Assembly: GCF_000347635.1 (NCBI RefSeq)
Contig: NC_020514.1
Span: forward strand, 1,674,001 to 1,738,000
Length of the DNA stretch: 64,000 nt
From: Paraglaciecola psychrophila 170
GTDB lineage: Bacteria; Pseudomonadota; Gammaproteobacteria; Enterobacterales; Alteromonadaceae
Direction of reading: 5' to 3'
A program made the translations under genes and the position numbers. The notes beneath the pieces were generated by a model that ran no database searches, was not told the origin of the DNA, and saw only the letters and a program-made list of their open reading frames with translations. Shown one piece after another: positions 1 to 64,000 of this stretch. The first letter of the stretch is position 1. Every line of letters begins with the position of its first letter.

Positions 1-1383
1 TGACGTTAGTAAGAACAAGAAAGCGGCCTGACCGTTAGGTGTGGCAATGCTTGGAAGGTTAGTACCGGTATTAATGGCAACTGCCAATAAATCAAATTGG
101 TCACGGGAGATGGCTCCACTATTCAGTGCTGCGGTCACTTCGGTGATATATACCGAACCAACAAATACGTTGTCACTGACCATAGATAACAAACCATTGG
201 CTAAATAAAACATCACTAACTGTGTTTTACCTTCAAAGGTTAATACCCAGTTAATCACAGGACTAAACAGACCTTGGTCGATGATTACTGCCACGATACC
301 AAAAAACACACATAACAACGCAGTAAAGGGTAACGCCTCTTCGAAAGCCTTGCCTATAGAGTGCTCGTCAATTACACCACCCATAGAAGTAGTCAAAACA
401 ATAATAGACAACCCAATTAATCCAACTGCGGCTAAATGCCCTGCTAAACCTACAACTAACCAAACGGCAATCAAACCTTGTACCACTAATCTAACTTTAT
501 CTTGTGTGGTTAAGTTAGCTTCGACGTTTTTGTCATAATCAGTCAATATTTGCCTAACTACCGGCGGTAATTCTGCGCCATAACTAAAGAGTGAAAATTT
601 CTCAACAATAAAAGTAGTGGCTAATCCTGCAAAAAATACCGGAATGGTGATAGGAGACATACGAATGAAAAACTCTATAAAGTCCCAGCCCGCTTTATCT
701 GCAATGATAAGGTTTTGTGGCTCGCCGACCATCGTCATTACGCCACCCAATGCGGTACCTACACCAGCATGCATCATCAGGTTACGTAAAAAAGCCCTAA
801 AGTCTTCTAAATCATTACGGTTAGGCACGTCATCATCGTGGGAGTGATCGTGTTCAGAATGAAAGTCTTTACCTGATGCCACTTTATGGTAGATAGAATA
901 AAAACCTAAACCTACCGTAATAATAACTGCCACAACTGTTAGCGCATCTAAGAATGCCGACAAAAATGCACATGCTGCAGCAAAGGCTATAGATAGTGCA
1001 ATTTTATTCTTAAGTTTTATCAAAAGTTTAGTGAAGAGATACAGTAATAATCCCTTCATAAAGTAGATACCGGCCACCATAAATACCAAGAGTAGGATGA
1101 CCTCAATATTCACCACCATTTCATGTTTCATATGTTCTGGTGTTGTCATACCGATAAACATCGCTTGCATCAGCAAGAGACCGCCCGGTTGTAACGGATA
1201 ACATTTTAATGCCATCGCTAAAGTGAAAATAAATTCTAGTACTAACGCCCAGCCTGCTATGTAAGGATTAAATATAAATAAAATGGGGTTGATGATAAGA
1301 AATGCGACAATAGCCTGTTTATACCAACTTGGGGCTTTGCCCAAAAAGTTGGCTGCTACTGCTTGAGGTACCGACATTTGCAT
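1..1383 (-). CDS. nhaB: Na+/H+ antiporter NhaB (partial, 3' end outside window)
   Basis: Inner-membrane sodium/proton antiporter. The reverse strand is open from an ATG at 1383 through the left edge (461 codons; NhaB is usually a little over 500 residues, so only the C-terminus is missing). The N-terminus reads [20 protein letters not shown] followed by [13 protein letters not shown], which matches the NhaB start (family pattern FLG-SP-WYK-A---FLI-NP). A second in-frame ATG at 1377 is an alternative start. It is divergent from fadR, the arrangement also known in E. coli, and shares the intergenic region carrying the FadR operator. Identity is recognised from the N-terminus and the repeated hydrophobic segments; the rest was not aligned residue by residue. 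Confidence 0.93.
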
Positions 1384-1550
1384 AAGCAAAATTCCTTGCT
1401 GAATATTATAATTATTGAATCAACGTTTTTCAGATTGTACTCAATAATAAACTCAAAATCCTATAGTTAGCACATATTTAAGTGAAATTTATCTGCTTTT
1501 CTACAATACTTTGTTAACAATTCAAAGTTTCGTTGTTACCAGTAAAATTC

Positions 1551-1573
1551 ATCTGGTACAATCAGTCTATAAT
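1551..1573 (+). promoter_or_regulatory. FadR operator overlapping the fadR promoter
   Basis: Positions 1551-1567 read ATCTGGTACAATCAGTC. This closely follows the known FadR operator (ANCTGGTCNGACCNGNT; the E. coli fabB site begins ATCTGGTAC). It is followed at once by TATAAT (1568-1573), a perfect -10 box, so a bound FadR would sit between -35 and -10. This suggests autoregulation of fadR; an effect on divergent nhaB is possible. The site is a motif call, not tested. Confidence 0.72.
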
Positions 1574-1608
1574 AAGTACAAAAACAATAATAACGAAGTG
1601 AGTGGTTG

Positions 1609-2319
1609 ATGATATACAAGGCACAAAGTCCGGCAGGATTCGCTGAAGAATATATAGTGGAATCTATCTGGAGTGGTCGCTTCCCCCCCGGTACAATTCT
1701 TCCCGCAGAGCGTGAATTATCTGAACTAATTGGTGTCACTCGAACGACTTTGCGTGAAGTGTTGCAACGCTTAGCGCGTGATGGTTGGTTGACTATCAAA
1801 CATGGTAAGCCTACTAAGGTTAATAATTTCTGGGAGACCTCGGGATTAAATATATTAGAAACCTTAGCTCGACTCGACGAAGATGGTATCCCTGAGCTTG
1901 TTGACCACTTGTTAGCCGCGAGAACTAATTTAAGCGCTGTGTTTATTCGCGGTGCTATTCGTCAACAACAAGATAAAACCATCGAATTATTACAGGGGTA
2001 TAGTGATGTTCCTGATGATGGTAAAACTTTTGCTCAATGCGATTATCAACTAAATCACGACTTGGCTTTTGCTTCTGGTAACCCCGTGTATGTATTAATG
2101 ATGAATGGTTTTAGAGGATTGTATTCACGCATTGGTGGTTATTATTTTTCGAATCAAAAATCTAGGGATTTAACACGCAGTTATTATAAGCAATTACTCG
2201 AACTTGCTGTTAAAGGCGATTACGAAAATGTTCCTTTGGTGATCAGAGACTATGGCATCGAAAGTGGTAAAATCTGGCAAGAATTACGCGCTGATATGCC
2301 AAAAGGATTGGTAGACTAG
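1609..2319 (+). CDS. fadR: Fatty acid metabolism transcriptional regulator FadR
   Basis: GntR-family acyl-CoA-responsive regulator that represses beta-oxidation genes and activates unsaturated fatty acid synthesis in the known family. The winged-helix N-terminus ([18 protein letters not shown], then [20 protein letters not shown], then [18 protein letters not shown]) is nearly identical to the E. coli protein, followed by the FadR C-terminal acyl-CoA-binding domain ([26 protein letters not shown]). I start at the ATG at 1609, giving MIYKAQ like the E. coli MVIKAQ, rather than the TTG one codon earlier; GAAG at 1595-1598 is a weak ribosome site. 236 residues, normal length. Likely targets here include the fad operon at 49-54 kb, though no strong operator was found there. 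Confidence 0.97.
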
Positions 2320-2516
2320 TCTTCCATAAAACTATAATTCGGCTGGTCATTTCATCAGCCGCATTTATTCATAATAAAATCATATGTATTTCAACGATAT
2401 GTGATTCATTTCTAAAAAAATCAATTTATTTGTTCAATTAGTATGCAGTTTCTAATTCGTTTCTTTAACATTGCCTTTAATCCAGACAATCCGATTATTT
2501 AAACGAGGAAAGACCC

Positions 2517-2870
2517 ATGACTAAATTAGATTCTATAAAAGGTAAAGTGAACGAAGCAGAAGAATTTGCACGTAAAATATGGCTTGCAGGATTGGGTGCA
2601 TATGGTAAAAGTTTTGATGAAGCACAAGGCCGTTACGAAAAAATCAGTGTAGATGCGAGCAAAATGTTCGATGAACTAGTCGTAAAAGGTTCTAAAATTG
2701 AAACTGAAGCCAAAGATAAGTTTCAAGTAAAAGACAAAGTTGAAACGCGTGTTGCAGAAGTACGTAAAAAACTTGGTCTAGGTAACACATCTGATGATCA
2801 GAAAGTTGAAGAGTTGTCAGCAAAGATTGATGCACTAACTGACGCTGTTGCAAAACTAGCTGCAAAATAA
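2517..2870 (+). CDS. Phasin family protein (short form)
   Basis: 117-residue helical protein of the poly(hydroxyalkanoate) granule-associated (PhaI/PhaF, phasin_3) family, which coats PHA granules. The signature IWLAGLGAYGKSFDEA near residues 21-36 and the C-terminal heptad pattern (VEELSAKIDALTDAVAKLAAK) fit the family; no signal peptide. GAGGAA at 2505-2510 is a good ribosome site. It is followed after about 100 bases by a second phasin, as in Pseudomonas-like phaIF pairs. No PHA synthase gene lies in the window, so a role in PHA storage is inferred from family only. Confidence 0.85.
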   Translation: MTKLDSIKGKVNEAEEFARKIWLAGLGAYGKSFDEAQGRYEKISVDASKMFDELVVKGSKIETEAKDKFQVKDKVETRVAEVRKKLGLGNTSDDQKVEELSAKIDALTDAVAKLAAK

Positions 2871-2977
2871 TTGTTTTGATACCCAACGCAATCATAGAAT
2901 CACAAGTTCTAGTTTAAAGTTGGGTATTTAATTTTTTATCTTGTATTGGCGTGAGCTAAGATATTAGGAGAATCAAT

Positions 2978-3583
2978 TTGAATACGGCTAAAAAAACTAT
3001 AGATTTAGTACATAAAACTTGGTTAGCTGGAGTTGGTACTTATGACAGTGGGCGTGAAAATGCGGCCAATAAGTTTGACCAATTATTTGTTGATGGATCC
3101 GCATTTTTAAATGACTTACTAGTAAAAGGTGAGTCGGTAGAAACGCAATTACAAGCAAAAATAGAGGCCAAAAAAATGTTAAAGGACAAAATTTCAGCAC
3201 TAAGAGCTAAGCTTGGTTTTGGTAACGAAAGTCGTGATCAGCAAGTTGATATGTTATCACAACGTGTTGATACTCTTATTGAAGTCGTCGCTAAATTAGC
3301 TCAACAAAAAGCAGCTGAGAAAAAAACAACGACAACTGCAACAAAAACTCCCGCCAAAACTGCGACTAAAACAGCGGCCAAAGCCACTTCTACAAAAACA
3401 GCAGTTAAGCCAGCAGCAGCTAAGCCGGCAGCCGCTAAGCCGGCAGCAGCTAAGCCAGCAGCCGCTAAGCCAGCAGTAGCTAAGCTTGCCGCAGATAAAT
3501 CTGAAACAGCTGAGTCTGAAGCGGCTAAACCTGACACAGTTAAACCTGCAGCTGATAAACCCGAATCAGAGAGTGAAGATTAA
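2978..3583 (+). CDS. Phasin family protein with Ala/Lys/Pro-rich C-terminal tail
   Basis: 201 residues. Residues 1-110 are a phasin domain (KTWLAGVGTYDSGRENAANK) parallel to the preceding short phasin. Residues 110-201 form a low-complexity tail rich in Lys, Ala, Thr and Pro with four to five AAKPA repeats and an acidic end, resembling the histone-H1-like tail of PhaF. In PhaF that tail binds DNA and helps segregate granules; here that is inference. The start is TTG at 2978, supported by AGGAG at 2966-2970 with seven bases of spacing; no ATG serves the frame. A terminator follows. Confidence 0.83.
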   Translation: MNTAKKTIDLVHKTWLAGVGTYDSGRENAANKFDQLFVDGSAFLNDLLVKGESVETQLQAKIEAKKMLKDKISALRAKLGFGNESRDQQVDMLSQRVDTLIEVVAKLAQQKAAEKKTTTTATKTPAKTATKTAAKATSTKTAVKPAAAKPAAAKPAAAKPAAAKPAVAKLAADKSETAESEAAKPDTVKPAADKPESESED

Positions 3584-3625
3584 CAAGTGAGATTTTAGAC
3601 CCCTTCAATTTTACTATTGTTAATA

Positions 3626-3654
3626 AAGCCGCTAAGTTTAGTGGCTTTTTTTTT
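3626..3654 (+). terminator. Rho-independent terminator after the phasin genes
   Basis: Stem AAAGCCGCTAA paired with TTAGTGGCTTT (one G-T wobble) followed by a T run to about 3654. It lies 43 bases after the second phasin stop codon and probably ends the phasin transcript. Confidence 0.8.
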
Positions 3655-3731
3655 CATTTTTTTATTTGCAACCCTGTTACTTTTCCATGCAAAACAACCC
3701 GTGTTTATTGTTAAGTAAGTAGTAGTTTGTT

Positions 3732-3875
3732 GTGAATAAATGCGGAATTCAGATAGGCTTACCTTGTGCTTATGAACCGCTCTATTTTTGGACAGGCGTC
3801 GCGATTGTTGTTGTATTTGTTGGTTTGATAGAGGCAATAATTATTTCTGTTTGGATAGATAAAGTTAAGCAATAG
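3732..3875 (+). CDS. Small single-pass membrane protein (putative)
   Basis: Short ORF starting at GTG 3732, 47 residues: a polar N-terminus with two Cys (NKCGIQIGLPCAYEP), a hydrophobic helix (FWTGVAIVVVFVGLIEAIII) and a basic end (WIDKVKQ). The positive-inside pattern looks like a real small membrane protein. Against it, no Shine-Dalgarno sequence is visible and an in-frame TAG lies nine bases upstream, so the start is uncertain. It lies alone between the phasin terminator and SirB. No family recognised. Confidence 0.35.
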   Translation: MNKCGIQIGLPCAYEPLYFWTGVAIVVVFVGLIEAIIISVWIDKVKQ

Positions 3876-4328
3876 AAAAAACGCCAAACAACACGCAAGC
3901 GTCACTCCAAAAAATAATAGATTGCTAATGTGTTAAAAATTCGGATTAGTCTGCATGAGAATAATGCTACTGTAATGTGCAATGTTTATACTATTGATTA
4001 GACTTAGAATAATCGTGTTAGAATTTTTATGGTGTGTGCAGATACAAAACACTTTATTATTAGTCATGAACACGACAAATAGCACAGGGGAAGGATGTAA
4101 AATATCCCCGCCCCATTTTTAACAAATTAAATATGCACTTCTTAAAGTAATAAACTCCTTACGGCGTTAACTAAAAAGTAGCTATCTTCGTGTAAGCTAC
4201 TGATGCTATATACCAACCGCTCTGATGCCACAGGTTTCAAATTTAATATGATTCTGGCTGGCTTAAGCAAACTATCTACTGATGATTTAAGTAATAGTTA
4301 TAAATATAAAACTCTAGGGAACAACAAC
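3876..4328. other. Intergenic stretch upstream of sirB
   Basis: No convincing gene. An upstream in-frame extension of the SirB reading frame (from 4203) is not hydrophobic and lacks a ribosome site, so I treat it as non-coding. A weak GC-rich hairpin (GGGGA ... TCCCC, 4086-4109) followed by CCCCATTTTT is the only structure seen. Confidence 0.4.
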
Positions 4329-4769
4329 ATGTACATGATAGTTAAGCACGCCCACCTGACGATAATTACACTTACTTTTATCTTTTTCATTATTAATTTT
4401 GTGTTAACAATGAAAGGCTCTGACAAGGTCAATAACAAGCTCCTGAAAATTGGACCACACATTTTGTATACCTTGTTTGTTTTAACGTTTATTTATTTGG
4501 TTTCTGTTAATCCCCTTAACTTGTATCCTTTTGTGAATGGTTGGGCATCATCTAAATTAGCCGGTTTCGTACTCTACATAGTCTCTATCACTTTTGCGCT
4601 TAAATGGGCAAAGTCGACTCTATGGCGTGTCGTTAGCTTCATCAGTGCTGTATTTTGGTTTGCCATGAGTGCTCGACTTGGCTTTGCCGATCACCTTAAA
4701 GTCAAAGGCAGTGAAGATGCCAATGTCTATATTGAAATAGGGCAATCTATACTGGCTACAATTTGCTAG
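4329..4769 (+). CDS. SirB family integral membrane protein
   Basis: 146 residues with four hydrophobic segments (about 7-27, 40-58, 72-88, 94-112), ending in a polar tail. The opening MYMIVKHAHLTIITLTFIFF and the central motif KIGPHILYTLFVLTFIYL match the SirB family, small membrane proteins first noted beside Salmonella invasion regulators and of uncertain biochemical role. I start at 4329 because AGGGA (4316-4320) is eight bases upstream and family members begin at this point. Confidence 0.8.
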   Translation: MYMIVKHAHLTIITLTFIFFIINFVLTMKGSDKVNNKLLKIGPHILYTLFVLTFIYLVSVNPLNLYPFVNGWASSKLAGFVLYIVSITFALKWAKSTLWRVVSFISAVFWFAMSARLGFADHLKVKGSEDANVYIEIGQSILATIC

Positions 4770-4877
4770 AAAATTACGTTCGGATGTGATCTGGGTGTGA
4801 ATGTTATAAGTCTATAATTTTGAATTACTTTTGAGCTATGTATAGTGACTTAGTAGATTCAAAAGTTTAATGTGACA

Positions 4878-4915
4878 TTGATTAAGTGCTAATTTCAAAA
4901 TTAGCACTTAATCAA
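4878..4915. repeat. 38-bp inverted repeat with 2-base centre
   Basis: TTGATTAAGTGCTAATTT (4878-4895) is followed by CA and its exact reverse complement (4898-4915): 18-base arms with no mismatch. It lies between sirB and the YceI operon. It could form a hairpin or cruciform or be a regulator site; there is no T run, so an ordinary terminator is unlikely. The rest of 4770-5092 holds nothing recognisable. Confidence 0.85.
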
Positions 4916-5092
4916 GAATAGTGATGATGTCGATATTGTGACCGTTGCTTATATTTTTAATTATGACTAGTGGTATAGCTGTGAAGGTTGGGCAAGTTTT
5001 TTCGATTCAATAAATATCTTGCCTAGATTAAATCTTTTGTTAAGAACATTTCGTAATTAAGAAATATCCAATGAATTTTAAGGAGTACTAGT

Positions 5093-5725
5093 ATGAAATT
5101 AGTCAAAATAAGTACCATCATTTTTGTTTTAGGTTTATCGAGCTGTCTTTCATGGGCGTTTGCAAAAAGTACCTTTAATGACATGCCAGCAGGTGAATAT
5201 AAGGTAGATTTAAGCCATGCATCGATTGTCTGGAAGGTGTCTCATTTAGGTCTGTCTAATTATGTTGCTCGGTTTACAGAATTCGATGCTGCTATTAATT
5301 ACGACGCAAGTGATATATCAAAAAGTCAAGTAACAGCCAGTATTAACCCTATGTCCATACAAACTGCTTACCCCAATGCTGCTGAAAAAGACTTCAATAA
5401 TATTTTAGCCACTGAAAAAGATTGGTTTAATGCTAAAACGTTTGCAAACATTAAATTTGCGTCAACATCTGTTGATATGATTACTGAAAAAACGGCTGTG
5501 ATGAAAGGCAATCTAACCTTTTTAGGGGTGACCAAAGTGATTTCTTTAGACGTAGTGTTAAATGGTGCCATGACAAAACAGCCATTTACGGGTAAACCGA
5601 CTTTGGGTTTTTCTGCGAGTACTAATATCGTCCGTTCAGAATTTGGTATGGGTAAATATATACCAAGTATAGGTGACAATGTAGAGGTTTTGATTGAAGG
5701 TGAATTCGCATATTCTGATAAGTAG
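5093..5725 (+). CDS. Periplasmic YceI family protein
   Basis: 210 residues with a signal peptide (hydrophobic residues 6-23, likely cleavage after SWAFA) and a YceI-type lipocalin-like beta-barrel: AGEYKVDLSHASIVWKVSH at the start of the domain, internal GNLTFLGVTK, and the end FGMGKYIPSIGDNVEVLIE. Family members bind polyisoprenoid lipids in the periplasm. First gene of a tight three-gene set with cytochrome b561 and a second YceI-like gene, an association common in gammaproteobacteria. AGGAG at 5081-5085 supports the ATG at 5093. Confidence 0.92.
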   Translation: MKLVKISTIIFVLGLSSCLSWAFAKSTFNDMPAGEYKVDLSHASIVWKVSHLGLSNYVARFTEFDAAINYDASDISKSQVTASINPMSIQTAYPNAAEKDFNNILATEKDWFNAKTFANIKFASTSVDMITEKTAVMKGNLTFLGVTKVISLDVVLNGAMTKQPFTGKPTLGFSASTNIVRSEFGMGKYIPSIGDNVEVLIEGEFAYSDK

Positions 5726-5745
5726 CTAAGCGAAGAATAAAAAAG

Positions 5746-6303
5746 ATGACACCCTCATCACAACGCTACCACAGCCTTAGTATTGTGCTGCATTGGTCTA
5801 TTGCACTAGCTTTATTATTTATGTTTGCAAGCGGCCTTTTCATGGTCAATGCAGATATTAGCAAGGCTGACCAATACCGGCTTTTTCAAATACATAAAGC
5901 CTCGGGTGTGGTAATGCTTTGGGCTTTGATTCTGAGGATAGTAACAAGGGTGTTTACTCACGCTCCGGCCCTACCAGATAGTCTTAACCCCCAACAGGTG
6001 TTCAAAGCTAAGTTGGGACATATATTTCTCTATGTAGCACTGGTTACAATGCCTTTGTCTGGATGGTTAATGGTGTCGGCTAGTCCGTTTGGTTTACCCA
6101 CGTTTGTGTTTGTGGACTGGATCAAGTGGCCACATATCCCTGGTGTGGCAAGAAATAAAACTATCGAAACGTTAGCCAATAATGTGCACTGGATAACGGC
6201 AACTGTACTTGGCACTTTGATTGCCGGTCATGTTGGTGCGTTCTTTTGGCACAAGAAAAAACATAATATAAATTTAATTAGCCGAATGTGGTGGAATAAA
6301 TAA
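5746..6303 (+). CDS. Cytochrome b561
   Basis: 185-residue di-haem inner-membrane cytochrome of the YodB/CybB family, with four transmembrane helices. The start YHSLSIVLHWSIALALLFMF carries the first haem-ligand His; QIHKASGVVMLWALILRI and the later HIFLYVALVTMPLSGWLM and HWITATVLGTLIAGHVGAFF segments hold the others. It probably moves electrons between quinol and a periplasmic acceptor. It is 20 bases after the first YceI gene and its stop overlaps the next start (TAATG, 6301-6305), so the three genes are translationally linked. Confidence 0.92.
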   Translation: MTPSSQRYHSLSIVLHWSIALALLFMFASGLFMVNADISKADQYRLFQIHKASGVVMLWALILRIVTRVFTHAPALPDSLNPQQVFKAKLGHIFLYVALVTMPLSGWLMVSASPFGLPTFVFVDWIKWPHIPGVARNKTIETLANNVHWITATVLGTLIAGHVGAFFWHKKKHNINLISRMWWNK

Positions 6304-6875
6304 TGAAGGTTTCTTTGAACAAAACGTTTATGAACAGAACAACATTGCTGCGAATGTTTATACCATTTACGATTGTTATGTATTGGTGTTTAGGTATTTT
6401 AAACGCCCACGCAGAGATTAAAAGCAGTCATCAATCAGGTACCGTGTCTTTCTCTGGCCAGCATGCAGGAATGAATTTCGAAGGTAAGTTTGAGCGCTGG
6501 GAGGCCACACTCATATTGCCACCGCAGAACAATCCTAATATCACGGCAACATTTTACATGAGCTCTGCCAAAACTGGAGATAGTATCTACGACAGCACCT
6601 TACCTGAGTTCGACTGGTTTGATGTCGAGAACCACGCAACCGGAAAATTTTTAAGCACCGAAGTTTCAATAACTGAAGGCGGTTATAAGGTGCTGGGTGA
6701 TCTGACTATTAAGAACATAACAAAAGCTGTGAGTTTTATGTTGTCTGACATTGATGGCAAGTTAAACACAAGTTTTGGTATTAACCGTTTGGACTATCAA
6801 ATTGGACTGGAATCAGATCCAGACGCGGAATGGGTGAGTAAAACCATCTTCATATCGATGCGGATTAAAAAGTAG
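6303..6875 (+). CDS. YceI-like periplasmic protein
   Basis: 190 residues; hydrophobic signal segment at about 15-37 ending ...NAHA, then a YceI-like barrel (GTVSFSGQHAGMNFEGKFER; VLGDLTIKNITKAVSFML; FGINRLDYQIGLESDPDAEW). It is distinct in sequence from the first YceI gene of the operon, closer to the subgroup found with cytochrome b561. The ATG overlaps the preceding stop by one base. Role inferred: lipid or quinone-like ligand handling with the adjacent cytochrome. Confidence 0.85.
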   Translation: MKVSLNKTFMNRTTLLRMFIPFTIVMYWCLGILNAHAEIKSSHQSGTVSFSGQHAGMNFEGKFERWEATLILPPQNNPNITATFYMSSAKTGDSIYDSTLPEFDWFDVENHATGKFLSTEVSITEGGYKVLGDLTIKNITKAVSFMLSDIDGKLNTSFGINRLDYQIGLESDPDAEWVSKTIFISMRIKK

Positions 6876-7181
6876 GAATAGCTTAAGAGCAGCTACCAGT
6901 TCAGTTGCCGAGCTATTAGTGAAAGACAAACGGAATAATAATTGTCAACGTTTTATGTATTGGTGATGCCTACAAATTTACTCAATGTTCATCTTAATTT
7001 TTATTGATTCTGGTCCTTGCAAATTTCCGGTTCTTGTTTATTTAAATTTTCATGCCGGCTAGCTAACAACTCATCTTCGAAAATCTTCTAAATAAGACCA
7101 ATAAATTCATACGCTTAGATTGTCTATTTGAGTATACAATTCTATAGTGCATTTATTGATGTTGAAAAAGTAGATAAAGAT
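6876..7181. other. Intergenic stretch upstream of ilvD
   Basis: No gene, RNA or strong hairpin seen. An 18-codon in-frame extension of the dehydratase from a TTG at 7128 is open but has no ribosome site and is not part of the conserved family. Confidence 0.4.
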
Positions 7182-8861
7182 ATGAATACACATAAACCGC
7201 GCAAATATTCACAAAAAATTGTAGATGGTGCCGCTCAGGCACCCAGTCGCTCAATGCTAAGGGCCGTAGGGTTTAGCGACGAGGATTTCAAAAAATCGCA
7301 GGTGGGCATTGCTTCAACATGGTCAATGGTGACGCCTTGTAACATGCATATTAACACTTTGGCAGAAGAGGTAGGTAAAGGTGTAGATAGCGCAGGTGCT
7401 AAAAGCGTTATTTATAACACTATTACCGTATCTGACGGTATTTCTATGGGCACCGAGGGTATGAAGTATTCTTTGGTATCCCGGGAAGTCATATGTGATT
7501 CTATCGAGGCAGTATCAGCCGGTATGGGGCACGATGGTATTATTGCCATTGGTGGCTGTGATAAAAACATGCCGGGTTGTTTGATGGGTTTAGCACGCTT
7601 GAATCGTCCTGCAATTTTTGTCTATGGTGGTACGATTTTACCTGGCGAAAATCACACTGATATTGTGTCGGTATTCGAAGCTGTAGGCAGCTATGCTGCG
7701 GGTGATATCCCCATCACTCAATTGGAACACATTGAAAAAACGGCGATCCCAGGTGCCGGATCTTGTGGTGGTATGTATACAGCAAATACCCTAGCCTCTG
7801 CGATTGAAGCTTTGGGCATGAGCATGCCAAATAGCTCTGCGCAAAATGCGGTCTCAGATAATAAAAAGCAAGACTGTATCGATGCCGGTAAAGCTATTGT
7901 GTACTTGCTTGAACATGATATTAAGCCGTCTGACATCATGACTAAAAAAGCCTTCGAGAATGCGATTACGCTGACCATTACCTTAGGTGGCTCTACCAAT
8001 GCTGTGCTGCACTTAATTGCGATGGCCGATGCCATTGGCGTTGAAGTGACTCTGGATGATTTTGTGCGCATTGGTGAGAAAACACCGGTGATTGCTGACT
8101 TGCGTCCAAGCGGCCAATACCTGATGTCTGAATTAATTGAAATTGGTGGTATTCAACCACTGATGAAGCGTTTACTAGATGCGGGCATGTTGCACGGTGA
8201 TTGTATGACCGTCACCGGTAAAACCATGGCTGAAAATTTAGCCAGCGTAGCGGATTACCCTGAAGGTCAGAACATTATTTTACCTTTTGATAAGCCCATT
8301 AAAAAAGACAGCCATTTGGTTATTTTGAATGGCAATTTAGCCCCAGAAGGTGCTGTTTCAAAAATCACTGGCAAAGAAGGATTAAGTTTTACTGGCACAG
8401 CTAAGGTGTATGATTCAGAAGAGCAAGGTTTTGCCGCTATTATAGATGGTCAAGTGGTAGCTGGTGATGTGGTTGTCATTCGTTACGAAGGCCCAAAAGG
8501 CGGGCCTGGTATGCGCGAGATGTTAAGTCCTACTTCGGCTATCATGGGTAAAGGTTTAGGCAACGACGTGGCGCTGATCACTGATGGTCGCTTTTCAGGT
8601 GGCAGTAGAGGTTTTGTGGTCGGGCATATCACACCTGAAGCCTACGAGGGTGGGGCCATCGCGCTAGTAGAAAATGGTGATAGCATTACCATTGATGCGC
8701 AAAGTCGCCTGATGACGCTAAATATAGATGCTCAAGAAATGGCTAGAAGGAAGCAGAACTGGCAACAGCCTGCACCTAAATATACTCGAGGGCTGCTAGC
8801 AAAATATGCCAGAACAGTCAGCTCTGCTTCTACGGGGGCGGTGACCGACAAACCGTATTAA
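7182..8861 (+). CDS. ilvD: Dihydroxy-acid dehydratase
   Basis: Iron-sulfur dehydratase of the IlvD/Edd family; in branched-chain amino acid synthesis it converts 2,3-dihydroxy-3-methylbutanoate (and the methylpentanoate) to the 2-oxo acid. Conserved cluster regions are visible: [53 protein letters not shown] and the C-terminal [19 protein letters not shown]. About 559 residues, the shorter class. I use the ATG at 7182 ([10 protein letters not shown]) since the family begins near there. It stands alone, not in an ilv operon, so a sugar-acid dehydratase role cannot be excluded, but the motifs fit DHAD best. Confidence 0.88.
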
Positions 8862-8883
8862 ACAACAAGCTAATTGCGGCGCT

Positions 8884-8917
8884 ACCGAGTTAATGTAGAC
8901 ACAATACTTAACTCGGT
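8884..8917. repeat. Inverted repeat downstream of ilvD
   Basis: ACCGAGTTAA (8884-8893) and its exact complement TTAACTCGGT (8908-8917) with a 14-base loop, 22 bases after the ilvD stop. It lies between convergent ilvD and the patatin gene. There is no clear T run, so termination is possible but not certain. Confidence 0.5.
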
Positions 8918-9075
8918 TGACCATTTTACTAAGCTTTATAACTACTGTAGTAGGGGAGGCTAGTTCGCTGCCAAAACTGTTAATGGTAGTGAAATAGTCA
9001 TTTAAGTATTTACAAACAAGACAAATGACTTTAATTAGCAAACCAAATTAAATCAGCGTAGTGCCGTCATTACTC

Positions 9076-10548
9076 TTAACTATTAACTACTCGTAATCCA
9101 TTGTGCTGACTAAGTAACCTCGCTTCCCTTTCTTTTAACTGGGTTAGGTAACCTCTGAGCGTTTTACTAATCATGGTATTTCGCTTTATTAAATCAAGCT
9201 GGGGCCAAGTGGCTCGTTCACCATTGTGGATAAGCTCTTGGATACTTTCTAAACTAGGGTTTGAAGCGATATGTTTAAGATTAGCAAACGTTGCGCTGGG
9301 TAATATATTGATATCGCCAACATATTGTTGATCAATAACAGAACGCACTTTGTGAATACCTAATCTAGCAGCACGATGACTAATAAGATTTTCAAGTATA
9401 TCAAAAGCAAAAATACTATTTACTTTGGCAACTTTTGCAGCATAGCGCCAAGTTAATCCTATCAAGCCGGTGGTATCCCTTTTGTCACGGGCTAAGAAGG
9501 GAACGGCAATCAAGTTTGTTTGACTCACAATACTATGATTCACACCATATAGACGGGCTAAACGCTCAAAAGGTAAGTCTGCCATAATCGAGCCGTCAGC
9601 AAAACGACGGTTGGGAATATAAGGGACTATCTCACCCGCTCTGTTTTTGGCTTTTAATTGCACCGGCTTAAATAATATTGGAATAGCCGTTGAAGCTATG
9701 ACGGCCTGAGTAATGATAGCGTTTGGCGAGGTTTTAGCATTTAACAAGCGTGAATGTTGATGCAAATCAGCCGGAGATACGGTGATTGTCATATGACGAC
9801 CGGTCTTTTTGAAGGCTTCTTCAAAAGTGGTTAAATCAAACAGCTCAATTAACGCATTTTCTAGGTTACTACTATCCAGCAAGCTGTCTTTGCCAAACCC
9901 TTGCCATAAACGCCATTGCTTAAATTTATGTTGAATGCTCTGGGGTTGCATAACTTCTAATAGTTCTTCATTAGTGCGCGTACCCACTAGTGCCGCAATG
10001 ATTGCGCCTGCGCTGGCACCTGAGATGACTTTAGGTAGTAAATCATGCTCTACTAATGATTTGATAACACCACAATGAAAAAAGCCAAGACCCGCACCAC
10101 CACTTAACATCAAGCAGCTACGACCGAAAGCCTGTGCTGTTTCTTCAAAAAAGGATAGTTTTTCGTAAAAGTCGATTTCATTTTCGTCGGCTTGATAGAT
10201 GTAATCCAAAGCGCCGCAGACTTCTAGAATAAACTCTTCGATCAGGTGTTTAGTGCCAAACTTAGCGTGTTGATTCAATGCCGCCGAAGCAATATTACCT
10301 AAGTTGCCATGTAAGCCTTCATGTAAAATATACATTAAGCCTGCAGCGTCACCGCTAACTCTGGCTTGTTTAATACGCTGTACTCGTTTACGAATAAGCC
10401 GGTAGTCATAGTCCTTGCATGGATCTTTGGCTTTCCATTCTTGGGCGCCAGACAATTCGTCATGAGCTTTTGCTGCTTCTAGGTACTCTTCATATGAAGC
10501 GGCTTGTGTCATGATGTCTTGTAATTCAGAAAGAAATTTATTTGACAT
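9076..10548 (-). CDS. Patatin-like phospholipase with DUF3336 domain
   Basis: 490 residues. An N-terminal DUF3336 region (about 1-140) precedes a patatin domain: oxyanion loop SGGAGLGFFHCG (149-160), nucleophile elbow GASAG (177-181, Ser179) and the catalytic Asp in RRFADGS (Asp318). Such proteins hydrolyse triacylglycerol or phospholipids; yeast TGL lipases share this architecture. No signal peptide, so cytoplasmic or membrane-associated. With the nearby WS/DGAT gene it may turn over storage lipids, which is inference. ATG at 10548; monocistronic. Confidence 0.92.
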   Translation of the reverse strand: MSNKFLSELQDIMTQAASYEEYLEAAKAHDELSGAQEWKAKDPCKDYDYRLIRKRVQRIKQARVSGDAAGLMYILHEGLHGNLGNIASAALNQHAKFGTKHLIEEFILEVCGALDYIYQADENEIDFYEKLSFFEETAQAFGRSCLMLSGGAGLGFFHCGVIKSLVEHDLLPKVISGASAGAIIAALVGTRTNEELLEVMQPQSIQHKFKQWRLWQGFGKDSLLDSSNLENALIELFDLTTFEEAFKKTGRHMTITVSPADLHQHSRLLNAKTSPNAIITQAVIASTAIPILFKPVQLKAKNRAGEIVPYIPNRRFADGSIMADLPFERLARLYGVNHSIVSQTNLIAVPFLARDKRDTTGLIGLTWRYAAKVAKVNSIFAFDILENLISHRAARLGIHKVRSVIDQQYVGDINILPSATFANLKHIASNPSLESIQELIHNGERATWPQLDLIKRNTMISKTLRGYLTQLKEREARLLSQHNGLRVVNS

Positions 10549-10816
10549 ACAAGTTTCTCAATTTACTAGTCTGACCAGATATAACCGTAATTAATTAGAA
10601 AATGCTACCCAAAATTAAAGATAATCAATTACAGCCGTCACCATAAATTTGCAATGTCGGTTAACTAGTTGTATTTAAAAAGAGTTTTATACAGATGATT
10701 ATTAACTTATGGTAGTTTAGTTTGATCATTCTAATTTCAATAGTTAGTCTGACATGAGTTAGCATATGAATTCATACATACAAAAAAATATTATTGACTA
10801 GGCGCGACTGAATTTT

Positions 10817-12034
10817 ATGCAATTAATCGATCAAATTATCACTCATTTTCCTCTGTTATCTATTCCAATCATTAGTGCTATGGTGGGATGGTCGACTAAC
10901 TTTTTAGCCGTCAAAATGATGTTTTATCCCCTTGAATTTATAGGCATCAAACCTTTTTTAGGTTGGCAAGGTTTAATACCCGCTAAGCGCCGAGAAATGG
11001 CTGAGATTGAAGTTGAATTAGTATTGGGAAAATTGCTCAGCGTCAAAGAGCTAGCAGACCGTATTGATCCCATTGAGCTAACTAAGGCCATTGAAAGACG
11101 CCTCAAGCAAACTATACGAACTATTATTAATGATGTAATGAAGGAGTCTGCACCTCAGTTGTGGGCATCCTTGCCTGTGCATGGTAAAAATCTTGTGTAC
11201 GCGCGAGTCGAAGCCGACATTCCTAATGTTGTGACTAAGATGGTGAATGACTTTAAGTACAATATTGAAGAAATAGTCGACATAAAAGAATTAGTGGTTG
11301 GGCAATTAGTTAATGCTCCCGAACTTATCAACGAGATTTTCTTGAAGTCTGGCGAGAAAGAATTTCCATTTATAGAAAAATCAGGCTTTTATTTTGGTTT
11401 TTTATTTGGTTTGCCTACCATGCTAGTTTGGATGTTTTATCCTACTTGGTGGGTTTTACCAGTGGGCGGCTTGATAGTAGGTTATGCCACAAACTGGATC
11501 GCGTTGAAGATTATTTTTGAACCCAAACATCCAATTAAGTTTATGGGGTTTACCATCCAAGGCATGTTTTTAAAGCGTCAGAAAGAAGTGTCACGGGTCT
11601 ACTCAGATATTATTGAGTCTAAATTAATGACCTCAAAAAACATCATGGAGATCGCGGTACATGGTTCAGGCTCTGGGCAATTATTGGAGTTGATTGAATT
11701 ACATGTGAATGATGCTATTGAACGTTATGTTGCCATCGCACAGCCTTATTTTGCCTTAGGGGTTGGCTCAGACTCTTACTATAAAATGAAAGAACTCGCT
11801 ACTCAGCGCATTTTTAATGACTCAGAAAAGTACTTGGCGTATGCCTACGAATATACTAATAAAGCATTACGAATTGGTGATGACTTGTGTCAACGCATGG
11901 AGGCTTTATCGCCTGAAGAATTTGAAGGCGTGCTTCGCCCAGCTTACGAAGCCGATGAATGGAAGTTGATTGTAACGGGAGCCTTATTAGGCATGGGTGC
12001 AGGTTTTATGCAGTTGTACCTAGTGTTTATGTAA
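10817..12034 (+). CDS. DUF445 family membrane protein
   Basis: 405 residues. The N-terminus ISAMVGWSTNFLAVKMMFYP and the second copy VGYATNWIALKIIFEPKHPI show the internal duplication typical of DUF445 (YheB-like) proteins, each with the motif G-TN--A-K--F-P. Hydrophobic segments lie near residues 12-30, 192-225 and at the extreme C-terminus (VTGALLGMGAGFMQLYLVFM). The function is unknown; an inner-membrane location is expected. Followed 70 bases later by the CIA30 gene on the same strand. Confidence 0.88.
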   Translation: MQLIDQIITHFPLLSIPIISAMVGWSTNFLAVKMMFYPLEFIGIKPFLGWQGLIPAKRREMAEIEVELVLGKLLSVKELADRIDPIELTKAIERRLKQTIRTIINDVMKESAPQLWASLPVHGKNLVYARVEADIPNVVTKMVNDFKYNIEEIVDIKELVVGQLVNAPELINEIFLKSGEKEFPFIEKSGFYFGFLFGLPTMLVWMFYPTWWVLPVGGLIVGYATNWIALKIIFEPKHPIKFMGFTIQGMFLKRQKEVSRVYSDIIESKLMTSKNIMEIAVHGSGSGQLLELIELHVNDAIERYVAIAQPYFALGVGSDSYYKMKELATQRIFNDSEKYLAYAYEYTNKALRIGDDLCQRMEALSPEEFEGVLRPAYEADEWKLIVTGALLGMGAGFMQLYLVFM

Positions 12035-12104
12035 CACATCGGCTCATCATGCAAAGTGAACGTTGAAAGTTAATCTAATTTTTTATTCCTGACGTATTAC
12101 TATT

Positions 12105-12644
12105 ATGAAAATAATCTTAATTGTCTTGTTTATTATGAAATGTGCCAATGTATCGGCCCAGTGGAAAGTCGATTTTTCCAGTGCTGAAGAACTTAATTAC
12201 TGGTATCGGGTTAACGATAGTGTAATGGGTGGGTTATCGCAGTCGAATCTACGGGTCGTGGATAATGTTGCTTATTTTGAGGGTGAACTTTCTCTAAAAA
12301 ATAATGGCGGGTTTGCCTCGGTTAGGCGTGTAGGCCCAGTCTCCCTTATAAGCGGCAATACGCCTATATCGATAGACGTGAATGGTGATGGGCGAAGTTA
12401 TCAGCTTCGCCTCAGAACCGATAAGGGGTTTGATGGGGTGGCATATGTTGCAACATTTTCTACTCCCCTTGATACATGGCAAACTTTGTCTTTTAAAGAG
12501 GATGATTTTATTGCTCAATTCCGAGGACGTCTTGTGAGCCGTGCTCCGGCTCTATCATTTGCTGAGGTTACACAAATAGGCTTTATGCTTGCAGATAAGC
12601 AGCCTGGTCCATTTAAGTTATCAATAAAAAATATTGGTCAATAA
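12105..12644 (+). CDS. CIA30 family protein
   Basis: 179 residues with a signal peptide (about 1-18, ...NVSA) and a CIA30 (complex I intermediate-associated protein 30) beta-sandwich, a galactose-binding-like fold. The diagnostic region WYRVNDSVMGGLSQSNL lies at residues 33-49, followed by FEGELSLKNNGGFASVR. In bacteria its role is undefined; export here argues against a direct complex I assembly role. A weak convergent hairpin (AATAACAG / CTGTTATT, 12640-12666) overlaps the stop codon. Confidence 0.88.
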   Translation: MKIILIVLFIMKCANVSAQWKVDFSSAEELNYWYRVNDSVMGGLSQSNLRVVDNVAYFEGELSLKNNGGFASVRRVGPVSLISGNTPISIDVNGDGRSYQLRLRTDKGFDGVAYVATFSTPLDTWQTLSFKEDDFIAQFRGRLVSRAPALSFAEVTQIGFMLADKQPGPFKLSIKNIGQ

Positions 12645-12668
12645 CAGCACTTGAAAGCCTGTTATTAT

Positions 12669-13439
12669 TCACTCACTTTTATCTAACAAATTAAATATAC
12701 TTACCAGAGACTGAGTTAGCTTGTGTTTAGGGGCGAGTAAAATTAGTGGTTTTTTAGCTTGATGTGACTCGCGCATCTTAACCGACTGACCGATGTACTC
12801 TGATAACACCGGAAACCCTTCTGCTATTAATTCATTCACAATTTGTTTGGGTAAGTTTGCATTAGTCATATATTGATTGGCAATGATGCCTTCTATTTGC
12901 AAACCCTCGTTATGATCCTCTTTTATTTCTGCAATTTTCCGTTGCAAACTATACAACCCTTGCCTAGCGAAGTCGTCGCAATCAATCGGTATCAAACATC
13001 GTTGTGCAGCAATTAACGCTGACATACTATAAAAATTAAGTGCTGGTGCGGTATCAATAAATATGTGCTGATAGGTGCCTTTCAGTGAATCTAATGCTTC
13101 TCGTAGTTTATAAATTTTATGCCTGCTGTCTAATTCGCTTTCTAACTCCGTTAAACGTTCTGAACCTGCAATAATATCTAGACCCTTAACTTGTGTTGGA
13201 TGACAGAAATCAGTGGCAGGGCGACGATGCAGATGAAAGGTAATGGTTTGTTCAAATAGATCAGCTATGCTGCTTTCTTTGGGCATATCAGTAACATTCA
13301 GATAGGCGGTGCTATTGCACTGCGTATCTAGATCAATGAGGAGGGTGCGGTATCCCTGAGTAGCAGAAATAGCGGCAAGGTTTACAGTCAAACTTGACTT
13401 CCCCACACCACCCTTTTTGTTGAACAACACTCTTATCAT
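12669..13439 (-). CDS. ParA family ATPase (orphan)
   Basis: 256-residue Walker-type ATPase. The deviant Walker A box KKGGVGKSS (8-16), LLIDLDTQCNST (Walker A') and FIDTAPAL (Walker B) define the ParA/MinD class. No parB gene or parS-like repeat lies beside it, so it is not a standard chromosome or plasmid partition pair. Related orphan ParA proteins position other cargo such as storage granules, flagella or chemoreceptors; the cargo here is unknown. Divergent from the TetR gene, convergent with CIA30. Confidence 0.88.
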   Translation of the reverse strand: MIRVLFNKKGGVGKSSLTVNLAAISATQGYRTLLIDLDTQCNSTAYLNVTDMPKESSIADLFEQTITFHLHRRPATDFCHPTQVKGLDIIAGSERLTELESELDSRHKIYKLREALDSLKGTYQHIFIDTAPALNFYSMSALIAAQRCLIPIDCDDFARQGLYSLQRKIAEIKEDHNEGLQIEGIIANQYMTNANLPKQIVNELIAEGFPVLSEYIGQSVKMRESHQAKKPLILLAPKHKLTQSLVSIFNLLDKSE

Positions 13440-13527
13440 TTTCTACCTCGGTTAATACTTTAGTCTTTTCATATTATTAAAGAAGCAAAAGCTTTATTTT
13501 CAAATACTTGCACTAGATATAAACAGT

Positions 13528-13554
13528 ATGTCAATCTATCGTTAAGATTGACAT
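13528..13554. promoter_or_regulatory. Palindromic operator upstream of the TetR gene
   Basis: ATGTCAATCT (13528-13537), 7-base spacer, then the exact reverse complement AGATTGACAT (13545-13554). It lies 30 bases before the regulator's ATG and between it and the divergent parA gene. The right arm contains TTGACA (13548-13553), a perfect -35 hexamer, so a bound repressor would block this promoter. It is most simply the TetR protein's own operator. Confidence 0.72.
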
Positions 13555-13583
13555 GTTCCATCACATTTATTGGTAATCATAAA

Positions 13584-14234
13584 ATGAAAACGGCTGAACG
13601 TATATTAATAACTTCCCTTGATATCTTTAATCAAAAAGGCGAAAACAACGTTAGCAGTGTCGAGATTGCAATGGAATTAGATATCAGTCCTGGAAATTTG
13701 TATTATCATTTTAAAGGTAAGGAAGTCATAGTGGGTGCCTTATTTGATATTTATCAAGATCAGTTGCGCGGCATTATTGATGCTCCGAGCAAACAAATAG
13801 ATACTTCTCTTAGCATTGAAGATTTTTTTTATTATCTCTACCTGATTATTGAAAAGAATCATTTGTTTCGTTTTTTATATCGAAACCCTACCGATTTAAC
13901 TGATAAATACCCTATTGTGGCCAAAGGATTTATCAGGTTGATGGCCGCTCAAGAACGTTGCGTTACTGAGCTTTTGGCGCAGTTTGTAGTTCAAGGTACT
14001 ATTACTGCTTCTGCTGGCCAGTGTAATCAAATGGTCGAGATCATCGGATTAGTCTTTAGTCAGGCGGGAAATTATTACGCTTTAAAAGGTCACGATATCA
14101 ATGGTGATGAATATTTATATAAAAGTTTGTCAGCAATTTTATTCGCGTTATTACCTCACATCAATATAGAGTCAGGTGAGTTACATCATCTGCAAGAAGC
14201 GATAGTCAATCACGAATTCACCAATGATGCATAA
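13584..14234 (+). CDS. TetR/AcrR family transcriptional regulator
   Basis: 216 residues. N-terminal helix-turn-helix: TAERILITSLDIFNQKGENN followed by VSSVEIAMELDISPGNLYYH and FKGKEVIVGALF, the canonical TetR DNA-binding domain. The C-terminal ligand domain is of the TetR_C type common beside lipid genes. I start at the ATG 13584; the longer frame from 13548 would begin inside the 27-base palindrome. The gene is followed after 42 bases by a WS/DGAT gene, so a role in neutral-lipid synthesis is likely (inferred). Confidence 0.9.
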   Translation: MKTAERILITSLDIFNQKGENNVSSVEIAMELDISPGNLYYHFKGKEVIVGALFDIYQDQLRGIIDAPSKQIDTSLSIEDFFYYLYLIIEKNHLFRFLYRNPTDLTDKYPIVAKGFIRLMAAQERCVTELLAQFVVQGTITASAGQCNQMVEIIGLVFSQAGNYYALKGHDINGDEYLYKSLSAILFALLPHINIESGELHHLQEAIVNHEFTNDA

Positions 14235-14276
14235 TGAACTAAAACGTGTTGTGTATCAGCATAAAAGGATAACGTT

Positions 14277-15722
14277 TTGAGTAAAAAACTAACGTTTTTA
14301 GATAAGACCTTTTGGATTACTGAGTCTGAAGACAATCCAAAACATGTTGCAAGTTTGCAACTGCTGAAAATGCCAGCCAATGCCTCAAGCGATTATGTGG
14401 ATAAGTTATTAGCAGAATTGCGATCTTCTGAACAAGCTAGCGCCCCTTTCAACTGTCGAGTCAGTACCTTGATGGGTTACCCGCTTAAGTTTGTAGCGGT
14501 TGAGCGGATAGATATGCATTACCATGTGCAACTGCATACTATTGCTGACTTGAATGATAAGACTGCTTTACATAAATTTGTGGCTAGTCTGCATGAGCCT
14601 TGGCTAGATAGAGATAAACCGCTTTGGCAATTCCATTTAATAAAAGACAACAATTCCAAGCAGTTCGCTTTGTATATCAAAATTCACCATATGTGTGGCG
14701 ATGGTAGTACCTTAATCCGTTGGTTTCAGGCTGGTTATAGTCAGAGTCCGATTACTCAGGGGTTTGTACCTGTTTGGTCAATGGACCGAACCCAAAGAAA
14801 ACGTGATAAAACACCCTGGTTCAAAGCCGTATTTGGCGGACTGTGTGGGTTTGTCATAGCCGTAAAAGATTTAATTTGGATTTGGTTTAGATTATTGCTC
14901 AAGCTACTAAGAATTAATAAAGACTATATGCCGTTGCCTTTTACCGGCACAAAAACTGTGCTAACAGGGCAGGTAAAAAAAGGTCGAGCTGTGGCGACAT
15001 TGGATATCGATTTTGATCGCGTTAAAACGCTAAGTAAACGTTTAAGAGCGTCAGCCAATGAGGTGATGTTATGTGTGTTTGATATCGCTGTACACAGGCA
15101 GCTCACAGACTATGGACAGACGTTTGAAAAAGCGCTATTCACTAATATGCCGATTAACCTTCGCAAACCTGGTGAGACAACCTACGGTAATAAAATTGCC
15201 ATAGTACCCGTGCAGTTAGCCCATGGGCATGTTGATCCTTATCTCAGACTCAGAGAGATTATTGAAAATCATCGGAAAGTCAAAAAAGCTGCAAAGGCAT
15301 CGCATCCAGCATCATTTAGTTATTACACCTTATTAATTCAGGCCTACGCTATCATGTTCGAAATGTTAGGTTTGTCGAATTGGGTTAAACCCATCGCTAA
15401 TATTTTGGTCTCAAATATGCCTGGACCCTCTGAAATAATGTACTTCAAAGATAGCCAACTGCTTGCTACTTACCCTATTTCAACCATTACCCCTGGTGGC
15501 GGAGTGAACATTACAATGGTGACTTATAATGGACAAGCTAACATCGGTCTTGTTTGCTGTAACAATAATATTGATAGCTTAGAACCATTAGCCCAATATT
15601 GTCTGGAAGCGTTTGATATGCTTGAAAAATGTATCGATGATCCTAGTCTTAATACTGATGATATAGGCGAAAAAATGAATGAAGAGGACACATCAATTGC
15701 GGATAATGAACCATTTAAATAA
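14277..15722 (+). CDS. Wax ester synthase / diacylglycerol acyltransferase (WS/DGAT)
   Basis: 481 residues of the bifunctional WS/DGAT family, which uses acyl-CoA to esterify fatty alcohols or diacylglycerol into storage lipid. The acyltransferase motif HHMCGDG (137-143) supplies the catalytic His138 and Asp142 of HHxxxDG; the conserved PLWQFHLI precedes it and a C-terminal SNMPGP (usual family pattern SNVPGP) is present. The start is TTG at 14277 with AAGGAT upstream. It probably forms an operon with the TetR gene. Membrane-associated segments occur around residues 180-215. Confidence 0.92.
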   Translation: MSKKLTFLDKTFWITESEDNPKHVASLQLLKMPANASSDYVDKLLAELRSSEQASAPFNCRVSTLMGYPLKFVAVERIDMHYHVQLHTIADLNDKTALHKFVASLHEPWLDRDKPLWQFHLIKDNNSKQFALYIKIHHMCGDGSTLIRWFQAGYSQSPITQGFVPVWSMDRTQRKRDKTPWFKAVFGGLCGFVIAVKDLIWIWFRLLLKLLRINKDYMPLPFTGTKTVLTGQVKKGRAVATLDIDFDRVKTLSKRLRASANEVMLCVFDIAVHRQLTDYGQTFEKALFTNMPINLRKPGETTYGNKIAIVPVQLAHGHVDPYLRLREIIENHRKVKKAAKASHPASFSYYTLLIQAYAIMFEMLGLSNWVKPIANILVSNMPGPSEIMYFKDSQLLATYPISTITPGGGVNITMVTYNGQANIGLVCCNNNIDSLEPLAQYCLEAFDMLEKCIDDPSLNTDDIGEKMNEEDTSIADNEPFK

Positions 15723-15767
15723 TTAACATCATTAGATGAATTTTTTTGAATTATATTATGAATAAAC

Positions 15768-17222
15768 ATGCTCGATAAAAACAATAATTCTAGTTATACA
15801 GTCTCGATCGATATATTGGTTAATGCCATCTCGGGTGTAAAATTTGAAAGGCCTTCTCTTTACTAACAAGCGGCCGATTATTTTAGAAGCGAGCCTGTCA
15901 ATAAACAAAAATTAACGCAACTGAAAGCTCAGATACGCGAAGTAAAGTTATCGCTACAAACTGAGTCTGGCAAAAGTGCAAGGTTGTTAGAGCAACGGTT
16001 GGAGTATTTGTATAAAAAGTACCTGGTTGAACATTTAAGTCAGCAGGATTTAAGAATAAGAAGGTTGAACAATGCCATTGACGTATGTCTAGACATATTG
16101 TCTTTGAGTGAAGGTGAGGATTATGAAAGCACGCAACTTAAAAGTGCAAAATTTCTGACTACATTGGTGCTTTTCTCCCCTGAGAATGACAAAAAACTTG
16201 CTGAGTTACATCATCGTTTAAAGCCTGCATATAAAGCTGTTTTGGGTTTAAGATTATTAGATAAGTTGGTGACTGATGATGTCATAAAAAACGCCTATAT
16301 GATGAAGGATTACGATGCCGATAAGCGTTATGAGCCAGATACAACTAATTTTGAATGTTATACACAAGCTGTTATTTTACCTATTATGCTGGCTGCGATT
16401 TTTCAAGATGTTGGCCTGCAACATCCATCATTAATTCAGCTGTTAGAAGGCGAAGAAGGTAATAAAGACAGGTTTCGATTGTTAGAAAATCAGGAACGTG
16501 CAGAAATGCTTGCTTTAAATTATCAACACACGCTTGATTACCTTAAAAATGGTTTAGGTTGCCAGCAAGCTGGTGCTGAAAAAGAGCAAGAAATTACAGC
16601 GTTTGATGAGGCAGAACAAAAGCGACTTAAGTTTCAATTAGGCTTAGTGCTGGATGCTAATTCATCAAAACGAGGCACCAGTGAAATTATAAAAATTCCG
16701 CAAATTTACTCTTCAGTCATTTTTTCTACTAAGCGTGATTACCAACGTAAAAATTTACCTACTGCTTCAATGCTCATAGCCCAACTTGCAATTAAGAAGG
16801 CCATAAGCCCTGAGGTGTCTGATGTGTTTATGAGTATAGTAGGTCGGTTTCCGCTAGGATTTGGTATCACATATATCGCCCAAGATCAGGACGGAAATGA
16901 ATTAGACTTTTATGAATATGCAATAGTCTCAAGGTTAAATCCTCCAGAGCCTACCCAAGCTATTTGCAGGCTTGTAACCAAAAAGATGATGTTTTTGCCT
17001 TACGGCATAACGGATGTTATTAAAAAATCGCAGAACTTACATTTTCAAGCTGCACGAAGAAAACTAATCAAAATTGATCCCAAACGATTGGCTGAAGTGA
17101 TGGAAAAATTATCCCATAATTATGGGGTTGGAAATAATAAACCACTTATTCCTTATTTTTGGGAGCCTAATGAATACTTTTTTGTTCAGGGAAATCAGAA
17201 TTTATGGAGTAGCCGCAAATAA
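15768..17222 (+). pseudogene. Hypothetical protein gene interrupted by one in-frame TAA
   Basis: From ATG 15768 the frame reads 32 codons to TAA at 15864-15866 and then continues in the same frame without interruption to 17222. The part just after the stop (KLTQLKAQIREVKLSL, then RLLEQRLEYLYKKY) looks like genuine coiled-coil protein, yet no ATG, GTG or TTG exists between the TAA and the TTG at 15984. So either translation restarts at that TTG (412 residues; no proper ribosome site), the stop is read through, or the gene is a fresh pseudogene (a full product would be about 484 residues). The protein, rich in charged helices, was not recognised. Confidence 0.6.
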
Positions 17223-17230
17223 AAAAGCGG

Positions 17231-17947
17231 TTAGAATTTAAACCTTAAATGATTATCTTCAACTACCACCTCTTTGCCATATTGGATAAATAAACCTTCT
17301 TCAAAGTCGTCTATGTCTAAGCTATATTGCATCTCCTCACTAGCAGCTAGTTTAATGATAATGTTTTCAATTTGTGGTTTGTGGTAATCCAATACCTTTT
17401 GTTTACTTCCACTTAGATACATTTGCAAATAGCTATTGACTTCAGAAGTCGTGGTACCTGTCATAATATTAAAGGCGGTTTTCATGGTACCCGTCATCAT
17501 AGACAATACTGGGCTTGGGACAAATTGATTAATCAGGCTAGAGGTATCTTTTAAAATTGAATATTCATCGTTTAACATACGAATACCAGTGATGCGTATA
17601 GCAGTAAGTAACACGTTTTTTGTGGTGTGATCGTATAAGGGTATGGCTTGCACTACTAACATAACATGAGCACGGTAAATTGGGTTGGCAATATAGGTGA
17701 CTTCAATGCCGCCTAACACTTCTGCTTGAATGTAAGTGGCGTTGATGGGCATTGAAATGTTGACTTTTGAGAGGGTAAAACGTCCTTCACCTCGAGGCAC
17801 AGAAATAGGAAATGAAAGCGGCAAGTGAGGCTGAATTAATTGACTAATATCATCCACTGAGTAATCTACGTGGGTCAGTCTTTTAAAGTGAATAAGATAC
17901 TTAGCAAAAAACCTGCGAAGTGATATTTTGATAGATTCTGAACCCAA
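17231..17947 (-). CDS. Putative lipid-binding protein, DUF1439/YceB-like
   Basis: 238 residues. The central part (FPISVPRGEGRFTLSKVNIS, then PINATYIQAEVLGGIEVTYI) and the alternating beta pattern resemble DUF1439 (YceB-like) proteins with an SMP/BPI-like fold, but there is no lipoprotein signal, so the assignment is tentative. The start is TTG at 17947 with GGGGA nine bases upstream. It is convergent with the interrupted hypothetical gene, only eight bases apart. The role in the cell is unknown. Confidence 0.6.
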   Translation of the reverse strand: MGSESIKISLRRFFAKYLIHFKRLTHVDYSVDDISQLIQPHLPLSFPISVPRGEGRFTLSKVNISMPINATYIQAEVLGGIEVTYIANPIYRAHVMLVVQAIPLYDHTTKNVLLTAIRITGIRMLNDEYSILKDTSSLINQFVPSPVLSMMTGTMKTAFNIMTGTTTSEVNSYLQMYLSGSKQKVLDYHKPQIENIIIKLAASEEMQYSLDIDDFEEGLFIQYGKEVVVEDNHLRFKF

Positions 17948-18211
17948 ACTAATGCTTCCCCATAGATATTTATGATAACGCTATATTCATCCTACATTTT
18001 ATAACTAATTGAATTTTATTGTATAAAGTTATTTTGTTGGACGATGTTCAAGTTTACAAGAAAGTAACACTAAGATAGCTTTCTTGATACAATCACTGGT
18101 ATGACATCAGATGAGTTTGCTTAATGTTGTTGCCGTTGACATTCCTGTTTCAACGGCTAACTATTAAGTAACAAGTCCTAATATATTTACTTCAAATAAG
18201 TAACCGATTTT

Positions 18212-19828
18212 ATGCAAAAACCTTCTCAAACACAATTCGACTTTATTATCATAGGCGCCGGTTCGGCAGGCGCAACTTTAGCCGCACGTTTAACTGAAAA
18301 TAATCAGTTTAGTGTATGTTTAATTGAAGCGGGTGGTAAAGATAAAAGTCCTTTTATTCATATTCCATTCGGTCTGGCCTTTCTTTCTAGGATGACCAAT
18401 TTAGGTTGGGAATATGATACTGAGCCTCAATCCCAATTGAATAATCGCAAGCTTTTTTGGCCTAGAGGTAAAGTCTTAGGTGGTTCAAGCTCACTCAATG
18501 CTATGTGTTACATACGTGGTGTGCCTGAGGATTATGACCGATGGAGTGATATGGGGGCCAAAGGATGGGACTGGGAAACCGTGTTACCTTATTTTAAAAA
18601 ATCAGAAAAACAACAGCACGGTGAGAGCGAACTGCATGGTGCAGACGGTTATCTTAGTGTCAGCGACTTATGTCACACTAACCCTCTATCAGACTCTTTT
18701 GTTGAAGCAGCTGAAGAAATTGGCCTATCAAAAGTCACTGACTTTAATAGTGCTGACCGAGAAGGATTGGGCTTTTATCAGGTTACTCAGGAAAATGGTC
18801 AACGTTGTTCTACAGCTAAGGGGTATTTAACACCGGCATTAACACGACCTAATTTAACGGTGTTGACTAAAGCTTTGGTTGAGAAAATTCAAATCAACGA
18901 TGGCGTAGCGACTGGGGTAAAACTGCAACTCGATGGCCAATCTATTGAACTCACTGCTAGTAAAGAGGTGCTGCTATGTGCTGGTGCGATTAACTCACCA
19001 CAAGTACTCATGTTGTCTGGTATTGGCCCGAAAGAGCATCTAACTGAAAAAGGTATTGAATTAAAAGCAGATTTACCAGGGGTAGGACAAAACTTACAAG
19101 ATCACCTTGACGCCATAGTCCAACACCGCTGCAAAAACCGAAATAGTTATTCGATCTCACTTGCTCTTATTCCACGTTATGTCAAAAACGCATTCAACTA
19201 CTTGTTTAATCGAAAAGGCATTTTTACCAGTAATGTTGCTGAAGCGGGTGGTTTTGATAAAACCCAAAGTGCAGCCGATATTCCCGATATTCAATATCAC
19301 TTCTTACCAGCGATTTTGCTGAATCACGGGCGTGCAACAGCGTTTGGTTACGGCTATGGAGTGCATGTCTGTGGTCTGTATCCCAAAAGCCGAGGTGAAA
19401 TTAAATTACGTTCGAATAAGCCCAACGATCCTGCCATGATTGATCCTCACTACCTTGAGCATCCCGATGACCAAAAAGTGATGATTGACGGTGTGCGCCG
19501 TGCCAGAAAAATTTTGGGAGCACCATCATTTAGGCAATATCAATCTTGGGAAGTCGGACCTGGTCCAGAAGCCCAAAGTGATGAGCAAATATTAGCCTTT
19601 ATCCGCAAAAAATCTGAAACCATTTATCATCCAGTCGGTACTTGTAAAATGGGTGATATAGGCGATGTTATGACAGTTGTAGACTCGGAGTTGCAAGTAA
19701 AAGGAGTTAAAGGCCTAAGAGTGGTTGATGCCTCAGTTATGCCGACACTTGTTGGTGGGAATACCAATGCCCCCACTATCATGATTGCAGAGCGCTGTGC
19801 GGATTTAATTAAGCAGCAGTATTCATAA
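18212..19828 (+). CDS. GMC family oxidoreductase (choline/alcohol dehydrogenase-like)
   Basis: 538-residue FAD enzyme. N-terminal dinucleotide fold DFIIIGAGSAGATLAARLTE (residues 9-28), GMC signature PRGKVLGGSSSLNAMCYIRG, second signature GAINSPQVLMLSGIGP, and the C-terminal active-site region IYHPVGTCKMG followed by VVDASVMPTLVGGNTNAPTI. The overall type is close to BetA and AlkJ alcohol dehydrogenases. Absence of bet genes nearby makes a choline role unproven; primary alcohol oxidation is as likely. Single gene, followed by a decayed DNA-repair gene. Confidence 0.9.
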   Translation: MQKPSQTQFDFIIIGAGSAGATLAARLTENNQFSVCLIEAGGKDKSPFIHIPFGLAFLSRMTNLGWEYDTEPQSQLNNRKLFWPRGKVLGGSSSLNAMCYIRGVPEDYDRWSDMGAKGWDWETVLPYFKKSEKQQHGESELHGADGYLSVSDLCHTNPLSDSFVEAAEEIGLSKVTDFNSADREGLGFYQVTQENGQRCSTAKGYLTPALTRPNLTVLTKALVEKIQINDGVATGVKLQLDGQSIELTASKEVLLCAGAINSPQVLMLSGIGPKEHLTEKGIELKADLPGVGQNLQDHLDAIVQHRCKNRNSYSISLALIPRYVKNAFNYLFNRKGIFTSNVAEAGGFDKTQSAADIPDIQYHFLPAILLNHGRATAFGYGYGVHVCGLYPKSRGEIKLRSNKPNDPAMIDPHYLEHPDDQKVMIDGVRRARKILGAPSFRQYQSWEVGPGPEAQSDEQILAFIRKKSETIYHPVGTCKMGDIGDVMTVVDSELQVKGVKGLRVVDASVMPTLVGGNTNAPTIMIAERCADLIKQQYS

Positions 19829-19866
19829 AAATAGCATAACTACTTAAAAATAAATATACGATAGAT

Positions 19867-20940
19867 GTAGCTGAAAAAATTAGTAAGATGATATGTGATG
19901 TGTATCCTGCGTTTGATTCATACGGATTTGTTAGACATATGTAGCAAGGTTATGACCGCTTAGAACTTATAGAGCATTGCCGAAAAATTGCTGCTGCATC
20001 GAAGGCGTTTTTTCTTGAAGATTTTAAGCAGGCTATGGCTATTTTGCTGGCATCTTTGGATTCACCTGTTGAGCATGATGAAAAAAATAGCTTGGCGTCA
20101 TTTATATTTATGCCACACATCATCTATCTGACTGAAAATGGCTCAGATGACTTTGATACCTTGATGCAGGCTCATTATCTATTAACTCAACGATTTACCT
20201 CTGAGTTTGGTATTCGACCTTTTATTTAACGTTACCCAGTTAAGTGTTTAGCTTTATTATCAAAATGGGCCACAGATTCAAACCTACATGTTAGGCGCCT
20301 AGTATCCGAAGGTACTCGGCCTCGTTTACTATGGGCTTCTTGTTTACCTGAGTTTATTCATGGCCCGTCAGCTGTTATCGTATTATTATAATAACTGAAA
20401 GACGATACCGAGTTATACGTTAGGCGTTCGGTGGCCAATAACCTCAATGATATTGGTAAGGACCATCCTGAACTTTTAGCAGGCATAGCTAAAAATTGGC
20501 TTGAAAATGCACCTGACGACAGAGTGTGGTTAGTGAAGCATGTACTGCGTAGCGCGTAAACGTGGTGAGAAAGGTGCATTGCAGGCTCTGGGGTATGGTG
20601 ACAATGCTGACATTAAAATTGAAAATGCCTACACAACACCAGAAAACGCCAAAATGGGAGGCAGAGTTCAAGTTAGTTTTGAACTGGTTAATCAAGCCAA
20701 TAAAACGGTGGCCATAATGGTTGATTTAGCTATTCACTTTATTAAGGTCATTGGTAAAGCTAATCCAAGTGTATTTGAGCTTAAGCTGTTGAACTAAGAG
20801 CTAATTAGTCGCTTAAATTTTCCAAAAAAGTGACACTAAAACTTATGACCACACGTACTTTGTACGCAGGGTCACACAAGGTTGAAGTGATCTTTAATGG
20901 GAAATGGATGCTGATTGGCGACTTTGACATAAGTGAATAG
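19867..20940 (+). pseudogene. DNA alkylation repair protein (AlkC-like) pseudogene
   Basis: Remains of a HEAT-repeat DNA alkylation repair glycosylase. Successive fragments keep family motifs: VAEKISKMICDVYPAFD, then [63 protein letters not shown], and the C-terminal domain TTRTLYAGSHKVEVIFNG. In-frame stops lie at 19942-19944, 20227-20229, 20389-20394 (double) and 20557-20559, followed by a frame change after 20557, another stop at LLN (about 20795) and a second frame change before the last fragment. No start codon is evident. With at least five stops and two frameshifts this cannot be sequencing error. Confidence 0.9.
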
Positions 20941-21058
20941 TCTGTTCTGTTTGACAGAAACTAAGCCATCGAACTCCGTAGACCAGTAAATGCGTCATTG
21001 TTACTTATATCACCTAGGCGTATTTCTTTGTTTAACAACAGCCTTCAATAAATGTCAT

Positions 21059-22036
21059 TTATTCCGCAAGATAAGTCACCACAGTATCGGTAAAATCCGT
21101 GAACAAACCATCCACTTTTAAATCCTTAAACAATAGTTGTAGTGTTTGTTGAGTGTTGATGTTCTCTGGCAGTGCGTCTTTGCGAAAAGTATAAGGATGA
21201 ACTTTTAGACCAGCAATATGTGCCTGGTCAACAAATGCCGTAGGCTGCATAGTTTTGAGGTCAACAAGTTGTGGTATCCAAGGGCCGACCCCTTGTGCAA
21301 CTTTAGCTATCGCTTTCAATCCTGCTTGAGTTTTTAAAACATCATAGTCGGTGGGTGATTCTAACCAATCGTTTTCGGCAATAAGTTGTATGAGTTTTAC
21401 TTTTGCGTTGAGGTCATTTCGTAACCTTTGAGTTTCGGCAAAGTCAAAACACTGTAAATATATAGCCTTATTTGGGTCATCTAGTTGATGTTTTCTCAAC
21501 ACCGCCATCACCAGCTGGCTTATATCTACCCCTTGCTCCTTGTGCCATGCAGGTGACTTTATCTCTGGATAAAGGCCCGTGTTTTTATTTAACTGACGAT
21601 TGAGTTGCTGTATTAATTCTATTTGTTCTTCAAAAGTGGCAATTTGAAAGGTGCCTTTTCCATTATAACGATTAGGGAAAACTTGATTACCGTTTGCATC
21701 TTGACGTTCATGTACGTTGAGAGTCTTCAATTCTGTCAAGGTAAAATCTAAGGCATAATAACGTCCATCTTCACGTTTTCTAATGGGAAATACTTGCTCT
21801 ACATTCGTCACCGTTTCAAGGTGAATATCATGCAATACTATTAATTTTAAATCTTTGGTAACAACTAAGTCTTGTTCAATAAAGTCAGCGCCTAACGCGT
21901 AGGCTAAAGTCACCGACTCAAGGGTATGTTCTGGTAAGTAACCCGGGGCACCTCGATGTGCAATTACCAAAGGTTTCGAAGCAATCACTTGACTCGTAAA
22001 GGCGATCATTAGTAGTCCTAAAAGGTAAGGTTTCAT
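21059..22036 (-). CDS. glpQ: Periplasmic glycerophosphodiester phosphodiesterase
   Basis: Hydrolyses glycerophosphodiesters to glycerol-3-phosphate and an alcohol. Signal peptide at residues 1-19 (MKPYLLGLLMIAFTSQVIA) and the GDPD core VIAHRGAPGYLPEHTLESV, FIEQDLVVTKDLKLIVLHD, YPEIKSP, with a late GLFTDF. The two catalytic His and the Glu/Asp metal ligands are present. I take the ATG at 22036; a GTG three codons earlier, directly after the gloA stop, is possible. It is co-directional with and adjacent to gloA, so probably co-transcribed. About 325 residues, normal for GlpQ. Confidence 0.92.
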   Translation of the reverse strand: MKPYLLGLLMIAFTSQVIASKPLVIAHRGAPGYLPEHTLESVTLAYALGADFIEQDLVVTKDLKLIVLHDIHLETVTNVEQVFPIRKREDGRYYALDFTLTELKTLNVHERQDANGNQVFPNRYNGKGTFQIATFEEQIELIQQLNRQLNKNTGLYPEIKSPAWHKEQGVDISQLVMAVLRKHQLDDPNKAIYLQCFDFAETQRLRNDLNAKVKLIQLIAENDWLESPTDYDVLKTQAGLKAIAKVAQGVGPWIPQLVDLKTMQPTAFVDQAHIAGLKVHPYTFRKDALPENINTQQTLQLLFKDLKVDGLFTDFTDTVVTYLAE

Positions 22037-22045
22037 ATTATTCAC

Positions 22046-22429
22046 TTATTTGATTTCTATTAATTCAGTTGCATAGCCGTCTGGATCACGAACAAATGCG
22101 ATCACTGACTCGCCGTCTTTTACGGGCCCTGGTTTGCGGTACACATCACCACCTTGTTGCTGAATAAATTCACACAAGGCATAGATATCATCAACTCCGA
22201 TAGCGATATGCCCATAGGCTTCACCGATATTGTACTGATCTTTTCCCCAATTATAAGTAAGCTCCAACACGGTTGTATCAGACTCCTCACCATATCCAAT
22301 AAAGGCTAACGTATATTGGTACTCTTTGTTGTCAGCTTGCCTAAGCAGTTTCATACCCATCAGTTTGGTGTAAAAATCAATTGAGGTTTGAAGGTTACCG
22401 ACCCGCAACATAGTGTGTAGTAATCGCAT
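22046..22429 (-). CDS. gloA: Lactoylglutathione lyase (glyoxalase I)
   Basis: 127-residue enzyme that isomerises the hemithioacetal of methylglyoxal and glutathione to S-lactoylglutathione. All four metal ligands known from E. coli GloA fall at identical positions: His5, Glu56, His74 and Glu122. [20 protein letters not shown] and [11 protein letters not shown] are typical; the short length indicates the nickel-type class. Upstream of glpQ on the same strand with no gap. Confidence 0.96.
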
Positions 22430-22636
22430 ATTTATACCTTTTTTGGTCTAGGAACGTATTTTATGGTGTCCGTTAATCGCGGATCTGAAAATAATGGAAC
22501 AATAATAGGAACATAATATGACAATTAGAGCGTTTTTTTATAGCTTCTTTAAAGTATATTAGATTGCACAAAATATCAGGTCGTTGGTTTCTTTGGTCGT
22601 GGCTAAATGTTTTGATTTAAGTGGCTATGGACAGAC

Positions 22637-22673
22637 AGTTAAATATAATCCGAATCTATGATTATATTTAACT
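22637..22673. repeat. Inverted repeat between fimT-like gene and gloA
   Basis: AGTTAAATATAATC (22637-22650) and its perfect complement (22660-22673) with a 9-base loop. It lies just after the pseudopilin gene stop (22686, reverse strand). Neither side has a T run, so it is at best an atypical terminator; an mRNA 3'-end stabilising hairpin is also possible. Confidence 0.6.
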
Positions 22674-22685
22674 TTGGGGTGACAA

Positions 22686-23228
22686 TTAACAAGAGAGCTC
22701 GGTACCTGATAAATTTTCGTTGATGCCATTTTTGTCACTGTCAGTACTCATTTTAACCCTTCCTTGTAAGGTTACAGACAAAGAGCGCGCATTTTCTGCT
22801 TTCCCATCCTTGTGACAAAGTAATATTTCAGTCGTTTCATTTGCTTCACCGGTTCCAGTAAACTTAATGGTATCGGTTGTGTTGGTCATCAAACTAGTTG
22901 CAGATGTTGCACTTATAGTGACGAGTAACGTTTCTGTAGCGCCTCGAATAGCGTTGTTGTCTTCATCTATAAATACTATTTTAGGATTGTTCCAGTCTTT
23001 TGAACATACAGAATAATCTGTAGATGGGCATACTACTACCAGCGCTTGTTCGTCTATCGCATGGTGTCTGGCATACTGAATCAATGAGCTGATTTCGTTG
23101 ATTTCTGCGACAATCCGATTTTTTATTAAGATACTTTGAATACTTGGGCCAACAAATGTCAGTATTATCGCAACAATGGAGACAGTGACCATTAACTCAA
23201 CCAGTGTCACACCTTTTTGTTGTTTCAC
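22686..23228 (-). CDS. GspH/FimT family pseudopilin
   Basis: 180 residues with a type III (prepilin) signal: short basic leader MKQQKG, cleavage before VTLVE with Glu5 of the mature protein, then the hydrophobic helix (LMVTVSIVAIILTFVGPSIQ). The C-terminal beta domain is of the GspH type and has a Cys at the end (GTELSC). FimT proteins are minor pilins assisting type IV pilus assembly or DNA uptake. It stands alone; no other pilin genes are in the window. Confidence 0.88.
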   Translation of the reverse strand: MKQQKGVTLVELMVTVSIVAIILTFVGPSIQSILIKNRIVAEINEISSLIQYARHHAIDEQALVVVCPSTDYSVCSKDWNNPKIVFIDEDNNAIRGATETLLVTISATSATSLMTNTTDTIKFTGTGEANETTEILLCHKDGKAENARSLSVTLQGRVKMSTDSDKNGINENLSGTELSC

Positions 23229-23439
23229 GTTTTTTACTCCAATGATTATTAACTATAAGATAAACTATATTTGCACTTTTAAAGTATGAAATAATTATCA
23301 ATGGTTAGGATTAACATACACATGTTGCTAATGTTAGACTGAAGTTTCCTTTCAAGTCATAACCCTTAGACAGTAATCATGACTGAAAACAACACACTAG
23401 CTTAATTTTTTGACTGGCATAACATTATCGAGGTAAATA

Positions 23440-24270
23440 ATGCAAACGAGTACTGTGATAGAACAAATGCGGGTTTTACCTAAAATCGATGTTAATTATG
23501 AAGTTGAGCGTAGAGTTGATTTTATTAAAACTCAGCTTATTAATAGCGGGATGACAAATTTAGTTTTAGGTATAAGTGGAGGCATTGATTCTTGTGCTTT
23601 AGGAAAGTTGGCTCAAATCTCAGTCAACCAATTAAATAAAGAATACGCCCGAAACTATCAGTTTATTGCGGTCAGGTTGCCATATAATGTGCAAGCAGAT
23701 GAGGCCGATGCTCAAGCTTCAATCGACTTTATTCAACCAAGTCAAAATCTTGCAGTGAATATACAACCTGGTGCAGATGCGATAGATCAACAAACTCGTT
23801 TAGCTCTTGATACTGCTGGGTTGCTTACGGGTAGTGAAAGTAAGTGCGACTTTGTCAAAGGTAACGTTAAGGCGCGCACCCGCATGGTGATACAGTATCA
23901 AGTGGCCGGCATACTTGATGCTTTAGTTTTAGGGACGGACCATTCTGCAGAAAATGTTACTGGTTTTTATACTAAGTATGGTGATGGAGCATGTGATCTT
24001 GCACCTCTGTTTGGTTTAAATAAACGCCAAATAAGACAAATAGCTGAATTTTTAGGTGCGCCACAAAATATTATTTATAAAGCGCCAACAGCTGATTTAG
24101 AAACATTAGCACCACAAAAATCGGATGAACAGGCTTTAGGAATGAGTTATGACCAGATTGATGACTTTTTAGAAGGTAGAGTAGTCGCTGTTGATATTGC
24201 TGAAAAACTGGTCGCTATTTTTGAAAAAACGCAACATAAACGTGTTCCTATTCCAACCATATATGATTAG
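23440..24270 (+). CDS. nadE: NH3-dependent NAD+ synthetase
   Basis: 276 residues; final step of NAD synthesis, amidating deamido-NAD with ammonia and ATP. P-loop-type SGGIDS (46-51) of the N-type ATP pyrophosphatases, then [38 protein letters not shown] and [20 protein letters not shown], all conserved in bacterial NadE. There is no glutaminase domain, so ammonia is the donor. GAGGTAAATA precedes the ATG. The glnB gene follows after about 40 bases, probably in the same transcript. Confidence 0.97.
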
Positions 24271-24299
24271 ACATTCTTTAAATTAATAAGCCACACTAA

Positions 24300-24650
<351 letters not shown>

Positions 24651-24852
24651 TAGTCGCCCCCTGTTAATAAAATACAGCGCCTAGTTTTGATAAGCTTTAC
24701 AGTTGTATAGTCGAGTGGATCATCGAGAAAGTATTTGTTCTTGAAAATATCTGAAATAATAATTAGTGCGTCTAGGTCTTCTGGATTGAAACTAGACAAC
24801 TACATTTAATAATCGTTTTTTGATTGACTAATAATTTCCAAGGAAACTTAAT

Positions 24853-25335
24853 ATGCAAAAAATTAAAAAAACAGCTATCGCTACTGCACTGGGTGCAGTT
24901 GTTATCGGCTCTCTTGCTTCTATCAGTGTCCAAGCCAACACTAACCCGTTTAGCGTTCATTCTTTAGAATCTGGCTACATGCAAAGTGTCACAGAAGGCA
25001 AATGCGGTGGAGATAAAGCCGAAAAAGCAGCCAAAACCATGAAAGAAGGCAAATGTGGTGAAGGTAAGTGCGGCGGAGATAAAACCGAAAAAGCAGCCAA
25101 AACCATGAAAGAAGGCAAATGTGGTGAAGGTAAATGCGGTGGTGATAAAGTCGAAAAAGCAGCCAAAACCATGAAAGAAGGTAAATGCGGCGGTGATAAA
25201 GCTGAAAAAGCAGCCAAAGCCATGAAAGAAGGCAAATGTGGCGAAGGTAAATGCGGCGGTGATAAGGTCGAAAAAGCATCTAAAGTCATGAAGGAAGGCA
25301 AATGTGGTGAAGGTAAATGCGGCGGCCAAGCTTAA
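24853..25335 (+). CDS. Bufferin/HvfA-type RiPP precursor with ten EGKCG motifs
   Basis: 160 residues. A signal peptide (residues 1-28, ending SVQA) is followed by NPFSVHSLESGYMQSVT and then repeats carrying exactly ten Cys, every one in EGKCG. Repeat units are 22 residues (EGKCGEGKCGGDK-EKAAK-MK) or a 17-residue version with one Cys. This is the layout of HvfA/bufferin precursors, whose EGKCG cysteines are oxidised by a DUF692 iron enzyme into copper-binding heterocycles. Such an enzyme and its DUF2063 partner follow directly. AAGGAA precedes the ATG. The mature peptide is expected in the periplasm; modification of this one is inferred. Confidence 0.87.
   Translation: MQKIKKTAIATALGAVVIGSLASISVQANTNPFSVHSLESGYMQSVTEGKCGGDKAEKAAKTMKEGKCGEGKCGGDKTEKAAKTMKEGKCGEGKCGGDKVEKAAKTMKEGKCGGDKAEKAAKAMKEGKCGEGKCGGDKVEKASKVMKEGKCGEGKCGGQA
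24994..25329 (+). repeat. Tandem repeats inside the RiPP precursor gene
   Basis: Coding repeats of 66 bp (22 codons) with some 51-bp versions lacking one EGKCG. Copies are very similar at the DNA level, suggesting expansion and contraction by slippage or recombination. Number of Cys sites may therefore vary between strains. Confidence 0.85.
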
Positions 25336-25354
25336 TAAGTAACCAAGACTTTCT

Positions 25355-25388
25355 AAAATAAAGGCCGGCTAATGTCGGCCTTTATTTT
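25355..25388 (+). terminator. Terminator/attenuator between precursor and enzyme genes
   Basis: AAAATAAAGGCCG (25355-25367) pairs perfectly with CGGCCTTTATTTT (25376-25388), loop of 8. It lies 19 bases after the precursor stop and about 25 bases before the MNIO gene, so it likely gives abundant precursor mRNA and limited readthrough into the enzyme genes. Confidence 0.82.
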
Positions 25389-25414
25389 AGAAAAAGTGCA
25401 GGGTGACCAATCTA

Positions 25415-26275
25415 ATGATGAATAAACATCTTTCAGGAGTGGGCTTAGGTCTTCGCCGAGAAATGCTCGACCAGCTATTACCTGACATCCCCAGCTCGGT
25501 TGATTTTTGGGAAGTAGCCCCCGAAAATTGGATACCCCTTGGCGGAAAATATCAGAAACACCTTAACCAATTTACCTCTGCCTGTAATTTTGTCAGCCAT
25601 GGCTTGTCTTTGTCGATCGGTAGCCCTGATCCTCTTGATATCAAACTTTGTAAAAACGTCAAAACGTTTTTAGATAGACATAATATTTTATATTACAGTG
25701 AGCATTTAAGTTATTGTTCTGGTCAGGGTCATCTATATGATCTTATGCCGATCCCCTTTACTGAAGAAGCAGTCAAACATGTAGTCGAGCGGGTTAAACA
25801 AGTGCAAGATATTATCGAGCGGCCATTGCTGTTAGAAAATGTATCTTATTATGCCGCACCTGGACAAGAGATGACCGAACAAGAATTCACATTATCGGTG
25901 CTTAACGACTCAGGTTGTTTGATGTTGTTAGACGTGAATAATATTTATGTTAATTCTATTAATCACGGTTACGATGCCGAGGGCTTTTTGGCTGCGATGC
26001 CCACGGGTAAAATTGTCTATGGTCACATTGCAGGACATTATGACGAAGCTGAAGACTTAAAAATTGATACTCACGGTGCCGATGTCATCGAACCGGTTTG
26101 GCGATTACTTCAAAAAGCTTATGAAATTCACGGGGTTTTTCCGACGTTATTAGAAAGAGACTTTAATATACCGCCAATCACAGAATTGTTAGTGGAAATG
26201 GAAAGAATAAGAACTATTCAACTGCGTGTACAGCAGCAAGTGTCTCCCCCGCATCTTAAAAAAATTAAAGCTTAA
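25415..26275 (+). CDS. MNIO (DUF692) peptide-modifying enzyme, BufB/HvfB-like
   Basis: 286 residues of the multinuclear non-haem iron oxidative enzyme family (DUF692, TIM barrel; MbnB is the founding member). It opens with GVGLGLRREMLDQLLPDIPS and the conserved WEVAPENW. Likely metal ligands sit in FVSHGLSLSIG, YYSEHLSYC, LLENVSYY, LLDVNNIYVN, HIAGHYD, DTHG and LERDFNIP. It should oxidise Cys residues of the upstream EGKCG precursor. I start at ATG 25415, nine bases after AGGGTG; ATG 25418 or GTG 25403 are alternatives. Its stop overlaps the next start (TAATG), coupling translation to the DUF2063 gene. Confidence 0.92.
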   Translation: MMNKHLSGVGLGLRREMLDQLLPDIPSSVDFWEVAPENWIPLGGKYQKHLNQFTSACNFVSHGLSLSIGSPDPLDIKLCKNVKTFLDRHNILYYSEHLSYCSGQGHLYDLMPIPFTEEAVKHVVERVKQVQDIIERPLLLENVSYYAAPGQEMTEQEFTLSVLNDSGCLMLLDVNNIYVNSINHGYDAEGFLAAMPTGKIVYGHIAGHYDEAEDLKIDTHGADVIEPVWRLLQKAYEIHGVFPTLLERDFNIPPITELLVEMERIRTIQLRVQQQVSPPHLKKIKA

Positions 26276-27021
26276 TGAAGCCTTTTCAAGTTATCCAGCA
26301 TGATTTTATTCAGCATATAAAAAATTCTGAGGCTAAACCGTTTGCTGGTGGTATCGAAGAAAGACGTTTAAAAATTTATCGAGAGTTGTTTTTTAACAAT
26401 ATTTTGGGCTTTCTAAGTTCTGGGTTCCCTGTATTGCAGAGTCTGTATGATGAACAACAATGGAAATTTTTGGCTCGAAACTTTTTTATTGAACATCAAT
26501 GTAATTCTCCTTATTTCATTGATATTAGTAAAGAATTTGTAGAATACTTAAGTAGCGAGTACCAACTCTGTGAGTCTGACCCTATATTTATGGGTGAATT
26601 AGCACATTACGAATGGTTGGAGTTGGATGTCAGTGTGCGTACGTCGAATCAAAGCGTTACTGCATGGGATGGACATTCACCGATAACCCAGGTTCAAATG
26701 TCTGACTTAGCAAGTTTAGTCAGTTACCAATATCCTGTTCACCAAATAAGTGTCGATTTTATTCCCTCGCAGGCTAGCGAAGTTGTGTATCTAGTGATTT
26801 ACCGGGATGCCTCCGATGAAGTGAACTTTACGTTGCTTAATGCGGTGTCTGCACATTTGCTAAACACTATTATGCAACAAGGAGTAGTAACAGTTGATTC
26901 GTTAAGTAAAATTATGATTGAATCCATGCCGCAATTAGACGTAAAGCAAATTACTGAATCGTTGCAACAAGTACTAAAACAGTTATTATTACAACAGATA
27001 TTATTCCCTACAGAGGAATAG
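26275..27021 (+). CDS. DUF2063 protein, putative MNIO partner (BufC/HvfC-like)
   Basis: 248 residues. The N-terminal half is the DUF2063 (putative DNA-binding by old name) helical domain: RLKIYRELFFNNILGFLSSG followed by FPVLQSLYDEQQWKFLARNF and SPYFIDISKEFVEYL. In characterised systems this partner binds the precursor leader and forms a complex with the DUF692 enzyme. The C-terminal half is a less conserved domain (VSVRTSNQS onward). Overlaps the MNIO gene by one base. Function by association, well supported by gene order. Confidence 0.88.
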   Translation: MKPFQVIQHDFIQHIKNSEAKPFAGGIEERRLKIYRELFFNNILGFLSSGFPVLQSLYDEQQWKFLARNFFIEHQCNSPYFIDISKEFVEYLSSEYQLCESDPIFMGELAHYEWLELDVSVRTSNQSVTAWDGHSPITQVQMSDLASLVSYQYPVHQISVDFIPSQASEVVYLVIYRDASDEVNFTLLNAVSAHLLNTIMQQGVVTVDSLSKIMIESMPQLDVKQITESLQQVLKQLLLQQILFPTEE

Positions 27022-27102
27022 ACATCACTGGTTTAGCTTTTTAGGGCTATCAATTTATTAAACTTTGGATTAACATCTGCGCCTTCATTTTAGTTGTTTA
27101 AT

Positions 27103-27118
27103 AAGGGTACATACCCTT
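27103..27118. promoter_or_regulatory. Short palindrome upstream of the 40-residue membrane protein
   Basis: AAGGGTA-CA-TACCCTT: 7-base arms with a 2-base centre, 19 bases before the small ORF's ATG. The symmetry is typical of a dimeric regulator site, but no regulator is known and it could instead form a small 5' hairpin in the mRNA. Confidence 0.35.
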
Positions 27119-27136
27119 GAAGTCTGGAGTGCAATA

Positions 27137-27259
27137 ATGCAAGAAGATAACAGTTCACACGACCCGTTTAATTGGGGTTACCTGATTTCAGCCTTAGGTG
27201 TGCTGCTAGCGTTGCCATTAATGTTCGTCATAGTGGGTTGGTTCGTTTTTTACCTTTAA
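27137..27259 (+). CDS. Small single-pass membrane protein (40 residues)
   Basis: MQEDNSSHDPFNWGYLISAL followed by a strongly hydrophobic helix to the end (GVLLALPLMFVIVGWFVFYL). GGAG at 27126-27129 lies seven bases before the ATG, a good ribosome site, so this is probably a true gene. It lies between the RiPP biosynthesis genes and apt, with its own upstream palindrome. No known family recognised; a link to the RiPP locus is only positional. Confidence 0.6.
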   Translation: MQEDNSSHDPFNWGYLISALGVLLALPLMFVIVGWFVFYL

Positions 27260-27308
27260 CACCCGCAACAACTCTACTCATCTAATTTATTAAATTACGG
27301 GAAAATTC

Positions 27309-27845
27309 GTGTCCGCCGAATATATAAAATCGGTTATTAAAACCGTTCCTAATTACCCAAAACCTGGGATCATGTTTCGTGATGTGACCTCCGTTTTAGA
27401 AGATCACAAAGCCTACTCAGCCTCGATCGAACTCTTATTGAAGCATTATGCGCCAATGGGTTTTGATAAAGTCGCGGGTACCGAAGCTCGTGGATTTTTG
27501 TTTGGTGCACCTCTGGCTATAGAGTTAGGTATAGGATTTATTCCTGTGCGTAAGCCAAACAAACTTCCACGGGAAGTGATTAGCGAAAGTTACGAACTTG
27601 AATACGGTACAGATAGCTTAGAAATCCACCGAGATGCCGTTAAGCCTGGTGAAAAAGTATTGATGTTAGATGATTTATTGGCAACTGGCGGTACTATGGT
27701 TGCCACAGCTAATTTGATCAGGCGCCTAGGCGGTGTAGTTGAACACGCTGGTTTTGTTATTTCTTTACCTGCACTCGGTGGCGAGCAAAAGCTCACCGAT
27801 TGTGGCGTTACCAGTTTTTCTATTTGCGAATTCGACGGCGAGTAA
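27309..27845 (+). CDS. apt: Adenine phosphoribosyltransferase
   Basis: 178-residue purine salvage enzyme making AMP from adenine and [42 protein letters not shown] and the PRPP-binding loop [14 protein letters not shown] are all present. GTG start at 27309 with GGGAAAA upstream. It precedes dnaX by eight bases, the apt-dnaX-ybaB-recR order known from E. coli and relatives, so a shared transcript is likely. Confidence 0.97.
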
Positions 27846-27853
27846 AAACGTAA

Positions 27854-30391
27854 ATGAGTTATCAAGTTTTAGCAAGGAAATGGCGACCTAACCGTTTTGG
27901 CGAGTTAGTTGGGCAAGAACATGTCGTTACCGCCATTTCTAATGCGCTTGATAACAATAGATTGCATCATGCTTATTTATTTACCGGTACGCGAGGTGTT
28001 GGCAAAACCACTATCGCCCGTATTTTTTCAAAAAGTTTAAATTGTGAACAAGGTTTAAGTGCTAAACCTTGTGGACAATGTAGTACCTGTAAAGAAATCG
28101 AAAATGGCAACTTTATTGATTTGCTTGAAATAGATGCCGCATCACGAACTAAGGTGGAAGATACCCGCGAGTTGCTTGACAACGTGCAATACAAACCCAG
28201 CCGTGGTCGCTTCAAAGTTTATTTGATCGATGAAGTCCACATGTTGTCAAAGCATAGTTTTAATGCTTTGTTGAAAACCCTTGAAGAGCCACCGCCTCAT
28301 GTAAAATTCTTATTGGCGACGACTGACCCACAAAAACTACCAGTAACGATTTTATCCCGCTGTTTACAATTTAATCTTAAGGCCTTGTCTCGCACACAAA
28401 TCAGCCAGCAATTAGATTTTGTACTGGGCGAAGAAGGCATTGTGTTTGATAAAGAAGCGCTTAACCAATTAGCTAGAGCTGCCCAAGGTAGTATGCGTGA
28501 TGCGTTAAGTCTGACCGACCAAGCCATTGCCCAAGGCAACGGTGTAGTGAGTTTGCAGATTGTCACAGATATGCTGGGCTTGATGGACAAAAATCAGGTG
28601 CTTAAGTTAGTTCACGCTATCGTACAAAAAGATAGTGCGGCGGTTATGCAACAAGTCGAGTTTATGGCTAATCAAGCACCAGACTATGGCTTGGTGCTGG
28701 CTGAAATTATGAGCTTGTTACACCAAATTGCCTTAACCCAATTTGTGCCTGACGCATGTAAATTAGAAACAATTTCAGCCAGAGCTATTTTTCAATTGGC
28801 TAAATCTGTGCCTGCTGAACAGATTCAATTACTATATCAAATTGCCCTAACAGGTAAAAAAGACTTACCCCATGCAGCTGATGCTAGAACAGGTCTAGAA
28901 ATGACCTTGTTGCGTATGTTGGCCTTCTGCCCTGATAATGTGAAAATGGAAGCGCTAGATATTGTTGCTTTAACTCCAAAGGTTGATGGGCGGTCACAAC
29001 AAGCTGCCATTCAGGAAACAAGTCAAACAAGCGACCATGTTAACTCAGCCTCGGTAGTGACTAAGCCTACCGCCCATGTTGCTGATGATGTGGTACATCA
29101 AAACCAGCCTTTACTTGAACCTGTTGCGGAGCGTTTGGAGCAAAACAGTTCTGTAGCTGCGGTGATAGCTGAAAACCAGTCGCCTGTGCAACAAGACGTC
29201 AGTACTGAGTCTTTATCTGAAATATTACCCGAGATTTCACCCGAAATTTCGCCCTTATCCCGACAAGAACAAACTGATGAGTTTGATGATGTTCTAACAA
29301 CAGCATCAGACATTGACTTATTTGCTCAACAGCAAGATATAATGGCGCAAGCAGCAGACTTTGGTCATCATCAGCCGAACGATTACGAACAATACCAGCC
29401 TGTTGCATTGGACGAGCGCCCGCATCAAGCATTTGATGTTGAGCATGAGCCAATCAACAATGAAAATCCTGGGATGCATACGCAGCCTACTGAGCAGCTT
29501 ACCGGTACAAAACCTACTACCTCGACAGCTGATTTAATAGCACTTCGCAATAAGCTTAAACAAAGACAACGTGATGGGGGGGAAGGGGCTGAACGAGTAA
29601 AAAAGTCTGAAAGTGCCAAGCCATTTAATTTAGCCGCGATCCGCAAGCAAAACCAAGAAGCTGCAAATCAGCCTGCTGCTACTTATGACGATAGGCAAAG
29701 TCAGGATATACCTGCAGCATCTGCTCCAGTATCTCAACTGCAAGTAACACCTCTTAGCGCAGGCCATGTAATAGATAACTCACCGCCTTGGCCGGTCGAA
29801 AACGAGTCACAATCTACAGCGGTAGTTGCACCGATGCCTTCAGCTGAGTTTACACACGTGCTTTCACCCTTGGTCAGCAGCCCTTTCTCAGTAGAAAAAA
29901 CGCTTCAGGAAGCAGAATACTTCGATTCTAGTGCTCATTTAGACGAAGAAAATGTTGGTGAAGTCACCCAAGAGATTTCTGCTTTTTTACCGAATAAACA
30001 AAAAGTCTTAAAAGCTTTACAAATTGATGGCTGGAGTCAATTAATTGAAGATATTCAAGTAACGGCTTTAACAAAACAATTGGCCTTGCACTCTTCTTTT
30101 AATCAGCAAGGCAACACAGTCAAATTGATTCTTTTAGAGACTAAAGTACATCTTATTTCTGAAACCGCACAGCAACAGCTTAAAGAGGCGCTGTGTTTAG
30201 CACTTAATAGTCCGATTGAGCTTGAAATCGAGCTAGGGCGACCCATTAACACTCCTTATGCTTTGCAATTAAAAGTTAACCAAGTGCGTCATGAATACGC
30301 GAGGGAAGTAGTGAAGAGTGATCCCGGCATCCAATTGTTACAAAAACAATTTGCTGCCAAGGTCGACGAACAAAGTATTCGAGCAAGATAG
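27854..30391 (+). CDS. dnaX: DNA polymerase III subunits tau/gamma
   Basis: 845-residue tau: clamp-loader ATPase. [20 protein letters not shown], Walker [10 protein letters not shown], a Cys zinc module ([16 protein letters not shown]), LIDEVHML and the sensor-1 region define domains I-III (about 1-370). A long low-complexity linker (about 370-680) is followed by domains IV-V that bind DnaB and the alpha subunit in known tau. A -1 frameshift signal at codons 582-584 should yield a 585-residue gamma. Longer than E. coli tau (643) because of the linker. Confidence 0.97.
29583..29610 (+). promoter_or_regulatory. Programmed -1 frameshift site in dnaX (gamma product)
   Basis: Slippery heptamer A AAA AAG at 29599-29605 in the correct phase (GTA AAA AAG). 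An internal Shine-Dalgarno-like AAGGGG (29583-29588) lies ten bases upstream, as in E. coli. After a -1 slip the ribosome reads GTC and then TGA (29608-29610), ending gamma with VKKV. A downstream stimulatory hairpin was not obvious. Confidence 0.82.
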
Positions 30392-30428
30392 CCTACTAAA
30401 ATTAGATTTTTTTAAAGAGAGACAGATT

Positions 30429-30755
30429 ATGATGAAAGGTGGAATGGGTAACATGATGAAGCAAGCGCAACAAATGCAAGAGCGCATGCAGAAAAATCAA
30501 GAAGAGTTAGCCAAAACAGAAGTCACTGGTGAGTCTGGTGCGGGTTTGGTTAAAGTTACAATGACGTGCAGTCATGCCGTACGTAGAGTTGATATCGATT
30601 CCAGCCTGATGGAAGAAGATAAAGAAATGATCGAAGATTTGGTTGCCGCGGCCTTTAATGACGGCGTTAGACGTGTACAAGAAACCACCAAAGAAAAAAT
30701 GGCCGACGTAACTGGCGGTATGCCTTTACCTCCTGGCTTTAAGATGCCTTTTTAA
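30429..30755 (+). CDS. ybaB: YbaB/EbfC family nucleoid-associated protein
   Basis: 108 residues; small dimeric DNA-binding protein. [20 protein letters not shown], then [30 protein letters not shown] and the end LPPGFKMPF agree with E. coli YbaB throughout. The start is ATG 30429 (a second ATG follows directly); the frame open from 30318 overlaps dnaX and is not conserved. Sits between dnaX and recR as usual. Confidence 0.97.
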
Positions 30756-30816
30756 GGCTTTAGCTACTAGCTTAAATAACCACAAAATAATAATAAACCA
30801 GAGATGTAGGTGATGG

Positions 30817-31416
30817 ATGCAGTTTAGCCCCTTAATTAAAGAATTGATTGATGCATTTAAAATACTGCCAGGAGTAGGGCCAAAGAGTGCTCAACGTATG
30901 GCGTTTCATCTGTTAGAGCGAAATCGTCAAGGGGCGCTGCAGTTAAGTCATGTGTTGCACAATGCTATGGAACACGTTAAACATTGTGAGCAATGCCGTA
31001 CCTTTTGTGAAAACAAGTTATGTGAAATTTGCGCTAACCCCAAGCGTCAAGAAAACCAAACTTTATGTATTGTGGAATCGCCGCAAGATATGTTGGCAGT
31101 TGAGCAAACATCAGAGTTTAAAGGCCGTTATTTTGTATTGATGGGGCATTTATCGCCAATAGATGGGATTGGTCCGGCGGAAATTGGTTTAGAGCAGTTA
31201 TCGCAGATACTTGAGAACGACGATATTACAGAAGTGATTTTAGCAACCAATCCAACTGTTGAGGGTGAAGCGACCGCACATTACATCGCGCAAATGTGTA
31301 AGACACAAACTATCAAAGCTAGCCGTATAGCTCATGGAGTCCCTGTCGGTGGTGAGTTAGAATTTATTGATGGTAATACTCTCACTCACGCTTTTAATGG
31401 TCGCAGAGACATTTAA
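30817..31416 (+). CDS. recR: Recombination mediator protein RecR
   Basis: 199 residues. Helix-hairpin-helix at the start ([18 protein letters not shown]), the four-Cys zinc finger [16 protein letters not shown], and a Toprim domain ([29 protein letters not shown]), with the late [16 protein letters not shown]. Works with RecF/RecO to load RecA at gaps. AGGTGATGG supports the ATG at 30817. Last gene of the apt-dnaX-ybaB-recR cluster. Confidence 0.97.
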
Positions 31417-31419
31417 GCG

Positions 31420-33356
31420 TTACTTAGTTAGAAACTCAGATAGATAATAATCCAGTGGTTCTGGTCTGCCATGGAAATACCCTTGTTGTAAGTTGAATCC
31501 AAGACTGTGTAACAGTGATGCCTGACCTTTTGTTTCAATACCTTCAATTAAACTTTTCATGTTCAGTGAACTCAGCAGTGTTTGAATGCACTCTAGGGCA
31601 ACAGTATTATTTTCTGTTTGATTTAAAAATGCCCTATCAACTTTTACAACAGAGGCGGGTATGGCATGTAAATAGGCTAAAGAAGAATAACCAGTTCCGA
31701 AATCATCAATACTCAACTTAATCCCTTGTTTGGTCATTTGATTGGCAGGAGATTCAGCGGCATCAATATAGGTCAATAATACGCTTTCTGTCAGCTCAAT
31801 AGTTAGATCCGCAGGTTGCAAATTATAGCGTTTCAATAGCGAGAAGACATAATTACCAAGATTTGGCTCTGATATATGTAAGCCTGAAATATTGACGGCC
31901 ATAGTGATATGTTGACCAATTATTTGTTTGAAAGTGAGTAGGTCTTTCAGGGCACGGTTGAGGACCCAATTTTCAATATCACGGATCAGTCCCGTTTTTT
32001 CTGCCACGTCAATCACCTCTTGCGGGTTGGTATTACCCAGGTCTGGATTATACCATCGCAGTAATGCTTCAAAAGAGGTAATTTGATCGGTGGTTATATC
32101 AATTATGGGTTGATAATGTAGGGACAATTCATTGTTTCTTTCAGCTAAAGATAAATTTTGTGCTAGATCACTAAGGCGTTTTAAGCTTTTTTCCATGCAA
32201 AATTGATATTCGTTCCATCTTTTTTTACCTGATTTTTTGGCTTCATACATGGCAGCATCTGCGCACATGATCAAATGTTCAATATCATTAGCGTTATCAG
32301 GAAAATGCGACAAACCTATGCTAGCAGATAACAATATTGGGTTTTGCTGAGTGTCTAGGTAGGGCATTGAAATAGACTCAATTATTTGGTTCAATAAATC
32401 AACTAACTCCTGTTCTGGTAAGTCTTCGTAAACGACAAAAAAAATTCATCCCCACCGAACCTACACAGTGTTGCTGTGGGTAAACTATTTTTTCGCAGTC
32501 TGTTGGCGACTTCACACAAAATGATGTCGCCGGTACCATGTCCCAAAGAGTCGTTTACCATCTTAAAACCGTCTAAGTCGATATATAACAAGGTAAGGAG
32601 AGTATTCGCTTCCACACTGTTTTGTAACGCATGGGTTAGGCCGCGTCGATTAAATAAGCCGGTAAGAGGGTCAGTCGAAGCTTGCTGTTGTAAGACTTGC
32701 TCAGTAGTCTTGCGTTCATGGATATCATAATGATGCAGTAATATAGTGGTGCTGCCTTCCTGATGTTGCGAATTGTCAGCAAACAGGTGATACCAAGTTT
32801 CACCTTGTGGTGTATTCATCAACACATCTGCTTCAAAACGTATTCCTTGATTAATACTTTTAAAGATATTTTGTAGTATGTTTGGATCGCACATTAACGT
32901 CTCTAAATGTGTCACTTGATGTCCAAAATTTTTAATGAAAGGTGGGTTGCCACTTATAAACTCGCCGCTAATTGAATAACTAGAAACGATAGTTGTGGCG
33001 CTAAACGGTGCACTTATGTGCTGCATATTAGCTGTTGTTGCTTCAACCAACATAGCCATTCTGCCATCAGCTAATATATAACCAGAAAATTGGCAAAATG
33101 CTTGGGTATCTTCGCCTTTTGGGGTGAAAGACCAATTTTCTTGAATCACTTGATTTTGTTTAAATGCTTGCTGATATTGAATGAGGGTGTTTTTTACTGC
33201 TGCAGATAATCCTGTTTTTAAGTCTCTTTCTTTTAGGGTTACTACAGACGGGGAATCTCATAATTTCAGAGCTGCCTGATTTGCCCAAACAATACTGAAG
33301 TGCTCAATATCATAAATCCAGATGGCAGTTTGCAACTCGTTTAACTCTATTGGCAT
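31420..33356 (-). pseudogene. PAS-GGDEF-EAL cyclic-di-GMP protein gene, disrupted twice
   Basis: Reading from ATG 33356: a PAS-like start (TAIWIYDIEHFSIVWANQAA), then TGA at 33258-33260 where the family usually has Trp (ALKL-stop-DSPSV), then continuous frame with a second sensor region, GGDEF core (ASTDPLTGLFNRRG, CRFGGDEFF). Directly after GGDEFF an 8-base A tract on the + strand (32437-32444) puts the rest out of frame; one more base restores FVVYEDLPEQELVDLLNQII and the rest of the cyclase. The C-terminal EAL domain appears complete in residues (FEALLRW, ELTESVLL, DDFGTGYSSLAYL). Nonsense plus frameshift point to a pseudogene; the tract could also be phase-variable. Confidence 0.87.
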
Positions 33357-33463
33357 GAAACCTCACTAACTTTATTGCAGCCACAATGGCTGAACACGAC
33401 TATTATATTGTAAATCACTGAAGCTTGTTTAATAGTCAAATTAAAACAAATTAAGAAATCATC

Positions 33464-33492
33464 CTTGAAAACAAACTAAGCAACCTCATTTA
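33464..33492 (+). promoter_or_regulatory. Sigma-32 heat-shock promoter of htpG
   Basis: CTTGAAA (33464-33470), 13-base spacer, CCTCATTTA (33484-33492), close to the sigma-32 consensus CTTGAAA-N(11-16)-CCCCATnT. It lies about 45 bases upstream of the htpG start, as expected for a heat-shock chaperone. Confidence 0.75.
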
Positions 33493-33535
33493 CTAGTCAT
33501 CTTTTATGTAACCACAACTCAGGAGACACTTGGCT

Positions 33536-35458
33536 ATGGCTGAATCAGCCCATCAAGAAACTCATGGATTTCAAACTGAAGTAAAACAATTACTTCAGTT
33601 GATGATCCATTCGCTTTACTCAAACAAAGAAATTTTCTTACGTGAATTAGTATCCAACGCGGCTGATGCTGCAGACAAATTACGCTTTAAAGCTCTGTCT
33701 AACGACAGTCTTTACGAGGGTGATGGGGATTTGCAGGTCAAACTCAGTATCGATAAAGACGCTGGCACTATAACTATTACCGACAACGGTATAGGTATGA
33801 ATAAAGCCGATGTGATTGAACACCTTGGTACTATCGCTAAGTCAGGTACCAAAGAATTTTTTGGTAAATTATCTGGTGACGATGCCAAAGATTCACAGCT
33901 TATTGGTCAATTCGGTGTTGGTTTTTACTCCGCTTTTATTGTTGCTGATAAAGTCACAGTTTGCACCCGTGCTGCAGGCGATGACAAAGCGCAAGGTGCA
34001 CAGTGGGAGTCTGCAGGTGAAGGTGAGTTTACAATTGCCGATATTGAAAAAGCTGAGCGCGGTACCGAAATTACGCTTCATTTAAAAGAAGAAGAAAAAG
34101 AATTTTTAGATGATTGGCGTTTACGTTCAATCGTCAGTAAATATTCTGATCACATCAGCATTCCAGTAAAAATGTTTAAGGAAGAAGAGCCTGAGCGTGA
34201 TGGTCCTGATGATACTAAAATACCTGCCGTACCGGGGTTTTGGGAATCAGTGAACAAAGCGACTGCACTTTGGACGCGTGATAAGTCTGAAGTAAGCGAA
34301 GACGAATACAAAGAATTCTACAAGCACATATCCCACGACTTCAGTGATCCAATGACTTGGTCACATAATAAAGTTGAAGGCAAAACTGAATACACTAGTT
34401 TACTGTATATTCCAAGCAAAGCACCTTTTGATATGTGGAACCGTGATCATAAACACGGGCTTAAACTGTATGTGCAACGCGTATTTATTATGGATGACGC
34501 AGAACAAATGTTGCCAACCTACCTGCGTTTTGTGAAAGGTTTGTTGGACTCAAATGATTTACCACTGAATGTGTCTCGTGAAATTTTACAAGACAATAAA
34601 GTGACGCAAGCTATGCGCCAAGGTTGTACTAAACGCGTATTACAGATGCTTGAAAAAATTGCCAAAAATGATGCTGAAAAGTATCAAGTATTTTGGGCTG
34701 AGTTTGGTAATGCATTAAAAGAAGGCCCTGCTGAAGACTTCGCCAATAAAGAAAAAATTGCTGGTTTGATGCGTTTTGCCTCAACCCATACTGATTCTGA
34801 AGCACAAACAGTCTCGCTTGCTGATTACATTAGTCGTATGCAAGAAAAGCAAGAAAAAATCTACTACATCACAGCTGATAGTTATCAGGCTGCTAAGTCT
34901 AGCCCACACCTAGAAATCTTCCGTAAGAAAGGTATTGAAGTGTTGTTAATGTCCGACCGTGTAGACGAATGGCTAATGTCTCACCTGACTGATTTTGCTG
35001 AAAAATCCTTTCAATCTATCACCCATGGTGCATTAGATTTAGGTGACTTAGAGGACGAAGAGAGTAAAAAAGCCCTAGAAGAAGCAGAAAAGCAAGTTGA
35101 AGGCCTAGCTGAACGTGTAAAAGCTGCGTTAGGTGACAAGGTGAAAGATGTTAAATTCACTCATCGCCTTACTAATTCTCCAGCTTGTATTGTTGCTGAC
35201 GAGCAAGGTATGACCACGCAAATGATTAAACTGATGCAAGCCGCAGGTCAGCCAGTACCTGAAGCGCAGTATCACTTTGAACTAAACCCTGAACACGAGC
35301 TAGTTAAACTATTAGCTGATGTGCATGATGAGGAGCAGTTTGCACAATGGACAGGCGTGTTGTTCGACCAAGCGGCGCTATCTGAACAAGGTAGTTTAAA
35401 AGACCCAGCAAGCTTTGTGCAGAATTTAAACAAGCTACTAGCTAGCTTGGCAAAATAA
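33536..35458 (+). CDS. htpG: Molecular chaperone HtpG (Hsp90)
   Basis: 640 residues. GHKL ATPase domain with [31 protein letters not shown] and [11 protein letters not shown]; middle domain with [11 protein letters not shown] and [11 protein letters not shown]-terminal dimerisation domain. The ATG at 33536 is ten bases from AGGAG; the TTG at 33530 is a weaker choice. Cytosolic ATP-dependent chaperone under a sigma-32 promoter, ending at a strong terminator. Confidence 0.98.
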
Positions 35459-35485
35459 ACAATAAATAGCAGTAGTTTGCTAACT

Positions 35486-35511
35486 AAAAACGGGCTTAGA
35501 TGCCCGTTTTT
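35486..35511 (+). terminator. Rho-independent terminator after htpG
   Basis: Perfect 10-base stem AAAAACGGGC / GCCCGTTTTT with a 6-base loop and following T-rich stretch, 28 bases after the htpG stop. Confidence 0.92.
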
Positions 35512-35621
35512 GTTTTAAATAGGTAAAAGTGGGTTTATTAAGACCTTTGTCGCATATGCAGGGCTTAATATTCTTGTAACATTAAAGTCGAATGTGTAAG
35601 GTTGCGGCTTTAATTTTTTAA

Positions 35622-36293
<672 letters not shown>

Positions 36294-36318
36294 GTTACAC
36301 CTTTATAATATTGATTGA

Positions 36319-36343
36319 AGCCCGCGTTTAGTGGGTTTTTTTT
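36319..36343 (+). terminator. Rho-independent terminator after adk
   Basis: Stem CCCGC / GTGGG (one wobble), flanked by AAG, 5-base loop, followed by eight T. Also overlaps the false upstream extension of the MAPEG reading frame. Confidence 0.85.
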
Positions 36344-36368
36344 GCAAACTTTTTTTTGGAGATATTGC

Positions 36369-36758
36369 ATGCACACACCAATTACTGCTTTTTATGCAGG
36401 GCTGTTGGGAATCTTGTTTTTCTATTATTCGGCATTGGTTGTTAAAGGGCGCTTAGAGAAAAAAATCCCTCTTGGCGATGGAGGCGACCACCACTTCCAA
36501 CAAGTGATCCGTGCCCACGGAAATTTTAGTGAATACACGCCTATTGTGCTTATCTTGCTTTTTATTGCCGAAGTAAACCTTAGTCATCCTATTGTTTTAC
36601 ACTTAGCCGGTAGTGCGCTGTTATCTGGACGGTTTTTACATGCCTTTGGTATGCGTCGCCACTCGGGATCAAGTTGGCAGAGAGCGTCAGGAATATTGTT
36701 GACTTTTGCCTCACTGTTCACGTTATCAGTAGTGAACATCTTAATTTTATACCGCTAG
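36369..36758 (+). CDS. MAPEG family membrane protein
   Basis: 129 residues with four hydrophobic helices. The family-defining middle section is RAHGNFSEYTPIVLILLFIAE; GRFLHAFGMRR follows. Bacterial MAPEG members are glutathione-dependent or of unknown activity. I start at ATG 36369 with GGAG about seven bases upstream; the open frame from 36315 runs through the adk terminator and is rejected. Ends at a bidirectional terminator shared with the small heat-shock gene. Confidence 0.92.
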   Translation: MHTPITAFYAGLLGILFFYYSALVVKGRLEKKIPLGDGGDHHFQQVIRAHGNFSEYTPIVLILLFIAEVNLSHPIVLHLAGSALLSGRFLHAFGMRRHSGSSWQRASGILLTFASLFTLSVVNILILYR

Positions 36759-36773
36759 GTAAATTTATTATTC

Positions 36774-36806
36774 AAAATAACGGCGCTCACTAGGCGCCGT
36801 TATTTT
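36774..36806. terminator. Bidirectional terminator
   Basis: AAAATAACGGCGC (36774-36786) pairs without mismatch with GCGCCGTTATTTT (36794-36806), 7-base loop, A/T-rich outer arms on both sides. It separates the convergent MAPEG and small heat-shock genes and can serve both. Confidence 0.88.
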
Positions 36807-36836
36807 CACACATTTGTACAGGGAGTGTTTTGAAGC

Positions 36837-37298
36837 TTATTCGTTATTTTCGATAAGCTTACTGCCAATCTCTATTTTTCTGGGCTTCTTCGATTCTGGT
36901 ACTACACGCTCTAAATCAACATGTAATAAACCATTTTCTAAGTCAGCAGCCAATACTTTAACGTGGTCTCCTAATTGGAATTTACGCTCAAAGCTACGCT
37001 CTGATATACCCTTGTGTAGAAATTTCCGCTCTTCTTTACCGGAAGAATCATTGTTTTCTTTTACTGCCTTAGTACCTATTACCTGTAAGGTGTTTTCTTG
37101 CACTTCGATGCTCACTTCATCTTTAGAAAATCCTGCAACAGCCATGGTAATTCGGTATTTATCCTCGGCTAATAACTCAATATTGTATGGAGGGTAGGCC
37201 GTTTGTTTTTCATTTTTAGAAGCCGTATCAATCATTGAAGCTAGGTGGTCAAAACCAATAAAAGAACGGTAAAGTGGAGATAAGTCGATGTTACGCAT
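36837..37298 (-). CDS. Small heat-shock protein (Hsp20/IbpA family)
   Basis: 153-residue alpha-crystallin protein holding unfolded proteins. The N-terminus MRNIDLSPLYRSFIGFDHLA matches IbpA/IbpB; the alpha-crystallin domain covers about 36-130 (YPPYNIELLAEDKYRITMAV; FLHKGISERSFERKFQL; LENGLLHVDLERVVPE), followed by a KPRKIEI tail with the IxI motif. AAGGA precedes the ATG but is buried in a ROSE-like hairpin, and a sigma-32-like promoter lies about 180 bases upstream, so both transcription and translation are probably heat-controlled. Confidence 0.95.
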   Translation of the reverse strand: MRNIDLSPLYRSFIGFDHLASMIDTASKNEKQTAYPPYNIELLAEDKYRITMAVAGFSKDEVSIEVQENTLQVIGTKAVKENNDSSGKEERKFLHKGISERSFERKFQLGDHVKVLAADLENGLLHVDLERVVPESKKPRKIEIGSKLIENNE

Positions 37299-37302
37299 TA
37301 TG

Positions 37303-37328
37303 TATATCCTTGTAAATTAAGCAATATA
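37303..37328 (-). promoter_or_regulatory. ROSE-like RNA thermometer at the small heat-shock gene start
   Basis: On the mRNA, TATATTGCTT pairs with AAGGATATA around the ribosome site: U-A/A-U pairs, then U-G, a bulged G, C-G and two U-A pairs, loop AATTTAC. The TTGCT opposite AAGGA with an unpaired G is the hallmark of ROSE elements in ibp genes. The roughly 170-base leader also has an upstream long hairpin (37408-37433), fitting the multi-hairpin ROSE layout. Confidence 0.7.
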
Positions 37329-37475
37329 AAGTTTAAGTTGCCCCTAAAGTCGGCGGCATTTTTGGTATGGATTTCCTATCACCAACCCATTGTGGGTGCA
37401 TTAACTAAATTTAGTTAGTGCATCACAAACAAGTCCTATGTTTGTATGTCAACCCTTGCGGCGTCGACCAAATAT

Positions 37476-37502
37476 ATATGTAGCTGACAAAATGTTTTTC
37501 AA
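37476..37502 (-). promoter_or_regulatory. Sigma-32-like promoter of the small heat-shock gene
   Basis: On the reverse strand TTGAAA (37502-37497), 13-base spacer, CTACATAT (37483-37476), similar to CTTGAAA...CCCCATAT. The spacer equals that of the htpG promoter. The -10 departs from consensus at two positions. Confidence 0.5.
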
Positions 37503-37505
37503 TGA

Positions 37506-37537
37506 TAAGATTTAAATAAACGTTTATTTAAATCTTA
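37506..37537. repeat. Perfect 32-bp palindrome
   Basis: Left half TAAGATTTAAATAAAC (37506-37521) and right half (37522-37537) are exact reverse complements with no spacer. It lies at the 3' end of the racemase pseudogene, just upstream of the heat-shock promoter. Confidence 0.85.
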
Positions 37538-37539
37538 AC

Positions 37540-38189
37540 TTATTGAAATGAAAAAGAAATAAAATGGAATTTTTTTGATTCTGCTGCTACTAATGCATGG
37601 ATACGGGTAGTGTCATAAAGTGTGCTTGTAGTGTCGTTTTCATGCACTGATAAACCTATCTTTATGCAGGCTAAAATGAACTCTTGAGCGCCTCTTTGCA
37701 TCAAGTTTTGAATGACATGTAAAAGTTGACTGTAGGAGTTTTTGTCCACGATGCCAAGCATAATTCTTGGTAAATAACGTGATGAATAACCCCTTGTTCG
37801 AAATCAATGGGAATCAACACATTAATGGCAAATTTAACGTTCAATCTAGTTTTGTAAAAACCCTGTTGCATCAGCAATATGCAGCAGGGAGATACTGACA
37901 GCATCAGACACCTGTGATGCCATCTTGTGCATAGTGTTGGTGCAAATTAGAAAAAAAAACCGCTCCTGCAGCCTCAAGCGATTTAGCGGAATCGCTTAAA
38001 ATACTTGCCGTTTTCTGCCAATCACCCTGATGATGCAAAGCTTCTATTTCTGCGAAGTCTAGGCTCACTAATACTAGTTTAGCAGAATGTAAACCACCTA
38101 ATTGCTGTTTAACCTTGGTTAAATAATTGATAGTAGCTAGCTGTAGACTTCCATCACATGCTACCGATTAGTCCAATAGTTTTCATCAT
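37540..38189 (-). pseudogene. Aspartate/glutamate racemase (YgeA-like) pseudogene
   Basis: From ATG 38189 the frame starts MMKTIGLIGSM, then an in-frame stop where racemases have GGMSWEST, then WKSTASYYQLFNQG. Other fragments follow in different frames: QQLGGLHSAKLVLVSLDFAE, EALHHQGDWQKTASILSDSA, TNTMHKMASQVSDAVS, VIHHVIYQELCLA, and LMQRGAQEFILACIKIGLSV with YDTTRIHALVAAESKKF. Catalytic TNTMH survives, but the second catalytic Cys region reads ILACIKIGL instead of ILGCTEIGL. At least one stop and several frame changes make this a dead gene. Confidence 0.88.
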
Positions 38190-38329
38190 TGTATTCACAT
38201 CAACTTAAACAAAGACTCGGAGATTATAGTGTTTAATAGGCAAAAAAAAATCGCAATTAAGCTGGTATAAAGTATACATTGGGAACTTCAAATTTATACC
38301 TGTGGTAAATAGAATTAGATTAACTTAGA

Positions 38330-38500
38330 TCAACTTAGATAAATTAAAATAGCTTTGGCCAATTCTTTGCTCCACGAAAACTCTTTCGGCAAAAGTTAAG
38401 CATGGGCAATGGCTCGTTGATTGGCGGATGTTATATCGTTTTCCTTATAATATTTCGCTCTTACTTCGCTATGACGCAAGAAGCTTCGATGTACTTCTGG
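38330..38500 (-). pseudogene. Unidentified gene fragment
   Basis: One reverse-strand frame keeps protein-like sequence across a single TAA (38396-38398): RHSEVRAKYYKENDITSANQ, then RAIAHA-stop-LLPKEFSWSKELAKAIL. Bounded by stops on both sides and without a start codon. I do not recognise the family. It lies between two certain pseudogenes on the same strand and is probably part of the same decay zone. The remainder of 38190-38675 holds nothing identifiable. Confidence 0.35.
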
Positions 38501-38675
38501 CTAAATGTTGACGTGGTTAGTTAAACTGCTTTATCAAATAAACATCACCAAAATATATTTTTAGCAGTTAGGAGAAAATACTAAACAGATAAAGATACTA
38601 CCGAGTTAATATTAACTCTAAGTGAAAGCGTGCTCGAAAGAGTGCTCAAAGGTGAGGTATAAGGATAATCGAGAA

Positions 38676-39707
38676 TTAACAAAAAAAACTAGCGTAATAA
38701 CCTCGAATGAGCCCATGTTTTTTTAAGCAGTTTTCCAAATGTTCTTCTTTCAGTACCTGCTAATTCTGCCGCTTTTGTTAAATTTTCAGCCGTTTTTTTC
38801 ATTATATTATCCAAGTAGTTTTTCCAAATTTCATGACTGTTTTTTCTTTTGCATCCCTAAAACTCAAATCAAAAATTGCTTTCATTTGCGGTAAATCATG
38901 TTGCTGCTTGAAATGCTGAGATTCAATATTATTGAGATACAACGTTGTTGTTTCAGCCAATAAGATTTCTTTTAACAAAGCATGCTCAAGCTCTCTAACA
39001 TTGCCAGGCCAAGGATATTTATGAAGATTTTCAATTGCATCCGGATGAATCGTTTTTTCAGGGATGTGGTGTACATTACAGTGTTTGTGAATAAAGTAGT
39101 TTGCTAATAATTCAACGTCCCGACCTCTCGCTCTAAGTGGTGGAAGATGTACATCCATTATATTTAGTCGAAAATACAAATCTTGCCGAAACTCACCGCT
39201 GTTAATTTTTGATTGGATATCGGCATTAGTGGTACTGATTATTCTAACGTCAGAATGAAAGGACTGATCAGTGGCCAAAGGTTTATATTCTTTTTCTTGA
39301 ATAAACCTAAGTAAACTAACTTGGCCTTTTGGAGAAAGTGTGTCTATTTCATCTAGAAACAAGGTGCCGCCATTGGCATGCGCAATCACGCCTCCGCTGG
39401 TTGACTGAGCATCAGTGTATGCGCCTTTAACATGCCCAAACAGTTCATTTTCGATTAAAGTATCCGGGATTGAACCGCAATTTATAGCCACAAATGGCTT
39501 ACTACTTCGATTGCTTAACTTATGAATAGCTTGGGCACAGAGTTCTTTGCCTGTGCCGGTTTCACCATAGACAAAAACAGGCACCGGAAATTCCGCTATT
39601 TTTTGTATACGCTGAATAACATCGACAAAATTAATGGATTGGCCGATAAATAGGTCTGCTAAATATTCTGATTTGTTCTTCATTTTTTGCATTCCATGCA
39701 AAATCAT
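38676..39707 (-). pseudogene. Sigma-54-dependent activator gene with C-terminal frameshifts
   Basis: AAA+ domain of a bacterial enhancer-binding protein: Walker A GETGTGKE (48-55), the sigma-54 contact loop as GAYTDA (95-100; consensus GAFTGA), Walker B GGTLFLDEID, and RLNIMDVHLPPLRARGRDVE. The reading frame ends early at TVMKFGKTTWII. In shifted frames the Fis-type helix-turn-helix continues (KNYLDNIMKKTAENLTKAAE, then LAGTERRTFGKLLKK, then HGLIRGYYASFF), with indels near 38817 and in the T7 run near 38718. There is no receiver domain, and the open frame upstream of the ATG hits a stop soon, so the N-terminus may be lost too. Confidence 0.78.
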
Positions 39708-40061
39708 ACCGTGAAAGGGTGATTGATAAGTATCTGCGGTGAGTCGCTAAAAGAATAAATTTTAAAAATACTGTATCTATCTGCAGACTATGTAAACACT
39801 AGTCTCAGGCTAAAAATTATAGGAATACAACTCTATTTTTGAAAGCTTTAAAAGGCATATGAAAATAGGTTTTATGCGTTTTTTTATTGATAGAGTTAAC
39901 TTGTTGAAAGAAATGGAAAATCCCCATTATAACGGATTAAAAACTGGAAACTTTAGTCGATAGCTACTTGATAATAATTAACAGTTGGCTCCGAACCTAT
40001 TCGTAGGTGTTTTTCCTCACGGTATCTGCGACTCTAAAAAATAAGGGCGACTTAATTTTAG

Positions 40062-40088
40062 ATAAAATAAGCCCACAACGAAGTGGGC
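40062..40088 (-). terminator. Second terminator downstream of the TonB receptor gene
   Basis: Reverse strand: GCCCAC, loop TTCGTT, GTGGGC, then TTATTTTAT. Six-base GC-rich stem followed by a T-rich tract; 220 bases after the receptor stop. Confidence 0.6.
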
Positions 40089-40235
40089 AAAAGAAACACA
40101 TTGTAATTTCATATAACACTTTAGATACGGTTGTAAGGATCATAAACACATATATGTTCATTGATTTGGCTAATTTGTGATTCTCGTTGCACATATGTTG
40201 GAGCGCAGTGCGGAATAACTTTAATTTGTATAGCT

Positions 40236-40261
40236 AAAAACCCAGTAAATACTGGGTTTTT
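40236..40261 (-). terminator. Terminator downstream of the TonB receptor gene
   Basis: AAAAACCCAGT / ACTGGGTTTTT, 11-base perfect stem with a 4-base loop, 50 bases after the receptor stop. The A/T arms make it potentially bidirectional. Confidence 0.85.
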
Positions 40262-40310
40262 ACTTATCGATATGATGTTCTTTTATGCTCGACGTTATGC
40301 GTTTGCTGGA

Positions 40311-42527
40311 TTAAAAACTATATTGCGCTCCTACGGAGAACGTACGTGTTTTATTGGGGCGGGCTCCGTAAGGTTGTCTACTGACAATATCTTGTTGGTC
40401 AGTTAAGTTTTCGATACGTGCAAATAATTTTAATTCATTAGACACTTGATAGTTACCACTGATGTCGAGTGTAAGGCTGCTATCGGTTTTCTCAAACACC
40501 GCACAGGATGCGCGAACACAGACTTCATCTACATATACTGCGTTTGCATATACTGACCAATTATTCGCTTCTAAACCAAGGGATATTTGGCCTTGGTTTT
40601 CTGGGATATACGGAATTGAGTCACCTGCACTAACATCACCAAAAAAGGCAGTGTCGGCAATATCGGTATCAAATTCACTGTTGATATATGTGTAGGTGAT
40701 ACTCAATGGAACTCTGATGCCATTAAATTCAGTGAGTGCGGTTTTCAGTATAAATTCAATACCTTGTACCGTTGCGGCATCCCCATTAAAGGCGTCGCCA
40801 ATTTCACAATTACTGCCAGATGAAGCAGTACATTCACCTAAAAGGTTGTCGTAATCACTTAGGAAATAAATGGCTTCTGCATTTAAGGTATTGTTGGCAA
40901 AGCGAAAACCAAGTTCATAGTTAATAGCTTTTTCTTCTCTAACGTTGGGTGAGTTGCTTGGGGCGGTAAATCCTTTATGGGCGCCTGCTACTAATGTCCA
41001 GTTGTCATCCATTTTGTACAAGGCACCTAAGCCGGGTAAAACAACCTGAGTATCATTTTCACGGTCATCCCGAAAAGTACGTGTTTCGCCGTCATTAAAA
41101 CGGGTACGTTTTTGTTGAATATCTTCAAAACGTACACCCGGTGTTAACACCCAATCGCCAAATTCGATACGATCGTATACATGTAATGCTAAAGCTTGTG
41201 CTTCTTGTATTCTGTTTCCGGCATTGCCTAATTCACCGAAATCATTAAGTTGCAACTTACCGTTAACTTGTTGGTAAGTACTGTTACGCTGTAAACGATC
41301 TTCTTCGTCTTCATGCACTCTTAAACCCACTTCTAACTGATGTTTGACCTCACCTATTGTTTGATCCCAATACAAACCAAACTGAACGCCGCGTGAGTAA
41401 TATTCACGAGCATTAGAGCGTAATTGAATACTACCCTGGGCAGTATCAATATCGCCATCTAATATACCCTGCAGCTGGGTGGTGCTAATACCATTGAGGC
41501 TTTCATTATTATTCAATGCGGAAATAACATTTGCCCAACTATTGCGAGAAAAGTCTTGCGCGTTATCACTGCCATCAAAATCAATGCCTTCAGTTTTAAA
41601 CCAATTGCGCTCATGTTCATTATTATAGGCTGTTGCTGTGAAGTTCAAATTAGAGTTGATTTCAAAACCATATCGTAAAATGACTTGGCTATGTTCAGTT
41701 GAAATATTATCAAGTTCAGACAAGCCATAACGTCTAGTACTCTTTTGGTTGAAATCAACATCTGTTAACCCCAAATAACTCTGTTCGGAGCCTTGCTCAG
41801 TCATTTGTAACTTTAGCTCAACACTGTGCGCTGAATTTGTGGGCGCATAGGCTAGCTTTGCAGTGAAATCGGTTACGTCTAAACCTGTATTGATGTCACT
41901 TCGGTCTATATCTTGAAAACCATCAGACTGCCATTGGTGCGCCTCTATTAGATATCCAAAACCGTTATCGAGTTTGTCGCCAAAATTAGCATGTAAGCGA
42001 TAGGTTGCATCTTGTGCTGCTTCTAATGTGACTTGCCCGCCACGTGTTTCTGGAATAGGTGTAGACACCATATTCAATGCGCCACCAATAGTGTAAGGCC
42101 CTTGAGTAATCGCTGCAGGGCCTTTCACTACTTCGATGGCACTCATTCTGCCAATAGTAGGGAAATAATACGCTGACGGAGCAGAGTAAGGAGCCGGTGC
42201 AATCAGGATATTATCTTCAAGTAGGGTGATTCTGCCACTACGCTCTGTTGCCACACCTCGAATACTGATGTTTGGTCGCAAACCGTAGCCGTCTTCAACT
42301 TGTACTGATACACCTGGAATTTGACGAATAACTCTTTGAATGTCGCTGTAAACAAATTTAGCCAGTTCCTCCTCACCAATATATTGAGCAGCGCCCGTAG
42401 CTGCTTGTGCACTTGTTGCGCTACCGTAAATAGTGACGGTTTCGTCTGCGGTTTTTGGAGAATGTGCAATGGCACTATTTGCCAATAATGTAAGGGCAAT
42501 GGTGGATGCTAGAATGTTCTTTTTCAT
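40311..42527 (-). CDS. TonB-dependent outer-membrane receptor (FecA-like)
   Basis: 738 residues. Signal peptide (1-21, ANSAIA), a plug domain (DIQRVIRQIPGVSVQVEDGY; PNISIRGVATERSGRITLLE; IEVVKGPAAITQGPYTIGGA) and a 22-strand barrel ending in the typical aromatic RTFSVGAQYSF with terminal Phe. The early segment ETVTIYGSA may be the TonB box region. The plug resembles ferric-citrate/siderophore receptors. A Fur-like box upstream supports iron transport; the ligand is not determined. No transporter or siderophore genes are adjacent. Confidence 0.93.
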   Translation of the reverse strand: MKKNILASTIALTLLANSAIAHSPKTADETVTIYGSATSAQAATGAAQYIGEEELAKFVYSDIQRVIRQIPGVSVQVEDGYGLRPNISIRGVATERSGRITLLEDNILIAPAPYSAPSAYYFPTIGRMSAIEVVKGPAAITQGPYTIGGALNMVSTPIPETRGGQVTLEAAQDATYRLHANFGDKLDNGFGYLIEAHQWQSDGFQDIDRSDINTGLDVTDFTAKLAYAPTNSAHSVELKLQMTEQGSEQSYLGLTDVDFNQKSTRRYGLSELDNISTEHSQVILRYGFEINSNLNFTATAYNNEHERNWFKTEGIDFDGSDNAQDFSRNSWANVISALNNNESLNGISTTQLQGILDGDIDTAQGSIQLRSNAREYYSRGVQFGLYWDQTIGEVKHQLEVGLRVHEDEEDRLQRNSTYQQVNGKLQLNDFGELGNAGNRIQEAQALALHVYDRIEFGDWVLTPGVRFEDIQQKRTRFNDGETRTFRDDRENDTQVVLPGLGALYKMDDNWTLVAGAHKGFTAPSNSPNVREEKAINYELGFRFANNTLNAEAIYFLSDYDNLLGECTASSGSNCEIGDAFNGDAATVQGIEFILKTALTEFNGIRVPLSITYTYINSEFDTDIADTAFFGDVSAGDSIPYIPENQGQISLGLEANNWSVYANAVYVDEVCVRASCAVFEKTDSSLTLDISGNYQVSNELKLFARIENLTDQQDIVSRQPYGARPNKTRTFSVGAQYSF

Positions 42528-42612
42528 GAATAAACTACCTATAGATGCGTCAAGGATAAAACGTTAAAAGGAAATAATTTGTCTGGGCAGGATAATAAGT
42601 AAATATTAATCT

Positions 42613-42631
42613 AAATGCAAATGATTCTTAA
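42613..42631 (-). promoter_or_regulatory. Fur-like box upstream of the TonB receptor
   Basis: Reverse strand reads TTAAGAATCATTTGCATTT, resembling the Fur pattern ATGAGAATNATTTGCATT / GATAATGATAATCATTATC common before iron receptors. It is 86 bases upstream of the receptor ATG. Motif call only. Confidence 0.55.
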
Positions 42632-42668
42632 TAAGAGGTGTAAATTTGTTGAATCAAATAATGGATAT

Positions 42669-42692
42669 CAAAAAACCGACAAAATGTCGGTT
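42669..42692 (-). terminator. Terminator after the M1 aminopeptidase gene
   Basis: Reverse strand: AACCGAC, loop ATTTT, GTCGGTT then T6. Located 32 bases past the stop of the aminopeptidase gene, between it and the TonB receptor promoter. Confidence 0.85.
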
Positions 42693-42723
42693 CTTATTTT
42701 TGAAGTCATGGGTCCTCAAACCA

Positions 42724-45300
42724 TTAAGCTTCAGTTACTTGCTTCAAGTAACGGTTAAAACTATCTTGGTTGGCTTCCTTTGTCGATACACACTGCTTGG
42801 CTGAATAGATGGCTATATCATAGCTGCGAGCCATACCCTCAAAGTTTGCTTTTTTATCTGCAAAGAACTTTTCGGCGAGTTTGATATTGTCTGCATCACA
42901 AGAGGTTGAGAAGTACTCTGGCATTCTGGCCATGTGATAGGCGGGCATTTTCTTGGATAATGCTGTAAAGTTTCTGTCCATCCAAGCATAAAACATAGTG
43001 TGATCATCCAATCCACTCATTGCTGTATACACAGTATTAATCGTATTAGCAGGACTAACATGTTCCGACAAAGCAAAGTCTAAGGTTTTCTCGATTTTAT
43101 TCTCATTGATGAATATCATCGCTCGGCTAATTGTGCCTCGCGTGCTCGCATCCGAATGACTGATGTAATAATCTTTGAGCTTAGTAAACCAGTCTTGCTC
43201 ACTAAAACGAGCCATATTTCTTAATGCTCTGGTGGCGATACTCCTTGGCACGCTTGTGAGGTCAGCCAAGTATTTATTAGCGAGCTCAGTACTGACCTGT
43301 TCTACCTGAGGCGTGTTTGCATAGCGACTTAACATACCGTACACCGAGCCCCGTAAACGCGTTGTATCGGTTGAGTCGTCGGGTTGGTCGACTACACCTA
43401 AACGTTCGAACCAAGGCGTGAGTTTTTTAGTAACAAATTGACCGAACATCGCCTCATTATTGACATCTACCAGATATAGAAAGTCATTCATCGTAGCCAC
43501 AACGGCACTACCAATCATCGGGTCGCTGTCGTCAACTAAGGCATCCATGGCCGCCATCATTTCGTCTAACTCAATTTCACCTGCAGAGAACAATGCTTCA
43601 ATATTATACAGTAGGGATTTTTTCTCTCGTACATTTAATAGTGACATATCCTTAAGTAAGGCTGAGATTTGCTTAGTTGACACTTTCCAGCGCATATAAC
43701 CCATGGCGTTTTCGTTGGGGAAAATCCAATCTGCCTCAGCAAGTTCACTAACGGTTGTTTTGGCCTCATTTAGGAACAAATTAGTGCGGGATACTTTACC
43801 ATTTTTCTTGTAACGAATAGCAAGAGGCACAATCCAAGTTTGTGGTTCGACTTTTGCACCTTCTAGATGATATCGAGACTGGCTAACCTCTCCATTTGCA
43901 GCAAACTCAATTAATGGATAGCTCGGCTGCTCTAGGTAAGTTTTCATCATGGCAGGTACATCGAAATCGGCTACAGTGAATAATACTTTCCATAGGTCAT
44001 CGGCCTGAGCATTTTGCCAAGCGTTGTTTTTCATGTACATTTGTATGCCTTTTTGAAAGGATTTTTCGCCCACCATAGACTCGATAAGTTGCAAAATAGA
44101 CTCACCTTTACTGTAATTCAAGCCGAGTCCGTCCATTACATCCGTTTGGCTCTTCACCACTTTCTTAACCGGCCTTACTGTTGGGCTTGCGTCAGCACCA
44201 AATGCACCTTCTTGTACTAATCGTCCTATAAAGTTTTGCTCCGGGTACAGGTCCATCATCACTTTACTGGCCATCCACGAAGCGAACGCTTCGTTAAGCC
44301 ATAAGTCATCCCACCATGCCATGGTGACTAAGTTGCCGTACCACATATGGGCTAATTCGTGGGCAATCACGTTTAACGTGCTGCTTTGTTCGGCTAAGCG
44401 GGGTTCGTCTTCAAGTAATAATAAACTACTGCGATAGGTCACTAAGCCAGCGTTCTCCATCGCGCCAAAAGTAAAATTAGGTACGGCTATAAAATCTAGT
44501 TTTTCATATGGATAAGGTGTACCAAAATAACGTTCTAGGTTTTGTAAAATTCCAGCTGTGTTTTTGGCAGCAAATTTGGTTCGCTGAGCCTGCCCCTTAG
44601 GTGTGTATATTTTACTTGGTACGCTTAAACTTAGAATGTCATAGGAGTCTAATTCTCCCACCGCTAAGGCCACTAAATAAGAAGGCATTGGTTTGGTTTT
44701 ATTAAATTCTACTGTCTGCCAACCGTCTTTTAGTGTGCGTTTTTTCACTAAAGTATTCGATAAAACGGTATGTTTTTCAGGGGACATGATCGTTACTTGA
44801 TAAGGAATTTTAAACCCAGGCTCATCAAAGCTTGGAAAAGCTCGTCTCGCGTACATATCTTCAAATTGCGTAAAAATATAGTTCAGCCCCTCAAACTTTG
44901 ACAAATACATGCCATCTGATGTGGTATTAAATTTTCCATCAAACACAATATGCAAAGTGTAGCGATTAGCTGTAATATTTTGGTTGGCTTTGGCGTGTTG
45001 AATTTCGTATTCATGGGACGTAACCGTAAGTGGTATACGGGTATCACCTTTACTCAAATAAGCTTGTTGGATATTCAGCTCTTTTTGGTAAAAACCAATC
45101 GTATCAGTGGCCTTTGTAACATCAATCGTAATGGCTGTTTCACCACTAAATACGGGGCTATCTGGGTCAACCTTCAGTGTGATTTGTTGAAAACTAGGTT
45201 TTATAAATGTGGATAATCGGTAAGCAGTTTCTTTGGCATAGCTGTTGACTGAAGCAGTCATACTTAACATAAGCCATAAACATAGATGTTTAAGCTTCAT
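42724..45300 (-). CDS. M1 family metallo-aminopeptidase
   Basis: 858 residues with signal peptide (1-22, ...SVNSYA). The M1 exopeptidase motif GAMEN (in FTFGAMENAGLVTY) and the zinc site HELAHMW-(x)-NEAFASW (HExxH plus Glu 18 residues later) are both intact; the catalytic Tyr region follows (YSKGESILQLIESMVG). A C-terminal ERAP1-like helical domain covers about 530-858. It releases N-terminal amino acids, here probably in the periplasm. Monocistronic with its own terminator. Confidence 0.95.
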   Translation of the reverse strand: MKLKHLCLWLMLSMTASVNSYAKETAYRLSTFIKPSFQQITLKVDPDSPVFSGETAITIDVTKATDTIGFYQKELNIQQAYLSKGDTRIPLTVTSHEYEIQHAKANQNITANRYTLHIVFDGKFNTTSDGMYLSKFEGLNYIFTQFEDMYARRAFPSFDEPGFKIPYQVTIMSPEKHTVLSNTLVKKRTLKDGWQTVEFNKTKPMPSYLVALAVGELDSYDILSLSVPSKIYTPKGQAQRTKFAAKNTAGILQNLERYFGTPYPYEKLDFIAVPNFTFGAMENAGLVTYRSSLLLLEDEPRLAEQSSTLNVIAHELAHMWYGNLVTMAWWDDLWLNEAFASWMASKVMMDLYPEQNFIGRLVQEGAFGADASPTVRPVKKVVKSQTDVMDGLGLNYSKGESILQLIESMVGEKSFQKGIQMYMKNNAWQNAQADDLWKVLFTVADFDVPAMMKTYLEQPSYPLIEFAANGEVSQSRYHLEGAKVEPQTWIVPLAIRYKKNGKVSRTNLFLNEAKTTVSELAEADWIFPNENAMGYMRWKVSTKQISALLKDMSLLNVREKKSLLYNIEALFSAGEIELDEMMAAMDALVDDSDPMIGSAVVATMNDFLYLVDVNNEAMFGQFVTKKLTPWFERLGVVDQPDDSTDTTRLRGSVYGMLSRYANTPQVEQVSTELANKYLADLTSVPRSIATRALRNMARFSEQDWFTKLKDYYISHSDASTRGTISRAMIFINENKIEKTLDFALSEHVSPANTINTVYTAMSGLDDHTMFYAWMDRNFTALSKKMPAYHMARMPEYFSTSCDADNIKLAEKFFADKKANFEGMARSYDIAIYSAKQCVSTKEANQDSFNRYLKQVTEA

Positions 45301-45437
45301 GTAGTTCCCTGAAAGTATCTTTTATAGTGAGCCAAAATGGCTATAACCGATGCACACTAGATAAAATATCAAAAAATGCAATCTTGAAATGGTTAATAAA
45401 TGTGTATTGATAATGAGTTGAGTGCTAGAAACGCTTA

Positions 45438-45462
45438 TAAAAAAAGGCGCTAATGCGCCTTT
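45438..45462 (-). terminator. Terminator after the acyl-CoA ligase gene
   Basis: Reverse strand: AAAGGCGC, loop ATTA, GCGCCTTT continuing into a T run, 18 bases after the ligase stop. Confidence 0.88.
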
Positions 45463-45479
45463 ATCTGAACTCAATGTGT

Positions 45480-47129
45480 TTAAGCGATGATAGGAAACTG
45501 ATAATCCGCTAAGCTTTTTCTCAAAGCTAATTTATTGAGTTTGCCTGTGGCGGTATGCGGCAATTCGTCAACAAACACCACATCGTCAGGCATCGATATT
45601 TTATGCAGAGTGTTGCTTAAATACTTTAACAGCTCATCGGTGGTTAAACTTGCTCCTGCTTGACGGACCACTACTAGTAGTGGGCGTTCTGTCCATTTCG
45701 GATGATAACGTCCAATCGCTGCAGCTTCGGCTACGTCTGGATGATTCACTGCTGCATTTTCAATTTCTATGGAACTTACCCATTCACCACCAGTTTTAAT
45801 CACATCTTTGGTACGGTCAGTAATTTGTAAATAACCTTGTGGGTTAATAGTGGCGACATCACCTGTATCAAACCAGCCAAGTTCATCTACAGGGCATCCT
45901 TCTGAGCCAGGTACTTGAGATAAACCGTAATAACCACTGCAAACCCAAGGGCCTCGCACTTTAAGAGCCCCAAAGGCGACACCATCCCATGGTAATTCAC
46001 GATTACTATCGTCAACGATACGCATTTCTATACCAAATACACCTCGACCTTGTAAACATTGTAAGTCGATCTCTTCTTCTTCAGATAAATCTTCCATGCC
46101 GGATTTTTTGCAGTAAATAGTGCCAAGTGGGCTGGTTTCGGTCATACCCCAGCCTTGGATAACTTCTACATCATGTTGATGTTTAAATCTTTCGATAATG
46201 ATCCTAGGGCAAGCCGCGCCACCAACGCTAGCGCGTGTAAGGGTGGGTATGGTTTTACCTGTTTTATCTAGGTAGTCCAATAAAGCTAACCATATGGTAG
46301 GTACACCAGAACTAAACGTGACTTTTTCGGTTTCAATCAGATTTTGTAGTGATTCACCATCGGCCATTTTAGGCCCTGGCATCACCATTTTTGAACCTGC
46401 CATTAATGCTGCATAAGGTGCGCCCCAGGCATTAACATGGAACATAGGCACTATGGGTAAAGTGGTTTCTTTATAAGAAGCTGCGACTACGTCTGGCATG
46501 CTGCCGCCTAATGCATGCAGAAGTGTAGAACGGTGGCTATACACCACACCTTTAGGGTTGCCCGTAGTACCAGAGGTATAACACATGGCGCTGGCAGTAT
46601 TTTCATCGAATTCAGGCCAATCAAAGGAAGTGGACTGCTTACTTAAAAGTGTTTCGTAACAGAATACGTTAGGTAACGTTGTTTTAGGCATGTGGGCTTC
46701 ATCGGTTAAAATGATATAACCCTCAACCTTAGGAAGATGATCTTGTAGTGCTTCGAGTAAAGGTACGACCAACAAATCAACAAAGATAAACCTGTCTTCT
46801 GCATGATTGATAATGTAGTTAACTTGCTCAGGGAACAATTTAGGATTGATGGTATGACACACCATGCCACTGCCAGATACCCCATAATAAAGTTCGAGAT
46901 GACGGTAATCGTTCCAAGCTAAGGTGCCGATGCGATCACCAAATTTAGCACCTAGTTCGGCTAAAGCATTGGCCAACTGACGACTACGATTAGCAAAGTC
47001 CTTGTAAGTATGTCTATGTCTTGGGTTATCTGCTGTTACAGACACAATTTCCGAATCTGGAAAGTTCTTGTCTGCATGGCGTAATATTGAAGAAATCATC
47101 AATTGGGAGTTCATCATCAAAGCTTGCAT
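45480..47129 (-). CDS. Fatty-acid--CoA ligase (AMP-forming)
   Basis: 549-residue adenylate-forming enzyme activating a carboxylic acid to its CoA thioester. P-loop CYTSGTTGNPKGVVYSH, motif GWGMTETSPLGT, the YxxGWxxTGD-like GWFDTGDVATINPQGYLQIT, DRTKDVIKTGGEWVSS and the catalytic Lys in PHTATGKLNKLALRK. The type is medium/long-chain AlkK/DmdB-like, so the substrate may be a medium-chain acid or methylmercaptopropionate. AAAGGA precedes the ATG. It heads a co-directional group with an SDR and a dehalogenase on the same strand. Confidence 0.92.
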   Translation of the reverse strand: MQALMMNSQLMISSILRHADKNFPDSEIVSVTADNPRHRHTYKDFANRSRQLANALAELGAKFGDRIGTLAWNDYRHLELYYGVSGSGMVCHTINPKLFPEQVNYIINHAEDRFIFVDLLVVPLLEALQDHLPKVEGYIILTDEAHMPKTTLPNVFCYETLLSKQSTSFDWPEFDENTASAMCYTSGTTGNPKGVVYSHRSTLLHALGGSMPDVVAASYKETTLPIVPMFHVNAWGAPYAALMAGSKMVMPGPKMADGESLQNLIETEKVTFSSGVPTIWLALLDYLDKTGKTIPTLTRASVGGAACPRIIIERFKHQHDVEVIQGWGMTETSPLGTIYCKKSGMEDLSEEEEIDLQCLQGRGVFGIEMRIVDDSNRELPWDGVAFGALKVRGPWVCSGYYGLSQVPGSEGCPVDELGWFDTGDVATINPQGYLQITDRTKDVIKTGGEWVSSIEIENAAVNHPDVAEAAAIGRYHPKWTERPLLVVVRQAGASLTTDELLKYLSNTLHKISMPDDVVFVDELPHTATGKLNKLALRKSLADYQFPIIA

Positions 47130-47339
47130 ATTTTTCCTTTAAATTAACTAATGTCTTTAAATACAAATGCTGTCTCACCACAGTTGACTCCGCATGCTGC
47201 GCACTGAGGTCTAGCTGAGCAGAGAAAATGGTAAAAGAACTAAGTTGTCTTTTTCTCTGGTCGCGGTACTTTACATTCGGCACTCGGCACTATTTTTGTA
47301 TTCTGTGGTTTAAAATTTTTTGTAGCTTGTGGCTATTTA

Positions 47340-48098
47340 CTACCAAGCAGTCACGCCGCCATCGATGGCGATAGTCTGCCCCGTCATATACGAATTACCC
47401 GGAGACAAAATCAATAACATGGCATTCACTACTTCTTGGGGGGTAGATAAACGTTTCATAGGTGTACCTCTGGCCAATTGAGCTTGACCTTCTTCTGATG
47501 CATATTCACCTAAAATAGCGGTGGGACTATAGAAGGGGCAAATTGCATTGCAGCGGACGCCTTTTCTTGCATATTCCACTGCTGCCGTTCTGGTTAAACC
47601 TACTACTGCATGTTTAGCTGCTGCATAAGCGCCGCCTTTTGGCGCACCGCCTAAACCCGCTAGAGAACTGATATTTAACACATGGCCTTCGCCTTGTTTC
47701 AGCATCGCCTCAATTTGATATTTCATACCAAACAGCACGCCATTCACGTTGACGTTAAATTGGCTATGTAGGGTATCTTCAGTCAATTTATGTAAGGGAG
47801 TTAAATCGTGGGCAATGCCAGCATTGTTGACGCCAATGTCCACTCGGCCAAACTTTTCTAAGGCTTTGTCGACCATATTTTTGCAATCGTGCTCTTTGGA
47901 AACATCACACAACATCGACATTGCGTTGTCCTGATCGGGTAATGAAGCAAGCGTCTCATCTAAGTTTTGTTGGTTGATATCACTTATCACCAATTTACAT
48001 CCACGTTTAGCCAGCCCTTGAGCTAACAATCGACCAAAACCGCCTCCTGCTCCGGTAATCAATGCTACTTTTCCGGTAAAATCTAATAATTCATCCAC
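47340..48098 (-). CDS. Short-chain dehydrogenase/reductase (SDR)
   Basis: 252-residue classical SDR. NAD(P)-binding GAGGGFG at the N-terminus (LITGAGGGFGRLLAQGLAKR), NNAG, the active-site Ser (NISSLAGL) and YAAAK for Tyr-Lys, with a C-terminal MTGQTIAIDGG. The GTG start is supported by AGGAAC upstream; no in-frame ATG is near. Neighbouring acyl-CoA ligase and beta-oxidation genes suggest a 3-hydroxyacyl substrate, which is inference. Confidence 0.92.
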   Translation of the reverse strand: MDELLDFTGKVALITGAGGGFGRLLAQGLAKRGCKLVISDINQQNLDETLASLPDQDNAMSMLCDVSKEHDCKNMVDKALEKFGRVDIGVNNAGIAHDLTPLHKLTEDTLHSQFNVNVNGVLFGMKYQIEAMLKQGEGHVLNISSLAGLGGAPKGGAYAAAKHAVVGLTRTAAVEYARKGVRCNAICPFYSPTAILGEYASEEGQAQLARGTPMKRLSTPQEVVNAMLLILSPGNSYMTGQTIAIDGGVTAW

Positions 48099-48168
48099 TA
48101 AATTGTTCCTATTCTTTTTATTTGAAAATTTAAATCAGTTATTTATTTAAACTCTTTATAAAACGCGC

Positions 48169-49080
48169 TTATAAAGGATTGGCATTCATAAAGTTTAGTA
48201 ATACTTCAGCTAGTTTTTCACCTTGATCTTCTTGTAAAAAGTGACCTCCTTTTTCAATGGTCGTATGCGCTTGACCTTTACAGCCTGGGATCAATTTTTG
48301 CATGATCTTGTCTCCACCGGCCGTAACAGGATCTGAATCGCTGAAAGCGGTGATAAAAGGCTTATTAAATTGTTGCAGTATTTGCCAAGCTTGTCTGTTG
48401 GCTTCGCTTGCTGGATCTTCTGGTGTGGTTGGAACCAGCAAAGGAAACTGTCTAACACCTGCCTTATAAGTTTCATCAGGAAAAGGTGCGTTATAGGCGT
48501 CAAGTACATCAGGACTGAGTGACGTAACAGTGGCTCCTTTTATAACCCCAGCTACTGGAAACACTTCTACCTGTTGCGAAAACGTTTGCCAATTTAAGAA
48601 TGCTTCGTTGGGTGAATGGTCGCCAGTAGGGAGCATTGTGTTGGCTGCCAAAACACGTGAAAACACATCAGGATGTTCTGCTACTAAGCGTAACCCCAAT
48701 AATCCGCCCCAATCCTGACAAACTAACGTTATATCTTTTAGGTCTAATTGAATAATGACTTGGCGTACCCAATCAAGATGTCGCTGATAGGTATAGTCGC
48801 TTCTTTCAGTTGGTTTATCAGACTTTCCAAAGCCAATTAAATCTGGAGCTATTACTCTATAACCTTCTGAAACTAATGGATTTATCATCTTGCGATACAA
48901 GTATGACCAACTAGGTTCACCGTGCAGCATTAAAACTATATTGGCATCCCTTGGACCTTCATCTACATAATGAAGTTTTAAGGAGCCGCCTTCAAAGTCA
49001 TCAACCTGCAAAAATTGAGGGGGGTAACAAAAGTCTGTTATTTGTTCAAAACAATGTTCAGGAGTAGTCAAAAATTGCAA
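48169..49080 (-). CDS. Haloalkane dehalogenase family hydrolase
   Basis: 303-residue alpha/beta hydrolase of the HLD-I (DhlA/DhmA) type. HGEPSWSYLYRKM contains the halide-stabilising Trp, VCQDWGGLLGL gives nucleophile Asp123 and the second Trp124, SDSDPVT the probable acid Asp250 and KGGHFLQED the His280. It converts haloalkanes to alcohols in the family; the natural substrate in marine bacteria is usually unknown. TTG start with GAGAG upstream. Divergent from the beta-oxidation operon. Confidence 0.85.
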   Translation of the reverse strand: MQFLTTPEHCFEQITDFCYPPQFLQVDDFEGGSLKLHYVDEGPRDANIVLMLHGEPSWSYLYRKMINPLVSEGYRVIAPDLIGFGKSDKPTERSDYTYQRHLDWVRQVIIQLDLKDITLVCQDWGGLLGLRLVAEHPDVFSRVLAANTMLPTGDHSPNEAFLNWQTFSQQVEVFPVAGVIKGATVTSLSPDVLDAYNAPFPDETYKAGVRQFPLLVPTTPEDPASEANRQAWQILQQFNKPFITAFSDSDPVTAGGDKIMQKLIPGCKGQAHTTIEKGGHFLQEDQGEKLAEVLLNFMNANPL

Positions 49081-49318
49081 TGGTGTCTCTCAATGTAACG
49101 AAGTTGTAAAATATTCGTATTGTAGAACACCAAAAGTACTGTGAAAAGTCAACTTGCTCAGACTAATGCAAGATCATCCATTTAGTGAATAGAAGCAGTG
49201 CTTAGGTTAGCTACACCAATAAAGGCTGCTTATTCTGCAGTATAAAACCAATAAATTAGAATGATTGGGAAGGGTAGCCTAATATCCTTCACAAATATTA
49301 AGCTGGTAAGAGGTCTAC

Positions 49319-51463
49319 ATGAGTCAAGTCGAATCAAAAACAGTCAATAGTGACGCGGTAAACTACGAACTAATTGAAACTCCATCTGCAAATAAAGTTG
49401 CGGTGTTATGGATGCAGAATCCCCCTGTAAATGCATTGTCTAAATCTGTACGTGTTGGACTTATCAAGCATTTAAATGCGGCTATTGCTGATGAGTCGGT
49501 TCAAGTGATAGTTATTTCTTCGAAGCAGAGTTTGTTTTCGGGCGGAGCTGATATCAGCGAATTTTCAGGTGGTGATTTAGAGCCTAATTTGCCAGCAGTA
49601 TTAGATGTAATTGAAAATTCACCCAAGCCAGTAGTTGCAGTTTTGAATGGTCCCGCATTTGGCGGCGGTCTGGAAGTAGCTTTATCTTGTCATTACAGAT
49701 TGACGTTCGCGTCTAACAAAGTCGGATTGCCTGAAGTTAACCTAGGTATTTTACCTGGTGCCGGCGGAACACAACGTTTGCCCCGATTGGCAGGTGTACA
49801 GCAAGCACTAGACATGATTGTTTCTGGTCGCCCAGTTGCTGCTGATAAGTTACCTGGTGTATTTGATGTTGTGGTCGATAGTCCAGAAACATTGCTTACA
49901 AGTGCATTGGCGTTTTGCGAAAAAGTGATTGCTGATGGCAGCAAAGTACGTAAAACCTGCGATGTGAAAATTGATGTTAGTAGTGCACCAAAGGAATTAT
50001 TTGCCCAATATCGTCAAGGTTTAGCGACCAAGGCCAGAGGTTTCTTTGCACCTGAACGGTGTATCCAAGCTGTAGAAGCATCGGTCGAATTACCTTTTGC
50101 TCAGGGTTTAATTCGCGAAGGCGAATTGTTTATGGAATGTATGCGTTCTAAAGAAGCGCGCGCGCAGCAGCATTTCTTCTTTGCTGAACGTGCAGCATCT
50201 CATGTCAAAGATTTTGATAAAGAAACACCAGTAAGAGATATCAAACAAGTGGGCATTATTGGTGCAGGCACCATGGGTGGCGGCATCGCTATGAACTTTG
50301 CGAACGCAGGTATTCCTGTGATCATGCTTGAGCTTAAACAAGATGCTTTAGATAAGGGTTTGGCGCTCATTCGTAAGAACTACGAAAACTCAGCTAAAAA
50401 AGGCAAGCTCACTGCACAGCAAGTCGAAGACAGAATGGGACTGTTAACTGGCTCCACAGAATACGCAGCATTGTGCAATGTGGACCTTGTGATTGAAGCG
50501 GTATTTGAAAAAATGTCGGTTAAACAAGAAGTATTTAAGGCTTTGGATGCAGTGTGTAAGCCTGGCGCTATTTTAGCCTCTAACACCTCTACGTTAGACA
50601 TTGATGAAATCGGTGAAGCCACTAAACGCCCTGAAGATGTGATTGGGTTACATTTCTTTAGTCCAGCTAACGTGATGAAGTTGCTTGAGGTAGTTAAAAC
50701 CAGCAAAACCTCTCCTGAAGTCATTAAAACCACTATGAAGATGGCTAAGAAAATAAACAAGGTTGCTGTATTAGTTGGAGTTTGTTTTGGTTTTGTCGGC
50801 AATCGTATGATTGAAGGATATGGCCGTGAAGCCAACCGCATGATGCTTGAAGGGGGCACACCGGAGCACATCGATAAAGTCATTTATGACTTTGGTCTGC
50901 CTATGGGGCCTTTCACAATGGGTGATATGGCTGGTCAAGATATTGGTGCCTTTGTGCGTGAATCACGCCGCGAATTTATCAAGCACGACCCAAGCTACTG
51001 CATCTTAGCTGACAAGCTAGTAGAGCAGGGCAGAGTAGGATTAAAAGTCGGTAAAGGTGTGTACTTGTACGAAGCGGGTAGCCGTAAACCCATTCCTGAT
51101 CCAAGTGTACTTGAGTTAGCGAAGCAGGTTGCTGCAGATTTAGGTGTAGCGCAACGTGATATCAGCGATCAAGAAATCATTGAACGCATTATCTTTCCAA
51201 TGATCAATGAAGGTGCGTTGATTTTAGAAGAAGGTATTGCTGCCAAGTCGAGCGATATAGATGTGATTTATGTGTATGGCTATGGCTTCCCTGTTTATCG
51301 CGGAGGACCAATGCAGTACGCTGATGAAATAGGTTTGAAAACAGTATATGACGCAATGTGCAAATATCGCGATGAGTTGGGTGAACATGGTAAAAACTGG
51401 TTTGAACCTGCTCCATTATTGAAAAAATTAGCTGAGCAAGGCAAACGTTTCTCTGACCTTTAG
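49319..51463 (+). CDS. Bifunctional enoyl-CoA hydratase / 3-hydroxyacyl-CoA dehydrogenase
   Basis: 714-residue multifunctional beta-oxidation protein (FadB/FadJ/FadN-like). Crotonase domain at about 15-200 (FSGGADISEF; GPAFGGGLEVALSCHYRL; GLPEVNLGILPGAGGTQRLP with both catalytic Glu), NAD-binding fold from about 310 (GIIGAGTMGGGIAMNFANAG), then GLHFFSPANVMKLLEVV and two C-terminal helical domains. It hydrates the enoyl-CoA and oxidises the hydroxyacyl-CoA. First gene of an operon with thiolase and acyl-CoA dehydrogenase; distinct from the canonical fadBA pair. Confidence 0.95.
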   Translation: MSQVESKTVNSDAVNYELIETPSANKVAVLWMQNPPVNALSKSVRVGLIKHLNAAIADESVQVIVISSKQSLFSGGADISEFSGGDLEPNLPAVLDVIENSPKPVVAVLNGPAFGGGLEVALSCHYRLTFASNKVGLPEVNLGILPGAGGTQRLPRLAGVQQALDMIVSGRPVAADKLPGVFDVVVDSPETLLTSALAFCEKVIADGSKVRKTCDVKIDVSSAPKELFAQYRQGLATKARGFFAPERCIQAVEASVELPFAQGLIREGELFMECMRSKEARAQQHFFFAERAASHVKDFDKETPVRDIKQVGIIGAGTMGGGIAMNFANAGIPVIMLELKQDALDKGLALIRKNYENSAKKGKLTAQQVEDRMGLLTGSTEYAALCNVDLVIEAVFEKMSVKQEVFKALDAVCKPGAILASNTSTLDIDEIGEATKRPEDVIGLHFFSPANVMKLLEVVKTSKTSPEVIKTTMKMAKKINKVAVLVGVCFGFVGNRMIEGYGREANRMMLEGGTPEHIDKVIYDFGLPMGPFTMGDMAGQDIGAFVRESRREFIKHDPSYCILADKLVEQGRVGLKVGKGVYLYEAGSRKPIPDPSVLELAKQVAADLGVAQRDISDQEIIERIIFPMINEGALILEEGIAAKSSDIDVIYVYGYGFPVYRGGPMQYADEIGLKTVYDAMCKYRDELGEHGKNWFEPAPLLKKLAEQGKRFSDL

Positions 51464-51518
51464 TCACCGGACATTGTCTTACCATTAACGAATTATAGAA
51501 TGTATTAAAGAGAATATT

Positions 51519-52700
51519 ATGAAAGAAGCAGTCATTGTATCAACCGCTAGAACTCCCATCGGCCGTGCCTATAAAGGCGCGTTTAATAACCTGGAAGCGC
51601 CAAGTTTAGGTGGCCATGCTATCCGTGAAGCAGTAAGGAAGTCTGGTATTGATCCTGCCAGTGTAGATGATGTGATCATGGGCAGTGCCTTAACTCAAGG
51701 TAGTGGCGGCATGAATATAGGACGTATGGCTGGTTTAGCTGGTGGTTTACCCACGTCAGTGTCAGGTATGACTCTTGACCGCCAATGTAGCTCAGGAATG
51801 TATGCAATTGCTACAGCGGCAAAACACATCATTACAGACAACGTGCCAGTAATGGTTGCTGGTGGACTTGATTCGATTAGTTTAGTGCAAAACAAGGCAA
51901 TGAATACTCATCGTATCGTTGACCCAGCCCTGGCTAAAATGCATAAAAATATCTATATGCCAATGTTACAAACAGCTGAAGTGGTCGCTGCTCGTTATGG
52001 TATTAGTCGTGATGTGCAAGACGAATATGCTTATCGCAGCCAAATGCGCACGGCAGCGGCTCAGGCTGCAGGTAAATTTGATGATGAAATTGTGCCCGTA
52101 ACTGCAACCAAAGTAATCATTGACCGCGAAACGAAAGTTGAAAGCTTTCAAGAAGTGACTTTGAGTAAAGATGAAGGCAACCGTGCTGAAACCACATTAG
52201 AAGGTTTACAAAATTTAAAGCCTGTTATCGAAGGTGGTGTTATCACTGCAGGTAATGCTAGTCAGTTATCTGACGGCGCATCTGCCAGTGTAATAATGAG
52301 CAGCAAGTTAGCTGAACAACAAAACTTGACACCATTAGGTGCTTATCGCGGTATTGCTGTGGCAGGTTGTGAACCTGATGAAATGGGTATTGGTCCGGTT
52401 TTCGCTATTCCAAAATTACTCAAGCAGCACGGCTTAACGATGAATGATATTGGATTGTGGGAGCTGAACGAAGCCTTTGCGGTACAAGTTTTATATTGCC
52501 GTGACAAGTTAGGTATTGATGACAGTATTTTAAATGTAAACGGTGGCGCTATTTCTGTAGGTCATCCTTACGGAATGAGTGGCGCACGTATGGTTGGTCA
52601 TGCACTGATTGAAGGTAAGCGCCGTGGTGCTAAATTTGTTGTGTGCACCATGTGTATCGGTGGCGGAATGGGTGCTGCAGGTTTATTTGAAGTTTATTAA
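51519..52700 (+). CDS. Acetyl-CoA acyltransferase (thiolase)
   Basis: 393 residues. Catalytic Cys in [19 protein letters not shown], His in [18 protein letters not shown] and [18 protein letters not shown], and the second Cys in [18 protein letters not shown]. Cleaves 3-ketoacyl-CoA to acetyl-CoA and a shortened acyl-CoA. 55 bases after the hydratase/dehydrogenase gene, same operon. AGAG ribosome site before the ATG. Confidence 0.96.
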
Positions 52701-52785
52701 AAGATGCTGAGAGCTTCTAGCCGTTCGATATGAGCTACAAGCAACAAAAAGCAAACGATTAAGAAAGAGATTTAAGAGGTACGTT

Positions 52786-54585
52786 ATGCAATATTTTAAA
52801 GCCCCACAAAAAGAAGCCTTATTCGTGATGAACGAATTATTAGGTTTTAAAAAACATTATGCCGATTTGGGATTTACAGATGCTACGCCTGATATGGTCG
52901 AAGCCATTTTTTCAGAAGCCGCTAAATTCGCCGAAAATGTGTTAGCGCCAATTAATGCCAACGGTGATGAAGAAGGCTGTAAATGGGAAGACGGCGTAGT
53001 GACCACTCCTGCAGGTTTCAAAGAAGCTTACAAACAATATGTTGATGGTGGCTGGACAGGTATGACACACCCAGAAGAACTAGGTGGGCAGAATTTACCT
53101 TACTCTTTAGGCAGTGTGATGGCAGAGTGGTTTTCCTCGGCGAATCACTCTTGGGCTATGTACCCCGGGCTCAGTCAAGGTTGTATCGAAACCTTAAAAG
53201 AGCATGGCACGCATGAGCAGCAAAAAATGTTTTTGAATAACCTAATTGGTGGTCACTGGACAGGCACTATGTGTTTGACTGAATCTCATTGTGGCTCTGA
53301 CCTAGGTATGCTGAAATGTAAAGCAGTAAAGAATGATGATGGAAGTTATAGCTTAACTGGCACCAAAATTTTCATCTCTGCAGGTGAGCATGATATGTCG
53401 GATAACATTGTGCATATCGTAATTGCACGTTTACCCGATGCGCCAAGTGGCACTAAAGGTATCTCGTTGTTTGTAGTACCTAAATTCCATGCAGGCCCTG
53501 AAGGCGAAAAGTTAGACAGAAACGGTGTCACTTGTGGCTCTATTGAACACAAAATGGGTATCAAAGGCTCGGCAACTTGTGTGATCAATTTTGATGATGC
53601 TAAGGGTTACCTTGTCGGTACTGAAAATCGTGGACTTAACTGCATGTTCACTTTTATGAATACGGCACGAATTGGAACGGGTCTAGAGGGTTTGTCTGCC
53701 TCTGAAGCTGCGTTTCAAGGCGCTTTAGCTTACGCCAAAGACCGTTTACAGTTTAGAGCCATGACTGGCGTTAAAAACCCTGACGGCCCTGCAGATCCGA
53801 TTATTAACCATCCTGACGTACGCCGCATGTTATTGACTCAAAAAGCTTTCGCAGAAGGTAATAGAGCATTAGCTGTATACGCCATGAAATTAGTTGATAT
53901 TTCACAGGCTAATCAAGATGAAGGTGCTAAACAACTTGCAGAATCTAAACTTGCATTGTTAACTCCGATTGTGAAGGCATTCTTAACTGAAACAGCCCAA
54001 GAAACGACTAGCTACGGTATGCAGGTATTTGGTGGGCATGGCTTTATCAGAGAATGGGGCATGGAACAACTCGCCCGTGATACTCGTATTTGTACTATGT
54101 ACGAAGGCACCACAGGTATTCAGGCGATTGATTTATTGGCCAGAAAAGTAGTGGGTTCTAATGGTAAATTGCTTACAGTATTCACTAACGAAGTGAAAGA
54201 ATACTGTAAAAGTATTCGTGATAAAAGTCAGTTTAATGCTTGGTCTAACAGTATCGATACACATATCGATGAATGGCATCAGATTACTGAAGATATTATG
54301 CATCGAGCAGCTAAAAACCCTGCTGAATTAGGTGCTGCGTCTGTCGATTATCTGATGTATTCAGGTTATGTAGTGGTTGGCTATTTTTGGCTTCAAATGG
54401 CTGTTGTTGCTCAGCAAAAACTTGATGAAGGCACAAGTGATCCAGAGTTCTACCAAGCGAAGTTACATACCACTAAGTTTTATTTTGACCGTTTATTAAC
54501 TCGTACCCGTTCTTTAGTTTCTGCCATGGAATCTGGTGCTGATAATCTAATGAATATGGAAGAAGAGCAGTTCAACATAGTTTAG
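52786..54585 (+). CDS. Acyl-CoA dehydrogenase (600-residue class with C-terminal extension)
   Basis: 599 residues; FAD enzyme for the first step of beta-oxidation. MCLTESHCGSDLGMLKCKAV and GSYSLTGTKIFISAGEHDMS form the FAD/substrate site; QVFGGHGFIREWGMEQLARD and the catalytic Glu in MYEGTTGIQAIDLLARK are intact. It belongs to the larger class with an N-terminal (MQYFKAPQKEALFVMNELLG) and C-terminal extension. Third gene of the operon; a strong terminator follows. Confidence 0.96.
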   Translation: MQYFKAPQKEALFVMNELLGFKKHYADLGFTDATPDMVEAIFSEAAKFAENVLAPINANGDEEGCKWEDGVVTTPAGFKEAYKQYVDGGWTGMTHPEELGGQNLPYSLGSVMAEWFSSANHSWAMYPGLSQGCIETLKEHGTHEQQKMFLNNLIGGHWTGTMCLTESHCGSDLGMLKCKAVKNDDGSYSLTGTKIFISAGEHDMSDNIVHIVIARLPDAPSGTKGISLFVVPKFHAGPEGEKLDRNGVTCGSIEHKMGIKGSATCVINFDDAKGYLVGTENRGLNCMFTFMNTARIGTGLEGLSASEAAFQGALAYAKDRLQFRAMTGVKNPDGPADPIINHPDVRRMLLTQKAFAEGNRALAVYAMKLVDISQANQDEGAKQLAESKLALLTPIVKAFLTETAQETTSYGMQVFGGHGFIREWGMEQLARDTRICTMYEGTTGIQAIDLLARKVVGSNGKLLTVFTNEVKEYCKSIRDKSQFNAWSNSIDTHIDEWHQITEDIMHRAAKNPAELGAASVDYLMYSGYVVVGYFWLQMAVVAQQKLDEGTSDPEFYQAKLHTTKFYFDRLLTRTRSLVSAMESGADNLMNMEEEQFNIV

Positions 54586-54625
54586 GCTTCGGTAAAAAAT
54601 AATAAGAAGCTAGGTTGGGAAATAT

Positions 54626-54659
54626 AAAAAGGCGGACATATAAAAATGTCCGCCTTTTT
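54626..54659 (+). terminator. Terminator after the beta-oxidation operon
   Basis: 14-base stem AAAAAGGCGGACAT / ATGTCCGCCTTTTT with a 6-base loop and a T run. Confidence 0.93.
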
Positions 54660-54695
54660 TAATTAAGCGGATTAATTTGAAAGGTGAACAGAATA

Positions 54696-55613
54696 ATGAA
54701 ACATCACACAATCGACATTGAAAACGTTAATGTGCATTATGTTGAAGCAGGCGAAGATAATGTTAGTCAGTCGCCACGGCAGACTATTATTTTTTTACAC
54801 GGCTTTCCAGAATTCTGGGGTACATGGCATGCACAACTTGATTATTTTGCCAATAATTATCGAGTGATCGCGCCTGACTTGCCTGGTTATAACTTAAGTG
54901 GCAAGCCACAAGAAAACACTTTTTTCGAAGTGCCCAACCTAATTCAGTTTATAGCCAAGTTTATCCAATGTGTGGCACCGCAACAGAAGATAATCTTAGT
55001 GGCACACGACTGGGGGGGCGTTATTGCATGGCCGCTTACCGCCTTTTTCCCGCAACTTATCGATAGATTGGTGATACTCAATGCTGCTCACCCCAGTACT
55101 TTTACACGGGAAATGATCCATAATGCTGAGCAACGGCAAAAAAGTGAATATATACACGATTTAATCGCGCCTAATGGTGTTGAAAAGGTATCAAATAACA
55201 ACTACAAATATCTCAAAGACAAGATCCTCATTGGAATGCGCGAAGGCACATTGAGTAACACACAACGCAAGGTTTATGAAAAGGTATGGGCTCAGCCTGG
55301 TGCTGTTAATGGTATGTTGCAATATTACCGAGCTATGCCGCAGTTAGCTCCTTCTGAGAAAGAAATGGGTGCTGGAAATGGACCTGTGGTAGCAGCAACA
55401 CAAATGAAAATTCCTAACATTCGCATCACTTGCCCAACATTAATATTATGGGGCGAACAAGACCAAGCCTTTGTTAAAGAGACTGTCGATGGTGTCGAGG
55501 AATATGTGCCTGACGTGCGGATTAAACGCTTTCCTGATGCCAGTCATTGGTTACAACATGAATTGCCCAACGAAGTGAATGCAGAAATAGATAATTTTCT
55601 GAAATCCACATAA
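54696..55613 (+). CDS. Epoxide hydrolase-like alpha/beta hydrolase
   Basis: 305 residues. Oxyanion motif HGFPEFWGTWHAQ (35-47), nucleophile Asp105 in VAHDWGGVIAW, late acid in LILWGEQDQAF and His284 in DASHWLQHELPNEV. HGFPE plus HDWGG is the pattern of soluble epoxide hydrolases and fluoroacetate dehalogenases; which reaction occurs cannot be told. ATG 54696 is preferred to GTG 54684, which overlaps the AAGG ribosome site. Separated from the fad operon by its terminator. Confidence 0.85.
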   Translation: MKHHTIDIENVNVHYVEAGEDNVSQSPRQTIIFLHGFPEFWGTWHAQLDYFANNYRVIAPDLPGYNLSGKPQENTFFEVPNLIQFIAKFIQCVAPQQKIILVAHDWGGVIAWPLTAFFPQLIDRLVILNAAHPSTFTREMIHNAEQRQKSEYIHDLIAPNGVEKVSNNNYKYLKDKILIGMREGTLSNTQRKVYEKVWAQPGAVNGMLQYYRAMPQLAPSEKEMGAGNGPVVAATQMKIPNIRITCPTLILWGEQDQAFVKETVDGVEEYVPDVRIKRFPDASHWLQHELPNEVNAEIDNFLKST

Positions 55614-55937
55614 TACGCTCTTCACAGGGAACTCATAGCGTTTGGCGCAGTCCGCTAAGCTACAAAGAGAAAATGTGCTTCAAAACGCTAAACAATAGAT
55701 GTTTTTTTTCCTCTGTGGTGTAAAAAAGCGCTTCGCTGCACAGAGGGCAAAAATTGATTTGTATTCAGATAAAAAAACGGCCTCAAAAGAGGCCCTTTTT
55801 AAAGGTGAGCAGGATAAGCAACTCACCTTCCATGTTGAACATTCCAATGGCCGTCGCCAAGTTCGTTCAAGAACAATTCATTTTAATAACTGGTTACCGA
55901 CTCATAGAGTATGGCGACCGGATGCAAAGTACATTGC
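55614..55937. other. Intergenic stretch between hydrolase and DUF3718 genes
   Basis: A + strand open frame (55699-56145) covers part of this region but overlaps the DUF3718 gene and has no family features. Structure seen: an 8-base inverted repeat CCTCTGTG / CACAGAGG (55710-55717, 55739-55746) and the terminator at 55779. Confidence 0.45.
55779..55800 (+). terminator. Rho-independent terminator
   Basis: GGCCTC, loop AAAA, GAGGCC then CTTTTT, with an A run upstream. Suits the hydrolase gene 165 bases upstream and could act on the converging DUF3718 transcript. Confidence 0.75.
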
Positions 55938-56333
55938 TTATATTCTGTCGTTAAGAGCCGCAACAATAGGTGATGCATCTAAGCCGTTTTCAGAAGCCCA
56001 TATCAATACTGTTTTGCCATCTTGTTCTGGTGAGCTTAAGTCACCCTTTGGCATTTTCTTAACCATTAAGGTACCTGTTTCCACTGCATCGTTAAGCATA
56101 GCGGTACGGATAAGGCTGTTACCACCACAAGTAACACCTGTGTAGTAATCTTTTAACTTCATTCTAAAGTCAGACTGAACACGTTTCATTTTTTTGCGTA
56201 GTTCGCCTTTGTCATCTGCTTTCACGATAGTGCAGATATTTTGTAAAGCATCGCTAACGTCGGCTTGAGCGTTGCTAGCAAAAAGTAAAGAAGCGGTTGC
56301 GATGGCGATAGAAGTTTTAACAATTTTCAACAT
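55938..56333 (-). CDS. DUF3718 family exported protein
   Basis: 131 residues with a signal peptide (1-24, ...SNAQA). The family region SDALQNICTIVKADDKGELR and CGGNSLIRTAMLNDAVETGT with two conserved Cys matches DUF3718, small periplasmic proteins of unknown role largely confined to Alteromonadales and relatives. GAGGAACTTAACC precedes the ATG. Confidence 0.85.
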   Translation of the reverse strand: MLKIVKTSIAIATASLLFASNAQADVSDALQNICTIVKADDKGELRKKMKRVQSDFRMKLKDYYTGVTCGGNSLIRTAMLNDAVETGTLMVKKMPKGDLSSPEQDGKTVLIWASENGLDASPIVAALNDRI

Positions 56334-56742
56334 GGTTAAGTTCCTCGTTTTTTAGATTATTTGCAGCCATTGCTACGTTAATAATCATTAAAAACTATCT
56401 GAACCGATTAAAAAACCTGTGAGATGATACTTAGGTATGTGAGTTCATAACCTTGCGGTGTAGAGAATTCTTAATCCTTTGTGTTTAAAGTTGACTAAAT
56501 ACTCGGGCTTTAATCTCCGTCTATCGTGACTGCTTCAATCGATTAGCAAAAGGGCATTTAATTGAGGGCAGGGTAAAATTAAATATAACGGTTTTGATAT
56601 TAAAAATGTTTTTTGTAGGTAAATAGTTTAACGCGCTTATTGAGTAACGTTAAAAGCACTTATAAATTTTATCCTCATGTGACGATAAAAGAGTATGCTT
56701 AAATTATTACTCGCCTAACTATTAGAATAACGGGAGGATAAG
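56334..56742. other. Intergenic stretch upstream of the signalling genes
   Basis: About 400 bases without a gene, AT-rich, presumably holding promoters for the divergent DUF3718 and diguanylate cyclase genes. No clear hairpin or operator seen. Confidence 0.4.
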
Positions 56743-57681
56743 TTGAATCAATATATTGTCGAGCAAAAGTTGTCATTAGCTGAATCACTGATATTGATTG
56801 TTGAAGATGACCCTATTAATGCGATGGTAATTGAGGATCTACTCTCAGGCTTATATCAAACTAAAATAGTGCACTCCGGTGAAAGCGCTTTAAAATTTTG
56901 TGATGTTCAGCCGCCAGACCTTATTCTGCTTGATGTCGTGATGGATGGTATTTCTGGTCTTGAAACCTGTATAACCCTAAAAATTAATACTCAAACACAG
57001 CATATACCCATTATTTTTATAACGTCGATGCATGATCAGGATGATCAAAACCGCTGTTGGGAAGCTGGGTGTGTTGATTTTGTGGCTAAACCCGTCAACG
57101 GCGTAACGCTTCGTAACAGAATCAAATCTCACTTAACCCTTAAGTTACAATCCGACTTATTACGCAGAATATCGTTTGTTGACGGCTTGACTGGACTATA
57201 TAACCGGCATCTACTCGAAGATGTGATGGAAAAATTCACATCACATGTCAATCGCTCTAATCAGCCTCTGAGCTTAATGATGATAGATGTAGACTGGTTC
57301 AAAGGTTATAACGATACCTATGGTCATTTAGAGGGGGATGAATGTCTTAAACGTTTAGCACGTGCGATAAAAGATAGTTTACAACGGCCCACAGATATGG
57401 CGATACGTTATGGTGGAGAAGAATTTTTATGTTTATTACCGGATACAGACCATAAAGGAGTTGAAAAAATTGCAAATTTAATGCTTAAAATGGTGAACGA
57501 TTTGGCTATTGAACACAAGCTGTCGGAATTTAAAGTCGTCACTGTTAGCATTGGTATTCACACTATAAGTAGAAGTAAAAATACCTCATTAGTTAATACC
57601 TTAGCTAAGACTGACGAAGCTCTGTATGTTGCTAAGCAACTTGGTAGGAATCGTTTTTCGACTTATGTAACCAAGTCATAG
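56743..57681 (+). CDS. Response regulator with GGDEF domain (diguanylate cyclase)
   Basis: 312 residues. Receiver domain (LILIVEDDPINAMVIEDLL; phospho-acceptor Asp64 in LILLDVVMDG; FVAKPVN) followed by a GGDEF domain starting at DGLTGLYNRHLLEDV with active-site GGEEF (224-228) and an allosteric I-site RPTD (215-218), so product inhibition by c-di-GMP is expected. TTG start with GGGAGG upstream. It precedes the hybrid kinase by 39 bases, a likely signalling pair. Confidence 0.93.
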   Translation: MNQYIVEQKLSLAESLILIVEDDPINAMVIEDLLSGLYQTKIVHSGESALKFCDVQPPDLILLDVVMDGISGLETCITLKINTQTQHIPIIFITSMHDQDDQNRCWEAGCVDFVAKPVNGVTLRNRIKSHLTLKLQSDLLRRISFVDGLTGLYNRHLLEDVMEKFTSHVNRSNQPLSLMMIDVDWFKGYNDTYGHLEGDECLKRLARAIKDSLQRPTDMAIRYGGEEFLCLLPDTDHKGVEKIANLMLKMVNDLAIEHKLSEFKVVTVSIGIHTISRSKNTSLVNTLAKTDEALYVAKQLGRNRFSTYVTKS

Positions 57682-57720
57682 CTGGTGTGGTTGATTTTTA
57701 TTGCAGAGGACGATCTGTAG

Positions 57721-60700
57721 ATGTTTCAATTAGATCTCATTTTTCTTCGATTTAAAATTAAAGTACTGCAGCACTTTTTACCTTTTTCTCTGCTAGTCGT
57801 TTTTGTTGTGGTAACGGTATCTGTTCTTGTGTTTGAGTCTCGCTTATCTGCATCTGTTATGACAGAGGTAAAAACTACCTTAGAGGATACGGGCGAACAA
57901 ATTGAGAGCCAAATTCAGGAAAGATTATCTGAATATCGTAATGATTTACGTTTTTTACATACCACTCCACCGGTCTCAGGCTTGCCTCGCTCATTAAATA
58001 GTGCAGGAATTGAATCCTTAGAGCGGACGTCTTATTCTCAATGGAAAAAACGCTTAGAAACCATTTTTGTGGCTTTTTTACAGAATAATATTGTATATCA
58101 ACAATTACGTATTATTGCTATCACAGAACAAGGTATGGAACTGGTTAGAGCCGATCGTATAGGAGGGGAAATAAAGGTTATTGAGGACCGGAATTTACAG
58201 AGTAAAAGTGGCCGTGATTATTTTGACTCTAGTGCACAATTATCTGATAGAGAAATCTATATGTCGAGTATTTCTCTGAACAGAGAGTTTGGCAAGATAG
58301 AATTTCCTTACAACCCGATGTTGCGCCTATCTTTACCTATATTTGATGAGTTAGGACAACGATTTGGTTTTTTGATTGTTAATATTCATGCCGAACCACT
58401 GCTGAATTCGTTAGAAAGTATGGTAGTTCCTCCTATTGAGTTGATGCTTACAGATCATGAGGGATATTTTTTAATCACTCCTAAAGACACCCATAATTTC
58501 AGTCGAGATCTCGCCCCTACAAAAACGTGGGATACAAGTTTTCAGACACTAGAGTATCTTTCTAATGATTTTACTCGGATATTAGACATTGAAGATCAGC
58601 AAACTTCTTATTTTGCTTTGACTCAAAAAATAGTGATTTCAGGAGGTATAGATCAGGGATATTTATTAGCTAGATTGATCGAGTTCCAAAGTGATGTAAA
58701 CAATTTAGAAATGAGACGTAGAACCAGTGTTTATTCATTTTTAGTGGCTGTCACAGCCATATTGTTATTCGTACTCAGTGTATTTAATCGAAGTATGAAA
58801 AGAACCCAGCAATTATCTGAAGCCAAAGCTCAATCAGCGGCTATAGTGGGTGGCTCTCATGATGCAATAATAGGTATAACGAAAGAAGCCGTGGTGATCA
58901 GTTGGAACCGGGCCGCCGATCTATTATTTGGATATAATGAAGAGTATGCCAAAGGTAAAACAATGGCTGAACTTGGTCTTTTCCAGAATATTCAAGTGTT
59001 GGATATTATTGATAAACTATCCCGAAGTAATACTCAGCAAAATGCAGACGTGACTATAACTAAAGATCAAAATTCGGTGTTTCTGTCCTTATCTTTTTCA
59101 GCCATTACTGACTTTGCATCTGATGTTCAGGGTGTAGCAATTATTGTCCGAGATATAACCAATGAACATATAGCAGAAATGAAGATTAAACAGGAAAATG
59201 CAGATTTAGAACAAAAAGTAGCCAATAAAACAAAAGAACTGAAAAAAAACAGCCATTCCAAAAGTACTTTTATTTCAAATATTAGCCCTGAAATTCGTAC
59301 CCCATTAAACGGTATTATTGGCACCTTAAAGTTGATTAAGGATGAAAGTCTATCAGATAACCAAAAACGTTACTTAGAGATGACTGATGTGAGTGTGGAT
59401 AACTTGTCTGCTCTGATTAATGACGTATTAGATCTATCTAAAATTGAAGCGGGTAAGTTAGATGTGGATTTTCAAGCTTTTAATCCGATCGACCTCATTC
59501 AAAATTTATGTTGTACCATGGCCATTAAAGCGCAAGAAAAAGGCTTGGAATTTATTGTCGATGTAACAGACTTACATTGCGAATCTCTCGTCAGCGATGC
59601 GCACCGTTTTTCACAAATTCTCAGTAATTTGATCATCAATGCGATTAAGTTTACTGAAAATGGTTTTGTTAAAGTCTCAGCATCATGTCAATTTTGTGAT
59701 GATGGACAATTGATATTACATTGTTCTGTGAGTGACTCTGGTGTGGGGATTACCGAAAATAACAAACACAAACTTTTTACTGCTTTTGCGCAAGAATATA
59801 CAGCGACAGCGTTTAAGTATGATGGCGCTGGTTTAGGACTGGCTATTTGTCAGCAACTTGTCAGTTTGCTTAATGGAGAAATCGATTTTAGCTCAGAAAA
59901 AGATAAAGGTAGTACATTTAGCTTTTCTATCACGGTGCCACAGATTGATTGTAAACAAAAACTTGAAGAAACTAGCCTGAAGGCTAAATTGTGTTTAATT
60001 TTAGTGCCACACAGCGAAGTGTATCAAAGTATTCAACGTATGGTTCAATCTTGCTCAGGTGACGTCTTAGAACCTAAGCCTTATGAAAAATGGTTTAGCT
60101 CTGAAAATAATGTGTTTCCTGAAATGAAACCTGATTTTATTATCATTGACCAGCAATATCCTCAGCTCACAATTTTAGACCGTAAATGGTCACAATGGGA
60201 CAGCAACACTACACAATCGCCCGAAGTTTTTTTACTTAAAAAAAGTGCCGATATAAAAATTTCACTTAATAATATAGTCGCGGCGAGCCTTGATAAACCA
60301 ATGTTGTTAACTGACTTATTACAAAAAGGCTTTGCAACAGCAGTGGGAGTGACGAATAAAAAGAATGACTTGCATCAATTGAGTAAAGAAGCCGATTTTA
60401 AAACGTCTGCTGAAAATTTATCCAAAATAACAGGTGCCCGGATCTTAGTTGTGGATGATAATAAAATTAATCTTGAAGTCGCTAAGGGCATGTTATCTAG
60501 CTTACCCATAGAGATAGAGCAAGCTATGGATGGTCAGGAAGCCTTGGATATATTACAACAATCAATACAGCAAAACCGCGTTTTTCATTGCATTTTAATG
60601 GACTGCCAAATGCCTGTTTTAAACGGTTACGATACTAGTCATCAGATCCGTATGGGAATACCGGGGGATCAATATAGTACTATCCCGATTATTGCCATGA

Positions 60701-61266
60701 CGGCCAATGCGATGTTGGGTGAACGAGAAAAATGTTTAGAGGCGGGTATGGACGATTTCACCATTAAACCTATCAACCACGATTTGCTTGTTTCAAAAAT
60801 TATTGAGTGGATATTAACTGTGTATCAGGCTCCCTTGGATAGATCATTACAGCTCTCGACGAATGAATCGCCTATCAATGATGCAGACTGCCAATTGCAA
60901 GATGAGAGTGGAATGCTTGTCACTTCTAAAATATTGGAGTGGGATAAACAGGCAGCACTGACGCGGTTGATGAATAATGAAGCGTTATTGTACAAAATAT
61001 GCCAGATCTTTATGAACAGCTCGCCGCACAAAATTGAGTCATTGGGTCAGGCCATTACAGAGAAAAATTTCGATGCCGTTATTAAGCTTACGCATTCATT
61101 AAAAGGTTCTGCAGGCGACTTAGGGGCGGTCGATTTGCATCAGTTGTTTTCATCTATGGAGCAGCTAGCTAAAATACCAGAGATAGAAAAACTCGAGCAA
61201 TGTTATCAATCAGTACTCAACAGTTATGCTTCTTTCGTGTCAATTCTCACAAAAGAACAAGAATGA
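57721..61266 (+). CDS. Hybrid sensor histidine kinase with Pro in place of the phospho-His
   Basis: 1181 residues. Transmembrane helices near 19-39 and 341-359 flank a large periplasmic Cache-like sensor; then PAS (about 370-490), HisKA/HATPase (N-box NLIINAIKFTENG, DSGVGI, GAGLGLAICQQL), a degenerate receiver (about 755-870), a true receiver (DD at 912-913, phospho-acceptor Asp961 in LMDCQMPVLNGYD, KPIN) and a C-terminal Hpt (His1125 in LTHSLKGSAGDLGA). The H-box reads FISNISPEIRTPLN: the expected His is Pro523 (codon CCT). Autophosphorylation should be lost, while Asp961 and His1125 remain. Confidence 0.93.
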   Translation: MFQLDLIFLRFKIKVLQHFLPFSLLVVFVVVTVSVLVFESRLSASVMTEVKTTLEDTGEQIESQIQERLSEYRNDLRFLHTTPPVSGLPRSLNSAGIESLERTSYSQWKKRLETIFVAFLQNNIVYQQLRIIAITEQGMELVRADRIGGEIKVIEDRNLQSKSGRDYFDSSAQLSDREIYMSSISLNREFGKIEFPYNPMLRLSLPIFDELGQRFGFLIVNIHAEPLLNSLESMVVPPIELMLTDHEGYFLITPKDTHNFSRDLAPTKTWDTSFQTLEYLSNDFTRILDIEDQQTSYFALTQKIVISGGIDQGYLLARLIEFQSDVNNLEMRRRTSVYSFLVAVTAILLFVLSVFNRSMKRTQQLSEAKAQSAAIVGGSHDAIIGITKEAVVISWNRAADLLFGYNEEYAKGKTMAELGLFQNIQVLDIIDKLSRSNTQQNADVTITKDQNSVFLSLSFSAITDFASDVQGVAIIVRDITNEHIAEMKIKQENADLEQKVANKTKELKKNSHSKSTFISNISPEIRTPLNGIIGTLKLIKDESLSDNQKRYLEMTDVSVDNLSALINDVLDLSKIEAGKLDVDFQAFNPIDLIQNLCCTMAIKAQEKGLEFIVDVTDLHCESLVSDAHRFSQILSNLIINAIKFTENGFVKVSASCQFCDDGQLILHCSVSDSGVGITENNKHKLFTAFAQEYTATAFKYDGAGLGLAICQQLVSLLNGEIDFSSEKDKGSTFSFSITVPQIDCKQKLEETSLKAKLCLILVPHSEVYQSIQRMVQSCSGDVLEPKPYEKWFSSENNVFPEMKPDFIIIDQQYPQLTILDRKWSQWDSNTTQSPEVFLLKKSADIKISLNNIVAASLDKPMLLTDLLQKGFATAVGVTNKKNDLHQLSKEADFKTSAENLSKITGARILVVDDNKINLEVAKGMLSSLPIEIEQAMDGQEALDILQQSIQQNRVFHCILMDCQMPVLNGYDTSHQIRMGIPGDQYSTIPIIAMTANAMLGEREKCLEAGMDDFTIKPINHDLLVSKIIEWILTVYQAPLDRSLQLSTNESPINDADCQLQDESGMLVTSKILEWDKQAALTRLMNNEALLYKICQIFMNSSPHKIESLGQAITEKNFDAVIKLTHSLKGSAGDLGAVDLHQLFSSMEQLAKIPEIEKLEQCYQSVLNSYASFVSILTKEQE

Positions 61267-61464
61267 GAAAAAGAGTTAAAAATCCAGACCGTTACCAGTG
61301 ACTCGTAGATGAATGAGTGTTTTCTTTTAGCCATAAGCTGCTTATGTCATTAAACACAAAAAGGGGGATGAGGGGGATAAGAAAAATTTTGTAAGTTTTG
61401 ACTCCAAATATTATGTATTGAGCCGAAAAAATTATGGGATAAATGAAATATTATCACCCTCATT

Positions 61465-62185
61465 TCATTTATGAGTATGGGCTAAAATGTTTTGTATTTG
61501 TTGTTGCCTAATCAAGTCGAGCTCACCAGACTTTGTCATTGCAGAGATGATACTTTCAAGCTCAGGTATTAAGTATTCATGCTTTTTTGTGTAAATAATG
61601 GAAAAGTAGTCTCTTTCCCAGGGTTGGCTTTAAAGCAATAACTGAGCTAATACCCAGTTTTTCCAACTGAACTAAGCCATTTAAATTAGACGTAATAGCA
61701 TAGTCTACAATATCTCTATCTAACGACTTCATTAGACTATTACTGTCAGGAAAAACAGCCACATTGTCGATACCTTGAGTGCATATTTCTGCATGCCTTA
61801 CTCCTCGGGCTCTTCCTACTAACTTTCCTCTGAGTGACTCACAGCCATCAACGATAGCTTCTTTATTTTTAGAAAATATTGTCTGTTTGATATAATTAGT
61901 TGCAGTAGGGACTTTAATCAGACTTGGATAAATGGAACCAATTTCCAATATACGATGGACTTCGCCATCCAATCGACCTTGACTAGATTCTAAGAGAGCC
62001 CTTTTGCCAGATAAAGGAATGATTTCGATAGGAACACCGGCTTTGGCATAAATAACCTTAAGAACTGCAGCACCAACAATTTGATCTGGGGAATTTGTAA
62101 TTTGCGCAAATCTAAGTGGCTCTGCAATAAGCATTGAGCTCGTAAACATCAATAACCCAAAAATTAAAATTGGCATCTTTAGCAT
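61465..62185 (-). pseudogene. Periplasmic binding protein (SBP_bac_3-like), frameshifted near the end
   Basis: Signal peptide (1-21, ...MLIA) and a type II periplasmic binding fold (VLKVIYAKAGVPIEIIPLSG; GCESLRGKLVGRARGVRHAE; VDYAITSNLNGLVQLEKLGI). The frame ends early at LFHYLHKKA because of an extra A in an A6 run (reverse strand; + strand near 61585). Removing it restores KKHEYLIPELESIISAMTKS and GELDLIRQQQIQNILAHTHK to a stop at 61465. The protein is then about 240 residues, normal for this class. Single lesion, so a base-calling error is possible. It follows the hybrid kinase convergently and might have supplied its ligand. Confidence 0.72.
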
Positions 62186-62517
62186 ATCTCATTGAGTTCC
62201 TAAAACTTCGAATTAAAATACTATAGCAACAAAAATATAGTTGAACCATGGCATTTTTTGTTTGATTATTTCTGGCCAACTTTCGTAAAATAATCAGCTT
62301 TTAGTATGAATTCGACCATACTTTTTACTTATAGCTTGATGCTGTTTTTAGTGTATAGATTGTTAAACTTAATGTATGCCAGAGCAAAAAACATTACGGC
62401 TGCGGCATCGTCAATTTTACCCAACTCGACTTTTTGATTTGCACACTGTGAGCGTTTTATTTGAGCCTTATTGATTTTCATAAGGCTTAATTTTCTGTAA
62501 TCCAATCTCCGATAGTA
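62186..62517. other. Intergenic stretch with a doubtful 50-codon ORF
   Basis: Reverse strand ATG 62481 to TAA 62329 encodes 50 residues (MKINKAQIKRSQCANQKVEL ... FFALAYIKFNNLYTK). It has no ribosome site and no recognised relatives, though the composition is protein-like; it may be a remnant. Nothing else is visible. Confidence 0.3.
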
Positions 62518-64000
62518 TTATTGGTGGTATATAGTTGCTTGTGAAAGCTGTTTTTGATGAGTAAACGCGGCCCCAAGCATAAATATACCGATACCAATCA
62601 TTAGGGCGACTTTTTGCCATAACAAAATGTTTGTCGTATCGATAAAACCCAGCTTTAGGAGTCCGAAAAAAATAAACGCCAAGGCTAGTTTTGCCATAAA
62701 TTTACTGTGTTTATGGGTGAAGAATAGATAACTGCCTTGCAGTATTAGCCATAAGCTAATGAGTAATGCCAGCTCCCATTCACTTAATAAAAATGCAGCA
62801 CTGATTGCTAATAATAAATGCTGAACGGTATAGCCGGTTTGGCTGTCAGTGAATAACTTTAAATTCAGTCTGTTAAGCGCTTTTGCTTTCATTAAAAATG
62901 TCAGTGATATCACTAAGCTTAATAAACCCCCAAAGCTGCTGCTTATGATGTTAAAACTGCCTGCTGCGATGATGCCAAGCCAATAACAGAGTAAACTAAA
63001 GTAACAAAGTTAACCGAACGTGGTGCGGTTTCCAAGTAACGTTGGATGCAACCGTGAACATAATGCTGAAACAAAAATATAGCCGTTAATTAATGCGCCG
63101 GCTATATAAAAATCAGTCCATTGCCCTATATAAAATGCAATACATGCTGCCTTAAAGTAAAGGCTTATTGATGCAATCTTTTTGTCTAATAAAGATACAT
63201 GGCGCTTGCACGTACTTTGTAAGAAATAACTCAATATACCTAGGCCAAATAAGGTAGATAAGCAAGTTAATAAAAGTTAGCTGTGATAAACATCCACATA
63301 AAAGACTAGATTATACAGTGCGGCACTTGCAAAAATAATGAAAGCTTCTTTGCGAATAAAAGGGTGTTTAACTCCACGCCCAAGTCCATAAGCAATAATT
63401 GCAGAGCACCAAAGAGCCAAAGCAGAAAGTTCCATGTAGTGCTTCAGGACTGAGGGTAAGAATGCCAAGGGGATGATCAGGTAAAACCCCAGTCTTAATT
63501 GTTCAGCCAATTTAGCCAAAACACCCACTCGGCCTATACGTCGGTAATATTCAGCAAATAACCAACATTCGACAAATGCTAATAAGAGGGCAACTTTTGC
63601 ATAGTTGGGTAACTCTCTAAATGATAGTGATTGCACTTCGTTTATGCCCAATAAACAAATGGCGAATATAGCTGCGCCAGCTACATAAACCATTATCTCT
63701 GTGGTATTACACACACTACGATAGCTTTTGGTTAACAACATGACTTGTAATGGCAATATTGCCATGGCTGACCACACGCCAAGTTGAACCCATAGCAGTG
63801 AAAGCACAAATATGTTTATCCAAATTGATTCTGCTGGTCTGAGTAAGTGACTAAATTTTACTTCCCGATTAATATCACTGGAGAAACGACTCAACAGCTT
63901 TCTTGAGCAGAAGATTAACGCCCCAATACTTGCAACCACTAACGTGCATTTTAAAGATAACAGTGCAGGGGCGGGGAAATAGGGAAACATTGCAAAACTG
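62518..64000 (-). pseudogene. Multi-pass membrane protein gene with two in-frame TAA codons (partial)
   Basis: A single reverse-strand frame encodes many hydrophobic helices from the right window edge to TAA 62518-62520, interrupted by TAA at 63277-63279 (VYHS-stop-LLLTCLSTLF) and at 63010-63012 (TTFG-stop-LCYFSLLCYW). Sequence on both sides of each stop continues as membrane helices, so this was one protein of at least 490 residues; the frame is open to 64000, so its 5' end is outside. The many helices with short loops recall large DUF2339-type membrane proteins, but I am not sure. Either a pseudogene, two readthrough stops or errors. Confidence 0.7.

Follow-up and report, generated by a model that had tools for sequence, protein, structure and literature searches.

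We are fairly confident that the three-gene locus described here, which lies within a 64,000-nucleotide stretch of Paraglaciecola psychrophila 170 DNA (the window), is an EGKCG-type thiooxazole metallophore ("captophorin") operon with a probable ECF-type promoter and a terminator-like hairpin behind the precursor gene, and that its unit layout arose by gain and loss of repeats. The conserved ECF-like promoter looks to be the new part, and the locus otherwise looks like an ordinary member of its family (Table 1).

By analogy with characterised relatives, the HvfC-like partner would hand the precursor over to the iron oxidase of HvfB type. The oxidase would remove four hydrogens per Lys-Cys to form a 5-thiooxazole that bears a free thiol(ate), and the peptide would leave by Sec and bind Cu(I) in the periplasm. 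Judging from conservation, transcription probably starts at an ECF-sigma-type promoter that genes for envelope redox repair also carry, and many transcripts probably end at a hairpin that follows the precursor gene, so that substrate would exceed enzyme.

Table 1. Features of the locus, in window positions
Feature	Position	Strand	Basis or remark
ECF-sigma-like promoter element (predicted), TGAAATAATAATTAGTGCGTCTAGGTCT	24752..24779	+	73 nt 5' of precursor ATG; conserved boxes
sigma70-like match, TTGAAA-N16-AATAAT, 10/12	24786-24813		rival promoter candidate
hvfA-like precursor, 160 aa, ten EGKCG	24853..25335	+	NF050137 above, NF050188 (HvfA) below cut-off
EGKCG array, runs 1-2-2-1-2-2, 12-residue spacers	24994..25323	+	sequence and codon pattern
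terminator-like hairpin, 18-bp stem, precursor/MNIO gap	25349..25394	.	fold and strict terminator rule
hvfB-like multinuclear non-haem iron oxidase (MNIO, DUF692)	25403..26275	+	PF05114, NF003818
hvfC-like partner (DUF2063 + NGO1945_C)	26275..27021	+	PF09836, PF22106, NF050145

A conserved two-box element precedes the precursor gene

Alignment of 11 upstream regions brought out two boxes, TGAAATA and GGTCT, at a near-fixed distance. Of 93 regions upstream of a precursor, 67 held the pattern TGAAA-N16-20-[CG]GTCT (0.16 expected) and 26 did not; when only distinct regions were counted, 58 of 83 held it. The boxes were 18 apart in 63 of the 67 regions with the element and 17 apart in 4. Conservation is mostly confined to the boxes, because the 54 distinct spacer cores average a pairwise identity of 0.32. 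On a weight matrix (PWM) built from 54 distinct sites, with the window left out, the window element scored 25.5 and was the sole site of at least 13 across the 64 kb. The precursor is probably transcribed from this ECF-sigma-type TGAAA-N18-GGTCT promoter. The rival reading is a sigma70 promoter, for which there is the one match of 10/12 at 24786; a generic scan, expected to give 7.3 (sd 3.0) promoter-like matches, returned 11.

Unlinked genes share the element

A pattern search of the organism's own genome gave 23 places against 13 in a reversed control, which is not a clear enrichment. High PWM scores were found in front of genes for a redoxin (22.8), a DinB-like protein (22.1) and DsbD (18.3), and also inside a long frame (18.0) and in an insertion-element-like repeat (16.4). 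Among homologous loci, the element (score at least 16, at most 250 nt upstream) was present at 11 of 23 DinB-like and 12 of 30 redoxin loci, the rest being without it; leaving out the own genome, the counts were 10 of 22 and 11 of 29. No site of score at least 16 occurred at the 338,904 other positions of these loci. The DinB-like protein had no Pfam match, and its name is our own reading.

Across 14 genomes a tightened pattern matched 56 times, and bulk enrichment was weak because the reversed control gave 45. We viewed 48 of the 56 matches in context, the other 8 being hvf, window or DinB-like sites. Twenty-two of the 48 scored at least 18, with 20 outside long frames and 2 inside. These 20 preceded five hvf precursors, four DinB-like genes, three redoxin-type genes, two CutA genes, and one gene each for an MsrP-like protein, DsbC, a cupin-like protein, a membrane protein and an ECF sigma factor, one site being without a clear gene. 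Pfam naming was applied to one example per gene type and the others were named by likeness; the first 150 aa of the MsrP-like protein matched PF00174 at 26 against 24 bits. Lower-scoring sites lay at DsbD (13.0 and 15.2) and MsrA (12.0) genes, and lower still at further DinB-like (13.3), redoxin (9.7) and CutA (6.2) genes. A predicted promoter of two boxes at fixed spacing is common to these unlinked genes, and the shared element suggests an envelope redox-repair regulon.

We therefore put forward, tentatively and with somewhat less than even confidence, that the EGKCG peptides of Alteromonadales belong to a dedicated ECF regulon, rather than a copper regulon, that repairs envelope thiols and methionines. 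The peptides would scavenge Cu(I) and protect thiols while repair goes on, the terminator would keep substrate in excess, and the array, by changing length rapidly, would tune capacity. Proposed members are MsrP, MsrA, DsbC, DsbD, CutA, redoxins and the DinB-like protein, with the DUF3379-paired ECF perhaps as the sigma factor. The physiological role of EGKCG peptides is left open in PMC13097082 and PMC12538549, and the shared promoter offers a specific, testable proposal for it. Within the collection of papers accessible to us, searches for DUF3379 with sigma factors, for the boxes and for the gene set (PMC10141476 among the results) brought up, in the records listed, no description of this regulon.

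The operon might instead be a plain copper-resistance set under a copper sensor of the CueR/CusR type, the ECF-like boxes being something other or incidental, which we consider unlikely. CutA and DsbD genes carry the element too, and both proteins are linked to copper tolerance. Cu(I) is bound by peptides of the family, whose operons are said to be induced by an excess of Cu or gold (PMC13097082). Against this reading, the best upstream match to the CueR dyad was 7/14, the background level of the window, and CueR-type control was discarded on that result; the conserved element is two boxes at fixed spacing in 67/93 regions, and not a dyad.

A candidate controller: the ECF/DUF3379 pair

HOCl induction of the Haemophilus influenzae hvf cluster needs the ECF factor RpoE2, and SigE of Neisseria controls a homologous cluster (PMC7907618). 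The bufferin operons of Caulobacter and, in part, an MsrP-type gene depend on the ECF sigma-F, with the motif GTAACC-N16-CGAA (PMC3511200), and sigma-factor genes have been noted in Buf1 clusters (PMC12452194).

None of the own genome's 20 PF08281 loci carried the element at a score of at least 14. A search for the short ZAS anti-sigma (H-x3-C-x2-C) that goes with an ECF of the RpoE2/HrsE type was made on the PF08281 loci; 16 of the 20 returned neighbours, one on the wrong strand, and only a ChrR-like 223-aa neighbour matched. Twelve neighbourhoods were also read. A ChrR-type ECF was rejected as controller, since the element lay within 300 nt upstream in 0 of 30 loci and nowhere else in them.

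An ECF whose neighbour is a DUF3379 protein (307.9 bits) was present in 53 of 59 genomes, and in one (G049) the element stood 49 nt 5' of the pair with a score of 24.0. Upstream of the orthologous pairs it was found in 0 of the 30 listed loci. Eight sites at ECF/DUF3379 loci (scores 13.0-21.2), starting CGAAA or GGAAA, lay 3-16 nt inside the aligned part, which is also coding. Two genomes (G026 and G028) were without the DUF3379-paired ECF at the search cut-off, and their precursors were also without the element. Among 16 precursors recovered from 18 regions, 10 had a site of at least 10 and six had none; the six include two from genomes with the ECF (G045, G050) and two from outside the ECF search (G131, G070). 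The co-absence of ECF and element is suggestive only, because it is confounded by kinship and some of the genomes were probably in the PWM training set. We take the ECF/DUF3379 pair as a candidate controller of the element.

The EGKCG array and its variation among relatives

Translation of the 160-aa precursor bore out two statements of the earlier note: the protein has exactly ten Cys, each within EGKCG, and it is built of 22- and 17-residue units with lysine-rich spacers. Five 12-residue spacers (GDKxEKAxKxMK) part the EGKCG runs, and units are therefore 22 residues with a double and 17 with a single. The same note had singles and doubles alternating, which the order of the runs (Table 1) does not strictly do. 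By eye, the N-terminus (MQKIKKTAIATALGAVVIGSLASISVQA) resembles a Sec signal peptide. Matches to the EGKCG profile in the own genome were confined to this gene.

We examined 110 loci (L005-L114) and recovered a precursor from 104. Besides the window, 95 precursors were complete and 86 of them distinct; counting any xxKCG, 41 had doubles only, 35 were mixed, 7 had runs of at least 3 and 3 had singles only. Spacers varied widely among these 86, with the 12-residue spacer commonest in five (L019, L022, L035, L036 and L038). With singles and doubles mixed in 35/86 and spacers so diverse, the layout looks ordinary; the earlier note had called it new. Even the nearest relatives differed (L035, 1122221; L036 and L038, 222222). 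Among 120 listed of 4,944 homologues, 30 could be grouped by an identical 30-residue leader, and of the 10 groups so formed 9 held more than one layout; this is suggestive, because metagenome assemblies of repeats can err and some frames are cut. A layout that acts as a code was set aside in view of this variation between nearest relatives and between precursors with identical leaders. Within the best 80 of 563 loci, contigs ended upstream of the MNIO start within 400 nt in 7 cases and within 4 kb in 22, against 5 ending within 4 kb downstream. Because contigs tend to end at the array, precursor lengths in draft genomes may be truncated.

Codon usage distinguishes the units in the window, where the first of a double reads GGC..TGT (4/4), the second GGT..TGC (4/4) and singles TGC (2/2). 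The single at 24994 reads GGC..TGC and resembles a fusion of a first and a second unit. Pooling the window with L035, L036 and L038 gave GGC.TGT in 14/20 first units, TGC in 14/20 second units and TGC in 4/5 singles; the trend was not evident in relatives beyond these three. The pattern fits loss or gain of a 15-nt unit, for example one unit lost from a double. The layout would thus be a remnant of repeat-unit gain and loss, with no dedicated code.

It is doubtful, in our estimation, that the layout is itself functional, with singles and lysine-rich spacers setting the copper stoichiometry or leaving some Cys unmodified, a reading that extends the earlier note's proposal. FonBC left a minimal FonA peptide unmodified when it carried one EGKCG and modified one that carried two (PMC13097082), which might make the lone units at 24994 and 25177 poor substrates. 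The 12-residue spacer is common to the near relatives L035, L036 and L038. Against a functional layout stand its instability among nearest relatives and in 9/10 identical-leader groups, and codon signatures that fit doubles having lost one 15-nt unit. In a Microbulbifer cassette, moreover, one Cys was still modified when the other was Ala (PMC12538549), and stochastic Cu binding of EGKCG products is suspected from loading data (PMC13097082).

The operon falls in the EGKCG captophorin/oxazolin class

The MNIO matched PF05114 (E 4.2e-102, 341.3 bits), the one match to this profile in the own genome, and the partner matched PF09836 (E 4.4e-26) and PF22106 (E 4.8e-22). For the MNIO start, the in-frame ATG at 25415 after AGGGTGA is likelier than the GTG at 25403. 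The nearest solved structure by sequence was 3BWW (E 1e-62) for the MNIO; the partner aligned with 3DEE at E 2.2e-14. The motif residues H66, H101, E145, N179, H208, D222, H224 and E251 are kept relative to 3BWW, and we take some of them to be metal-binding. The iron centre of HvfB, with residues N175, D242 and H244, is discussed in PMC13419390. The nearest named MNIO locus was that of Paraglaciecola sp. MB-3u-78 (88% identity), and in 75 of 80 relatives' loci (the best 80 of 563, scored for precursor and MNIO) the precursor lay 5' of the MNIO.

The earlier note had called this a bufferin/HvfABC-type locus, and a comparison with the HvfA and bufferin profiles upholds that in part. The MNIO passed the HvfB equivalog NF003818 (425.9 against a cut-off of 360 bits), the partner the HvfC equivalog NF050145 (DUF2063/PME1; 274.6 against 142) and the precursor the KCGExKCG_twice model NF050137 (74.5 against 19.5 bits, E 3.6e-21, 5 stretches). 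The narrow bufferin reading did not stand: the MNIO missed MNIO_BufB (NF050167, 256.8 against 310), Pfam, DUF2282 included, gave no match for the precursor, and Bufferin 1 identity was ruled out. Nor do we file the precursor as a strict HvfA, because it scored 60.9 bits on the HvfA equivalog NF050188, below the cut-off of 95. On these profile scores the operon is, we think firmly, best filed as EGKCG "captophorin"/Buf_EGKCG-oxazolin. A secreted, methanobactin-like chalkophore for copper acquisition is highly improbable, for all the related enzyme family, thiolate-bearing rings and Sec-type N-terminus, since the MNIO fell far under the MbnB equivalog TIGR04159 (47.1 against 325), which excludes methanobactin identity, protease, exporter and receptor genes were not recognised in adjoining ORFs, and the promoter element speaks for a stress response.

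The class has more than 20,000 members (PMC13097082). Copper binding, cassettes arranged as repeats and their variable copy number are already published (PMC12452194, PMC13097082, PMC12538549), as is the chemistry, together with Cu binding, of fontiphorin, oxazolin, gonophorin and bulbicupramide. Gadgil et al. 2026 (PMC13097082) showed 5-thiooxazoles and Cu binding. The fontiphorin operon FonABC shares with the present one an EGKCG precursor and the MNIO + PME1 pair only, FonA having seven modified sites against ten EGKCG here. Type 1 Buf_EGKCG/oxazolin loci (Antoine et al. 2025, PMC12452194) likewise have a signal-peptide precursor, variable two-EGKCG repeats and MNIO + DUF2063, but their repeats are 17 residues with two EGKCG, whereas ours are 22 (double) or 17 (single); a beta-helix model exists for the 17-residue repeats. 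The bulbicupramide operon MmrABC of Microbulbifer resembles ours in its di-Cys cassettes, lysine-rich flanks, minimal A-B-C order and marine gammaproteobacterial host; its precursors have five to eight Cys, against ten here, and lose 4 H per Cys (Tang et al. 2025, PMC12538549). In that paper the mmr proteins were undetected with copper and protection was slight. A shared promoter, if Microbulbifer has one, might explain their absence with copper alone.

The oxazolin system HvfABC(X) of nontypeable H. influenzae shares the EGKCG precursor and the HvfB and HvfC equivalogs. Its RpoE2 control is published (PMC7907618), whereas ECF-type control is only proposed here, and no short ZAS anti-sigma was seen in those of our ECF loci that were open to examination. 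HvfA has six Cys; ours has ten and falls below the HvfA cut-off, and on reading the ORFs of 19-33 kb in the window we recognised no DoxX-like gene beside the operon. In Caulobacter, sigma-F governs MNIO operons together with a YedY/MsrP-type enzyme, as we propose here, but through GTAACC-N16-CGAA and with DUF2282 precursors rather than TGAAA-N18-GGTCT and EGKCG precursors (PMC3511200). If our proposal is true, a similar pairing under RpoE2 in Haemophilus and sigma-F in Caulobacter would mean recurrent wiring.

A hairpin separates the precursor and MNIO genes

Translational coupling, named in the earlier note, is plausible for the MNIO and DUF2063 genes only, because their frames overlap by one base (stop TAA and ATG, as TAATG). 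Precursor and MNIO are set apart by a gap of 67-79 nt that holds a strong hairpin. RNA 25333-25420 folded at -34.9 kcal/mol, against -13.9 for shuffles (z -7.5). A generic terminator scan found 1 site against 2.2 expected, no excess, and called the hairpin on the - strand only. The words terminator, hairpin and stem-loop are absent from the main texts of PMC12452194, PMC13097082 and PMC12538549. Under a strict terminator rule (stem of at least 7 with 5 or more GC pairs and half GC, followed by 5 or more T among 7 bases), the window and 34 of 73 relatives gave a terminator-like site, with 0.05 expected from dinucleotide shuffles, and 39 of 73 did not; the 73 are the 80 loci minus five without a precursor and two with very short gaps. 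The stem sequences themselves differ among many loci.

The promoter element and element-like sites at ECF sigma loci

In one relative (G049), the ECF/DUF3379 gene pair is preceded by the promoter element, and the gene position of DUF3379 makes it look like an anti-sigma factor. Element-like sites (weight-matrix scores 13.0-21.2) near position 1510 in the orthologous loci L283, L291, L301-L303 and L305-L307 lay slightly within the aligned ECF coding part. These may reflect conserved coding sequence or an internal promoter.

Features flanking the operon and at the ECF locus of G049
Feature	Location	Strand	Remark
P-II nitrogen regulator	window 24312-24650	+	PRK10858 above cut-off
Small frame, ~40 aa	window 27138-27260	+	by-eye reading
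ECF sigma and DUF3379-like protein genes	L258, 169-1451		overlapping
Promoter element, strong copy	L258, site at 1501	-	upstream of ECF/DUF3379-like pair

Operon surroundings and array length

The P-II regulator gene lies directly upstream of the operon; beyond this adjacency, no connection between the two was seen. On the other side, the small frame, flanked by the DUF2063 gene and apt, encodes by eye a single hydrophobic stretch (MQEDNSSHDPFNWGYLISALG...).

Among the relatives' loci, the contig ended upstream of the MNIO gene in L037, L041, L042, L050, L075, L081 and L100. Draft contigs often break inside the EGKCG array or just 5' of it, and array lengths from draft genomes are therefore probably underestimates.
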